In this document: positions 1 to 40,466 of the stretch, piece after piece
How the letters are laid out: each line of letters starts with the position of its first letter
How positions within the stretch are numbered: the stretch's first letter is position 1
Virus record (IMG/VR): IMGVR_UViG_3300037427_002949
Span: 1 to 40,466 of that record
Source: a virus
Reading direction: 5' to 3' (one strand)
Length of the DNA stretch: 40,466 bases
The notes under the pieces: model-generated
What the model was told of the DNA's origin: nothing
Databases searched by the model: none
What the model saw: only the letters and a program-made list of their open reading frames with translations
Translations under genes and position numbers: made by a program

Positions 1-315
1 GCCGGATGGCGGGAGCGCAAGCATCATAGCTTCAATGCCTGCTATTAGTTGCGGATCGTAGCGATTCATTGAACCAGAGGTGTCGATGATCCACAGGATA
101 TCAACCCCATCCACACTGAGAGGCTGAGTGAAGTGATCTACCCAAATCTCACCGTATTCTGTATCGCCGGGGATCTCTTCATAAATGTAAACTGGTACTT
201 CGACATACACGGTTTCCGTTTCTGTGTTGGTTTTTGCCGAATAGATTGTATAGTCAGAGCACCCGCCGATCAGTGTTGATGCGGCTAGAACTAGAATTTT
301 TAGTAAATTTTTCAT
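1..315 (-). CDS. Exported lipoprotein with von Willebrand factor A domain (C-terminus beyond window)
   Basis: Only the first 105 codons are in the window; the reading frame is open to base 1. Residues 1-19 form a lipoprotein signal peptide (two Lys, hydrophobic core, IGGC lipobox with Cys19), so the protein is probably anchored to an envelope membrane. After a Thr/Val-rich linker, residues 71-83 carry a VWA metal-ion-dependent adhesion motif, DILWIIDTSGSM, with Asp78-x-Ser80-x-Ser82. VWA domains bind protein partners through a divalent cation. An AGAGGTG ribosome site lies 8 bases before ATG, and the gene starts 3 bases after the stop of the protease gene at 319-1116, so the two are probably co-translated. 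VWA lipoproteins are common in predatory and myxobacterial-type bacteria but unusual in phages; the gene may be host-derived. Function (adhesion, envelope modification) is inference. Confidence 0.8.
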   Translation of the reverse strand, partial: MKNLLKILVLAASTLIGGCSDYTIYSAKTNTETETVYVEVPVYIYEEIPGDTEYGEIWVDHFTQPLSVDGVDILWIIDTSGSMNRYDPQLIAGIEAMMLALPPSG

Positions 316-318
316 GCA

Positions 319-1116
319 TCATTCACCTCTCGACTTCAAGTATGCTTGTATGTCTTTTTCTTGTATGCTCCAAATAGGGGCAACCCATACTACATCTTCC
401 ACCAGTTGTGGCGGAAGCTGCCAGTGCCACCTTCCAACATCAACAGCACTAACAACACCAATCATACGGCCACGCATATCAAAAACACCCGAGCCGCTAG
501 AACCGGGCCAGCCATACGAATGGATCATAACATGGTCATTTTCATAGCCAGCGACTTTACCATCGATGGTCATCAGATCATGACTAGCGGGAAAGCCGGT
601 ATAAGTAACGTCAGTACCCACCAATCTCTCTACATTTTTTGGTTGTCGAAGAGGCTTGTACCTCAAAGCTTTTCTGCTATTAATCTGGGGTACCAGCACA
701 ACTGCTACGTCAGTATTCGTTCCTTGCAGAATCGGTTGACCATAAACAATCTCTCCGTTTCTTCCTTCGATGAGAACGAACGGAGCGTCACCCACTACAT
801 GTTGTGCAGTAATAACAATATAGTATCTTCCCACTTTAAAGTATGTGCCGCTGCCGCGGCCATCCGGAGTCAAAACTTTGACTGCCGCCTTCCTCGCATT
901 GTCTCTTGTTGACACGTACTGTAACGTATCACCACCACTAACTTGATAATATTCGCTCTCTGTCTCAGGAATATCAAGTACCTCGCTGGCTGTATCTAAA
1001 TGTACGTCCGCAAGCCCTGTTATAGCTTTATTATCAACATTAACCGTGTTTGGCGCCAGCAGCGCAACTACAGCAAGTAGCAATACTGCGCGCATAGCAT
1101 ATTTCAGCATTTTCAT
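319..1116 (-). CDS. Exported trypsin-like (S1-fold) serine protease
   Basis: 265 residues. Residues 1-21 look like a Sec signal peptide (Lys, Arg, then a Leu/Val/Ala core). The chymotrypsin-fold triad is legible: His106 in ITAQHVVG, Asp137 in NTDVAVV, and Ser207 in PGSSGSG, the last in the Gly-Ser-x-Gly form of V8/DegP-like proteases rather than digestive trypsins. I chose ATG at 1116 because a G-rich ribosome site lies 8 bases upstream; a GTG six codons earlier is in frame but overlaps that site. It lies about 100 bases downstream of the 1386-residue gene, which has a late-type promoter, and just before the VWA lipoprotein gene. The likely place of action is the periplasm or outside. Substrate is unknown; host envelope protein cleavage during lysis or defence against other phages are both possible. 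Confidence 0.8.
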   Translation of the reverse strand: MKMLKYAMRAVLLLAVVALLAPNTVNVDNKAITGLADVHLDTASEVLDIPETESEYYQVSGGDTLQYVSTRDNARKAAVKVLTPDGRGSGTYFKVGRYYIVITAQHVVGDAPFVLIEGRNGEIVYGQPILQGTNTDVAVVLVPQINSRKALRYKPLRQPKNVERLVGTDVTYTGFPASHDLMTIDGKVAGYENDHVMIHSYGWPGSSGSGVFDMRGRMIGVVSAVDVGRWHWQLPPQLVEDVVWVAPIWSIQEKDIQAYLKSRGE

Positions 1117-1215
1117 AATGAGTCCCCCCTTCACACCACAGAAGTAAAAAACTGTTCACCCTATATTTTAACTATGAGGCCAAACAGCTTTTAGCGGAGG
1201 GATCTTAAAAAAACT

Positions 1216-4200
1216 TTAAATTTGGAGTACTAAATTAAAGGTAACAGGAATCTCTTTGAGTCCGATGTCCTTCGCCGCAAGGACAATATCGTCGCCATCA
1301 GAAACTTTTATTGTTCCATTTTTGCCTATAATGATTTGTACTGGGTGGGGGACTCCGTTATTCATAATCTGCTGTTTAAGTGATTCGAACTCTACGGTTG
1401 TCGCACTAAAGTAGTTTGTACCTAGGTATCTCATCAGTTCACCGACAGGTATCATAGTAACCTCTGCTACTGAGTGAGCCAGACTACTAGCATGGATATT
1501 TGCTGTACCACTGGCTCCCACGTTCATCCAATCTTGAGCGATTGCATCGATTGTGGGCGTCGGTGTAGCCCGGCTAGCGGTTCCCGATCCTTGCTGTGGT
1601 GATGCTCCAGCGTTAGCATATGCATCTGCCCACTCGCGCATGGTTGTAATTTCTTCGTACCTATCCATTCTAAGCACAGACAATCCCTCGATGGATCGGA
1701 GCGCAGGTAAGAGTTCCATTCGGACATACTGAACCACAGATCGCTTTCCAAGTAGATGGAACTTAATCAAAACGTCTGCATAATAGTTGCCACCGTCTTG
1801 TCTGGTTGAGCCTTGAATGATTTTAACAGTTCCAACGCCGGGTACTGCGCGCATCTCATTTTCAGTTTCTTCTCGTTTGCCGCCGTGCTCTTTAGCCATA
1901 GCAATTCGAAAATTGATCTTGTAAGTACGCTGTGTATATCCCAGATCGGCTTCGGTCAGCCCCTGAGCAGAAAGTTTACTTTTTACTAGGTCACGAACCT
2001 TTTCTTTCTGCAACCTCTTCTTCTCTGTAATCTTTTCCGTGAGATGAATCTTTACTTTTTTCTTCAGGATCTTCTTTTGAAGCCTCTTATAGATCTCTTC
2101 TTTCAACTTGGCCTCCTGTGCTGGCTGGGGTTCACCTAGCGTACCCTGTAGTGTTGGTTCGTCGTCACCCTCTTGCGAGTATACTTCTGGTGCGGGATTA
2201 CCCGACAAGTAATCAGCTTTGTATGATTCCTTTTGATTGAAGGTTGCTCCAAGATTTACCATCTTGCCCTTCACTTTGTGCACCCAGTTCACAGGCAAGT
2301 CTACTGTGGGATCCCAGATGGTACCTCGGGGACCGTCTAGATGAAGACGAAGTATATCTGTTGCAACCCACCTCTCTGCAGTAGTCTCCATCTTCTCAAA
2401 GTTCTGCTCTGTCCACATGACAAGGATCATAATTGCCTCGCCAGTGAGGTTGCCGTTGTCGGCCGCTTCGTCCCACTGTAATCTAAGCATCTTAGCGTGC
2501 CGCCGCATGGAAGTGCCATCGGACATTGCTCGGTGGTCGGCCTTGATTTGATCTTCCCAAGCCAGAACCTCATCGGAAAAAGCATTGATGACAGCTTGCT
2601 TGAGAGCGTCCATATTTGAATCGATATACTTTACAAAATTAAATGCGGCTTCAATCTCGTCACTTCGATCCTCAGAGTAAACTCTCACTTTCATGATGAA
2701 CCCTATCTCTAATGCGTCGGGATTGTTGGGGTCTTCCCCGCTTTTGGGATCGGCTAGCACCATTCCTAGCTCTACATTTTTACCCATTGCAATCGGTTCG
2801 TACTTCTCTTCATACTCTGAACCAAAGGGCAGGGCCATCTGTCGCTTTGCATACTCATTCGCGGCGTCCTGTAGCCCCCTGAAGGCTCTTTGGAATAAAA
2901 TCCCACCCTTCGCCTGAACTGTGCCGGATGAACCGCCACTGAAGCTTAGGTATCGTTCTATTCCGAATGTCTTGCTTTCTCCGCCGAATAAGCCCTTCAT
3001 TGTTGCGGTGCTTGATAAAGGTGAACTAGCAGGATAAGGCCAGCGAATGCCCGTCCTCATGTGATATCTGCCTGTGCCCTCCGGCTTGAGACTAAAGATA
3101 ACTTCACCATCGTCGTCGCCAATTCCAATGACTGTCCAGTTCTTAAGACTCTCTTCCATTTCGGACATATCATCTTGAAGGTTGTCCCAGTCGTTGGGGC
3201 CGATGTACTCTGACTCGACTAGGCTCTTGCGAATCTTCTCTATATTCTCACGATAGTTGCGATCTATGTCGCTTTCTATATAATCAATAAAGCTATCGTA
3301 ATCATCCGGCTCGGTTCCATCTTCCATGCGGAACATATGTCGGACATCCAAGTAAACACGTTCGTTGTGGGTCAAGACTTCCCATTCAGTTTCTTCTGAG
3401 TAATAGTCCAGCATATCTGTCAACGCACTTTCGAAGGCGTTGCGGCGTTGCCAGTCTCCACCCCATGATTTTGGGATAAATGCTTCTTCGTCCACTGGGT
3501 TGCCGTCTTCTCCTACGTGTATATAATCACCATCGGCGTCCTCGGCAAAGGCGTGCCACGGAAGAGGAATTCTATATGAAATATCAGCCGATGCATAAAC
3601 GTAAGGTTGGCCGTCGCCTGTGTCTTCGACTTCAGCATGGCAACTGGCATGCTCTAGGGTGTTCGATGCATGATCGTTTAACTCGCTGACTCGTTCTTCG
3701 TATTGTTCAAACATCGCCTCCATCTCGTTTTCTTCGTCATCGTCCTCTCTATCTGTATCGTAATTACCATATGGGCGTTCCCAATCGTCGCCAGCATTGG
3801 ACATCACCTCCAGAAAATTGTTTAGGATCTCTCCATCCCGGTTGTCTCCATATGAGCCGCCGCGGCGGGTGAGGTCTTCAAATCTTGGATAGGAGACTTC
3901 TCCGTCATCATCTAAGAATTGCTCACGTTGACCCTCTACGGCCCACTTCATGACTGCCGACTTGAAGCCCGGTACATGAATGCCATACAGTCGGTTCTCG
4001 GGAACTGCGAATGTTCCGAAGCGCATTGGTTCTTCAAACTTACGAAGGCGAAGACGAGCCTTGGCTCCGATTCCCTGTATTGATCTGTCCCTGTCGCGAA
4101 ACAGTTCTTGATCATCGAAGTCTGATAGGGGCTTGAGATCATTTGGCGCCGGTTCTCTCTCATAAACTGCCTTTCTCGCCTCTTCATATCCTTCTAGTTT

Positions 4201-5376
4201 ATCTTGTGGATAATTGAACAGGGCATTGCCGCCCTCTGTCCATACTCCGTAATACTCGATTAGTGACTCTAGGGGAATATCAAGCTGCCTAGCCATGGCA
4301 GTAAAGGATTGGTTTCTGAACTTTTCAGGCACTGATGCCATCTCAATTCTTCCTTCTATGTTCTTCAGCCACGAAGAGCCTGCTCTCGATGAGGCCCAAG
4401 TTTCAAGATATACCCATCTACCTGCTGGAGATTCTAGATCAAATTCTTTAGCCATTTTTTCGCGGTAGGCATCGCGATCTAAACCAAGCCATGCAGCATC
4501 TAGCATTTCAGACGGCGAACCATCGGCTGGTTTATCCATCAAGTGGTTTTCTAATGATTCGGTTTCTACAAGATAAGCAATTGGGCCATGGCCCTTGGCT
4601 TCTGCGACAGCACAATGAAAGTACTCGCTGTGCTCAGAATGGCAAGAGCGAATGTTACTAATGTCGGACATGCGTAATACATCAATCGGATGTCGGGATA
4701 GAACGATTGAATACTGTGAGCCGTCATTGCCCTCAAACGTGCTCTCGATTGTTTTTTGGTTGCCGTCGCGAGTGTATGTGCCCTGAGTATTCTGCCACCA
4801 TCGTAGCAGATCTTTACTAATCTTACCAGACTTAGCCATGCGAGCCACAGCTTTGCTCATGGTAGTGTCTTCTTTTTTCTCGACGGTCTGGCCTTGGCGT
4901 GGACCGGCGGGGATAACCTTTTGTGTTTTTCTAACCAGCCGTAAGTCAGCGACGTCCACTTCGACTTCATATTCTCCACCGCCATCTGCTTGTAGACGCT
5001 GGAGCTTCTGTTTTACTTTATTGACTGGGAAACTCTTTATTGAACCATCATATTTGGGGTTGGCGGGCACACCCCAGCCGGCTTGTCTAAGCGCCTTAAC
5101 GATTGTCGACAGCTTCATCTGTTCTTCTGACACCAGTGGAATGTAGGTCCGCATGGCTCCGTCGAAAAGCGTTTCAAAGTCATATGGCATGCCATCGGTT
5201 TCACGCATCCAATCGTAGATTTTCTCGCTGCTGTTGCGGGAGACCTCATTAAAGACCTCTCGGTCCTCTGCTAACTGTTTCTTTCTAGTTTCTCTAGACT
5301 CGATGATTTTTTCTAGAGAGTTTACTTTTTCACTGTACTCGCGAAATTCGGCGAGGATATTCTTCATGCTTTTCAT
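1216..5376 (-). CDS. Giant tagged protein with C-terminal ParB-like domain, putative virion-internal protein
   Basis: 1386 residues; I do not recognise it as a named family. The N-terminus (MKSMKNILAEFREYSEK) resembles the T4 capsid targeting sequence and contains L-A-E, a match to the T4 prohead protease rule (L/I)-x-E. Residues near 225-275 hold a conserved-looking His/Cys segment (RSCHSEHSEYFHC). The middle is acidic. Residues about 1110-1165 are Lys-rich and coiled-coil-like. The last 62 residues read like a ParB/Srx fold: VEFESLKQQIMNNGVPHPV, then SDGDDIVLAAK and GLKEIPV, which match the ParB pattern of a helix, IxxxGxxxPI, DGxxRxxAAK and IPV, with Asp replacing the usual Arg. A GGAG lies 9 bases before ATG. 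A 15-base late-type promoter lies 26 bases upstream. A large cargo or core protein is the working inference. Confidence 0.6.
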   Translation of the reverse strand: MKSMKNILAEFREYSEKVNSLEKIIESRETRKKQLAEDREVFNEVSRNSSEKIYDWMRETDGMPYDFETLFDGAMRTYIPLVSEEQMKLSTIVKALRQAGWGVPANPKYDGSIKSFPVNKVKQKLQRLQADGGGEYEVEVDVADLRLVRKTQKVIPAGPRQGQTVEKKEDTTMSKAVARMAKSGKISKDLLRWWQNTQGTYTRDGNQKTIESTFEGNDGSQYSIVLSRHPIDVLRMSDISNIRSCHSEHSEYFHCAVAEAKGHGPIAYLVETESLENHLMDKPADGSPSEMLDAAWLGLDRDAYREKMAKEFDLESPAGRWVYLETWASSRAGSSWLKNIEGRIEMASVPEKFRNQSFTAMARQLDIPLESLIEYYGVWTEGGNALFNYPQDKLEGYEEARKAVYEREPAPNDLKPLSDFDDQELFRDRDRSIQGIGAKARLRLRKFEEPMRFGTFAVPENRLYGIHVPGFKSAVMKWAVEGQREQFLDDDGEVSYPRFEDLTRRGGSYGDNRDGEILNNFLEVMSNAGDDWERPYGNYDTDREDDDEENEMEAMFEQYEERVSELNDHASNTLEHASCHAEVEDTGDGQPYVYASADISYRIPLPWHAFAEDADGDYIHVGEDGNPVDEEAFIPKSWGGDWQRRNAFESALTDMLDYYSEETEWEVLTHNERVYLDVRHMFRMEDGTEPDDYDSFIDYIESDIDRNYRENIEKIRKSLVESEYIGPNDWDNLQDDMSEMEESLKNWTVIGIGDDDGEVIFSLKPEGTGRYHMRTGIRWPYPASSPLSSTATMKGLFGGESKTFGIERYLSFSGGSSGTVQAKGGILFQRAFRGLQDAANEYAKRQMALPFGSEYEEKYEPIAMGKNVELGMVLADPKSGEDPNNPDALEIGFIMKVRVYSEDRSDEIEAAFNFVKYIDSNMDALKQAVINAFSDEVLAWEDQIKADHRAMSDGTSMRRHAKMLRLQWDEAADNGNLTGEAIMILVMWTEQNFEKMETTAERWVATDILRLHLDGPRGTIWDPTVDLPVNWVHKVKGKMVNLGATFNQKESYKADYLSGNPAPEVYSQEGDDEPTLQGTLGEPQPAQEAKLKEEIYKRLQKKILKKKVKIHLTEKITEKKRLQKEKVRDLVKSKLSAQGLTEADLGYTQRTYKINFRIAMAKEHGGKREETENEMRAVPGVGTVKIIQGSTRQDGGNYYADVLIKFHLLGKRSVVQYVRMELLPALRSIEGLSVLRMDRYEEITTMREWADAYANAGASPQQGSGTASRATPTPTIDAIAQDWMNVGASGTANIHASSLAHSVAEVTMIPVGELMRYLGTNYFSATTVEFESLKQQIMNNGVPHPVQIIIGKNGTIKVSDGDDIVLAAKDIGLKEIPVTFNLVLQI

Positions 5377-5401
5377 TAAAGGTGGCTCCGGTTCTGATGT
5401 G

Positions 5402-5416
5402 CATTTATAAATAGTA
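5402..5416 (-). promoter_or_regulatory. Late-type phage promoter element, site 1
   Basis: On the minus strand this reads TACTATTTATAAATG, with the core TTATAAATG resembling the T4 late promoter TATAAATA. The 19-base stretch 5398-5416 is identical to 20484-20502, and near-copies lie at 12639-12653 and 13394-13408. It sits 26 bases before the start of the 1386-residue gene and has no recognisable -35 element, as expected for a late promoter read by a short phage sigma factor. Confidence 0.6.
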
Positions 5417-5427
5417 TATCTTATAAA

Positions 5428-5775
5428 CTAACGCCAAAAGACCTGAATGATAATTATTGCAAAAGCTAGCAGGCTGCAAATTATAGTTTTTGCAGTAAAC
5501 GGGGACTCCCCTAGCAACCACCATGTAAGTAGCGGAAAACTGATGTAGCTAGCCGTAAATGCTATAAACCGGGCTGTCCACAATTGTCCTGAAGCCTCCA
5601 TGACCATCCTTGTTCCATACCAGAAGCAAAGACCCACGGGGATAGAGTAGGTGGCGACAGCCAACAAGGGTTTGTCATGCCACCATGTCCACACAAACTG
5701 TGAATTAAGTTGAAACCATGCGAGGGCTTGGCCTGTAATAAATAAAAGTATACCGTATATTAATCTAGGATCCAA
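5428..5775 (-). CDS. Small integral membrane protein, DMT/SMR-like
   Basis: 115 residues, almost entirely hydrophobic, with four likely membrane helices (about residues 5-22, 36-55, 65-84 and 93-113). The last part, LLGESPFTAKTIICSLLAF, resembles the Gly-Glu helix hairpin of the drug/metabolite transporter superfamily, and the length fits small multidrug resistance proteins (about 105-120 residues). The usual Glu in the first membrane helix of EmrE-type pumps is not evident, so transport is not supported by residues. The gene overlaps the preceding methylase-like gene by 11 bases and is the last gene of the operon that starts at the promoter at 7751-7779. A host-membrane role is inference. 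Confidence 0.55.
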   Translation of the reverse strand: MDPRLIYGILLFITGQALAWFQLNSQFVWTWWHDKPLLAVATYSIPVGLCFWYGTRMVMEASGQLWTARFIAFTASYISFPLLTWWLLGESPFTAKTIICSLLAFAIIIIQVFWR

Positions 5776-6529
5776 GGATAATCACCTCAACAGCATCCGC
5801 ATGCTTAGTTGTAGGTCTGCTAGCCGCATCGAGTAAAATCATTTCATTCTCTGGGTATAGTTCTTTTAAGTTCTTGTGGTAGTTGTACAACATCAGCCAG
5901 TCTTTCTTTTGATTCATCAGGGAGGCCAGCTGATTATGATCTATCTGTGGACTCTCTGGAATTATGACTGCCTTTGAAAAGTTACCTGCAATATATGGCG
6001 GTGGTACGCAGACCATCTGGCAGTCCGCTGACTCGATGGCTTGTGCATAGTTGTCAAACTCAACTGTGAGATTGTCGCATTCAAACTTGGACAACTGCAT
6101 GAGCCTCAGAGGGCTAAAGCGCGGGTGGCCGCGCTCAAGGCGACCAGAGGTGGCGAAACCGCCGGCAGCACACAGAGTAAGCACATAAAACAATGCTGCG
6201 CGCATGAACTCATCGTGCGGTTGGTATACCTTCTTTTGCAGCATGTAGAATATCTTGGAATCCTGAACCGGATGGAAGCTATTCGCCATCATGTAGACTC
6301 TTACGGGGTCTCTCACAATGCAGTCCCAGAAATCGTATAGCAATCGAAAATCAGTGTATGTCGTCACCTGATGGCCGCGGTGGGCCATCGCTAATTCTAG
6401 AGAGCCGCCGCCGAGAAAAGGAAAGATTAACTTTTTAGCGTCACTCGGAAGAAGGGAGGCGACAAGACTTGCCGACCGCGGCTTGTCATTCGGATACGCT
6501 AGTGGGCTCTTTGGTGTTTTCAGTGGCAT
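5765..6529 (-). CDS. D12-class DNA adenine methylase homologue with degenerate DPPY motif
   Basis: 254 residues. The N-terminus has the order of D12-class (Dam-type) N6-adenine methyltransferases: a SPLAYPNDKPR segment corresponding to PLxYPGGKxR, then PFLGGGSLE at 37-45 (AdoMet motif I) and TDFRLLYDFW at 59-68 (the usual ND..L). The catalytic motif DPPY is expected near 176-179 but the sequence reads VCVPPPYI: Asp is replaced by Pro. In this family Asp or Asn at that place contacts the target amino group, so activity is doubtful. The start is supported by the N-terminal motif even though it overlaps the upstream glutaredoxin gene by 44 bases. It may be a DNA-binding decoy or a methylase with altered chemistry; both are inference. 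Confidence 0.65.
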   Translation of the reverse strand: MPLKTPKSPLAYPNDKPRSASLVASLLPSDAKKLIFPFLGGGSLELAMAHRGHQVTTYTDFRLLYDFWDCIVRDPVRVYMMANSFHPVQDSKIFYMLQKKVYQPHDEFMRAALFYVLTLCAAGGFATSGRLERGHPRFSPLRLMQLSKFECDNLTVEFDNYAQAIESADCQMVCVPPPYIAGNFSKAVIIPESPQIDHNQLASLMNQKKDWLMLYNYHKNLKELYPENEMILLDAASRPTTKHADAVEVIILGS

Positions 6530-6779
6530 CTGTATAATCCGCGAAATATTCTATTAACTCACTGTAGCCACCAATAAATTTTTCATGGCCGGCGACATCG
6601 TACTCAACAATCATCGGTACTGTATCGTGTTCATACTTCTTTTTTAATTTATAATAATACTCTGGCGAGGCGTCCACTAGTGTCAATACGAACTCATACC
6701 CGAGTTCATTCATAAGGTTGATGGCCTTGACACAGTAGGGGCACTCGGCCTTTGCATAGATATGATAATAGGTCAGCAT
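6486..6779 (-). CDS. Glutaredoxin
   Basis: 97 residues, the usual size of a monothiol/dithiol glutaredoxin. It has the active site C13-P-Y-C16 after the first beta strand, the cis-proline motif T53-V-P55, and the GGYSEL glutathione-binding turn. It reduces disulfides with glutathione or a host reductase. The phage ribonucleotide reductase at 27345-29315 has a redox-active C-terminal cysteine pair, so this protein is a plausible electron donor, although it sits in another operon (driven from 7779). It is followed by the methylase-like gene with a 44-base overlap. Confidence 0.88.
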   Translation of the reverse strand: MLTYYHIYAKAECPYCVKAINLMNELGYEFVLTLVDASPEYYYKLKKKYEHDTVPMIVEYDVAGHEKFIGGYSELIEYFADYTDATENTKEPTSVSE

Positions 6780-6782
6780 CTA

Positions 6783-7079
6783 CTATCCGTGTAAAACTTG
6801 AACCACTGGTCGAATCTTTTCATTCACTGTCGAGACATCCCCTATGACAGTGATATCCAGACCCGTGTTGCCGCGGTTTAAATGAATAATGCTGAAGTTC
6901 TGCCTAGTATCTATTCCTTCTGGAAGTTTACCTTCTGTGAGCCTTTGCTTCATTATTGGTTCGTCACGAATATAAACGATGTGATCCGGGTTAATAAAGA
7001 CTTCCTGCAGTTTGAAGTTCTCTCCGACTGCTGAATGATTTGTTACGACTTCTACGAACTTTACAATTCTTGAGTTCAT
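6783..7079 (-). CDS. Small beta-rich protein of unknown function
   Basis: 98 residues starting MNSRIVKFVEVV. I chose ATG at 7079 because GGAG lies 6 bases upstream; longer in-frame starts reach into the preceding gene. The sequence alternates short hydrophobic strands (FVEVV, VFINPDHIVYIRDE, SIIHLNRG, ITVIGD) and faintly recalls small beta-barrel proteins in which a residue list (INPDHI) is followed by a turn, but no family is recognised. It is the third gene of the 7779 operon, between an SH3-like protein and glutaredoxin. Confidence 0.6.
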   Translation of the reverse strand: MNSRIVKFVEVVTNHSAVGENFKLQEVFINPDHIVYIRDEPIMKQRLTEGKLPEGIDTRQNFSIIHLNRGNTGLDITVIGDVSTVNEKIRPVVQVLHG

Positions 7080-7095
7080 CTTTTCTCCATTATGT

Positions 7096-7317
7096 TTATT
7101 GTGTTGCGGGGTATACATCACGGGGAGTGACAAGCCATTTACTGCCTTGATATACCACCTCGACATATCCGTCATGTGGACCCGTGCTGTTGTTTGATAC
7201 GAGCAAAGTTGCGGGACTATCCAGTTCGGCAAATTGACTGACTGCACCGGTGTCCGTCAAGCGTAGCAGCATGGCTGCTTGTGGTATGTACACTAGATCT
7301 CCCTTTCTCCATTTCAT
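7096..7317 (-). CDS. Small SH3/KOW-like protein
   Basis: 73 residues starting MKWRKGDLVYIPQ. The opening W-x-x-G-D-L-V-Y-I-P followed by a short strand pattern is typical of small SH3-like barrels found in phages. The start at 7317 overlaps the stop of the upstream gene in an ATGA, the usual sign of coupled translation. At least three other small genes in this window (13695-13979, 17876-18157, 32576-32752) have a similar architecture. No function can be assigned. Confidence 0.65.
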   Translation of the reverse strand: MKWRKGDLVYIPQAAMLLRLTDTGAVSQFAELDSPATLLVSNNSTGPHDGYVEVVYQGSKWLVTPRDVYPATQ

Positions 7318-7727
7318 TGAGGCTCTTCCCCTTTGGGGCCCCATCGATGGCTGGTTTGCTCAACCATCTCCTGAGTCTTTGTTGCCGCGGCATTAATCTC
7401 GTCCATATAATTTTCTGAGGGGGTGCCCTGTTGAGTCGTCTGCGGGGTGGCTTTTAGCTGAACCATACCTTGCAGCATGGCTGTACAGTCGGCAAGTCGA
7501 TAATCCAAATCGGCCATGGCCAGTCGCAACTCACTGATCTTGTCTGCGCCAAACTGATAACCCTCATGTTCTTTTAGGACTTCTGTGATTTTGTGTTCTC
7601 CGAACGTGGAGGCGATTGTGCAAAGCCTCTCTTCTGCCTCTATTAACATTTTATTGAGCAGGTCAGGAAGTTCATTAACTTTAACGGAATACTGAATATT
7701 GACCCGCTGTTCATTCTCTGGTATCAT
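7314..7727 (-). CDS. Helical protein of unknown function, first gene of early operon
   Basis: 137 residues from ATG at 7727, which has TGGAG 6 bases upstream. It looks mostly alpha-helical with a probable coiled coil (residues about 10-90, rich in Leu, Glu, Ala and Lys) and a Gln/Thr-rich tail. No catalytic motif is visible. It is the first gene behind a strong sigma70-type promoter whose start region is a perfect palindrome, so it should be expressed early. Function unknown. Confidence 0.65.
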   Translation of the reverse strand: MIPENEQRVNIQYSVKVNELPDLLNKMLIEAEERLCTIASTFGEHKITEVLKEHEGYQFGADKISELRLAMADLDYRLADCTAMLQGMVQLKATPQTTQQGTPSENYMDEINAAATKTQEMVEQTSHRWGPKGEEPQ

Positions 7728-7739
7728 TAATTCTCCATA

Positions 7740-7755
7740 ATACTGTATACAGTAT
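7740..7755. promoter_or_regulatory. Perfect 16-base palindrome, candidate operator
   Basis: ATACTGTATACAGTAT is its own reverse complement. It overlaps the -10 box and the expected transcription start of the promoter at 7751-7779. A dimeric repressor or activator bound here would block or control the operon 7727-5428. The ribbon-helix-helix protein at 13976-14311 is one candidate binder, but this is only inference. Confidence 0.5.
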
Positions 7756-7779
7756 AACAAGGTTTTTACAAAATGTCAA
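7751..7779 (-). promoter_or_regulatory. Sigma70-type promoter for operon 7727-5428
   Basis: The minus strand shows TTGACA, a 17-base spacer and TATACT. The -35 box (7774-7779) is a perfect consensus. The expected start is near 7744, inside the palindrome, giving a leader of about 17 bases. Confidence 0.75.
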
Positions 7780-7784
7780 CTACT

Positions 7785-8081
7785 TTATTGGCTAATTACC
7801 ATATTCCAAATAGTAGCGGTACCTAGGCCGGCCAATGAAGTGACGATGATCCAAGTCAATCGGGTACTTGTGTCTTTCCAAGCCTCCAAGGCTCTAATCC
7901 GTGCATAAAGCCCCTGATCGGGATTATACACCGCTTCCTTGATCTTAGAAATATCCAACGCCATCTGTTCTTGGCGCTCTTTAATAACATCAAGAGCATC
8001 TACAAGGCGCTGGAGTTTTCCGTCTAGCGTCACAATATCTATTTCAACATCGTTTATTTTATCTGGTGGGATTTCTGACAT
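7785..8081 (-). CDS. Coiled-coil protein with C-terminal membrane anchor, XhlA-like
   Basis: 98 residues. Residues 8-68 form a probable coiled coil (regular Leu/Ile/Val spacing), ending in RALEAWKD; residues 75-95 form one membrane helix (WIIVTSLAGLGTATIW). This arrangement, including the W-K-D before the membrane segment, is that of XhlA-type phage proteins that work with holins, and of small phage membrane proteins in general. The ribosome site is weak. It lies 38 bases after groEL and is probably transcribed with it from the promoter at 9721-9749. A role in lysis is plausible but not shown. Confidence 0.6.
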   Translation of the reverse strand: MSEIPPDKINDVEIDIVTLDGKLQRLVDALDVIKERQEQMALDISKIKEAVYNPDQGLYARIRALEAWKDTSTRLTWIIVTSLAGLGTATIWNMVISQ

Positions 8082-8119
8082 GGCAAACTTAAGTAGTCGT
8101 ACGAAGCTGTTTGTGGCCC

Positions 8120-9697
8120 CTAGTCTTGAATAATTGCATAGTTAGTTGTGAGAAGAGTGCCGGCAGCAGATACAGCATTCTGCAACGCAGTCGTTGTAAC
8201 CTTTACTGGATCGATAATACCGGACTTAACCATGTTCGTCATAGTATCATTTCGGAAATCGTAGCCTTCAACGTCGGGAGCGTTATTAACTTGCTCGACA
8301 ATGAGATCCGGCGACAACCCTGCGTTGAGTGCCATCTGTCTGATGGGGCCGGCGAGGGCCTTAAGCACAATCTCCACTCCCAGCTGCTGATCATCGTTCT
8401 CGACCTCCACCGTGCCTCGGAGAGCCTTTGCACTGCGCAGTAGGGCAGTACCCCCGCCGGTGACAATGCCGTCAATCTGGGCTGATTTAACAGCTTCTAG
8501 CGCGTCTTCGATGCGGTGCTTCTTCTCAATCATTTCAACTTGTGTTGGGGCGCCCACATAAATAACGCCGACTCCGCTGGACAGCCTAGTGATCCTCTCT
8601 TGGATTGCTGTGCAAATTTGCATTGAATCTGTGTTCTCCACCTCTGCCTTGAGTGATTCAATGCGAGACTCGATACCCTCGTAATCAGCCTTGCCGCCTA
8701 CAATAGTTGTTACAGTCTTTGTACTCTCAATTGTTTTTGCTGTCCCCAGATCATGCAGTTTTACATCACGTAATTTTAGGCCAGAGGCGCGTGAGATCAT
8801 GGTTGCCCCAGTGGATAAAGCAAGATCACTCAGGATGTCACGGCGTTCTTGCCCATACCTCGGTGCTTTGATCGCAGCGACCTTCATCGTGCCGCGCATA
8901 GTGTTCATAATTAGAGCAGCGAGGGCTTGGCCCTCAAAGTCATCTGCAACAATAACTAGCGGTCGTGATTCTCGGGCTACTAACTCTAAGACGGGCAGAA
9001 TATCATCCACCATCTCTACCTTATAATCCGTAGTTAGGATCAAAGGGTTGTTATAACTCATTAGTGCTCGTCGCTCATCGGTAACAAATGCGGAGGCGAC
9101 GTAACCTGAATCAAACCTGAAGCCTTCCATGATATCAATGTGGGTTTCCATGGTTCGGGAATCCTCAATCGTAATAGACCCATCATTCCCAACCTTATCA
9201 ACAGCGGTGGCAATTAGTTTGCCAACAAACCTATCATTGTTTGCTGAGATAGTTGCGATGTGTTCAACATCGGCGATGGTGCGCACCGGGGTAGCGCTCT
9301 CGTTTAGGTGAGTAATTGCAGCTTTAGCTGCCCTGTCCATACCGCGTTTAACCTCGACCGGGCTAGCGCCTGCAGTCAGGTACCGCTGGGCTTCCGAGAG
9401 TACGGCGCGCGACAATACCGTGGCCGTGGTCGTGCCGTCGCCGGCATGGTTGTTGGTTTCGATTGCAGCCTGTTTGATGACTTGGGCTGCAGCGTTCTCA
9501 AAGGGATCTTCAAGGTGTACAAAGCGCGCGACGGTTACACCGTCCTTGGTAATAAAAGGCGCCTTGTCCTTTTCCTTCAAGATTACATTTCGGCCTTTCG
9601 GGCCTAGGGTTGTGGCCACGTTATCGGCCAAAGTGTTTACTCCGTTCAGAATCTTCTGATTCAGAGATGTTTTAGAATCATAGCTAAATGTTGACAA
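8120..9697 (-). CDS. groEL: Phage-encoded GroEL chaperonin
   Basis: 525 residues, close to the 548 of E. coli GroEL and lacking its Gly-Gly-Met tail (the end is NYAIIQD). The ATPase residues are all present: LGPKGRNV near 31-38, Asp52 in TKDGVTVA, AGDGTTTAT with Asp87, and the Asp of RIEDALEAV (Asp398 of E. coli) followed by GGGTALL. It should assemble as a ring and fold phage proteins in the cytosol. The start is TTG, supported by GGAGG 5 bases upstream. A matching GroES-like gene lies 17 kb away at 26749-27048 rather than next to it. It has its own sigma70-type promoter with a consensus -10, so strong early expression is expected. Jumbo phages such as EL and OBP are known to encode GroEL. 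Confidence 0.97.
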   Translation of the reverse strand: MSTFSYDSKTSLNQKILNGVNTLADNVATTLGPKGRNVILKEKDKAPFITKDGVTVARFVHLEDPFENAAAQVIKQAAIETNNHAGDGTTTATVLSRAVLSEAQRYLTAGASPVEVKRGMDRAAKAAITHLNESATPVRTIADVEHIATISANNDRFVGKLIATAVDKVGNDGSITIEDSRTMETHIDIMEGFRFDSGYVASAFVTDERRALMSYNNPLILTTDYKVEMVDDILPVLELVARESRPLVIVADDFEGQALAALIMNTMRGTMKVAAIKAPRYGQERRDILSDLALSTGATMISRASGLKLRDVKLHDLGTAKTIESTKTVTTIVGGKADYEGIESRIESLKAEVENTDSMQICTAIQERITRLSSGVGVIYVGAPTQVEMIEKKHRIEDALEAVKSAQIDGIVTGGGTALLRSAKALRGTVEVENDDQQLGVEIVLKALAGPIRQMALNAGLSPDLIVEQVNNAPDVEGYDFRNDTMTNMVKSGIIDPVKVTTTALQNAVSAAGTLLTTNYAIIQD

Positions 9698-9720
9698 TTA
9701 ATCCTCCATCGTCATTATAT

Positions 9721-9749
9721 ATTATAACCTAGTATTGCAAGACTTGCAA
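9721..9749 (-). promoter_or_regulatory. Sigma70-type promoter of groEL
   Basis: The minus strand shows TTGCAA (9744-9749), a 17-base spacer and the consensus TATAAT (9721-9726). A second TTGCAA lies within the spacer, making a direct repeat TTGCAAgtcTTGCAA. The same TTGCAA -35 is used at 38601-38606. Confidence 0.75.
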
Positions 9750-9758
9750 CTATTTTAT

Positions 9759-11291
9759 CTATTTTTTATCTCGGGCAGCAAATTCTTCTGTGCCGGCCTT
9801 AATATCTTGAGCAGTCTTCGCAGCTTGAAGGGCTTGGGGCTTGTCGCCAGCAACGAAGTATGAGTTAATCTGGTTACCAAGCGTCTCGACCTTTTTGAAC
9901 ATGTCAAAAATCTCTTGGTTCAATACATCAGCATATTTTTCTGCCAATTCCGTTACAGCTTGTCGACCAACATGGATAATTCCAACGAAGCCGAAACCGT
10001 CCTGATCATAACCCCTCTCTTTGTAATAGCTCGCGCTAATCAAAAACTGTGTTTCGCCGGCGGCGCCAGTATAACCAGAAGTCTTGGAAATTAGCCCCCA
10101 AAATTTTTCAGGGCTTTCTTGTAGAGCAGCCTGTAGGAGCTTTACTGATTCAGCATAAGTCCTATAACCCTGATGGGATTTCTCACCAGCAGACTTGTTC
10201 CTAGGGTCGCCGGGAGGTAAGACTACTGATGACTTTGCTACCCTTTCTCCTGTCTCCTTCCAGACCAAATCAAGCTTACCCCTGTCGCCGCGGTCAGTTA
10301 AATCAAACTTAGAGACTAGTTCTCTTACATAATTCGTGTCAAAGGACTTGACCATGTAGTTGTACAGCTTTTTCTGATCTGACATTAGGCGTGCAACGAC
10401 CTCATCACTTAAGAATGCAGTGTTTTCTTCGGATTCCATTTCTCCGGATCCGGCCTCGGGAGGATCCTCTAAATCTTGCGGTAAAAGGATTAGAGGTACA
10501 TTGTGTTTATGACTCATCAACGATTCGAAAAATGTCTTAGCTGAGAAGTCAAACTGGAAGAACCTGATATGCTCTTTACCTTTTAGTTTCTCGCCGGCCT
10601 CTTTTTCTCTAAAAGATTTAAGAGCGACAACATAGGTCATTTTACCTTCTGCGCCGGCTGAACCGACAAACTGGCCGCTGTCCCTTTGTTGCTTTACTCC
10701 ACCGGGATCAATGAAATGGTCCACTAAATCTCTATAACTACCATGTACATCGCCGGGCTTATCAGTCAGCAGTTTCAAGCTGATCGGATTGTCATCTTTG
10801 TCGATGAGGTCTTGAATACCGGCGGTGCCGGCGGGAACCTGTTGTCCTGCTAGCAATGCCGACAGGAAGCCTTCAAATGTAAACCCTGCAGCAGAAGCAT
10901 TGAAGTGAACCATGATATTTGTCAAGGTGTCAAGCAATACAATGTTTGTCAGGATCTCGGAGATGTCAGTTGTACTAGGAGGACTCGTAAGGAATTCGTT
11001 GATGCTCTGAATCTTTTCCGTAAGAGTATTACCTCGCGAAACGATTTTTCCTAGCAAGTTTTGAATAACCTCTCTATCTGCTGAACCTTCCTTTCCCCAC
11101 ATCTTCTCAGAGATACGGATAATAGGCATGGTGACTGTCAGCTTTTTAGTTTCAACCTCTTCTCTTTCAAGAACAAGTGGCAAACTAGTGCCTTCTCTCA
11201 TCACTTCTTCGACTAAGCCAACGAGAGCTTCGATGTTCAGTGCGTCTCTGGGCTTTAAAAAGTTTTCTACTAATAAGTCAAAATCTGACAT
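9759..11291 (-). CDS. Unknown 510-residue protein with a PD-(D/E)XK-like pattern
   Basis: I do not recognise the family with certainty. Residues 130-175 are the most telling: GFTFEGFLSALLAG with Glu140, then IQDLIDKDDNPISLKLL with Asp161/Asp164 and Lys173. The order Glu, Asp, x-Lys in a helix-strand-strand setting is that of restriction-endonuclease-fold nucleases, although Ser stands where Glu or Gln usually precedes Leu-Lys. The rest is mixed alpha/beta, with a second half that may be independent. A GAGG site lies before the ATG. It follows the L,D-transpeptidase-like gene by 2 bases and ends a unit that starts with ClpP behind a late-type promoter. A nuclease or structural role are both open. 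Confidence 0.55.
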   Translation of the reverse strand: MSDFDLLVENFLKPRDALNIEALVGLVEEVMREGTSLPLVLEREEVETKKLTVTMPIIRISEKMWGKEGSADREVIQNLLGKIVSRGNTLTEKIQSINEFLTSPPSTTDISEILTNIVLLDTLTNIMVHFNASAAGFTFEGFLSALLAGQQVPAGTAGIQDLIDKDDNPISLKLLTDKPGDVHGSYRDLVDHFIDPGGVKQQRDSGQFVGSAGAEGKMTYVVALKSFREKEAGEKLKGKEHIRFFQFDFSAKTFFESLMSHKHNVPLILLPQDLEDPPEAGSGEMESEENTAFLSDEVVARLMSDQKKLYNYMVKSFDTNYVRELVSKFDLTDRGDRGKLDLVWKETGERVAKSSVVLPPGDPRNKSAGEKSHQGYRTYAESVKLLQAALQESPEKFWGLISKTSGYTGAAGETQFLISASYYKERGYDQDGFGFVGIIHVGRQAVTELAEKYADVLNQEIFDMFKKVETLGNQINSYFVAGDKPQALQAAKTAQDIKAGTEEFAARDKK

Positions 11292-11293
11292 TT

Positions 11294-11911
11294 CTATTCC
11301 TCTAAATCTGTACTTTCAATAAGGGTGTATGTGAATGAGTTTCCTAAACGCTTGGCGGACTCTTTTATAGTTGACATGAACTGGCTGAAATCACTAGCGT
11401 TTTTGAACACTTGGCAGCCGGCGGACCATTTATCGACAAGCGAGGAATCTTTCCCGGCCTTGTGAATATTGATCCCATACCAGCCGGAGTGGACTTCACC
11501 TTTCATGTCATGTTGCAAGTCCCGATCATTATCACGCCAGATAGTCACTTCTGCGCCGCGCTGGCACAATGCTTCATATTTTCCTGCATGCTTGTCAATC
11601 TTGTATGCGCCCGAGTACTGGTTGGGTACCAAAATTGCGGTGCCTGCAACCTTCATAGGCTTCTTAAGCCAGTAACGGCCGGGATCGCAGGTTGCCTGAT
11701 AGGAGTCTACGATCCACCTTTTGTAAGAATCACGATAAATAACAAGAATCATATCGTCAAATTTATTGACTCGGCCATCCATATTGCGTACACCAATTAT
11801 GTTTACATTATATGATAACTCATTATCAAAAAATTTATAGTTTTTATCTTCTAAAATCTTTCGATACCTTTCTTTCAATATTTCCGCGTGAAAACCTCTT
11901 ATTTTAGCCAT
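11294..11911 (-). CDS. L,D-transpeptidase-like cysteine enzyme, putative peptidoglycan-acting
   Basis: 205 residues. The second half contains HSGWYGINIH (141-150) followed by KWSAGCQVF (161-169), giving His150, Ser163, Gly165 and Cys166. This matches the YkuD motif H-x(n)-S-x-G-C in order and spacing, with 12 residues between His and Ser, slightly shorter than the usual 14-17. L,D-transpeptidases and related cysteine peptidases act on peptidoglycan peptides. No signal peptide is visible, so a phage enzyme would need a holin or delivery in the virion. GAGGATG lies just upstream of the ATG. It lies between ClpP and the 510-residue gene in a probable late unit, which suits a lysis or tail-entry role. 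Confidence 0.6.
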   Translation of the reverse strand: MAKIRGFHAEILKERYRKILEDKNYKFFDNELSYNVNIIGVRNMDGRVNKFDDMILVIYRDSYKRWIVDSYQATCDPGRYWLKKPMKVAGTAILVPNQYSGAYKIDKHAGKYEALCQRGAEVTIWRDNDRDLQHDMKGEVHSGWYGINIHKAGKDSSLVDKWSAGCQVFKNASDFSQFMSTIKESAKRLGNSFTYTLIESTDLEE

Positions 11912-11921
11912 CTATTCATCC

Positions 11922-12590
11922 TCAAATGTATTTGTCCGCAATACCATACTTTATTGCTTCCTCTGCAGATAAATAGACGTTAACTCCTTTATCTAGCAGT
12001 TTCTTTAGCGATCTTTTTGTAAGTTTAGTCTCAGAGCAAAGAACTTCCATGTATCTTTCCTCCATAGCCTCAATAGAAGAAAGGTCACTCTGCATTGAAG
12101 GGAGCGTGCCCATAATGCCTCCAGCAACATGGTGAATCATAATTCTGGTGTTCTTGCCAACATACCTTTCGCCCTTTTGTCCGCAGGCCAGCAATAGGAC
12201 GCCAGCAGACATTACTTTTCCTAGTCCGTAGGTCTTCACCGGCACTCCTTGGGCCTGAACTGCACTAATTATATCATAGATACCAAACATATCGTCAGCA
12301 TTTCCACCATATGTCGAGATCATGAAGCTAATCGGGTTGATGATGCGCTCATATTCTTCCGAATCTGGATTTTCTGGATCTTTTGGAACAAGCTCTTCGG
12401 CGGTCTTTGACAAAGTCGCAAGCTGATCTATAATATATTCACTCTTTTCTTCGTCAAGTTCGCCAAAAAGAGTGATCCTTCTTTGACTTGGACCTCCCCC
12501 GCCAGTCGGGATTGGCACTATAACTATTTTTTTGTCCGAATCTGGTGATGCGGCAGCTTCTATTTCTTTATTATTCAATTTTGAACTCAT
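11922..12590 (-). CDS. clpP: ClpP-like serine protease 1
   Basis: 222 residues, near the usual ClpP size. After a non-conserved N-terminal extension of about 35 residues, the crotonase-type fold is clear: ISTYGG (91-96), the nucleophile region KVMSAGVLLLACG with Ser128, RIMIHH with His153, and KYGIAD with Asp219. ClpP cleaves peptides inside a barrel and normally needs an ATPase partner; none is seen in this window, so it could use host ClpX/ClpA. ClpP-like proteases are also used by other phages as prohead proteases. It has a late-type promoter element upstream and lies in a unit with structural or lysis-like genes, which favours the second role. A second, quite different ClpP is encoded at 26183-26746. 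Confidence 0.9.
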   Translation of the reverse strand: MSSKLNNKEIEAAASPDSDKKIVIVPIPTGGGGPSQRRITLFGELDEEKSEYIIDQLATLSKTAEELVPKDPENPDSEEYERIINPISFMISTYGGNADDMFGIYDIISAVQAQGVPVKTYGLGKVMSAGVLLLACGQKGERYVGKNTRIMIHHVAGGIMGTLPSMQSDLSSIEAMEERYMEVLCSETKLTKRSLKKLLDKGVNVYLSAEEAIKYGIADKYI

Positions 12591-12638
12591 TTTTTGTATG
12601 CCCCTGTTAGTGTGTTGACCAACTTAATCATAGTTTGT

Positions 12639-12653
12639 CATTTATAACTAGTT
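12639..12653 (-). promoter_or_regulatory. Late-type phage promoter element, site 2
   Basis: The minus strand reads AACTAGTTATAAATG, 13 of 15 bases matching site 1. It lies about 50 bases before the ClpP start and downstream of a terminator, so it probably opens the unit 12590-9759. Confidence 0.5.
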
Positions 12654-12673
12654 TTCAATAACACTTTGAGGAC

Positions 12674-12705
12674 ATAAAACAAAGGTCGCGCGAAGGCGAC
12701 CTTTG
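12674..12705 (-). terminator. Rho-independent terminator after the acidic tagged gene
   Basis: A perfect 10-base stem (12680-12689 with 12696-12705, strand CAAAGGTCGC) closes a 6-base loop with a TTCG-like core. On the minus strand it is followed by TTTTAT. It lies 35 bases after the stop of the gene at 12740-13333 and before the ClpP unit. Confidence 0.8.
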
Positions 12706-12739
12706 GAAAAAGCATATTTTTATGGGAGGGGTGTATTAA

Positions 12740-13333
12740 CTACTTGGTACCTTTTCTGTTTCTAAGCCGGGCTGCGACTTTTCTCACAATTCTTTCCACT
12801 AGTTCGTCTTCAAGGGCGGGGCCTTCTTCAGGTGGTTCTTCACCCATTTCATCGCCTCCCATGTCGTCCATGGGCATCTCATCACCCATGTCATCCATGC
12901 CCATTTCCGCTTCATCGTCCATGCCCATTTCCGCTTCATCATCAGTCTGTTCAACAGAGAGATCCAACTCGGGGATGGCTTCTTCAAGCGCCGTTTCCAT
13001 TGCTCCTAGAGCCTGTGCTAGTGCGTCTTCAACTTGAGACACAACTTCGGGGGGGAGAGATTCGCCGGCGGCATCGCCTAGTTCGTCGTCCATGCCGACC
13101 TCGTCGTCCATGGCCATGTCGTCCATGGGTAACTCTTCTTCTCCTTCTCCGCCCATTTCCATATCCATCTCATCAGCAGGACCTTCATCGCCGGGCAGTT
13201 CTTCTTCCTGCTCGTTTGTGAAGTAACCATGCTCACTTAGGCCATCCACAAATCCATCAGAAAGTGTGCCCAGTGTTGCTAGTTTCATAAATCTACGGAC
13301 CTGCGTCTCGTTCAAAAGTGTCTTTTTACTCAT
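12740..13333 (-). CDS. Highly acidic repeat protein, putative scaffold or capsid-internal protein
   Basis: 197 residues. It begins MSKKTLLNETQVRRFMKLATL, a basic amphipathic start, then residues 40-175 are dominated by Asp, Glu, Met and Gly, with short repeats such as MGMDDEAE and PMDDMG, and it ends in a basic helix (LVERIVRKVAARLRNRKG). The basic-acidic-basic layout and low complexity fit phage scaffolding or prohead core proteins, but no family is recognised. GGGAG lies 9 bases before ATG. It has a late-type promoter element about 60 bases upstream and a strong terminator after it, so it is a single-gene unit, as expected for a protein needed in many copies. Confidence 0.6.
   Translation of the reverse strand: MSKKTLLNETQVRRFMKLATLGTLSDGFVDGLSEHGYFTNEQEEELPGDEGPADEMDMEMGGEGEEELPMDDMAMDDEVGMDDELGDAAGESLPPEVVSQVEDALAQALGAMETALEEAIPELDLSVEQTDDEAEMGMDDEAEMGMDDMGDEMPMDDMGGDEMGEEPPEEGPALEDELVERIVRKVAARLRNRKGTK
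12894..12940. repeat. Two-copy tandem repeat, period 24
   Basis: Copies at 12894-12916 and 12918-12940 are identical over 23 bases and encode the repeated MGMDDEAE of the acidic protein. Further looser copies flank them, showing expansion by slippage. Confidence 0.8.
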
Positions 13334-13393
13334 TTTAAAATTCTCCCATAAGTGATAAATGCATTTATTAATTTAGGAATACACCAAAATCGA

Positions 13394-13408
13394 CATTAAT
13401 AAATAGTG
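13394..13408 (-). promoter_or_regulatory. Late-type phage promoter element, site 3
   Basis: The minus strand reads CACTATTTATTAATG, 13 of 15 bases matching site 1. It lies about 60 bases before the acidic gene. A weaker variant (core TTAATAAATG) lies at 13360-13374, closer to the gene, and could be the real one. Confidence 0.45.
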
Positions 13409-13437
13409 CGGTCTTTTCTTAAATGCACGCTGATTCT

Positions 13438-13698
13438 TTAAAAATCAAAATTCTTATTTTTCTTCAACTTCTTAAGCGCGCTATCTTCAATCTGTTTTAT
13501 TCGCGACAAAGAAAGACCCTCTCGTTTAGCGACCTCTGCTAATGTTAGAGAACCGTGCTCATATACTGCCACATTAGTACAATTTTTATCTTCCGGAAAG
13601 TCGATCCATAATCGACAATTCGTTTTCTGGCATGCTATATCTTTTTCTAGTAATACTCCCCAGACTCCACATGAAGCCTCACACTGTTTACTTTTCAT
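13438..13698 (-). CDS. Mini sigma factor-like protein (sigma70 region 4 only) with N-terminal cysteines
   Basis: 86 residues. Residues 51-80 (LTLAEVAKREGLSLSRIKQI, then EDSALKKLKK) match the helix-turn-helix of sigma70 region 4, where the family has TLEEVG...V...RIRQIE.KAL.KL. The N-terminal half has five Cys (6, 10, 23, 28, 40), which could bind a metal. Region 4 normally reads the -35 box or, in phages, links polymerase to late promoters. There is no region 2, so it cannot open DNA alone. A GAGGAAG site precedes the ATG, which overlaps the upstream gene. It is the last gene of the 18157-13438 operon, and a late-type element lies 30 bases further on. A role as late-transcription factor is inference. 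Confidence 0.7.
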   Translation of the reverse strand: MKSKQCEASCGVWGVLLEKDIACQKTNCRLWIDFPEDKNCTNVAVYEHGSLTLAEVAKREGLSLSRIKQIEDSALKKLKKNKNFDF

Positions 13699-13979
13699 AG
13701 CCCAACTTCCTCCTTAAACTTGCGCGAGTTACGAAATCGTACCGCACTCTGTAGGTCTGCTAGATGAGAATTCTCATCTATCACCTTAACCGAATCACAT
13801 CGCCACTCAATTTGTTTCATCCAATCGGCCTCGCCGTTGGTCCTGCTAATCCAATAAATTGTGTAATGCATCCAGCCATCTTTCATTCTTTGAAAGGTGA
13901 TTACACCATATCTGATCACATCGCTCTTGTGTTGTAAAACCACTTGGCCAATTCTATTGTTCATCATATGCTCGTTCAT
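13695..13979 (-). CDS. Small SH3/Tudor-like protein of unknown function
   Basis: 94 residues. The pattern RIGQVVLQH, then RYGVITFQRMKDGWMHYTIYWIS, suggests a small beta barrel of the SH3/Tudor kind. The start overlaps the stop of the upstream gene (ATGA) and the end overlaps the sigma-like gene by 4 bases, so the three genes are translationally coupled. A second start, 4 to 5 codons on, is possible. No function assigned. Confidence 0.6.
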   Translation of the reverse strand: MNEHMMNNRIGQVVLQHKSDVIRYGVITFQRMKDGWMHYTIYWISRTNGEADWMKQIEWRCDSVKVIDENSHLADLQSAVRFRNSRKFKEEVGL

Positions 13980-14311
13980 AGTTCTGGGTGTTCCTGTTCT
14001 ATCATATCAAAAATATTTTCTAACTCATCGTCTCCTAAGCCGTGGGTTTTCTCCATTTGTTTTCCTGCTTTGATAAGTTTGTTCACGGTCTTTCTATCTA
14101 CCTTGTTTTGAATATTATTATTGAATTTATGGTCATCAACGTATTCCATAATCCTAGTGTCTTTATCCAAGTATCCGCTAATCATCGCTCGGAAAAAGGC
14201 AGACTGAGTTAGGCTATCATGTTGCAATCTGACTTTAAGATCCGCGTGTCTCTTGTCGGTGTCGTAAAACATTATTTTTTTCGAAGCCTTACCATAATCT
14301 TGATCAGCCAT
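13976..14311 (-). CDS. Ribbon-helix-helix-like DNA-binding protein
   Basis: 111 residues. Residues about 23-55 show a strand followed by two helices, ADLKVRLQHDSLTQSAFFRA then MISGYLDKD, the form of MetJ/Arc ribbon-helix-helix repressors. The C-terminal half is helical and acidic and may hold a partner-binding site. AGGATGAG precedes the ATG. The gene overlaps its neighbours on both sides (IMPDH-like gene upstream, SH3-like downstream). It is a candidate transcription regulator of phage genes; palindromes at 7740-7755 and 18170-18189 are possible targets, unproven. Confidence 0.55.
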   Translation of the reverse strand: MADQDYGKASKKIMFYDTDKRHADLKVRLQHDSLTQSAFFRAMISGYLDKDTRIMEYVDDHKFNNNIQNKVDRKTVNKLIKAGKQMEKTHGLGDDELENIFDMIEQEHPEL

Positions 14312-15335
14312 ATCTCATCCTAATGTGCGTTGAACTTTCTAGCTGGCCGGCGGAAGTTTGTTCGATCACTTCAGCGACTGACTGAAAATGCGTGAAAGTT
14401 TGGGCACCAGAGTATGAGAACCCACTGCGAATACCATTTTCAATTTGTTCAATAATGGGAGCAACTGGACCTTTGTACGGAATCATACTTGAGACGCCTT
14501 CTAGGGACGCTGTTCTTCCTCGCCAAGCCATCTGTGCTTCCGCGGAGGCCATTCCGCGATACTCCTTATACTTTCTGTCGCCCATAGTAATGATTCTGCC
14601 GGGGGCTTCGGTAGTTCCCGCAAGTAGCGAACCAATCATTGCAAAGTCGGCGCCGGCGGCATATGATTTTACAATGTCTCCAGAGTTTCTGATGCCTCCG
14701 TCTGCGATGATCTTTACATTGTATTCGTCAGCAGTGAGCGTACAGTCCATCACCGACTGAAGTGTCGGGACACCGTGGCCGGTTTGAATCCTAGTCGAAC
14801 AGATTGAACCCCCCCCGATTCCGATTCGGATTGAGTTGGCTCCCCATCTCGCCAAGTCGGCCACGGCTTTCGGAGTGGCTACATTGCCGGCCATAATGTG
14901 AATTCCAGCAAATGTGTCTTCAGACTTCAGAGAATCAATAATCTCTTTAACAGCAACATGGTGACCATGAGCAACGTCGATACAAAGAACGTCTACGCCA
15001 ACAGAAGCTAAACAGCGCGCGCGAGTGAGGTGGTCATGACCAGTACCAATTGCTGCTGCGACGACAGATCCGGTTTCGCTCTTGAGATCAGAGACCACCT
15101 GTGTCTGTTCCGCGGTGCTCATATACCTATGTATGACGGCCATTCCGCCGGCTTTACATAGGTGGCTAGCCATTTCGAATCCGCTAACCGTGTCCATCGG
15201 GCTAGCGATGATTGGAAGCCTCAGAGTGATATTGTCGTCCAGTTTACTTGAGATATCGATTTCCTTACGACTACGAATCTCACTGTATCTAGGAACTAAC
15301 AGGACATCATCATATGTCAATGCCTTCTTAATCAT
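14304..15335 (-). CDS. IMP dehydrogenase/GMP reductase family enzyme lacking CBS domains
   Basis: 343 residues, a bare TIM barrel without the CBS pair of GuaB, so its length fits GMP reductase. Motifs: [10 protein letters not shown] at the start, [14 protein letters not shown] (150-155), the catalytic loop [16 protein letters not shown] with Cys179, the phosphate-binding [11 protein letters not shown], and YRGMAS. Several segments ([22 protein letters not shown]) look more like IMP dehydrogenase than GMP reductase, but the mobile-flap Arg-Tyr of IMPDH is not obvious. It either oxidises IMP to XMP or reduces GMP to IMP in the cytosol, adjusting the purine pool. It lies among dUTPase and methylase genes. 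Reaction direction cannot be decided from sequence. Confidence 0.85.
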
Positions 15336-15618
15336 TGTCTTTTAAACCTTCCTGCATTTCTTCAATTAAATTTGTTGCCTTCTGCCAACATGGCGGACAA
15401 TATAAGTTTACTTTTTGCTGCTCTTCTCTTACCACCACATTCCAACTCATAACCATATCACGATCTTTCTTGTCGAAGGGCGTTTGGCAAATCATGCAGT
15501 TCTCTGGCAGGTGACCAAAGAGCGTCATCTTTGCCTGCATGTCAGATCCTGCCTTCTTGGCTTTCTTGATTGCTCTTTTTGATTGAGCCTGCTCCGCTCT
15601 TCGCTCTTTCCGGTTCAT
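15328..15618 (-). CDS. Small zinc-binding protein
   Basis: 96 residues. A very basic N-terminus (MNRKERRAEQ onwards) is followed by two cysteine pairs, C41-x2-C44 and C74-x2-C77, a four-Cys zinc site. Small proteins that begin MNRKERR with such a zinc knuckle are familiar in marine phages, but I know of no assigned function. It overlaps both neighbours. A nucleic-acid-binding role is plausible. Confidence 0.65.
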   Translation of the reverse strand: MNRKERRAEQAQSKRAIKKAKKAGSDMQAKMTLFGHLPENCMICQTPFDKKDRDMVMSWNVVVREEQQKVNLYCPPCWQKATNLIEEMQEGLKDND

Positions 15619-16091
15619 CGATTCATTGCTCCGAAGATTTGAGGGCCGGCATAGCTGCCGTCGAAAACAATGACTGCGGAGGGAAAGGGTGCACAGTTTT
15701 CTGCAGTTCCGAACTTGAGGCGACCCTTAATAAATTGTACCTCGGAAGCCTTCATCACATATTCGTGCCAATACTTGGTATCTGTCCTTGCGGGAATCAA
15801 CATAACCACCTTAGAGTTTCCATCTTTAGCAGTATTATACGCCTTTTTGATCCACTTGTCAATACCTCTTCCGTACGGAGGGTTAACAAATACTGTATGG
15901 CCGGTCCAATCCTTTGATAAGCCGTCATCAGCCTCAGTGTAAAATTTAGTGCATTTTGTATTATGCGTGCTCGCGCAGGGGTCTAGATCAAATGGGCCGT
16001 AGCGCCAGTTCAACTTGTTATAGAAGTCTTGTGGAGTTGCCCAGTCTCCCGTCTTCGAGGAGAACATTACTTTTTGTACATTGCTATTCAT
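15615..16091 (-). CDS. dam: Phage-type DNA N6-adenine methyltransferase
   Basis: 158 residues, the normal size of the phage Dam family (PF05869 type). It has DWATPQDFYNKL at 16-27, FDLDPCAS at 34-41, the catalytic N70-P-P-Y73 in VFVNPPYG, and the closing GRLKF and PFPSAVIVF strands. It should methylate adenine in phage DNA, likely against host restriction or for regulation. It lies just after a ParB-like gene, an arrangement often seen in phages and plasmids. The start has AAGGTG 5 bases upstream and overlaps the preceding stop by one base. Confidence 0.92.
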   Translation of the reverse strand: MNSNVQKVMFSSKTGDWATPQDFYNKLNWRYGPFDLDPCASTHNTKCTKFYTEADDGLSKDWTGHTVFVNPPYGRGIDKWIKKAYNTAKDGNSKVVMLIPARTDTKYWHEYVMKASEVQFIKGRLKFGTAENCAPFPSAVIVFDGSYAGPQIFGAMNR

Positions 16092-17119
16092 TATCGCACC
16101 TTGATAAGTTGGTTTAAGTTTTCTGCGTTCTTTCCCTCTTTAATTTGAGGTAGGAATTCTAGTGAGTCAAAGCAGGCATACTCTGTGTTATACTTGTCAT
16201 AAAGTTCAGCCATCTTTGCCCTTTCGTCGATGATATCTTCATCGTTTTTGCCGGCCAAGGAACTAACCCAAGCCACAATGTTGTATTTTACATTCGGACT
16301 GTCAACTCGTTTAATCAAGACACCGCCCATGATGTTTGGGTTATACCTCTTAACGCCGTCCATCATAAACACGGTGTGTCCGTTGTGCTCCATGCCGCTT
16401 TGAGTGCCTTTCCATCCCTTGCTGTTTAGCTTTGAGTATGTTTGGAAGGCTGTCTCAGTGATATACTGCATATATGAACTTTGAATCTTTCCCTCTAGTC
16501 CCTTGATTACTCGATTTCTAAAGAAAACAACATTACGGCCTGAGTTTTTATACAGTGTGTTCTTACAGTATTGTGCAGCTTCTTCAATAAAGCGATCCGG
16601 GTTGTCGGCGTATCGAAAACCGAGGCGTCGGGTTGCCCGGCCACTTTTAATAAAGCGACTAATTTGGCTCTCCATGTCTTCTCTAGTGTTTCTTGCTGCC
16701 AAAGGGTGGTCGTTTCCTTGTACTTGAAAATCTTCCCAGTCATCCGTGTCGTACTGCAGTACCTGATCGTGGTAATCCGATACGAGCACCTTACAATCGT
16801 TTCTCAAGCCGGCGAGGCCACGGGTGCAACCCTCTTTGATCTCAATACGGTGGTTCTTGAGGTGGGGGCGTGATGGGTGAACAACCGCGACGTCATCAGG
16901 ACCACAGGGTACCCACTTGATACTTGCAGGGGGGATCTCATTGTTGGGATCTCGCATGGTTTCTGCCATCTGTGGTACGTTCTTCTTTACGTGGCCACTT
17001 TTGCGCGTTTGCGAAGTATACTTATCAAAATGAAGCTCCTTGGCTTCAACCATAAAGCAATGATTCTTCACAAAATTACTTACATTTTGTTCCAATTCTT
17101 GGAACTGTTCGTTGTTCAC
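16091..17119 (-). CDS. ParB-like protein of unknown function
   Basis: 342 residues from a GTG start. Residues 20-115 resemble a worn ParB/Srx-fold domain: VEAKELHFDKY, then a segment NEIPPASIKWV with a pro-rich turn, an EIKEGCTRGLAGL part where ParB has a DGxHRxxA helix, and CKVLVSDY. The following NDHPLAARNTREDMESQISR is a segment I associate with phage ParB-like proteins. The C-terminal half (residues 190-340) is mixed alpha/beta and unassigned. It lies directly before a Dam methylase. No metal-binding or nuclease residue is certain, so activity is open. Confidence 0.5.
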   Translation of the reverse strand: MNNEQFQELEQNVSNFVKNHCFMVEAKELHFDKYTSQTRKSGHVKKNVPQMAETMRDPNNEIPPASIKWVPCGPDDVAVVHPSRPHLKNHRIEIKEGCTRGLAGLRNDCKVLVSDYHDQVLQYDTDDWEDFQVQGNDHPLAARNTREDMESQISRFIKSGRATRRLGFRYADNPDRFIEEAAQYCKNTLYKNSGRNVVFFRNRVIKGLEGKIQSSYMQYITETAFQTYSKLNSKGWKGTQSGMEHNGHTVFMMDGVKRYNPNIMGGVLIKRVDSPNVKYNIVAWVSSLAGKNDEDIIDERAKMAELYDKYNTEYACFDSLEFLPQIKEGKNAENLNQLIKVR

Positions 17120-17173
17120 TTATTTCTCACTTTGCCTGCTCAAACAGACGGTTGGGGGTAACTGAGTTCTGCT

Positions 17174-17635
17174 TTAAGCATCGGTGCTCCCCAGAGCACC
17201 GTCGCCGCGATCACTAATCGTAATCGGTTCTGCATACAGCAAGTCTTCTGGACAGGCTTTTAGTCGAAATGGAACAACCGGGGTCATGACCACTTGTGCA
17301 ATCTTCATGTTCTTTTCAATGAACTGTCTATCCCTGCCCACATTGTGCAGGTTTACAAATACCTCACCGTTGTACCCAGAATCGATCACGCATGCACCAA
17401 CGAGCAAATGCCGTTTAGCTGCGTTTCCTGATCGGTTCTTTACTTCCAGCATATACCCGTGGGGTACGCCGAATTTGAGACCGGTCTGGAATAACCCTGA
17501 TTCGCCGGGGTCAAGCCACATTCCTGTCAAACTTGAGTCTTCTGGGCAGAAGTATACGTCTAGTCCTGCGTCCGAAGGGTTCGCCCTATCAGGAGTCACT
17601 ACGTCTTGGCGTGTTTTATAAAACTCTACAATCAT
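17174..17635 (-). CDS. dut: dUTPase (trimeric type)
   Basis: 153 residues, the usual length. All five motifs of the trimeric family are present: PSDAGLDVY (I), KNRSGNAAKR (II), GACVIDSGYNGEV with the catalytic Asp and the uracil-stacking Tyr (III), KIAQVV (IV) and the Gly-rich RGDGALGST near the C-terminus (V, usually RGxGGFGST; Ala replaces Gly). It converts dUTP to dUMP and pyrophosphate, lowering uracil in DNA and feeding thymidylate synthesis. A GAGG site precedes the ATG, 2 bases after the upstream gene. It is transcribed from the promoter at 18164-18192. Confidence 0.95.
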   Translation of the reverse strand: MIVEFYKTRQDVVTPDRANPSDAGLDVYFCPEDSSLTGMWLDPGESGLFQTGLKFGVPHGYMLEVKNRSGNAAKRHLLVGACVIDSGYNGEVFVNLHNVGRDRQFIEKNMKIAQVVMTPVVPFRLKACPEDLLYAEPITISDRGDGALGSTDA

Positions 17636-17637
17636 GA

Positions 17638-17907
17638 CTATTCCTCGACAATCGTAGCGGGAGTCGGAGGCTTGACAAGAGCCTCATATACATCATACAA
17701 TTCATCAAGGTCAATCTCGCTCTTCATGAGCCGATAAGCCTTGGTTGCCAGACGCTGCTCGGTCTGGTTTAACCAGCCATTGTCCTTGAAGTCTTTACGA
17801 AGCTCGCGCTTCTGTTCCTTGTATGGTTCCATTGCGTCCTCAAGGGTCTTGAGAGAACGAATATATTCAACAATCTTAGCTCTTTTGTCGTCGTTTAGGT
17901 TTAGCAC
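17638..17907 (-). CDS. Small helical protein, weakly GapR-like
   Basis: 89 residues from GTG, with GGAG 5 bases upstream. Nearly all helix: IVEYIRSLKTLEDAMEPYKE and following, then a short turn (NGW), then a second helical pair. The layout of a long coiled coil, KELRKDFKDNGW and a second short helix bundle recalls GapR (DUF2312), a nucleoid protein that clamps overtwisted DNA, but the identity is not convincing. It overlaps the upstream SH3-like gene by 32 bases and precedes dUTPase. Confidence 0.55.
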   Translation of the reverse strand: MLNLNDDKRAKIVEYIRSLKTLEDAMEPYKEQKRELRKDFKDNGWLNQTEQRLATKAYRLMKSEIDLDELYDVYEALVKPPTPATIVEE

Positions 17908-18157
17908 TTCTGCTCCTTACTAGTTTGATTATTTCGTGGTCGAAAACCCAGACTAAAGGTTTTTCTCCACTCTTATATGGTACACCATTTTGGCGTAGTT
18001 TGTCAACATCTTTTTTATAAATTATTGTGGCATCCCACCCATTGGCGCCCCAATCAAAGCCGTCTGAAGTTGGGCAATGCCTTTCCTCAAGGCGCACCTT
18101 TACATTAGGGCCAGCAAAGCTGGACACTAGAACAATATCGCCGGATTCGTAACTCAC
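17876..18157 (-). CDS. Small SH3/KOW-like protein, possibly translated from a leaderless mRNA
   Basis: 93 residues from GTG. It begins MSYESGDIVLVSSFAG, the form of a small SH3/KOW barrel, and ends in a basic tail (RSRSAKPKRRQKS). A stop codon lies immediately upstream in frame, so the start cannot be further back. No ribosome site exists: the -10 box of a strong promoter ends 6 bases before the GTG, which places the transcript's first base on or next to the G of GTG. It opens the operon that runs to the sigma-like gene. Function unknown. Confidence 0.65.
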   Translation of the reverse strand: MSYESGDIVLVSSFAGPNVKVRLEERHCPTSDGFDWGANGWDATIIYKKDVDKLRQNGVPYKSGEKPLVWVFDHEIIKLVRSRSAKPKRRQKS

Positions 18158-18163
18158 TTATAT

Positions 18164-18192
18164 AATATAACACATAGTCAATTATGTGTCAA
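18164..18192 (-). promoter_or_regulatory. Sigma70-type promoter of the dUTPase operon, leaderless
   Basis: The minus strand shows consensus TTGACA (18187-18192), a 17-base spacer and TATATT (18164-18169). The predicted start is at about 18157, the first base of the GTG. Confidence 0.75.
18170..18189. promoter_or_regulatory. Inverted repeat in promoter spacer, candidate operator
   Basis: Seven-base arms ACACATA and TATGTGT flank 6 bases and fill the spacer between -35 and -10. A dimeric protein bound here would shut the promoter. Confidence 0.4.
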
Positions 18193-18205
18193 GTGTTATT
18201 GTGGA

Positions 18206-18970
18206 TTAATATCCGCCGCGGCCTTGATTTTTCTTGCCTGTAGCACCGCTGCGGTAGTTATCCTTACGCTTCTTGGATTGCCCTGCCTCTGAGCCGCCGC
18301 GATAGTCTTTGTTTGACGATCCAGTACCAGTAGAACGATACTCTTCAAGATCCGTGCCCGGAAGGTCATCGGCTCCTTCTACGCCGGCCGCGGCGAGTGC
18401 TCTTAGTAAAGTTTCGTATGCTTCTTGTGGCCGGTTGCCTTTAATCTCTAGTACAGCTTTCATCATGCTAGCCTTAAGATCATCCTGTCTTGCTCCAGAC
18501 TGCGCCAACGGAGAGGCATCGCCATCAGGGCCAGTGATAACAGTTTCGCCATCCATATCTACAACGCCCTCTTCAAGAGATCGGGAGCCGTCAACAGATC
18601 GTTTAACGCCCGGGGCGTTTCGCGTGAATTGACGTAAGGCATTGTCTTGGGCATCAGGGCCCCCTGTTGCGGAGCCTTGCTCAAACTTAGCAATCCAGCG
18701 TAAAGCATGGCGCAGTTTGTCTGAGGGTTTTGAGCCGGGGAGTGCCGCGCCGGGGCCATCCATCAGGAAATCACGTAATTCATAATAAGCATCGGTAGAA
18801 CTATCCTGCTCTTCATCTGATAAGGGATCAATGTCGATGGAACCACCGGTAAAACGTTCGCGACTGGCTGGTCCACCGAAGTCAAGATCATCCCCGCCCA
18901 TGGCAGATGTGATTTCTCTAATGGTCTCTTCGACCAAGATCTTTTCAAGATCAGTCTTCTTAATTCTCAT
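18206..18970 (-). CDS. Tagged low-complexity protein 4, putative capsid-internal
   Basis: 254 residues. It begins MRIKKTDLEKILVEETIREI, a basic amphipathic helix with an L-V-E site, shared with three upstream genes and the 1386-residue protein. The middle is acidic and Gly/Ser-rich, with a short helical region (about 165-200), and the last 30 residues are basic, Gly/Lys-rich and probably disordered. Such basic tails suit binding to packaged DNA. The ATG overlaps the upstream stop in an ATGA, with GGAG 10 bases before. It is the last gene of the late-type unit that starts at 20502. Function is inferred from the shared tag only. Confidence 0.6.
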   Translation of the reverse strand: MRIKKTDLEKILVEETIREITSAMGGDDLDFGGPASRERFTGGSIDIDPLSDEEQDSSTDAYYELRDFLMDGPGAALPGSKPSDKLRHALRWIAKFEQGSATGGPDAQDNALRQFTRNAPGVKRSVDGSRSLEEGVVDMDGETVITGPDGDASPLAQSGARQDDLKASMMKAVLEIKGNRPQEAYETLLRALAAAGVEGADDLPGTDLEEYRSTGTGSSNKDYRGGSEAGQSKKRKDNYRSGATGKKNQGRGGY

Positions 18971-19590
18971 TTGTTTTGTTCTCCAATTTTGTATTTTAAT
19001 CTAGGATTCGGTTTGCGACTTGCAATACCCTTCATCCTACTAAATGTGTCTTTGTCTACTTGGGGGCCCAAGTCCAAAACGCCTTCCTCATCGGAGGGTG
19101 GCTCTGGTGGCCGAGTCCTCTTAGAAGAACTGGTTTCCAATTCATCGGCCATCTTCTGTGTTTGCATAGATAAAAGCTCCAAATGTCTTGGCGGCAAATG
19201 CTTAGCTGACCTTCTCAACGAAGCTAGGGCAGCTTCAAAATCTGCAAAGAGCATATCTGATTCTGGGCTTTCTGTCAAGGATACGTGTTCAACTGATTCT
19301 CCTCGCAAGTGATTAAACACTGTACTTAAGTAATCGTGAGATTTAATAATCTTTGCCTCAACCCACTCATCCAGATTGTCAGAGTCATCGACCAAATCTA
19401 AGATATCTCCAGACATCATGCCAATGTTATTGAGTTGTTTGACAGCCATAGAACCTTCGCCATCATGTCCGAGTGTCGAGAGTTGACTTTGAACTTCTTC
19501 ACCGAACATTTCGCCGGCTTCTTCGTTTGTCAAAACTACTTCCAGTTCTTCGCTAATAATTTTTCTGAGTTCTGTTTTTGTGATTTTCAT
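18967..19590 (-). CDS. Tagged acidic protein 3, putative capsid-internal
   Basis: 207 residues beginning MKITKTELRKIISEELEVVL, the clearest example of the tag: basic start, hydrophobic face, then I-S-E followed by Glu. The body is acidic and helical (residues 30-150), and the tail from 155 is Pro/Ser/Lys-rich. No enzyme motif. GGAG lies before the ATG, which overlaps the upstream stop by 4 bases. It belongs to the four-gene late-type unit 20464-18206. Confidence 0.6.
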   Translation of the reverse strand: MKITKTELRKIISEELEVVLTNEEAGEMFGEEVQSQLSTLGHDGEGSMAVKQLNNIGMMSGDILDLVDDSDNLDEWVEAKIIKSHDYLSTVFNHLRGESVEHVSLTESPESDMLFADFEAALASLRRSAKHLPPRHLELLSMQTQKMADELETSSSKRTRPPEPPSDEEGVLDLGPQVDKDTFSRMKGIASRKPNPRLKYKIGEQNK

Positions 19591-20018
19591 TTCTTATTCT
19601 CCGTCAGCATCATCAGCATTCTTTCTAGATTCACCCCCGACATCTGCATCGCTCCGAGTAACTGGCGATAAGCTTCAGTTTGGGTTTCTGTGTCATACTG
19701 ACCATACTCATCGATTTCATTTGCTAGGTCGTAGATTTTGTCAGCTAGCTGGCCTGCTGCGGTGTGATCATCAAGGTCGGCTTCGGCTTCGGGATCGTAT
19801 GGACCATCTTCGCCACCCAAGACATCGACCCAATCGTCATGGTAGTCATCGCCAGAGGCTTCTTTTACTGATAGGTCTTTCTTCCTGTTTCCAATTTTTT
19901 TGACAGATTTGTCTAGGTTTCTGCCCATCTTGTCAATATCGCGGGAGGCTTCTTTAAAAGACTTGATTTCTTCTGCCAAGATTTCCTTGAATCGTTTTTT
20001 ACTAATTTTCATTTTCAT
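19587..20018 (-). CDS. Tagged small protein 2, putative capsid-internal
   Basis: 143 residues beginning MKMKISKKRFKEILAEEIKS, with an L-A-E site in the tag. A basic segment follows (KKIGNRKKD), then an acidic loop and a helical C-terminal third (residues 90-140). No recognised family. The start overlaps the upstream stop by 4 bases with GGAG about 10 bases before. Confidence 0.6.
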   Translation of the reverse strand: MKMKISKKRFKEILAEEIKSFKEASRDIDKMGRNLDKSVKKIGNRKKDLSVKEASGDDYHDDWVDVLGGEDGPYDPEAEADLDDHTAAGQLADKIYDLANEIDEYGQYDTETQTEAYRQLLGAMQMSGVNLERMLMMLTENKK

Positions 20019-20464
20019 TGTTCATAATCTCCAGTCACTTCAGGCGAGTCGGACATGCCGTAGCCACCGTGGCGATCATCATCAATGTAATCCTCAAGGA
20101 CCTCCGCAATAGAATCTGAGATGGTCTGCGGAACGTCCGCAAGGGCGTCATGTACTGCCCTTTTGATATCCTTCCTGAGAGCCTTGTTGGGGGCGCCTCC
20201 TCTGCGATTTTCATAACTGACTACATAGTTTCCAACAATAGTCAGGAATTCTTCGTAGTCCATTCCTCTGCCCATGAAGCTAACGCCCTCTTGAACGTCC
20301 AATTGGATATCAACTAGTTCAGAGGTCAGGGCGTCCATGGACACTTCCGAATCTCCGGGTATTCCGTGCCAATCCTCCCCGGGATCTGTTCCCGGCAATT
20401 TGGTTAAGTAGTCATCATTGATCTCTTGGATCATCCTCTTTAAGAGGTCTTCAGTTAAAAACAT
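20015..20464 (-). CDS. Tagged small protein 1, putative capsid-internal, first gene of late-type unit
   Basis: 149 residues beginning MFLTEDLLKRMIQEINDDYL, a variant of the tag with I-Q-E. The body is acidic and helical. It is the first of four overlapping genes; GGGAG lies upstream and a late-type promoter 24 bases before the start. No family recognised. The variant tag is less basic than in the other three, so its membership is less certain. Confidence 0.55.
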   Translation of the reverse strand: MFLTEDLLKRMIQEINDDYLTKLPGTDPGEDWHGIPGDSEVSMDALTSELVDIQLDVQEGVSFMGRGMDYEEFLTIVGNYVVSYENRRGGAPNKALRKDIKRAVHDALADVPQTISDSIAEVLEDYIDDDRHGGYGMSDSPEVTGDYEQ

Positions 20465-20487
20465 ATTTTAGTGCTCCCGCGCGTGTG

Positions 20488-20502
20488 CATTTATAAATAG
20501 TA
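20488..20502 (-). promoter_or_regulatory. Late-type phage promoter element, site 4
   Basis: The minus strand reads TACTATTTATAAATG and is identical to site 1 (19 identical bases at 20484-20502). It precedes the four-gene tagged unit. Confidence 0.6.
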
Positions 20503-20523
20503 AAATATTACAGAATCGCTTGT

Positions 20524-20994
20524 TTATTTAGAGTGCTTATCCGCTACTGATGCTGCTGCAAAAGCGTCGGGCTTGATTTTTGTTCTAAAGCCTGCGCCCT
20601 TGACATATCCAACTAGCATATCTGAGTATTTACTTGTGGCGGCTTTTTTGTTTGAGGCACTGATGTCAAGGTGTACTTCAATACAGGCCGCAGGGTTTGC
20701 CAACTTTATAGCCATCGCCATTTGGACTGATAAGTTTACTTCTTGTGTCACACGGGCAACCAATACATCATAGTGACGTTTTTCCACTCTATTTTTTGTA
20801 AAAAAGTATGTTCCGCCGCGTTGACCAGTTGCACCATGAAGTACGATTGCTGTCGCAAAGGTGCAACAATCACTATTCAAAAAAGAATCAGTTCCGATGT
20901 AAACCACACCCTGACTGGCTGTGTGTTCTCCAATTTCCGCAAGGATATTGCTAAACTCTATCCCTTTTCCATCTCCAGTATACCATCTACTCAT
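20524..20994 (-). CDS. RNase H-fold protein, DUF458/YkuK-like
   Basis: 156 residues. Residues 30-60 read VVYIGTDSFLNSDCCTFATAIV, followed by GGTYFF, matching the first strands and acidic residue (Asp36) of the YkuK/DUF458 family, which has an RNase H-like fold. A later strand with EVHLDIS supplies a second acidic residue. Catalysis has not been shown for this family, to my knowledge. AGGATAG lies just before the ATG. It follows dnaE by 9 bases and probably shares its mRNA. It may process RNA or DNA during replication; this is inference. Confidence 0.7.
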   Translation of the reverse strand: MSRWYTGDGKGIEFSNILAEIGEHTASQGVVYIGTDSFLNSDCCTFATAIVLHGATGQRGGTYFFTKNRVEKRHYDVLVARVTQEVNLSVQMAMAIKLANPAACIEVHLDISASNKKAATSKYSDMLVGYVKGAGFRTKIKPDAFAAASVADKHSK

Positions 20995-21003
20995 CTATCC
21001 TAA

Positions 21004-24000
21004 CTATCCTAGTAGTCGAAAATTATACGTAATTGATCGAGTGCTAAATCCCCATTGTGCATTATAATCTAACTTTGCCAAGTATGGTCGGTTCATTAAA
21101 ACTCTGTCTTTCTCGGGCTTAACACCCCAACAACGAATCTTGGTTAGAGAGTTTGTAGTATCGGTCACTTCCAGAATCCAATAGAGCTTACCGTTCTTAG
21201 TCTTCTTAGGAGTAATCTTGCGAGGAATAAACCATGTAACTTGCAAATCTGGGTCGTATTCGCCAATAGGCGGGATCATCTTTTCTTCAAGGCGGGCCAT
21301 GACATCCTCATCAACAACTCGATTGATCGGGAAGGAACCTGTCAAGTCAACGATTGATTGAATCTTTTCCTCTTCCGTAAAATCACCCTCTGGTCGATAC
21401 AACTCTAGATTTTCTAGGAACTTCTTCTTGTTTTTTGGCCTGTCGACAGCAACGGTCGACCAAAAATGCTTAGAGCCTGTAAACCGAGAGTCGATCAGGC
21501 AATCTAATGCTTCTGATCTGATCAATACGTCGAGGGCCTTCTTATTGAGCTTAGAGTATGAAATGCCCTCATTGAACAGGAAAGCCTCCACATCCTCAAA
21601 GGGGCGATTATTCAGAATTTGATCAATAGCTGCATCACCGAGGCCCTTAATCGAACTGAAGGGTTGAACCAGAGTGTTCCCCGATTCGTTGATCCCCCAG
21701 ACACGGCCAGAAGTGTTGACGTTCAGTGGCTCAATTTCAAATCCAAAGTTCTTGGCAATACCAATGGCCTTCTCCTTGCGAGACTCTGGTTCTTTGTCTA
21801 GGAAAGCTGACATCCATTCTGCGGGATAATAGTTCAGAAGCCATGCACATTGAAACGATAGAATACTGTATGATACAGCGTGTGACTTATTGAAGCCATA
21901 CCCTGAGAAGTATTCGAACGTTTCCCAGAGTCGTTGGGCTGTTGCCTTTTGCAGTCCCTTTTCGGTACACCCTTCAACAAATTTCTTATGAATCTTGTTC
22001 TTCTCGCGGGCGCCCTTGCCGGTACCCTTCTTAGTGAGCAACTTACGCAGTTTGTTACCCTCATCCAGACTAATATCTTTGCCCAGCTTATGAGCCAGCA
22101 ACGCGATCTGCTCTTGGAAGATAAGAAAGCCGTAGGTTTCTTCTGTAATCTCCTGAACTAGTGGGTGAACATACTTGATATATTGTGGGCGTTCCTTAGC
22201 CTCTACATATTGATCGTCTACATCAGCCGAAAGCGGGCCGGGTCGGAAGATCGAGGTGATAGCAGAGATATCAATGATACTGCATGGCTTGGCACGGACA
22301 CAGAATTTTTGTGCTCCATCCTCAGTGAACTGGAATGTGCCAGCCCATTTGCCCTTGTGGAAAATGTTTTCGTAAACACTCTGATCATCGAGATTGATGA
22401 CATCTGGGTGTAAGTTTTCTTCATAATATTTCTTAACATCTGCGAATGTCGGACCCTCAACACCATGATGACGAGTTAGAATCTGGCGGATAGCGCCATC
22501 GATCATGCGGAGCGAAGCAAGACCAAGGAGGTCAAACTTGATAAATCCCATCGGCTCTAAGTGGCGAACATTTTGCCCCTCTGACCATGGGGTTTGTCGC
22601 ACACCTCCTGAGTTAATCAGGGGCATGTATTGATCCAGATTCTCCGCGACTACAACACCGCCGGCATGGCGGCTGCAGCTACGAACCTGACCGACCAGTG
22701 TCTCAACGTGAGTCTTGATATCTGGGTACGTTTCAAGGAACATTCGCAGCGTCGGGCTAAATTCGATAACCTCTTGCCAAGTTGGAGCATAAACACCAGC
22801 TTTGATACCATGCTTCTGCTTTGCTAGTGGAGTTGCCTCTGACATCATCACAGAGGTTACTTTATTAACCTCCGTAAACTCAACGCCATAGAACTTAGAG
22901 ATGTCCTTAATAAGTGAACGAAGCTGGAGTGTATTCCAGTTAGAGATGGGTGCGACGGTATCCTCACCCCACTCCTCGATTAGCTGCTCTTTCAGGACCA
23001 TCGGATCGGCTACATCATAGTCGATATCTGGGTAGTCAGTCGCGTCCGAGCGAAGGAAACGAGAAAATAGAAGGCCGTACTTAATAGGATCAACCTGTGT
23101 GATTCGCAATGCGTATGCCACCAACGAGCCGGCGGCGGAGCCGCGGCCGGGACCGGTCAGCATTGACTCGGTAGCACGATCACAGATCGCTTTCATCGTC
23201 AAGAAGTACTTTGAGAAGCCGCGTTCGTCAATAACCTTTAGTTCAAGCTTTAGGCGAGCTACATAGTCCTCGTTCTCTGCAAGCCCCAACTCATTCAGGC
23301 CATCCATTGACAATTTTACTAGTGCTTGTGTCGCGGTCATTCCAACCGGTACAACGAAATCAGGCAGGCGCACAGTGTTGTCTGGAAAGAACTTTTCAAT
23401 ACGCTGGTTCGCAATCTTGTGTGTATTCTCAATAGACTGCCGCACTAGAGCGTCCTCGTATTCAAAGTTACATGAGGACGAGTACTTTTTGTAGGAATCC
23501 CACATCTGATCACCGTTCTTGGGATATAGTTCATACCCAATCTCATCGACATCAATCGGTAAATCAGAGTCTTCTTCGGCCCATGAGGGGCGGCCCTTAC
23601 CGAGCCAGCCGAGCCTGTTATAAAGCTCGCGGTCCTTCCAAGCATCTGGGTTAGGGTAGTGACTATCTGCTGTAGAAATAAGCTCCACATCAAACTCGTC
23701 TGCAACCTGAATAATCAAGTTGTTGAGTTCATGCTGTTCCTTGATATTGTTCCACTGCAATTCGCCGTACCAACGGTCGCCAAAGACGCCCTGCATGCGG
23801 CGTGTCGTCTCTCGCATAGCGTCAAGAGCAACATCCATGTCAGTACCAGTTCGATTGCCTTCAGCATCATATTCGCCGGCGCGCCAGAAGTCGCCGGCGT
23901 ACACTCCTCCCAAACAAGCAGAGGCGGCGATGATACCTTCCCCATACTTCTCAAGCAAAGCATAATCGATGCGAGGATAACGATAGAAGTTTTCTTCTTT

Positions 24001-24474
24001 ATAGCTCTCAGAAATAAGCTTGAAGATGTTGTTCAAACCTTTCTGGTTCTGGGCTAGTAAGATAAGGTGACTTCGGCGCTTCAGCACATTGTTCATAGCT
24101 CGTTTAGACTCTGACGAATCTTCCACGGTGGCTCCGGACTGGAGGCCGCGCTTGCTTTCGCGGACCTTCTTCTTGTCTTCCATAACCTTTGCGTACTCTG
24201 TACGCCACTGTGACAAGGATGGAACGAAGTATGCCTCGACACCATAAATTGGCTTGAACTCTCGGCCCTCTTCTGACATTCGCTTTGCGTGCAGAACTTG
24301 ATATGCTAGCCCATTCATGTTTCCATGATCCGTGAGGGCTAGCGCATCTGCACCGTTGTCATACGCAAAATCCATGTGATCTTGCGGGAAGCCGATAGCG
24401 TCAAAAATAGAACCTGCTACACTGTGAGCGTGCAGATTAACGAAAGGGATGGAAGTGGTGTTTTTGCGAGTCAT
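21004..24474 (-). CDS. dnaE: DNA polymerase III alpha subunit (DnaE type)
   Basis: 1156 residues, nearly the length of E. coli DnaE (1160). The PHP domain opens with NLHAHS (13-18) and LTDHGNMNG. The polymerase core contains GPGRGSAAGSL at 441-451, the catalytic YPDIDYD at 481-487 (family pattern PDxDxDF), FDLLGL and the YGFNKSHAVSY segment. It synthesises DNA in the 5'-3' direction and normally works with a sliding clamp and, for proofreading, an epsilon subunit; neither is seen here. AAGGAG lies before the ATG. A weak promoter lies in the end of the upstream gene. A Pol III alpha in a phage that also encodes a family-A polymerase (37369-38559) is unusual. Confidence 0.97.
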   Translation of the reverse strand: MTRKNTTSIPFVNLHAHSVAGSIFDAIGFPQDHMDFAYDNGADALALTDHGNMNGLAYQVLHAKRMSEEGREFKPIYGVEAYFVPSLSQWRTEYAKVMEDKKKVRESKRGLQSGATVEDSSESKRAMNNVLKRRSHLILLAQNQKGLNNIFKLISESYKEENFYRYPRIDYALLEKYGEGIIAASACLGGVYAGDFWRAGEYDAEGNRTGTDMDVALDAMRETTRRMQGVFGDRWYGELQWNNIKEQHELNNLIIQVADEFDVELISTADSHYPNPDAWKDRELYNRLGWLGKGRPSWAEEDSDLPIDVDEIGYELYPKNGDQMWDSYKKYSSSCNFEYEDALVRQSIENTHKIANQRIEKFFPDNTVRLPDFVVPVGMTATQALVKLSMDGLNELGLAENEDYVARLKLELKVIDERGFSKYFLTMKAICDRATESMLTGPGRGSAAGSLVAYALRITQVDPIKYGLLFSRFLRSDATDYPDIDYDVADPMVLKEQLIEEWGEDTVAPISNWNTLQLRSLIKDISKFYGVEFTEVNKVTSVMMSEATPLAKQKHGIKAGVYAPTWQEVIEFSPTLRMFLETYPDIKTHVETLVGQVRSCSRHAGGVVVAENLDQYMPLINSGGVRQTPWSEGQNVRHLEPMGFIKFDLLGLASLRMIDGAIRQILTRHHGVEGPTFADVKKYYEENLHPDVINLDDQSVYENIFHKGKWAGTFQFTEDGAQKFCVRAKPCSIIDISAITSIFRPGPLSADVDDQYVEAKERPQYIKYVHPLVQEITEETYGFLIFQEQIALLAHKLGKDISLDEGNKLRKLLTKKGTGKGAREKNKIHKKFVEGCTEKGLQKATAQRLWETFEYFSGYGFNKSHAVSYSILSFQCAWLLNYYPAEWMSAFLDKEPESRKEKAIGIAKNFGFEIEPLNVNTSGRVWGINESGNTLVQPFSSIKGLGDAAIDQILNNRPFEDVEAFLFNEGISYSKLNKKALDVLIRSEALDCLIDSRFTGSKHFWSTVAVDRPKNKKKFLENLELYRPEGDFTEEEKIQSIVDLTGSFPINRVVDEDVMARLEEKMIPPIGEYDPDLQVTWFIPRKITPKKTKNGKLYWILEVTDTTNSLTKIRCWGVKPEKDRVLMNRPYLAKLDYNAQWGFSTRSITYNFRLLG

Positions 24475-25353
24475 TTATTCTCCTTCAGGTGTTATACATA
24501 TCTTATTCAGTTTTTTACCATTTGTCAAGTAATTATCTGGTTTTTTTAACTGATTTTTCAAACTTAAATATTCCGTGTAGTTTTGCCACGAATCTAGGCT
24601 GTGGTAGTTATCGATCTCTACCGCACTTACTATATTAACACATTCTAGAACTTTGTCAAGTGTAAAATGGCGTGCAGAGTATCTTTCTTTTGCCGGGAGC
24701 AGTTTGGTGGGATACTTACCGTCTCTCAATTCTTCAGAGGACCACTGTCCTGTACCGGAACGGATGACTTTTCGGAACTCTTTCCATTCTTTTTTACCAA
24801 ATGAAAAGCCCATAAATTTGTTATCTAGCACGGTCTGATTTTTATGAGTGATGCCCACGGAGCCACCCCTTACGATGTCGGCCCTATATTCTCGCACAAC
24901 AGCAGGATCATAGATTCCATATGGAAACGATACGTAGTATCTATGCGGGGCAGCCCATTGACTCAGGGACGCGCCGATTTTGAATGCAGTGAGGGCGCCA
25001 TACACGATACTCCACGCCAAACAGTCGCGTTTGTTAATATCTTTTGCGTGGATGGGAACATAAAATATAGGAATCACTCTTCGGCTTTCTTTCGGAAATC
25101 TCTCTTTCCTTGAATACCAAACCGGGTCGTATACATATTCTCCCAACCTGTGTTTTATTACTGGTGAGATGTCATCGTTGCAGATTACCCAAATAGTCTT
25201 GCACCCAGCGTAAGCGCACTCAAGAATACTTCTCTCAATACAGGTATAATCTTTCGCTAGCGGCATCATACTGTCTGGCCACTCAAAACCAAACTTATCT
25301 TCACGACCTGAAACTGGGACTATACCAGCCACATGTCTTTTTAACAGTCTCAT
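24475..25353 (-). CDS. Nucleotidyltransferase-like protein (GT-A fold)
   Basis: 292 residues. The N-terminus has the layout of sugar-phosphate nucleotidyltransferases: GIVPVSGRE, WPDSMMPLAK (family pattern W-P-K-x-(L/M)-x-P-(L/V)), then SILECAYAGCKTIWVICND, where the family has a helix, AG, and a VV strand. The Gly-rich signature GxGxR is not intact, so the nucleotide chemistry may differ. The C-terminal half is unassigned. It overlaps the Rossmann-like gene upstream by 4 bases, and dnaE follows directly. Possible roles include glycosylation or DNA modification precursor synthesis. Confidence 0.6.
   Translation of the reverse strand: MRLLKRHVAGIVPVSGREDKFGFEWPDSMMPLAKDYTCIERSILECAYAGCKTIWVICNDDISPVIKHRLGEYVYDPVWYSRKERFPKESRRVIPIFYVPIHAKDINKRDCLAWSIVYGALTAFKIGASLSQWAAPHRYYVSFPYGIYDPAVVREYRADIVRGGSVGITHKNQTVLDNKFMGFSFGKKEWKEFRKVIRSGTGQWSSEELRDGKYPTKLLPAKERYSARHFTLDKVLECVNIVSAVEIDNYHSLDSWQNYTEYLSLKNQLKKPDNYLTNGKKLNKICITPEGE
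24500..24528 (-). promoter_or_regulatory. Possible sigma70-type promoter for dnaE
   Basis: Within the end of the upstream gene the minus strand shows consensus TTGACA (24523-24528), a 17-base spacer and TAAGAT (24500-24505), a weak -10. The exact 17-base spacing shared with the other promoters supports it. Confidence 0.4.
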
Positions 25354-26186
25354 AGTTTATCCAGCAAATATTGTAAATACTGATTACTTGTGGCTTTCGA
25401 CGGAGTGTAACAGACTTCAGAATATACCGGGACGGCGATGCGACTCTCAGTTTCAACTTTTACTGAATAATATTTATACTTATCAGGGTTTTTCGTGTCG
25501 CGACCATTTCGGGCTCCGCGTATTCCGGCTTTTTTCATCTCGTCTAGAACTTTAAATCTAGCATAAGTGTCTGAGTATTCGTAACTGTTCATTTGTTCCC
25601 TCGTAAGGTATGATACACTTACAAGATCTTTTTTATCGTGCCTTCCGTCGATGCGATTCGATGGATAGAAGTGTATACAGTTAACAAAATCTGATGTTTT
25701 CTCTATTCTATCAAAAGGATGGACCATGCCAGATCGGACACTCATCCAATCTAAAACCATATACTTTGGAGGGCTTTCAGGTTCTAATAAACTGTTTTGA
25801 AAAATTATAACATTTTCAAATTTAAACTTTACCGATCTGGCATGATCCAAAATTACCTTTATCGTATTATCGTCTTGGCGCCTCATTGAGATCGCCTGAT
25901 TAGATAAAGGTAGCAGTCCCGCTAGGGACATAACAAGCGAAAGTTTACGATACACCTCTTTTTTCTGTATTCCGACTTTAAGGTTTTTGGTTGGAGTTTT
26001 TATCGTTTTTGTTTCGTTTGCAAAACGAAATTGCGAAAGTTTACTTTTGGAGTCAAACCTTTCAAAAAAGAAGGGTTCTCTGGCCCCCAAAGTTAGCACG
26101 GGTCGAGATGTTTCGAACCCCAACATCAGAGCGTTGACACAGTTTCCCACTATTATGCTTTCGTATTCGTAAACATGCTCCTTCAT
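25350..26186 (-). CDS. Unknown protein with Rossmann-like N-terminus
   Basis: 278 residues. The N-terminus ESIIVGNCVNALMLGFETSR has strand, tight turn and helix as in a Rossmann or FAD-binding protein, with G-N-C in place of the Gly-x-Gly signature, so nucleotide binding is uncertain. Residues 140-240 contain many aromatic and basic residues (HPFDR, HFYPSNR, YSDTYARF), typical of a catalytic core, but I cannot name the family. It overlaps ClpP2 upstream and the nucleotidyltransferase-like gene downstream, so the three are coupled, and the last two may act in one pathway. Confidence 0.5.
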   Translation of the reverse strand: MKEHVYEYESIIVGNCVNALMLGFETSRPVLTLGAREPFFFERFDSKSKLSQFRFANETKTIKTPTKNLKVGIQKKEVYRKLSLVMSLAGLLPLSNQAISMRRQDDNTIKVILDHARSVKFKFENVIIFQNSLLEPESPPKYMVLDWMSVRSGMVHPFDRIEKTSDFVNCIHFYPSNRIDGRHDKKDLVSVSYLTREQMNSYEYSDTYARFKVLDEMKKAGIRGARNGRDTKNPDKYKYYSVKVETESRIAVPVYSEVCYTPSKATSNQYLQYLLDKL

Positions 26187-26746
26187 AGGATTTCATCGAT
26201 CACACCCAATCCTAGGGCCTCCTCTGCGGACATATACCAGTCGACTTTCTTTTTTAAGATTTCTGCTAATTTCTTTTTAGAAATCTGTGTTTTATCTACT
26301 GTTATATCTTCTATTTTTTTCTGGAGCCTCTTTGTCTCTTCTAGCTTCTCTTCCATGTCTTGCACTTTACCAAAAAACCCTGTTGACACCTGATGGTATA
26401 GTGGCGTTGACATTGGATATCCGAAGCGCTTGTGGCCGTAAATTAGAATCATAAAACCACAAGACATTGCGGCGCCGGTAACGATAGTGTGAACCGGTGT
26501 TTGACTCTTTTCCATGACACCAAGGAGGCCAAAGCATTGATACACTGCGCCCCCATATGAGTCGATGTAGATCTTGATTGGTTTTGGTTCGTAAGCTAGA
26601 TCATGCACAGCATACAACTTCTTGATATATTCGTCGCTGTCATTAATTTCAAGAATACTTTTAGTGAGAGCATTCATAGATGCCTGATCAACCTGTTTTG
26701 CTAGATATAGGTTTCTAGCTTTAGGCAATGGTAACTCTGCGCCCAT
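26183..26746 (-). CDS. ClpP-like serine protease 2
   Basis: 187 residues. ClpP fold residues: IKIYIDSYGG (57-66), GAAMSCGFMI with Ser95, TPLYHQV with His118, and GLGVIDEIL with Asp184. The sequence after His118 carries an inserted charged coiled coil (VQDMEEKLEETKRLQKKIED), longer than in bacterial ClpP. It differs greatly from the ClpP at 11922-12590. GGAG lies 6 bases before the ATG. It lies in the replication operon directly after the GroES-like gene, so it is probably made early. Regulatory degradation of host or phage proteins is a reasonable guess. Confidence 0.85.
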   Translation of the reverse strand: MGAELPLPKARNLYLAKQVDQASMNALTKSILEINDSDEYIKKLYAVHDLAYEPKPIKIYIDSYGGAVYQCFGLLGVMEKSQTPVHTIVTGAAMSCGFMILIYGHKRFGYPMSTPLYHQVSTGFFGKVQDMEEKLEETKRLQKKIEDITVDKTQISKKKLAEILKKKVDWYMSAEEALGLGVIDEIL

Positions 26747-26748
26747 GT

Positions 26749-27048
26749 TTACTCCACTAGTCCGAGAATGCCCATAACGTGATTTTCCAGAATCACCGTA
26801 TAATTGTGTCCCTCTACCTCAATATCTTCTAAAAAGTTTGATAGCACAACGATTTTTGTACCTGCCCGAACCCTGTCGATGAAAGCGCAGTTGGGGGCCG
26901 TGCCAACAACTTCAACAGTCTCATAGCGACTCTCGGTTTTTTCATAACCTTCGGGCAAGAGTACCCTCTGTTCTAATTCTACTTCAGGTCTGGGTTGGCG
27001 TTGAACCAGCAAATGTCGGTTCATGGGGATGTACATTGGTTTGTTCAT
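26749..27048 (-). CDS. groES: GroES-like co-chaperonin
   Basis: 99 residues, the Cpn10 length. The N-terminal MYIPMNRHLLVQRQ corresponds to the IRPLxDRVLVKR start of GroES, then a mobile-loop-like region (residues 15-35), VEVVGTA, VRAGTKIVVLSNF and the closing YTVILENHVMGIL, where GroES has Y..i.e..I.a.l. The ATG at 27048 has GGAG 6 bases upstream; a longer in-frame start at 27090 has no ribosome site. It should cap a GroEL ring, most probably the phage GroEL at 8120-9697, and may extend or alter its folding cavity as gp31 of T4 does with host GroEL. It sits in the replication operon before ClpP2. Confidence 0.8.
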   Translation of the reverse strand: MNKPMYIPMNRHLLVQRQPRPEVELEQRVLLPEGYEKTESRYETVEVVGTAPNCAFIDRVRAGTKIVVLSNFLEDIEVEGHNYTVILENHVMGILGLVE

Positions 27049-27089
27049 TTTATTCTCCGGTTTTTTGAACATATTTCTGTGAATTGTCA

Positions 27090-27335
27090 TTAAAAATTTC
27101 TGTTTTGTTCGTCTAGTGAGTTATTGATTATTCTTTCTTGTGTTCGATATTCGTTAGTGGTCAGCCAAACAGTCTCCCGGGCGGTGCAGTTGTTACACCT
27201 CATGTGCACAGCAATATTGTTGCCAGCAGTAGCTCTCACTTCTCCCGATGCTATCCAATAATGTTGTTTACCGTCCGGACAGCGACCTAAACGGTCGCGG
27301 GTACCCAGCAAGTGGTTCAGTTTTGTCAGTCTCAT
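27090..27335 (-). CDS. Small zinc-ribbon-like protein
   Basis: 81 residues. Cys19, His25, C47 and C50 (CNNC) could hold one zinc ion. Basic N-terminal helix, WIASGEVRAT strand, then a helix-rich tail. AGGAG precedes the ATG, 9 bases after the ribonucleotide reductase stop. No family recognised; nucleic acid binding is plausible. Confidence 0.6.
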   Translation of the reverse strand: MRLTKLNHLLGTRDRLGRCPDGKQHYWIASGEVRATAGNNIAVHMRCNNCTARETVWLTTNEYRTQERIINNSLDEQNRNF

Positions 27336-27344
27336 TTCTTACTC

Positions 27345-29315
27345 CTATTCGATGATGCATGCATCTCCATCACAGAACTTAGTACCAGAACCAGCTGAGT
27401 TGATCGCGGCGCGCTGAAAGGGAGTAATCTTAGAACTCATTTCTTCGAACCTTTCTTTCGTAATCGGCTCGTATGGGGCCTGTACATATCCAGTCTCTTC
27501 ATACCTTAAAAAGGATACAGCCTTGAGTCTAGTTTCATACATTTCCAGCGCCTCTCTGATTTGTGCTCCCTCTTCTGGCTTAAAGGAGACTGTTACAGAA
27601 ACAGAATTGTCTGCCCAATAGTGTTGGTATTGTGCTGCGATTTCTAGCTGCTCCCACATACTGACATCCCTCTTGCCCTTGTTGAAATAAGGTTCGTGAA
27701 CTGGAAACTCCACACAATAAGTGTTTGGAGAATACGCATCTTCTTCAATAGTATAACCGTTTTCTCTCAGAATTTCAACTAATTCTGAACTTTTTGCAAA
27801 TCGGATCCGGCGGATATAATATTCATCCTCCGGAAAGTGAATGCCCGGCGTTGAACCGTTGAGCAAGGATACTGTTCCAGAAGGCTTAATCGACGTCATG
27901 CGTACCGAGCGTGGGATACACAACCAGTCAGAATACTGCTCATCTAAGTCCTGCACATAGTCATATGCACGATCACACCATTTGTACATTTCTCGACGGC
28001 CGTGTTTATTAAACGACTGAACTACCCCGCTTTGCGAGAGTCCGATTCGACGATTCTTAAGCATGATCGCATTTGTTTCAGGCCAATGAGTATTTACTAA
28101 GGTTACTGTTTTGCCGTATAGATAAGCAATTTTCAAGGTCTTGATATAATCTTCATAAGTTTCATGTTTGGCAGGATAGGTTTCCACCAAACAACACAAC
28201 TCGGCATCCTCTAATTGTTGCTCAACGCACGGGTTGAAGCCCATAATATTCTTGTCATCATAACGGTCTGGATCTTTGAATCTTCCCTTTGAGCGGGCGT
28301 TGTCTAGCCAAATATAGCCGGGTTCGCCGTTCTTTTGTGACTGTTTGGCATGCCATTCGTAGTCCATTCCGACCTTGGCTACAAACGAGTTGTTTGATCC
28401 CCAACGGTGATGGTATAGGGCTTCCTCATCGTTCTTCATCTGCAAGTAGTCCATGTCGTCATGAGAGCCAAGTGCTAGTGCGGCAGAACGACGTACGTTG
28501 CCTGCGACGACGCAGCGGCCGATGAGATTTTCGGTATCAACAATATCCACTGAAGTAATCGCTTGACCCACTTTTGCAGAATACAACTCCTTGAGATTGT
28601 TGTGTAATTCAATTAAGGGGCCCGGGCCAGATGAGGTGCCTCCGAAGCCATGAATTGGTGCACCCAGTGGGCGGATCAGGGAATAGTCGAACGTTGGTAC
28701 TTTTTCACCAAAGAAATAGCCGTTAAGAAGCATCGCAACGGTCTCAACCCACCCCTCACGGGAGTCAGGAACCATGTATACTGTATCATCCCATGTTGGC
28801 TCTTTGATAGTAATCGAGTCAGCACCTAGGGTGTCAAATCCCACTCCGATGCCAACCATGAGTGCGTCCATGATCCACTTGAAAAGATAACCTCCCTTTG
28901 CAGACAAGTCTTTTGTCGATCTAAATGCACAGTTAAACAGGCCGGCGCCGGTGCGAGTATCCACAAAGTCGGTTCCCATCATCCAGAGGCCGCGGCCGGG
29001 TGGGGTCCACTTCAAAGTGAACAGTCGATCATATGCGTCTTTTGCGGTTCTCTGGGCTTTGGCGTCATTCCATTCTAGTCCCAACATATATACATGCCGC
29101 TTCTGGATTGTGAACATGCCTTCAATGACTCGTCGACAAGTCTGATACCACTCTTCTGTGCCTTCAGTTCCTTGGGTCGCCTCGCTCAAACGGCGAGAAT
29201 AAGTACGTTTAAAAGTAACGTATCCTAGTGGGCCCCACGGAACCTCTGCTGTGGTATACGGCTCGATGAATGTATCCGATAAACGGAATTTTCTGACTGT
29301 TGCGTTCTCTTTCAT
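27345..29315 (-). CDS. nrdJ: B12-dependent class II ribonucleotide reductase
   Basis: 656 residues, of the monomeric class II (RTPR-like) length. The sequence holds GLFNCAF (the first redox Cys), the finger-loop NPCVEQQLEDAELCCLVE (thiyl radical Cys and Glu), SGVVQ, KPSGTVSLLNGS and a C-terminal CDGDAC pair (C648, C653), the mobile reductant pair of class II enzymes. It needs adenosylcobalamin, which the host must supply or take up. It converts ribonucleoside triphosphates to dNTPs for replication and works without oxygen dependence. It lies 1 base downstream of the helicase gene. GAGGG lies before the ATG. The phage glutaredoxin (6486-6779) may reduce it. Confidence 0.93.
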   Translation of the reverse strand: MKENATVRKFRLSDTFIEPYTTAEVPWGPLGYVTFKRTYSRRLSEATQGTEGTEEWYQTCRRVIEGMFTIQKRHVYMLGLEWNDAKAQRTAKDAYDRLFTLKWTPPGRGLWMMGTDFVDTRTGAGLFNCAFRSTKDLSAKGGYLFKWIMDALMVGIGVGFDTLGADSITIKEPTWDDTVYMVPDSREGWVETVAMLLNGYFFGEKVPTFDYSLIRPLGAPIHGFGGTSSGPGPLIELHNNLKELYSAKVGQAITSVDIVDTENLIGRCVVAGNVRRSAALALGSHDDMDYLQMKNDEEALYHHRWGSNNSFVAKVGMDYEWHAKQSQKNGEPGYIWLDNARSKGRFKDPDRYDDKNIMGFNPCVEQQLEDAELCCLVETYPAKHETYEDYIKTLKIAYLYGKTVTLVNTHWPETNAIMLKNRRIGLSQSGVVQSFNKHGRREMYKWCDRAYDYVQDLDEQYSDWLCIPRSVRMTSIKPSGTVSLLNGSTPGIHFPEDEYYIRRIRFAKSSELVEILRENGYTIEEDAYSPNTYCVEFPVHEPYFNKGKRDVSMWEQLEIAAQYQHYWADNSVSVTVSFKPEEGAQIREALEMYETRLKAVSFLRYEETGYVQAPYEPITKERFEEMSSKITPFQRAAINSAGSGTKFCDGDACIIE

Positions 29316-29316
29316 T

Positions 29317-30675
29317 TTAATTATCCCTCTTAAATTTTTTGTATTTTTCTTTTAATGATTGTTGCTGCTGCTTGGCAGATACCGCAACAACGCTTTCTAT
29401 AGTATCGTTCTGACTGGGGTGCACCTTAATCTTCACCCTACTGGTGTCCATATAAATAGGATAGATTAAGCCATCTGGACCATTTCTATTTTTCGCAACG
29501 AAAACTCTTCCACTGTTAGTTGTCTTATCTTGCACGGTTCTAGACACCGAAAAAATAAAATCAGCTACAAAACATTTACTGAAGGCTTCTGAAATCGATT
29601 CCATCGTAATCACTTCCGCGTTCAAGCCTCCGCGGTTTGTTTGTGAAGCCGTCCAAAGTGCGCAGTCAAACTCTTGAGCAAGGCCCCGGAGACCTTCATA
29701 AATCGACTCTAGCTCCATCCTCTTCTCTCGATGATTATTGACCGATTTCAGCAAATCTGCATAGTCAACAATAATCATGTCAACGTTGACATCCCGCTTG
29801 CGGAGTCCCTCCAAGTGCGCCTTGATTGTCTTTACTGAAGCTGATTTTGTCGGGTATTCCTTGATGATCAGCTTTCCATCAATGTCTTTTACTGTCTCTA
29901 GAATTTCTTCTTTAAAATTAAACAGTTCGCCCAATGGAATGCCAGTAATACAACTATCGTATCTACCTCCAATGGTGGTATCTCTCAACTCCAAAGTATA
30001 TTGAACTACCGTCTTGCCGGCCTTTAGTGCCTCGGCGCCTAGGTGGACTAAAACCATTGATTTTCCAGTACCCGTTGGTGCGATAACAACCCCCAACTCA
30101 CCTTTACCTAGTCCATCCTTACAAATCTGGTCAATCTCTGTCCAGCCAGTAGCAATGGGATCGCGCGCTTGGATCATGAACCTCTCTTCAAAGTCCGCTA
30201 AGTAATCGTAACCGTAATTATTGTCTGCACCAAGCTTGAGGGCGCCATTAATTACTTGCGAGATTTCGTCATAAGACGAAGATTTCAATAACTTTACTGA
30301 TTCAAGCATTGCTTCTTTCAACTTTTGCTTTCGGCAAAAATCTAAAGAGACTTCCTTGATATAATCCGGGCCATCAACGTCAGCCTTGTGAATCCTAGCA
30401 AAATAATTCCTAACCTGCTTTTGGATCACCTCTGCTTCGTCTTCTAGGTCTGTCCTGAAGATTGTCAGCATCGTGTTATATGTGGGATGAACCCCATACT
30501 TATCACGGTAGTCGATGATCTTTTTTAGAAAAATCTGCAAATACGAAATTTCTAAAAAGTTAAGATCCAACACCTCCATAATTCGGTCGGCAAACGGCCG
30601 ATCCTGCAGAATAAGCTGACATAGACCTTCTTGAAACTCTTTCCCGTAGCGGCTAAAATTTGCCTTCTCTTCCAT
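29317..30675 (-). CDS. DnaB/gp41-type replicative helicase
   Basis: 452 residues. The RecA-like motor starts near residue 172 with TGWTEIDQ, then the Walker A APTGTGKS (199-206), ELRD..G (the usual ELxxxxxxxR site), Walker B MIIVDYADLLK, and the C-terminal ASQTNRG sensor. It unwinds DNA at the fork as a ring. The N-terminal 150 residues (helical) are the primase/loader-interacting part. AAGGAG precedes the ATG. It sits between the FEN exonuclease and the reductase genes. Confidence 0.92.
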   Translation of the reverse strand: MEEKANFSRYGKEFQEGLCQLILQDRPFADRIMEVLDLNFLEISYLQIFLKKIIDYRDKYGVHPTYNTMLTIFRTDLEDEAEVIQKQVRNYFARIHKADVDGPDYIKEVSLDFCRKQKLKEAMLESVKLLKSSSYDEISQVINGALKLGADNNYGYDYLADFEERFMIQARDPIATGWTEIDQICKDGLGKGELGVVIAPTGTGKSMVLVHLGAEALKAGKTVVQYTLELRDTTIGGRYDSCITGIPLGELFNFKEEILETVKDIDGKLIIKEYPTKSASVKTIKAHLEGLRKRDVNVDMIIVDYADLLKSVNNHREKRMELESIYEGLRGLAQEFDCALWTASQTNRGGLNAEVITMESISEAFSKCFVADFIFSVSRTVQDKTTNSGRVFVAKNRNGPDGLIYPIYMDTSRVKIKVHPSQNDTIESVVAVSAKQQQQSLKEKYKKFKRDN

Positions 30676-30678
30676 AGT

Positions 30679-31644
30679 TTACTCCTTAGAATCTGCGACG
30701 ATGCGCTTCATAGTCGTGAAGATGGTCGACCAGTCCCACACGCCCATTCCGTCTTCAAGCATCATAACATTAATTTCTGTTTGATTAAAGTGTTTCTCTG
30801 ATTTTTCTACAGAATACTTTATCTTCTGTTTTCCTTGTGGAGAAAGCGATGGTACGTACAACTGCATAAGTCCATAGTTTTGCTCGATTATCTCACGGCC
30901 CTCCACAATAGAGGCGTATACCTTCAACTTTGAGTCTTCATGATTTTCACATAAGTCGATAAGATCGTCAATCGTGCAATTCTTGCTTTCTGCCATAAAT
31001 GGAAACCGCTTTGCTACCGTTTTTAATCCGATGCCGGCAATGCCGTCCAAGTTGTCTGACTTATCTCCCACAATCGCCCTAGCCAGAGCCATATTGGTCG
31101 GATGGATGCCGTATTCTTCAATGACCTTTTTCCGGTTCATCACCACTTTCTGAATCGGACGATACAATACTGTCTCATGGTCGCACAACTGCAAGAAATC
31201 CTTATCACTAGAGACAATAACCTTCTGCCAGCCTTTGTAGTAATCTAGGTTTGTCACTGCAGCTATAACGTCATCTGCTTCGACTTCCGGCAGCACAATC
31301 TGTGCAATCGGCATTTCGTTAAGGTAATCAAAAAGACGGGTTTGCTGCCAAATCTTATTTTCCATTTCCTCGTTTTCGGTCATATTACGGATAGAACGGT
31401 TTAACCGGATAGGCTTACGGCCCTCCTTATAGTTCTTGTTAACGCTCTTTCGCCGGCGAGAACCACCGTGACCGTCCCATGCGATAATAACCTCATCAGG
31501 CTTAGTCTCGCGGATCTGCTTTTGTAAGATCTTAAGAAAACCCTTAAGCCCGCCGATGGGCTGGCCGTTGGTCGAAAGACTCGGATCGACGATATATGCC
31601 CGAAAGAACATATTCAAGCCGTCAACTATTAGTACTCTACTCAT
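30679..31644 (-). CDS. FEN-type 5'-3' exonuclease / RNase H
   Basis: 321 residues. It has the PIN/FEN order: LIVDGLNMFFRA (first acidic residue), AWDGHGGSRRR, PEVEADDVIAA with two acidic residues, VSSDKDFLQL with two Asp, and AIVGDKSDNLDGIAGIGLKT, the H3TH DNA-binding region. It removes RNA primers and 5' flaps at the lagging strand, as T4 RNase H does. Metal-binding Asp residues are all intact. The ATG overlaps the UvdE stop by 4 bases, with AAGGTGG upstream. Confidence 0.93.
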   Translation of the reverse strand: MSRVLIVDGLNMFFRAYIVDPSLSTNGQPIGGLKGFLKILQKQIRETKPDEVIIAWDGHGGSRRRKSVNKNYKEGRKPIRLNRSIRNMTENEEMENKIWQQTRLFDYLNEMPIAQIVLPEVEADDVIAAVTNLDYYKGWQKVIVSSDKDFLQLCDHETVLYRPIQKVVMNRKKVIEEYGIHPTNMALARAIVGDKSDNLDGIAGIGLKTVAKRFPFMAESKNCTIDDLIDLCENHEDSKLKVYASIVEGREIIEQNYGLMQLYVPSLSPQGKQKIKYSVEKSEKHFNQTEINVMMLEDGMGVWDWSTIFTTMKRIVADSKE

Positions 31645-32579
31645 GCTACCACCTTTACTTGTTTGTTCATTATATCACGATATTCTAAAAGTGCAAGTTC
31701 TTTGTGCTTGGCCTCGATCATAACGTCGAGGTCATGGCCATAGTCATCAAACGGACGCACGATGCGGTCAGAGTGCGCTTGTGGTTTGATCTTGGGGTTG
31801 CCGTACTCTAGCGACCGGGATTCTGCATAGTGGACCACAGGCTTGATGTCGCCCCATGTAGACAGCGCTAGCTCTAGGGCGTCTTGCTCGGATTGGTCAC
31901 CGGGATGGAGCATATGATGGTGATAATCGAATACGATAGGAATGCCGATGCGCTTATATACACCGTCATATAACTCTCTGGTAGAGTATAGCGAAGCTTT
32001 GTCGTCATTCTCGACAGTAAGGCGAGAGCGGACAGATTCTGGTAGGCGTTCGAAGTTACGACAAAAGTTGTCGAGCGCAAAGGGCTTGTCGCCGTAGGCG
32101 GCGCCGACATGAATGTTGAGTTTGGCGTATGGTGTGCGAGGCAAGCCGATAAGATCGAACAAGTCAGCATGCACAGTCAAATCTGTAGCAGTAAGTTGAT
32201 ATACACGCTCTTTGGGCGAAGCCAGCTTGTTAAAGGGGCCGGGATGTGAAGTAAGCCGCATGTTGTGGAGGCGCGCAAAGTTGCCTGCAGACAGGGCTGC
32301 GGCGTGGATGGCTCCGTAATTGGGCATATCTTGCAGATCATACTCGCTAGCCCATGGAATGATGTCGGATGATAGGCGATAAAAGTAAATATCGTTGGCG
32401 AGGTTCCACTCTAGAATCTTACGTAGATCGCGTAGATTTTGCAGTGCTAGCTCTGAAGCGTACACAATGCCACGTTCGTGGAATGTGCGTTTGATCATGG
32501 TGCGGTTAGTAGTAATACGCTTAGACTTGGGGCGTGTTGAGAAGCCCTGATTGATGCATGCATAGCCGAAATTCTTCAT
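31641..32579 (-). CDS. uvsE: UV damage endonuclease (UvdE/UvsE family)
   Basis: 312 residues, the usual length of bacterial UvsE. TIM-barrel motifs: GYACINQGF, RLSSDIIPW, LTSHPGPFN with metal-ligand His, LNIHVGAAYGDK, LTVENDD with Glu, FDYHHHMLHPG and VHYAESR. It nicks DNA 5' to UV photoproducts and some abasic sites, a repair route independent of UvrABC. AACGGAG lies just before ATG. It overlaps the 58-residue upstream gene (ATGA). It also has its own internal promoter (32622-32650). Confidence 0.95.
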   Translation of the reverse strand: MKNFGYACINQGFSTRPKSKRITTNRTMIKRTFHERGIVYASELALQNLRDLRKILEWNLANDIYFYRLSSDIIPWASEYDLQDMPNYGAIHAAALSAGNFARLHNMRLTSHPGPFNKLASPKERVYQLTATDLTVHADLFDLIGLPRTPYAKLNIHVGAAYGDKPFALDNFCRNFERLPESVRSRLTVENDDKASLYSTRELYDGVYKRIGIPIVFDYHHHMLHPGDQSEQDALELALSTWGDIKPVVHYAESRSLEYGNPKIKPQAHSDRIVRPFDDYGHDLDVMIEAKHKELALLEYRDIMNKQVKVVA

Positions 32580-32752
32580 GTGTTCTCCGTTAATTTTTCT
32601 ACAGTGTTTAAGTGCACTTTAAATATATCACTTTTGCACAGTACTGTCAACCATGGAAGGTCAAATTTTACAACTAAAGCGATTTTATCTGCAAAGGCTT
32701 CATCGTTATATTCTGGTTTAAAGAAGATCAAGTCTCCCTTCTCGATATTCAT
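32576..32752 (-). CDS. 58-residue SH3-like protein, coupled to deaminase and UvdE genes
   Basis: A short gene in the 169 bases between UvdE and the deaminase. It starts at ATG 32752, overlapping the deaminase stop (ATGA), and ends with TGA overlapping the UvdE start (ATGA). It begins MNIEKGDLIFFKPEYND, the G-D-L-I opening seen in other small SH3-like proteins of this window, and continues without rare features. The double 4-base overlap is strong evidence that it is translated. A promoter for UvdE lies inside it. Function unknown. Confidence 0.65.
   Translation of the reverse strand: MNIEKGDLIFFKPEYNDEAFADKIALVVKFDLPWLTVLCKSDIFKVHLNTVEKLTENT
32622..32650 (-). promoter_or_regulatory. Sigma70-type promoter of uvsE, inside the 58-residue gene
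   Basis: The minus strand shows consensus TTGACA (32645-32650), a 17-base spacer and TATATT (32622-32627). The predicted start lies next to a 10-base palindrome, AAGTGCACTT (32611-32620). Confidence 0.7.
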
Positions 32753-33183
32753 AATTTAATACATCCTACATTTTTTTCATTGATGCTATAGTATACCCTC
32801 TTTACTCCCATGTGTGCAAGTACACTTTGGCACATTTGACAAGGTTTTGACATCTTCAAATCTCCCGTTCGGCCTATTCGGACCACATATACATCTGAGC
32901 CGGCGGTTTTTGTGCGGTCGACTCCTAGTATTGCCCCTAGCTCTGCATGGTGAGTGGCATGCCCACAAGCCTTGGCTCGAAATCGGTTTGCCCAGCCTAT
33001 ATGACTATTCTTATTGTATGCAGAGTTGAGTATTGATCCTCCACGAACCAGCAAGGCGCCATGGCGATAATCTGGAAATTCTGACGCTTCTGCTGCTCGT
33101 TTTGCTGACTCAATGTACCGGCGGTGCCGGCCTGAACTTGCAAATGTTGAAACAATGCTTTCGTCGGAGTACAGAGTGTACAT
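32749..33183 (-). CDS. Deoxycytidylate/cytidine deaminase-like enzyme
   Basis: 144 residues. The zinc and catalytic motifs of the deaminase fold are clear: HHAELGAI (His79, Glu81) and PCQMC (Cys115, Cys118). These bind zinc and a water that attacks the cytosine ring. In phages of this type the enzyme usually turns dCMP into dUMP for thymidylate synthesis, which would fit the dUTPase nearby in the genome. The ATG has GGAGG about 9 bases upstream. It is the first gene of the long operon and is regulated by the hairpin and promoter at 33193-33238. Substrate (dCMP, free base or RNA) is inference. Confidence 0.85.
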   Translation of the reverse strand: MYTLYSDESIVSTFASSGRHRRYIESAKRAAEASEFPDYRHGALLVRGGSILNSAYNKNSHIGWANRFRAKACGHATHHAELGAILGVDRTKTAGSDVYVVRIGRTGDLKMSKPCQMCQSVLAHMGVKRVYYSINEKNVGCIKL

Positions 33184-33192
33184 AATTAAAAA

Positions 33193-33228
33193 CCTCCATG
33201 TTATGATATATTATACCAAACATGGAGG
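33193..33228 (-). promoter_or_regulatory. Inverted repeat masking the deaminase ribosome site in read-through mRNA
   Basis: Arms CCTCCATGTT (33219-33228) and AACATGGAGG (33193-33202) flank the -10 box. The second arm holds the GGAGG ribosome site. The promoter's own transcript starts near 33203 and lacks the first arm; a transcript from upstream has both arms and would pair. T4 genes such as e use this arrangement. Confidence 0.6.
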
Positions 33229-33238
33229 CTCAAGTCAA
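33210..33238 (-). promoter_or_regulatory. Sigma70-type promoter of the deaminase operon
   Basis: The minus strand shows TTGACT (33233-33238), a 17-base spacer and consensus TATAAT (33210-33215). The expected start is about 33204, giving a leader of about 20 bases. Confidence 0.8.
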
Positions 33239-33246
33239 GTACTTAT

Positions 33247-33768
33247 TTACAGATAATCTACTGTTGTAATATAACCACCGTCAATGTCGTAAACAGTAGT
33301 GTAGATCTCATAGCTCATTTCTGAACCACATCGGAGAGCGCCCGATTCAATTGCGGCGTACATCCAAACGCCATCGTATGCGACGGTATCCAAACCGTAG
33401 TATGGGTCGACCCAACCGGGCCATGCCCATTCCTGAAACCAGATATCATCGCGCATTGGGAAACTGGCTGCGAGGCCGTAGTTATCGTAGATATCTACCC
33501 ACACTTCGTCGATCATATCAAGGTATCCACTAGTGTGATCGACATCTGCTTGGTGATACCAAACATAATAACCCTTATGAGGATCGAGCCAACACTCAGC
33601 GTGAGTATCGATCACCATTGGTGCACCGTACCCAGACTGACTGGGGCTGGACTCTACAACATACGAATCGTGCCCATTCGAATACCCGGGCTTGATAGTT
33701 CCTCCCGCCTCCCATGTACAGCCAGTGAAAAGAAAAGCGGTCGTGAAAATAGCTGCGATTGAGCGCAT
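33247..33768 (-). CDS. Exported lipoprotein of unknown function
   Basis: 173 residues from ATG 33768, where AGAGGTG lies 3 bases upstream. Residues 1-16 are a signal peptide (MRSIAAIFTTAFLFTGC) with an atypical lipobox F-T-G-C, so lipid attachment is likely but not certain. The mature part is rich in Tyr, Trp and Asp, with repeats of the type WVDxYxxYGL (positions around 95-105 and 125-140), and probably all beta. Longer in-frame starts run into repeat DNA and are unlikely. It is the second gene after the 34179 promoter. Superinfection exclusion is a common job of phage lipoproteins and is only a suggestion. Confidence 0.6.
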   Translation of the reverse strand: MRSIAAIFTTAFLFTGCTWEAGGTIKPGYSNGHDSYVVESSPSQSGYGAPMVIDTHAECWLDPHKGYYVWYHQADVDHTSGYLDMIDEVWVDIYDNYGLAASFPMRDDIWFQEWAWPGWVDPYYGLDTVAYDGVWMYAAIESGALRCGSEMSYEIYTTVYDIDGGYITTVDYL

Positions 33769-33784
33769 ATACACCTCTTGGGGG

Positions 33785-34129
33785 TTATCGAGTAGATCGG
33801 CGAGTGGTAGTGCCACGCTTGGTGCGCGTTGGTGCGCGGTGGCTTTGGTGGGGGCGGCGAGTGGTAGTGCCACGATGGACAATTACCGAGTTGCGATGCC
33901 GGGGGTGTGCGTGATACACTGTGCCGCGCGGGGGCGGTCCAGAACGGCGAACCCATGAAGTATTGACATAGACATAATGCCACTGGATCGACACGGATCC
34001 GGGGGTGATCACCACAGCCGGTTGAACTGGTGGTGGGGCAAACACAACTGACGGTGTTACGTGAGCATGCGCTGAGAAACAGCCTGTGCTCGCTAGTGCC
34101 ACAAGGGCTAATAGAATGTTTGTTTTCAT
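33785..34129 (-). CDS. Small lipoprotein with basic Thr/Arg repeats
   Basis: 114 residues. A typical lipoprotein signal (MKTNILLALVALASTGC) with the lipobox S-T-G-C at 14-17. Residues 25-60 are Pro/Val-rich, and the C-terminal half is strongly basic and His/Thr/Arg-rich with a repeated RGTTTRR. The gene is encoded partly by a 20-base direct DNA repeat. AAGGAG precedes the ATG. It is the first gene of a two-gene unit behind a strong sigma70-type promoter, so early expression in the envelope is expected. Confidence 0.65.
   Translation of the reverse strand: MKTNILLALVALASTGCFSAHAHVTPSVVFAPPPVQPAVVITPGSVSIQWHYVYVNTSWVRRSGPPPRGTVYHAHPRHRNSVIVHRGTTTRRPHQSHRAPTRTKRGTTTRRSTR
33798..33874. repeat. 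20-base direct repeat in lipoprotein gene
   Basis: Identical 20-base copies lie at 33798-33817 and 33855-33874. They encode the two RGTTTRR copies. They suggest duplication within the gene and are a possible site for deletion. Confidence 0.85.
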
Positions 34130-34150
34130 AACGTTTCTCCTTATATTATT

Positions 34151-34179
34151 AATATACCATCTATTGAGTAATTAGTCAA
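34151..34179 (-). promoter_or_regulatory. Sigma70-type promoter of the lipoprotein unit
   Basis: The minus strand shows TTGACT (34174-34179), a 17-base spacer and TATATT (34151-34156), followed by AAGGAG and the lipoprotein start. Confidence 0.75.
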
Positions 34180-34208
34180 GCTCTTTTTTAAAAAGAATTA
34201 AACTTTTC

Positions 34209-35327
34209 TTATTCATCGGTGCCACCATAGAATTCATCGGCCGATCCTTCTCTTTTATCAAATTTCTGAACAACTTCAATGTCCATAATTTGTTCGACCC
34301 TTGCAAGGAACTTCTTGTCCTCAAGCTTCTTGACCCATTTGGATGCCTGAAATCTTTCCTCGCTTCCATTGTCATATACTAGAGTATACCACGCACCAGA
34401 CTGCTTAATGTGATCTGAACCCTTAATGGCTTCAAACCAAGATTCCCGATCCTGTACTCCAACAGCGTCGGCGCCCCAGAGAATTTTAAAGTTGCATTGA
34501 CGACCTTGGGTACCAAATCGGGATTTCTCCAACTTTACTTTTACCTCTGAGCCGATTCGGAAGCCCTTCTCATCTGTAAGGAAGCTAGCCTTAGCCTTGC
34601 GGCGAGTGAGCCAAATCCGAAGGGAATATGCGTAAATCATCGCTTTACCTCCGGGTGTCATGTAAGGCGTAACAAGGGCTTCTGATGGCGAGCGAGTAAT
34701 ATTAGACTTAAGCTGATTTAGAACCAAAAACGTGCTTTGTGAGTTGGCGATTGGAACTGTAAGTTTACTCATACCCTTTGCAAGAATTCGCGCTTTTACT
34801 GCCATTGAGGATTGAGGATTGAAATCTCCCTCGACATCTGAGATCGATGGCGTTAGGGCCAGAGAATCCCAGATAAACAGCATACGGTTTTCGTTATTTG
34901 CTAAGAGATCCTGAATCGTCTCTAGCACGAACTCAACTGAGGTTGCTTGCACGTACAAGAGACTATCGACATCGCAGCCTGCGCGTTCAAGAAAGCCCGG
35001 ATCAATTGCAGACTCTGAGTCGAAATAAATCGTGTCAATTCCCATCTTTTGGGCGTTTGCCGCCACTTGGGCTGCAAGGAACGACTTACCAGAAGCCTCA
35101 AGGCCGGCGATCTCAGTTACCTTTCCTACTGGGATGCCTGCCCTTGTGCCTTTGCAGACAATAGAATCCAGCCACCTTGAGCCAGTAGGAATCCAATCTT
35201 TAACTGCTGTCGGATTATCCCCTGACAGATCGTGTGCGACTTCCATGCCGGCTTTTTTATTGATAATTGCGCGCATGTCGGAAATGGACATTTTGCCGGC
35301 ACCTGTGGCTTTTTTTCTTCTTGCCAT
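34209..35327 (-). CDS. RecA/UvsX-type recombinase
   Basis: 372 residues. Walker A is GLEASGKS (75-82) and Walker B lies near FIWDSLA (Asp154); TIYFDSES and VLNQLKSNITRS mark the rest of the RecA core. The N-terminal segment is UvsX-like rather than bacterial. It forms filaments on single-stranded DNA for recombination, replication restart and repair. AGGAG precedes ATG. A terminator separates it from the ssDNA-binding protein gene, so it needs a promoter; a weak one may lie near 35357-35385 (TATAGT, -35 TTATCA). Confidence 0.95.
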   Translation of the reverse strand: MARRKKATGAGKMSISDMRAIINKKAGMEVAHDLSGDNPTAVKDWIPTGSRWLDSIVCKGTRAGIPVGKVTEIAGLEASGKSFLAAQVAANAQKMGIDTIYFDSESAIDPGFLERAGCDVDSLLYVQATSVEFVLETIQDLLANNENRMLFIWDSLALTPSISDVEGDFNPQSSMAVKARILAKGMSKLTVPIANSQSTFLVLNQLKSNITRSPSEALVTPYMTPGGKAMIYAYSLRIWLTRRKAKASFLTDEKGFRIGSEVKVKLEKSRFGTQGRQCNFKILWGADAVGVQDRESWFEAIKGSDHIKQSGAWYTLVYDNGSEERFQASKWVKKLEDKKFLARVEQIMDIEVVQKFDKREGSADEFYGGTDE

Positions 35328-35362
35328 TAATAACTCCTGAACTGGTCTTCTTTGTAACTATA

Positions 35363-35396
35363 TAAAAATGTGAGGCACCTGATAACCCTGTGCCTC
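35363..35396 (-). terminator. Rho-independent terminator after the ssDNA-binding protein gene
   Basis: A 7-base stem (GAGGCAC at 35390-35396 in minus-strand reading with GTGCCTC at 35372-35378), an 11-base loop, and on the minus strand ATTTTTA beyond it. It lies about 17 bases after the stop codon at 35413. Confidence 0.65.
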
Positions 35397-35412
35397 CCTG
35401 TGGGCCGCGTCG

Positions 35413-36156
35413 TTAGGCTAGAAGTTGATCGAAGGCTTCGTCAACACTACTAGTCTCCTTCTCAGTATTGTTGTAGCGAGTAGTTTCACTAGAACGTTCC
35501 TCCGCACCGTCATCATCGGAGAGGAAAGCGTCTAGGAGCGCCTCAACTTCTTCCGCAGACTTCTTTTCAAAGAGCCCATCAATAGGCGGAATGTTGGAGA
35601 TCAGCTCAGCCACATGGTCCTGAGATTCGACTAACTTACTAGTCTTTCGGCGAGGTTGGATTTTGGTCTGCGGGAAGGATGCTCCTGCCGGCTTACCATA
35701 ATTAACCGTCAAATCGGTACCCTCATCAATATCCGTAATATCGCCATAATCCGGATTGAGTACCAAAGTCAGCAGGGTTTCATATGCGGTCTTTCCATAA
35801 CCCCAAATACGAATTCCTTGCTTCTCTTCACCACGTACAAGCACGGGACTGAAGAATCGCTGCCGGGCGGTCAGGGACTTGGCCATCTTGACCGAGTCCT
35901 CGGTACCCTCGTCGTACAAAGCACGAACGAAGTTACATACCGAACACTGTTCGCCGTAGTTCTTCTTGGGACATAAAAATCCGCTAGCAGTACCCACGTT
36001 ATAGTGGAAATAATAATCCTTGAAAGGATCACCGTCTTCGGGGGCCACGATTCGAATATCCTGATCCCCATCCTGTGGACGCCAGAAGTTATTCTTGCCT
36101 CCACCACTCTTGAGCGCGCTCAGTTTTGCGCGCATTGCTTTCATATCAATTGCCAT
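35413..36156 (-). CDS. T4 gp32-like single-stranded DNA-binding protein
   Basis: 247 residues (T4 gp32 has 301). A zinc site is formed by His51, Cys62, Cys71 and Cys74, spaced as in gp32 (H, C, C, C). The OB-fold core follows (FSPVLVRGEEK, IWGYGKTAYETL). The N-terminal basic helix allows cooperative binding, and the acidic C-tail (AFDQLLA at the end) recruits partners. It covers single strands in replication and recombination. A 75-base leader separates it from the promoter. It is its own unit with a terminator. Confidence 0.9.
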   Translation of the reverse strand: MAIDMKAMRAKLSALKSGGGKNNFWRPQDGDQDIRIVAPEDGDPFKDYYFHYNVGTASGFLCPKKNYGEQCSVCNFVRALYDEGTEDSVKMAKSLTARQRFFSPVLVRGEEKQGIRIWGYGKTAYETLLTLVLNPDYGDITDIDEGTDLTVNYGKPAGASFPQTKIQPRRKTSKLVESQDHVAELISNIPPIDGLFEKKSAEEVEALLDAFLSDDDGAEERSSETTRYNNTEKETSSVDEAFDQLLA

Positions 36157-36221
36157 TGTTTTGCTCCTTTTTGCACTTTGGCTATAGTAGAATCAGCAAA
36201 TGTTCTGATCCTCTGTTATTA

Positions 36222-36250
36222 AATATAACACTGCTTTATATAAAAGTCAA
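36222..36250 (-). promoter_or_regulatory. Sigma70-type promoter of the ssDNA-binding protein gene
   Basis: The minus strand shows TTGACT (36245-36250), a 17-base spacer and TATATT (36222-36227). The TGA stop codon of the upstream gene lies within the -35 box. Confidence 0.75.
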
Positions 36251-36534
36251 GTATTATTTTTAAAAAAGTTTGTGTCTTCCATTTCTTCCTCTGCGACATC
36301 CTCTACAGTGGTGTTCCAATTAAAGACACGAAAGTTGTTTGCATCGAGATCCCAGACAGTCTCTTTGCCCTCTGCTAGCATCTTTTGTCGAGCAGTAGTG
36401 CGGGCCTCGGACACATCGTTCCCCTTCACGCGTTCTGCAAGGAAGGTATCTGGTAGGTCTGTAAGACGAATGAATCGCATTAGGCGCGATGATCCGTCTG
36501 CTTTAGTGAATGTTCCGGTGTAGGTTTTCATCAT
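36247..36534 (-). CDS. Small phage protein of the DUF2693-like type
   Basis: 95 residues. It begins MMKTYTGTFTKADGSSRLMRF, a form I associate with small DUF2693-type phage proteins that fold as a short beta sheet. A central helix (EARTTARQKMLAEG) and an acidic C-terminus follow. AGGAATATAA precedes the first ATG; the second ATG is one codon on. It overlaps the tubulin-like gene and shares that operon. Function unknown. Confidence 0.6.
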   Translation of the reverse strand: MMKTYTGTFTKADGSSRLMRFIRLTDLPDTFLAERVKGNDVSEARTTARQKMLAEGKETVWDLDANNFRVFNWNTTVEDVAEEEMEDTNFFKNNT

Positions 36535-37376
36535 TTATATTCCTGAATTGAATTAGTGTACGCTTTACAGTATACAAAATTTTCTTTATAATTTGTAGGG
36601 TAAATTCCATAAGAAGTGTCAATTTCTTCTTTTTCGGATTGGTTTAAGTATTCATCGATTTTGTTGTTAATATCTCCGTCAACCTCCAATTGTTTTTTGT
36701 TGATAGCAAAATAATACCTCTTTTGGCGAATGTTGTCAAGTGGAAAAAACAAATTTTCTTGATCTTTTTCACCAAACTTAGAAAAACCATAAGTACAAAT
36801 ACGGTTAACCTCTGAGATTGATGACAAGTCTGCCATGATAGGTTTACTGTTCTCAAACACATTTACCATGTGCACAGTATTAACTAGCAAGCCATTTAAG
36901 GCATCATAATAACCTATAATCGGTGTTTTGCCCAAGATGTCCTTAAGCGTGTTGTTGCTAATTACACTAAATGATTCGAAAAGACCTGATCTGGCATACT
37001 CTTGTAGAACTCCGAATGTGGAGCGTTCAGTTACCTGTGCCTTTTTGCTCATTCTTCGCTCTCCTCCCTTGATATACATGATGTGAATTTTTCGATCACG
37101 AACCTGTTCTAGCAAAGCCAAGGATAAACCAGAGATCTTTCCAGAACCAGCCAAAACAAATCCAAATTCAGGCTTTACGTTTTTCAGAAAATTCTTGACA
37201 GAAGGACAGTTTTTTTCGTACTCTTCTGTTGAAGAAAATGGGCTGATGTCATAATATCCGTCTTTCTTAAGACCTTCGATTCCGCTATCAATCCGATAAC
37301 ATTGATATTGCGGAAAGTTTGCAAATTCATTTACTATGTTGACACCTGCTGCGCCAAGACCTACAAGCTTATCCAT
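36531..37376 (-). CDS. Divergent tubulin/FtsZ-like protein
   Basis: 281 residues. The start VGLGAAGVNIVNEFANF (5-21) has the first strand, Gly-rich turn and helix of FtsZ/TubZ/tubulin. Near residues 72-90, GFVLAGSGKISGLSLALLEQV stands where the GTP-binding GGGTGTG loop should be; only Gly and Ser partly remain. ERSTFGVLQEYARSG and SNNTLKDIL (140-148) match the later FtsZ layout of a long helix, then an Asn and a loop. A second domain and a helical tail are shorter than in PhuZ (about 315 residues). A tubulin-like role (filament or DNA or nucleus positioning in the cell) is inference, and GTPase activity is doubtful. It lies between the polymerase and ssDNA-binding protein genes. Confidence 0.6.
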   Translation of the reverse strand: MDKLVGLGAAGVNIVNEFANFPQYQCYRIDSGIEGLKKDGYYDISPFSSTEEYEKNCPSVKNFLKNVKPEFGFVLAGSGKISGLSLALLEQVRDRKIHIMYIKGGERRMSKKAQVTERSTFGVLQEYARSGLFESFSVISNNTLKDILGKTPIIGYYDALNGLLVNTVHMVNVFENSKPIMADLSSISEVNRICTYGFSKFGEKDQENLFFPLDNIRQKRYYFAINKKQLEVDGDINNKIDEYLNQSEKEEIDTSYGIYPTNYKENFVYCKAYTNSIQEYK

Positions 37377-38559
37377 GAATTTTTAACTCCCTTAAAGAAC
37401 CGTAATTTTTACCTGCATGCAAGTTTACCACAAATTTTCCAAGCCTTGTAGAAGAAAACGTTTTAACGAGCCCCAATAGCTCCTGACGGTCTTCGTCCGC
37501 CAAATCAATCACCACACTGTCGTGAACAATAAGAGCGATTGTAGAGCGTTTGTGGGCCAGTAAACGCCTAATCTTGTATGCCTGCTCCAGTACCATGTCT
37601 GCACATGTACTTTGAACGATGTAGTTCAATGCATGGAAACGATCTGCCGGGATCTTTCTATTATATAGGGTTTCTACATTTTCGCCGTCCCAGTATTGAC
37701 CCAACACTATATCACGGTCATAATGCTTGTTCAGCATCTGATCTTCTGAATCTGGATTGTACAGCCAAGCAAAGGCGCGCTTCTTGGCTTCTGCTCTAGT
37801 TTGTACTTCAGAGAATATATTCTGGATATTCCAGTTGTGGATATCAATCTCTGGCTGGTCCTTGCCTGCTAGGGATAGTAACACCCTCAATTCTGCCGCA
37901 TTAAAATCTAACTCTACAAACCAATCGTTTTGCGGCTCCAAGATCGCACGAAACTCCTTTTTCATTGTTAGAATAGGAAAACTATTCGGCATTGTAGTGA
38001 GTCGGCCGGTTTTGGTACCATTAACAATGTATTTACAGTATGGTTGATTTTTTCGTGTTTTCTTCAAAAAATTTCTAGCCTGCAGATTGGCTCTTTTTGA
38101 CTTAAGACTGTCAGGATTCAGATTTAGTTTTTGGTGGCTAATTTCATGCACCATTTTCATGACTTCTAGCATGTGACGATAATTTTCTGGTTTTTCGTAG
38201 TTATCGAAAACATACTGCGTGATCTTGTTTTTGACCTCGCATAAGTCAACAAGGTATCTTTCTGGTACTAGATCGAAGAAGCAATTCTCATGCATGCAGA
38301 TCTTGGCTGCACCAAAGGATTTATAATACGCCCTCAATCGGCTGGAAATTTCCTCCCATTCTTCTTTTAGGTGTTCTGGGCACATCTCTGATATGTTTTG
38401 CTCTCCGTACAGGCTAGCGTACTCGATCTCACGATCTTCAAGATAGGGGGCATAAGACCATGTGCGTGATAGGGCCGCGGGAAGCTCCTCATATTCTAAG
38501 GTACCCTCTGAGTAGAAGCCAATACAGTGGTCTTTATTATCTAACGTTTGGAAAAGCAA
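37369..38559 (-). CDS. Compact family-A (Pol I-like) DNA polymerase without exonuclease domains
   Basis: 396 residues, roughly the polymerase fragment only. Motif A is VELDFNAAELRVLL with the catalytic Asp218; motif B is RAEAKKRAFAWLYN; motif C reads IALIVHDSVVIDL, with Asp347 kept but the usual HDE changed to HDS. TKTGRLTT and NYIVQSTCAD are other typical sites. There is no 3'-5' proofreading domain. I chose TTG at 38559 because an AGAGG site lies 5 bases before it; the GTG at 38565 overlaps that site. It lies behind a promoter with the same -35 as groEL. Its role beside DnaE may be lagging-strand or repair synthesis. Confidence 0.9.
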   Translation of the reverse strand: MLFQTLDNKDHCIGFYSEGTLEYEELPAALSRTWSYAPYLEDREIEYASLYGEQNISEMCPEHLKEEWEEISSRLRAYYKSFGAAKICMHENCFFDLVPERYLVDLCEVKNKITQYVFDNYEKPENYRHMLEVMKMVHEISHQKLNLNPDSLKSKRANLQARNFLKKTRKNQPYCKYIVNGTKTGRLTTMPNSFPILTMKKEFRAILEPQNDWFVELDFNAAELRVLLSLAGKDQPEIDIHNWNIQNIFSEVQTRAEAKKRAFAWLYNPDSEDQMLNKHYDRDIVLGQYWDGENVETLYNRKIPADRFHALNYIVQSTCADMVLEQAYKIRRLLAHKRSTIALIVHDSVVIDLADEDRQELLGLVKTFSSTRLGKFVVNLHAGKNYGSLRELKIHG

Positions 38560-38577
38560 TTTCACCTCTTGAATAAT

Positions 38578-38606
38578 ATAATAACCGATTAAGACTAAAC
38601 TTGCAA
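38578..38606 (-). promoter_or_regulatory. Sigma70-type promoter of the family-A polymerase operon
   Basis: The minus strand shows TTGCAA (38601-38606), a 17-base spacer and TATTAT (38578-38583). The -35 box lies in a 14-base palindrome, AAACTTGCAAGTTT (38597-38610). Confidence 0.65.
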
Positions 38607-38678
38607 GTTTTTTTTGAAAAAATAAAAAATCTCAAAAATTTGGCGGCGGTAAAATTTGAAGGATCGCACTTTTGGGGT

Positions 38679-39959
38679 TCAATGCCTCAGAGTGCCCGGG
38701 GATGGAGCGTCTGCTTTCCTCTTCTCTTCTTCATCGCGTGTGGTTCTTCTATGATGATTGAATGCGTAAGAGCCTGCTCTTCTAGTCGTCTTGCAGGCAT
38801 CTTCGTTAATATATCTTAGGGCCCTTTCCATGCCCTTTACGTTGGCAAGTTCCATTGCTCGCTCTGTGATATTGGAGATTCTTTGCGGTGTAAAAGCTTC
38901 GTCCTCTTCCATACTTCTAAAGGTTACATATTTTTCTAAAAAGTATTCTTCTCCATGGTCAGCTATCAAGTCAAACATATCAACCCTGTAACGCTGGGTT
39001 CTATGGCTCACGTAATCCCCCAAGCCGTTCCTTTTCGGACCAATAACGGCAGGGCGGCGAGCGACATATGTATTGTAGTACTCAGTAATCATGCCCTTGA
39101 AAGCATTATACCCTAGCAAATAGGCTGGTTCGTAACCGCCGCGGATCACCCTACTTGCATTCTTGAATCCCCTGTTCACCAAGTACTTTTGCATGGCTGG
39201 GGAGTTGAGGTCCGCTACGATCCTCCACGGACAATGCTTATCGATTCTGAACCCAAACTGCATTGCAGCATTTTGATAGAAATTCCAGTTTGGGCTTCCA
39301 TAGCACTCGTTTACTTTTATTTGATCGTCGCTAGCGTTGAAATCAGCTAAATCAATTGCTAGTCCTGTAATACTTAAGTCACAGAACCCGCTTCTGATGA
39401 AGGCTTCAAAAGTAAAGGGGAGGGCGCGGCAAAACATTTTAAAATAATTGTGAAATTGCAGATAGAAGCTATCAAAATCATGAATTTTTGAATGCAACTT
39501 GTTGTTGTCTAGATGATCCATAAAAGCGGCGAAGGATGCCTCGCGATAGTTCCTGTATAACCGCGTTGCTGACCTGTGGCCGCGTTTGGGGCGCGGCGAA
39601 TTTAACCAGCCGGCGTCTGCGCTAATTTGATTTTTAAACTGCGCTGTATCAAATGCATCCATAAAGTCGTTGAAGGCGTCTGCTACAAATGAAAAAACTC
39701 TTACAAGTTGGGGCCCGCTTTGGTTTTTTGGAGCTTGCAAGTTGCGTTCTTTGAGCACAATGGGCACCCATGTTCTGTTTAAGACACGACCATACAGCAT
39801 CCGTTCGCCACGTTCGAAATCGTGCACGTTTTTGCTTATATTTCCCTTGTACTTTGCGCCGGGTTCGTGCACAACAGTATACAAGAGCCTATAGTAGTAG
39901 GAGGTCATTGCAGAAAGCTTATTGGTGCCTTTAAAATTTGCTGGATCTGTTAGTTTCAT
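38679..39959 (-). CDS. Unknown 426-residue protein, probable virion structural protein
   Basis: I do not recognise the family. It begins MKLTDPANFKGTNKLSAMTS and is rich in aromatic and basic residues (Tyr, Phe, Trp, Arg, Asn), with no membrane segment or enzyme motif. The composition and an Asn/Arg/Tyr-rich C-terminal region (residues 265-420) with a charged tail resemble large phage baseplate or tail proteins. The ribosome site is weak. It lies 31 bases after a gene with tail-like features and ahead of AT-rich DNA before the polymerase promoter. Confidence 0.5.
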   Translation of the reverse strand: MKLTDPANFKGTNKLSAMTSYYYRLLYTVVHEPGAKYKGNISKNVHDFERGERMLYGRVLNRTWVPIVLKERNLQAPKNQSGPQLVRVFSFVADAFNDFMDAFDTAQFKNQISADAGWLNSPRPKRGHRSATRLYRNYREASFAAFMDHLDNNKLHSKIHDFDSFYLQFHNYFKMFCRALPFTFEAFIRSGFCDLSITGLAIDLADFNASDDQIKVNECYGSPNWNFYQNAAMQFGFRIDKHCPWRIVADLNSPAMQKYLVNRGFKNASRVIRGGYEPAYLLGYNAFKGMITEYYNTYVARRPAVIGPKRNGLGDYVSHRTQRYRVDMFDLIADHGEEYFLEKYVTFRSMEEDEAFTPQRISNITERAMELANVKGMERALRYINEDACKTTRRAGSYAFNHHRRTTRDEEEKRKADAPSPGTLRH

Positions 39960-39990
39960 ACTATTATATATCTCTGGTCTTAATTATTGA

Positions 39991-40466
39991 TCAAGATTCT
40001 GCATTTGGATCGTAACCACTCGGTGGCCCATAGTTGTTAAGAGGTTCGCAGTTAGTCGTATTTCTGGCCGGTGTATCGGCGCCGTCAGTGGAGGTGGTTT
40101 CGCCACCCTCAGAACCTCTGAGCACCCAAACACAGTTTACTCTTGTTGAGAACTCGCCGTTAGCTATAGTATGCTGTGCGTTGATTACCATGTGGTATCC
40201 TCCCAAGCCCAATTGCCATGCCATATCACCATCGTTTGCAGGAGAGCCAAGAGAATATCCCAATCCACTAGGATCGAGGTACACCGTCATACCCGGGAAG
40301 ATGCGTGCGTTGCCATACATTTCAACGTCGACCTTATAGGGCTCCCTAAGCTGGGAGAATCCGTCATATCCTTGACTGAAATACCGAGCCTCCCTCATGT
40401 ATGGTTGATCGGTTTTAGTAAACTTGAGTCTCTTAACTAGTCCTTTATTCGTACCAATGTGAAAAT
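39991..40466 (-). CDS. C-terminal part of a probable virion structural protein (N-terminus beyond window)
   Basis: The frame is open to the right edge, so 158 residues of an unknown longer protein are visible; Met at 40398 is therefore not a likely start. The part EMYGNARIFPGMTVYLDPSG, GLGGYHMVINAQHTIANGEF and STRVNCVWVLRG reads as beta-rich, a layout familiar from the C-terminal domain of phage baseplate or tail proteins. A disordered Gly/Thr/Pro-rich tail ends it. The identity is inference. Confidence 0.55.
   Translation of the reverse strand, partial: FHIGTNKGLVKRLKFTKTDQPYMREARYFSQGYDGFSQLREPYKVDVEMYGNARIFPGMTVYLDPSGLGYSLGSPANDGDMAWQLGLGGYHMVINAQHTIANGEFSTRVNCVWVLRGSEGGETTSTDGADTPARNTTNCEPLNNYGPPSGYDPNAES

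What the first reader, a model, noticed from the sequence alone, without database searches (positions are those of the whole stretch)
18206..20464. A family of proteins sharing an N-terminal tag that looks like a capsid targeting sequence with a prohead-protease site
Four consecutive overlapping genes, plus the 1386-residue gene at 1216-5376, encode otherwise unrelated proteins whose first 10-20 residues are a basic-amphipathic helix ending in a hydrophobic-x-Glu site: KIISEE, KILVEE, EILAEE, RMIQEI and NILAEF. T4 internal proteins carry an N-terminal capsid targeting sequence cleaved by gp21 after (L/I)-x-Glu (T4 IPIII begins MKTYQEFIAE). Both units have the same late-type promoter. If correct, the set is a phage-delivered cargo group, packaged and possibly injected, with a ParB-like domain on the largest member. 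To my knowledge this tag has not been shown experimentally to do so.
Basis: partly seen in the sequence, partly recalled or inferred. Interest (0 to 1): 0.82.

Follow-up and report, generated by a model that had tools for sequence, protein, structure and literature searches.

The report
Phage packaging tag on diverse proteins
A short N-terminal "address label" that looks like the one phage T4 uses to load proteins into its head is found on many unrelated, often enzyme-like proteins in uncultured marine phages, which suggests that these viruses carry a changeable set of helper proteins inside the particle.

Summary
Four overlapping genes (18206-20464) and the 1386-aa gene (1216-5376) start with a tag that fits Phi-x-x-Phi-Phi-x-Glu (Phi = hydrophobic); the four overlapping genes have unrelated bodies. 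T4 internal proteins carry this pattern ending at Glu10; here it ends at Glu14 (three genes), Glu16 (one) or Glu10 (the large gene). Both units share one promoter, ACTATTTATAAATG.

In 15 related contigs the T4-derived pattern peaks only at Glu14 (158 genes, 18.6x background); random viral contigs show no peak. Two tag types (MKITKxxLxxIIKEE; MKxLxENWRxYLxE) occur on 194 unrelated bodies. All 18 tagged contigs >=160 kb encode the T4-type prohead protease.

A check written down beforehand agreed: NMNAT, SAM hydrolase, kinase and cytidylyltransferase detected in cyanophage virions carry the Glu10 form (MK-start form: 0 of 136 undetected S-CREM2 genes scanned).

Best reading: a capsid-targeting sequence removed by the gp21-type protease, loading mixed cargo that includes likely effectors. 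Packaging, cleavage and injection are not shown for these phages. The ParB-like domain was not supported. This is a new, large-scale variant of a known kind.

The parts
20015..20464 (-). Tagged gene 1 of the operon, 149 aa; tag MFLTEDLLKRMIQE (codons at 20423-20464), L8/M11/I12/E14
   Evidence: orthologues in G001 and G005 keep M1 F2 L3 T4 L8 I12 E14 I15 invariant
19587..20018 (-). Tagged gene 2, 143 aa; tag MKMKISKKRFKEILAE (19971-20018), F10/I13/L14/E16 (E14 if the internal ATG is the start)
   Evidence: weak sub-threshold hits to phiKZ internal head protein models (phrog_2497 E 0.006; PF12699 E 0.018)
18967..19590 (-). Tagged gene 3, 207 aa; tag MKITKTELRKIISEE (19546-19590), L8/I11/I12/E14
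   Evidence: two relatives (L002, L003) match only residues 1-37 and 1-30, that is the tag region with another body
18206..18970 (-). Tagged gene 4, 254 aa; tag MRIKKTDLEKILVEE (18926-18970), L8/I11/L12/E14
   Evidence: body related to parts of G005:157506 and G001:12932
1216..5376 (-). Large tagged gene, 1386 aa; tag MKSMKNILAE (5347-5376), M4/I7/L8/E10, the exact T4 IPIII spacing
   Evidence: orthologues 60-63% identical keep M1 K2 S3 M4 K5 I7 L8 E10 F11 invariant
20488..20501 (-). Promoter-like ACTATTTATAAATG, 37 nt before the start codon of 20015
5402..5415 (-). Identical promoter-like ACTATTTATAAATG, 39 nt before the start codon of 1216
   Evidence: the same element before the orthologues in G001, G004 and G005, and variants before virion genes of G005
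12740..13333 (-). Possible further member (weak): acidic 197-aa protein beginning MSKKTLLNE, a gp22-type L-L-x-E at E9; near-identical promoter (one mismatch) at 13394-13407
   Evidence: conserved in G001, G004, G005; no hydrophobic residue at -6, so not counted

Best explanation
The shared N-terminus is a capsid-targeting sequence (CTS) of the T4 kind. Late in infection the tagged proteins are made from late promoters. Their N-terminal amphipathic helix binds the prohead core, which brings unrelated proteins into the prohead. The phage's gp21-type prohead protease then cuts after L/I-x-Glu (Glu14 or Glu16 in the operon, Glu10 in the large protein), freeing the bodies inside the head, and they would enter the host with the DNA. 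Shown here: the tag, its fixed spacing, its spread over unrelated bodies, the protease in the related phages, the shared promoter, and the tag on virion-detected enzymes of cyanophages. Inferred: core binding, cleavage and injection in these particular phages. The window is a fragment and does not itself contain the protease gene.
For: (1) A pattern taken from T4 (Phi-x-x-Phi-Phi-x-E; E10 in IPII, IPIII, Alt, gp24) peaks only at E14 in 15 related contigs: 158 of 3262 genes, 18.6x background, raised in each contig; 110 remain after removing the two sequence types used to pick contigs (Poisson p about 1e-80); control viral contigs show 1.1x. (2) The conserved positions -6, -3, -2, 0 match the residues that T4 mutagenesis assigned to targeting (4, 7) and processing (8, 10) (PMC9026906). 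(3) In tag type 2 conservation falls to background just after E14; in type 1 after E15/L16, with a weak second L-x-E at 20-22. (4) 234 tagged proteins fall into 194 body clusters. (5) gp21-type protease PF03420 in 18 of 18 tagged contigs >=160 kb, 33 of 43 >=94 kb, 16 of 49 of 24-85 kb, against 1 of 25 control contigs under 100 kb (Fisher p 0.004). (6) MCP pro-regions of 14 contigs all hold LL[RK]E or VLRE near the T4 gp23 site. (7) Checks written down beforehand: S-SCSM1 NMNAT (virion-detected) = MKSFLQFLKE|A; S-CREM2 virion SAM hydrolase MKDFDSFLEE, kinase MKRFDAFLTE, cytidylyltransferase MKNFSSFLTE, ORF13 MKDLHSFLTE; MK-start E10 form in 4 of 20 detected and 0 of 136 undetected genes scanned (p 2e-4). 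(8) Tag type 1 is nearly absent from 257 Gb of cellular genomes: 9 stretches, all in MAG contigs.
Against: No virion of these phages has been examined. The window fragment lacks head genes, so the protease is inferred from relatives. The E14 form is four residues longer than the T4 CTS and mostly uses aliphatic residues where T4 has Tyr4/Phe7, so the functional match is not proven. Some tagged bodies look like ordinary nucleotide enzymes (guanylate kinase, NUDIX, 5'-nucleotidase). Many virion-detected cyanophage proteins have no tag, and in the non-T4 phage S-CBWM1 the NMNAT reported in virions has none, so detection in virions does not need the tag; the authors of the S-CREM2 study also say carry-over through CsCl purification is possible. 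The broader pre-written form of the S-CREM2 prediction (E8-E16) gave only p 0.025. Gene starts came from a simple home-made caller, and the control contigs are shorter than the tagged ones.
Confidence: 0.83

Rival explanations
1. The N-terminal helix docks the proteins on the prohead core or another virion part but is not cut; the Glu is only part of the docking surface.
For: Docking alone explains the conserved -6 and -3 residues; in T4 an aspartate at position 10 still allowed targeting without processing (PMC9026906).
Against: Glu is kept at a fixed position behind L/I-x, the gp21 site; conservation ends just after it in type 2; the protease is present in the related phages.
Confidence: 0.08
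2. The tag is a cytoplasmic interaction helix (membrane, RNA polymerase, chaperone or a defence antagonist partner) and has nothing to do with the virion.
For: Amphipathic N-terminal helices serve many purposes; some tagged bodies are enzymes that could work in the cytoplasm.
Against: Same pattern and key positions as the T4 CTS; near-restriction to phages, with a T4-type protease in the large contigs; promoter shared with virion genes; virion-detected cyanophage enzymes carry the E10 form.
Confidence: 0.06
3. The shared N-termini are leftovers of gene duplication or recombination (a copied 5' end) without a function of their own.
For: Tagged genes lie in tandem; tag codons are somewhat more alike within a genome than unrelated codons (differing 0.35-0.53 against 0.48-0.59 expected), so some copying does occur.
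Against: Many synonymous codons have already diverged while the residues stay; two unlike sequence types keep the same spacing; the pattern is kept across many distant phages.
Confidence: 0.02
4. Chance: short basic-hydrophobic N-termini picked out by eye.
For: The motif is short; by-eye picks do include false ones, for example FSNILAE at E20 of the RNase H-like gene 20524-20994, which the G001 orthologue does not keep.
Against: Position-specific excess of 18.6x at E14 only, 110 genes after removing the search seeds; none in controls.
Confidence: 0.01

Closest known systems
T4 capsid targeting sequence of internal proteins IPI, IPII, IPIII and Alt (and the propeptide of gp24)
   Same: N-terminal; Phi-x-x-Phi-Phi-x-E with a gp21-type x-E site; carried by unrelated bodies; T4-type protease and MCP in the relatives; the 1386-aa gene has the exact E10 spacing.
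   Different: Most tags end at E14, one helix turn longer; two well-defined sequence types (IIKEE and ENWRxYLxE); about 10 tagged genes per genome (4-19) instead of a handful; nearest isolates are distant (MCP at most 54% identity).
Virion-associated NMNAT, SAM hydrolase and kinases of T4-like cyanophages (S-SCSM1, S-CREM2)
   Same: Soluble enzymes detected in virions by MS, with the E10 form of the tag; protein kinase and SAM lyase bodies also occur in the uncultured phages.
   Different: The papers report the proteins but, in the passages I read, no tag; they use E10 with aromatic residues, not E14.
P1 DarB N-terminal packaging signal
   Same: N-terminal residues (first 30) suffice to send a reporter to the capsid; cargo is anti-restriction (PMC9024508).
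   Different: A different phage and head gene set; no sequence comparison with the present tag was made here (literature only).
phiKZ/SPN3US inner-body and ejection proteins
   Same: Head proteins cut by a distant gp21 homologue after a short motif ending in Glu (PMC9026906).
   Different: Other propeptides and cleavage motifs; only sub-threshold model hits for gene 19587.

Membership tests
T4-type capsid targeting sequence / gp21 propeptide | Located at the very N-terminus of otherwise unrelated proteins | tested here: met
   Five genes in the window; 194 body clusters elsewhere
T4-type capsid targeting sequence / gp21 propeptide | Cleavage motif L/I-x-E at the end of the tag | tested here: met
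   LVE, ISE, LAE, IQE, LAE in the five genes
T4-type capsid targeting sequence / gp21 propeptide | Hydrophobic residues at -6 and -3 (T4 residues 4 and 7, needed for targeting) | tested here: met
   All five genes; position-specific peak in 15 contigs; mapping from PMC9026906
T4-type capsid targeting sequence / gp21 propeptide | Ten-residue length as in T4 IPII/IPIII | tested here: not met
   Met by the 1386-aa gene only (E10); the operon genes end at E14 or E16, so the operon is filed as a variant that works like a CTS and not as a plain member
T4-type capsid targeting sequence / gp21 propeptide | Phage encodes a gp21-type (S77) prohead protease | tested here: inconclusive
   Absent from the 40-kb fragment but present in the closest long relative G005 and in 18 of 18 tagged contigs >=160 kb
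T4-type capsid targeting sequence / gp21 propeptide | MCP with a gp21-type cleavage site | tested here: met
   In relatives only: LL[RK]E or VLRE in 14 contigs; the window holds no MCP gene
T4-type capsid targeting sequence / gp21 propeptide | Tagged protein is inside the virion with the tag removed | not testable with these tools
   Needs proteomics; supported indirectly by cyanophage virion proteomes
T4-type capsid targeting sequence / gp21 propeptide | Released body is injected into the host | not testable with these tools
   Inferred from T4 only
ParB-like domain (claimed for the 1386-aa protein) | Match to a ParB N-terminal domain model | tested here: not met
   No PF02195 hit at E 0.1 (whole protein) or at E 5 (last 157 residues)

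The most novel reading that the evidence does not exclude
A large group of uncultured, mostly marine phages with T4-type heads uses one short N-terminal label to load about ten unrelated and quickly exchanged proteins per virion (kinases, SAM lyase, nucleotide and acyl-transfer enzymes, many of unknown fold) and injects them as an effector set, the phage counterpart of a secretion-system effector repertoire. The label predicts the cargo directly from sequence, and the E10 form explains why soluble enzymes keep turning up in cyanophage virions.
Probability: 0.5. Interest if true: 0.86.

Novelty: new variant of a known kind. Interest (0 to 1): 0.74.

Why it matters
Most phage genes have no known function. 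A sequence-readable packaging label turns a large set of anonymous genes into predicted virion cargo, probably proteins that act in the first minutes of infection against host defence or metabolism. It also makes an open question testable: whether the NMNAT, SAM hydrolase and kinases found in cyanophage virions are truly packaged or only carried over in purification. The answer can be sought in existing mass spectra as neo-N-termini right after the tag Glu.

Tried and rejected
tblastn of the bare 20-23-aa tags against isolate phages gave nothing, as expected for such short queries or because isolates lack this exact form. Megablast of the first 25 kb of the window and tblastn of the 1386-aa protein against isolates: no match. 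Pfam/PHROGs of the window's tagged proteins: nothing above cut-off; ParB claim rejected. AlphaFold of the 20015 family and of an ART-looking tagged protein from relatives failed (mean pLDDT 43 and 35): both models draw a helix over the tag but are too poor to use, so the ADP-ribosyltransferase idea for bodies with 'FHY' or 'YHxT' stays untested. Gene 20524 (RNase H-like) has FSNILAE at E20 but the G001 orthologue does not keep it: dropped. The virion-enzyme check in S-CBWM1, a non-T4 phage, showed no tag: kept as a limit of the model. Literature search for 'capsid targeting' with 'cyanophage' gave one paper, a T4 review.

Full report
WHAT IS IN THE SEQUENCE. The window is a 40,466-bp IMG/VR fragment whose genes nearly all run on the minus strand. 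Four genes overlap by 4 nt, 20464-20015, 20018-19587, 19590-18967 and 18970-18206; the 1386-aa gene lies at 5376-1216. Their N-termini are MFLTEDLLKRMIQE|I, MKMKISKKRFKEILAE|E, MKITKTELRKIISE|E, MRIKKTDLEKILVE|E and MKSMKNILAE|F. Every one fits Phi-x-x-Phi-Phi-x-E (Phi = hydrophobic). The four bodies of the operon have no mutual blastp hit. No tagged protein of the window has a Pfam or PHROGs match that I would trust. At the background rate 0.135 genes of the window should have the pattern ending at E14; three do (p about 4e-4).

THE PATTERN COMES FROM T4. I read T4 from AF158101. IPII and IPIII begin MKTYQEFIAE|A, Alt MELITELFDE, gp24 MAKINELLRE|S; all place Phi-x-x-Phi-Phi-x-E with Glu at position 10. 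A review of T4 head work reports that in IPIII residues 4 and 7 matter for targeting and residues 8 and 10 for processing, and that gp21 cuts after L/I-x-E (PMC9026906). Counted from the Glu these are positions -6, -3, -2 and 0, the positions kept in the tags here. The 1386-aa gene has the exact T4 spacing; the operon genes are one helix turn (E14) or slightly more (E16) longer.

IS IT MORE THAN CHANCE. In 15 related contigs (3262 genes) the T4 pattern shows one sharp peak, at E14: 158 genes, 18.6 times the level at positions 25-60, and it is raised in each contig (4-19 genes). T4 peaks at E10; 1415 genes from contigs picked by an unrelated 14-mer show 1.1x at E14. Twelve of the 15 contigs were chosen because they carry a tag, but 110 E14 genes remain after removing the two sequence types used for choosing (p about 1e-80). 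In the type 2 tag the information content falls from 4.2 bits at Glu14 to background by residue 17; type 1 stays conserved to residue 16 and has a weak second L-x-E at 20-22. The 234 tagged proteins clustered fall into 194 groups by body. Tag codons within a genome have largely diverged at synonymous sites, though somewhat less than unrelated codons would, so selection on the residues is likely and some copying also occurs.

PROTEASE AND CAPSID. The gp21-type prohead protease (PF03420) and gp23-type MCP (PF07068) are present in G005, the closest long relative (203,859 bp), and in G003. PF03420 is found in 33 of 43 tagged contigs of 94 kb or more, including 18 of 18 of at least 160 kb, and in 16 of 49 tagged contigs of 24-85 kb; among control contigs 1 of 25 below 100 kb and one of 133 kb have it (Fisher p 0.004 for the smaller class). 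The N-terminal pro-region of the MCP in 14 contigs holds LL[RK]E (VLRE in G027) shortly before the region aligned with mature T4 gp23, where T4 has FLTE|A; the alignment around the site is gapped, so the equivalence is approximate. In G036 and G038 tagged genes lie right beside the protease gene. In 257 Gb of cellular genomes the type 1 pattern occurs in 9 stretches, all in MAG contigs; the two genomes with long tagged contigs also contain a gp21-type protease, which points to binned phage sequence.

PROMOTER. ACTATTTATAAATG stands 37 and 39 nt before the two tagged units of the window and, without mismatch, at their orthologues in G001, G004 (large gene) and G005. In G005 close variants lie before genes of the virion regions, and a weaker version before the scaffold gene. 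This supports late expression with virion genes; the promoter itself is untested.

WHAT IS CARRIED. Among 133 E14-tagged proteins the Pfam families with most or best hits are NTP_transf_2 (3), guanylate kinase (2), SAM lyase (2), NUDIX, HD_4, Pkinase, GNAT acetyltransferase, M23 peptidase and 5'-nucleotidase; no replication-core family is in the listed 25 of 36. In G005, the closest long relative, one tagged gene has a protein kinase domain (8069-9106) and one a NUDIX domain (4703-5125). Most bodies have no known family.

CHECKS WRITTEN DOWN BEFORE LOOKING. T4-like cyanophages have virion proteomes. I noted in the notebook that soluble enzymes found in virions should carry the pattern. S-SCSM1 NMNAT, detected in virions (PMC9602691), begins MKSFLQFLKE|A; homologues in P-SSM2, S-RIM2 and S-ShM2 begin MKSFSQFLTE, MKKFSAFLTE, MKKFSTFISE. 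In S-CREM2 (PMC10665884, Table 3) the virion SAM hydrolase, APH/ChoK-like kinase, cytidylyltransferase and ORF13 begin MKDFDSFLEE, MKRFDAFLTE, MKNFSSFLTE and MKDLHSFLTE. The MK-start E10 form occurs in 4 of 20 virion-detected and 0 of 136 undetected genes among those scanned (p 2e-4); the broader pre-written window E8-E16 gives 4 of 20 against 6 of 136 (p 0.025). The narrower form was defined after seeing the hits, so the broader figure is the strict one. The Cas9-like ORF12 has LRFASFMAE further in and was not counted. In the non-T4 phage S-CBWM1 the virion NMNAT has no tag, so the tag is not the only way into a virion preparation. The S-CREM2 authors leave open whether these enzymes are packaged or carried over.

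MECHANISM. Most likely the helix binds the prohead core, unrelated late proteins are thereby drawn into the prohead, the gp21-type protease cuts after L/I-x-Glu, and the bodies leave with the DNA at infection. The tag, spacing, spread, protease and promoter are shown; core binding, cutting and injection in these phages are inferred from T4 (PMC3012670 states that T-even internal proteins are diverse with only the CTS conserved; PMC9391042 describes IPIII as needed on one host). The operon is plastic: genes 1 and 3 are kept in G001 and G005, the other bodies are swapped or rearranged, and some relatives match gene 3 only over the tag region.

NOVELTY. The principle is known from T4 and, in another form, P1 DarB (PMC9024508). 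New here are the E14 form with two sequence types, its scale in uncultured phages, and the link to virion-detected enzymes of cyanophages, which I did not find stated in the papers searched. The library holds open-access papers only, so prior mention elsewhere cannot be excluded.

Noticed in passing
12740-13333 and 9759-11291: Two more window genes have a conserved N-terminus with L-x-E near position 9 (MSKKTLLNE, MSDFDLLVE), the first behind a near-copy of the same promoter; they resemble T4 gp22 (MLKEQLIAE) more than an IP tag.
   Followed up: partly
L313 18966-19130 (T4 AF158101 gene 61.1): T4 gp61.1, a hypothetical protein beside 61.2 (AdfA), begins MKTFKEFIKED and fits the CTS at E10; it may be an unrecognised internal protein.
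   Followed up: no
L568 7704-10313 (S-CREM2 ORF12): The Cas9-like protein detected in S-CREM2 virions has a CTS-like LRFASFMAE-A near residue 24; its start codon may be annotated too early.
   Followed up: no
L028 879-3353 (G002): Six tandem tagged genes of both types in 2.5 kb, one body after the other.
   Followed up: partly
L558 9856-10455 (Flavobacterium phage immuto 5'-nucleotidase): An isolate with a related MCP has varied tags; its 5'-nucleotidase starts MKKVMGNLADLLLEE, with a body that looks by eye like that of a tagged HAD-like gene of G035.
   Followed up: partly
L033 2270-2965 (G003:22270-22965): A relative (phmmer 1e-8) of the virion SAM hydrolase of S-CREM2 begins MSDYHKNWQTFLINE, a type 2-like tag one residue longer.
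   Followed up: partly
8120-9697, 11922-12590, 26183-26746, 36531-37376: By eye: a GroEL, two ClpP-like proteins and an FtsZ/tubulin-like protein in the same fragment, an unusual set for a phage whose relatives have a T4-type head.
   Followed up: no
L573, L574 (NHDW01000006, PBIO01000025): Contigs of a Methylococcaceae MAG and a Halobacteriovorax MAG carry many tags; both genomes also hold a gp21-type protease, so they probably contain binned phage sequence.
   Followed up: partly
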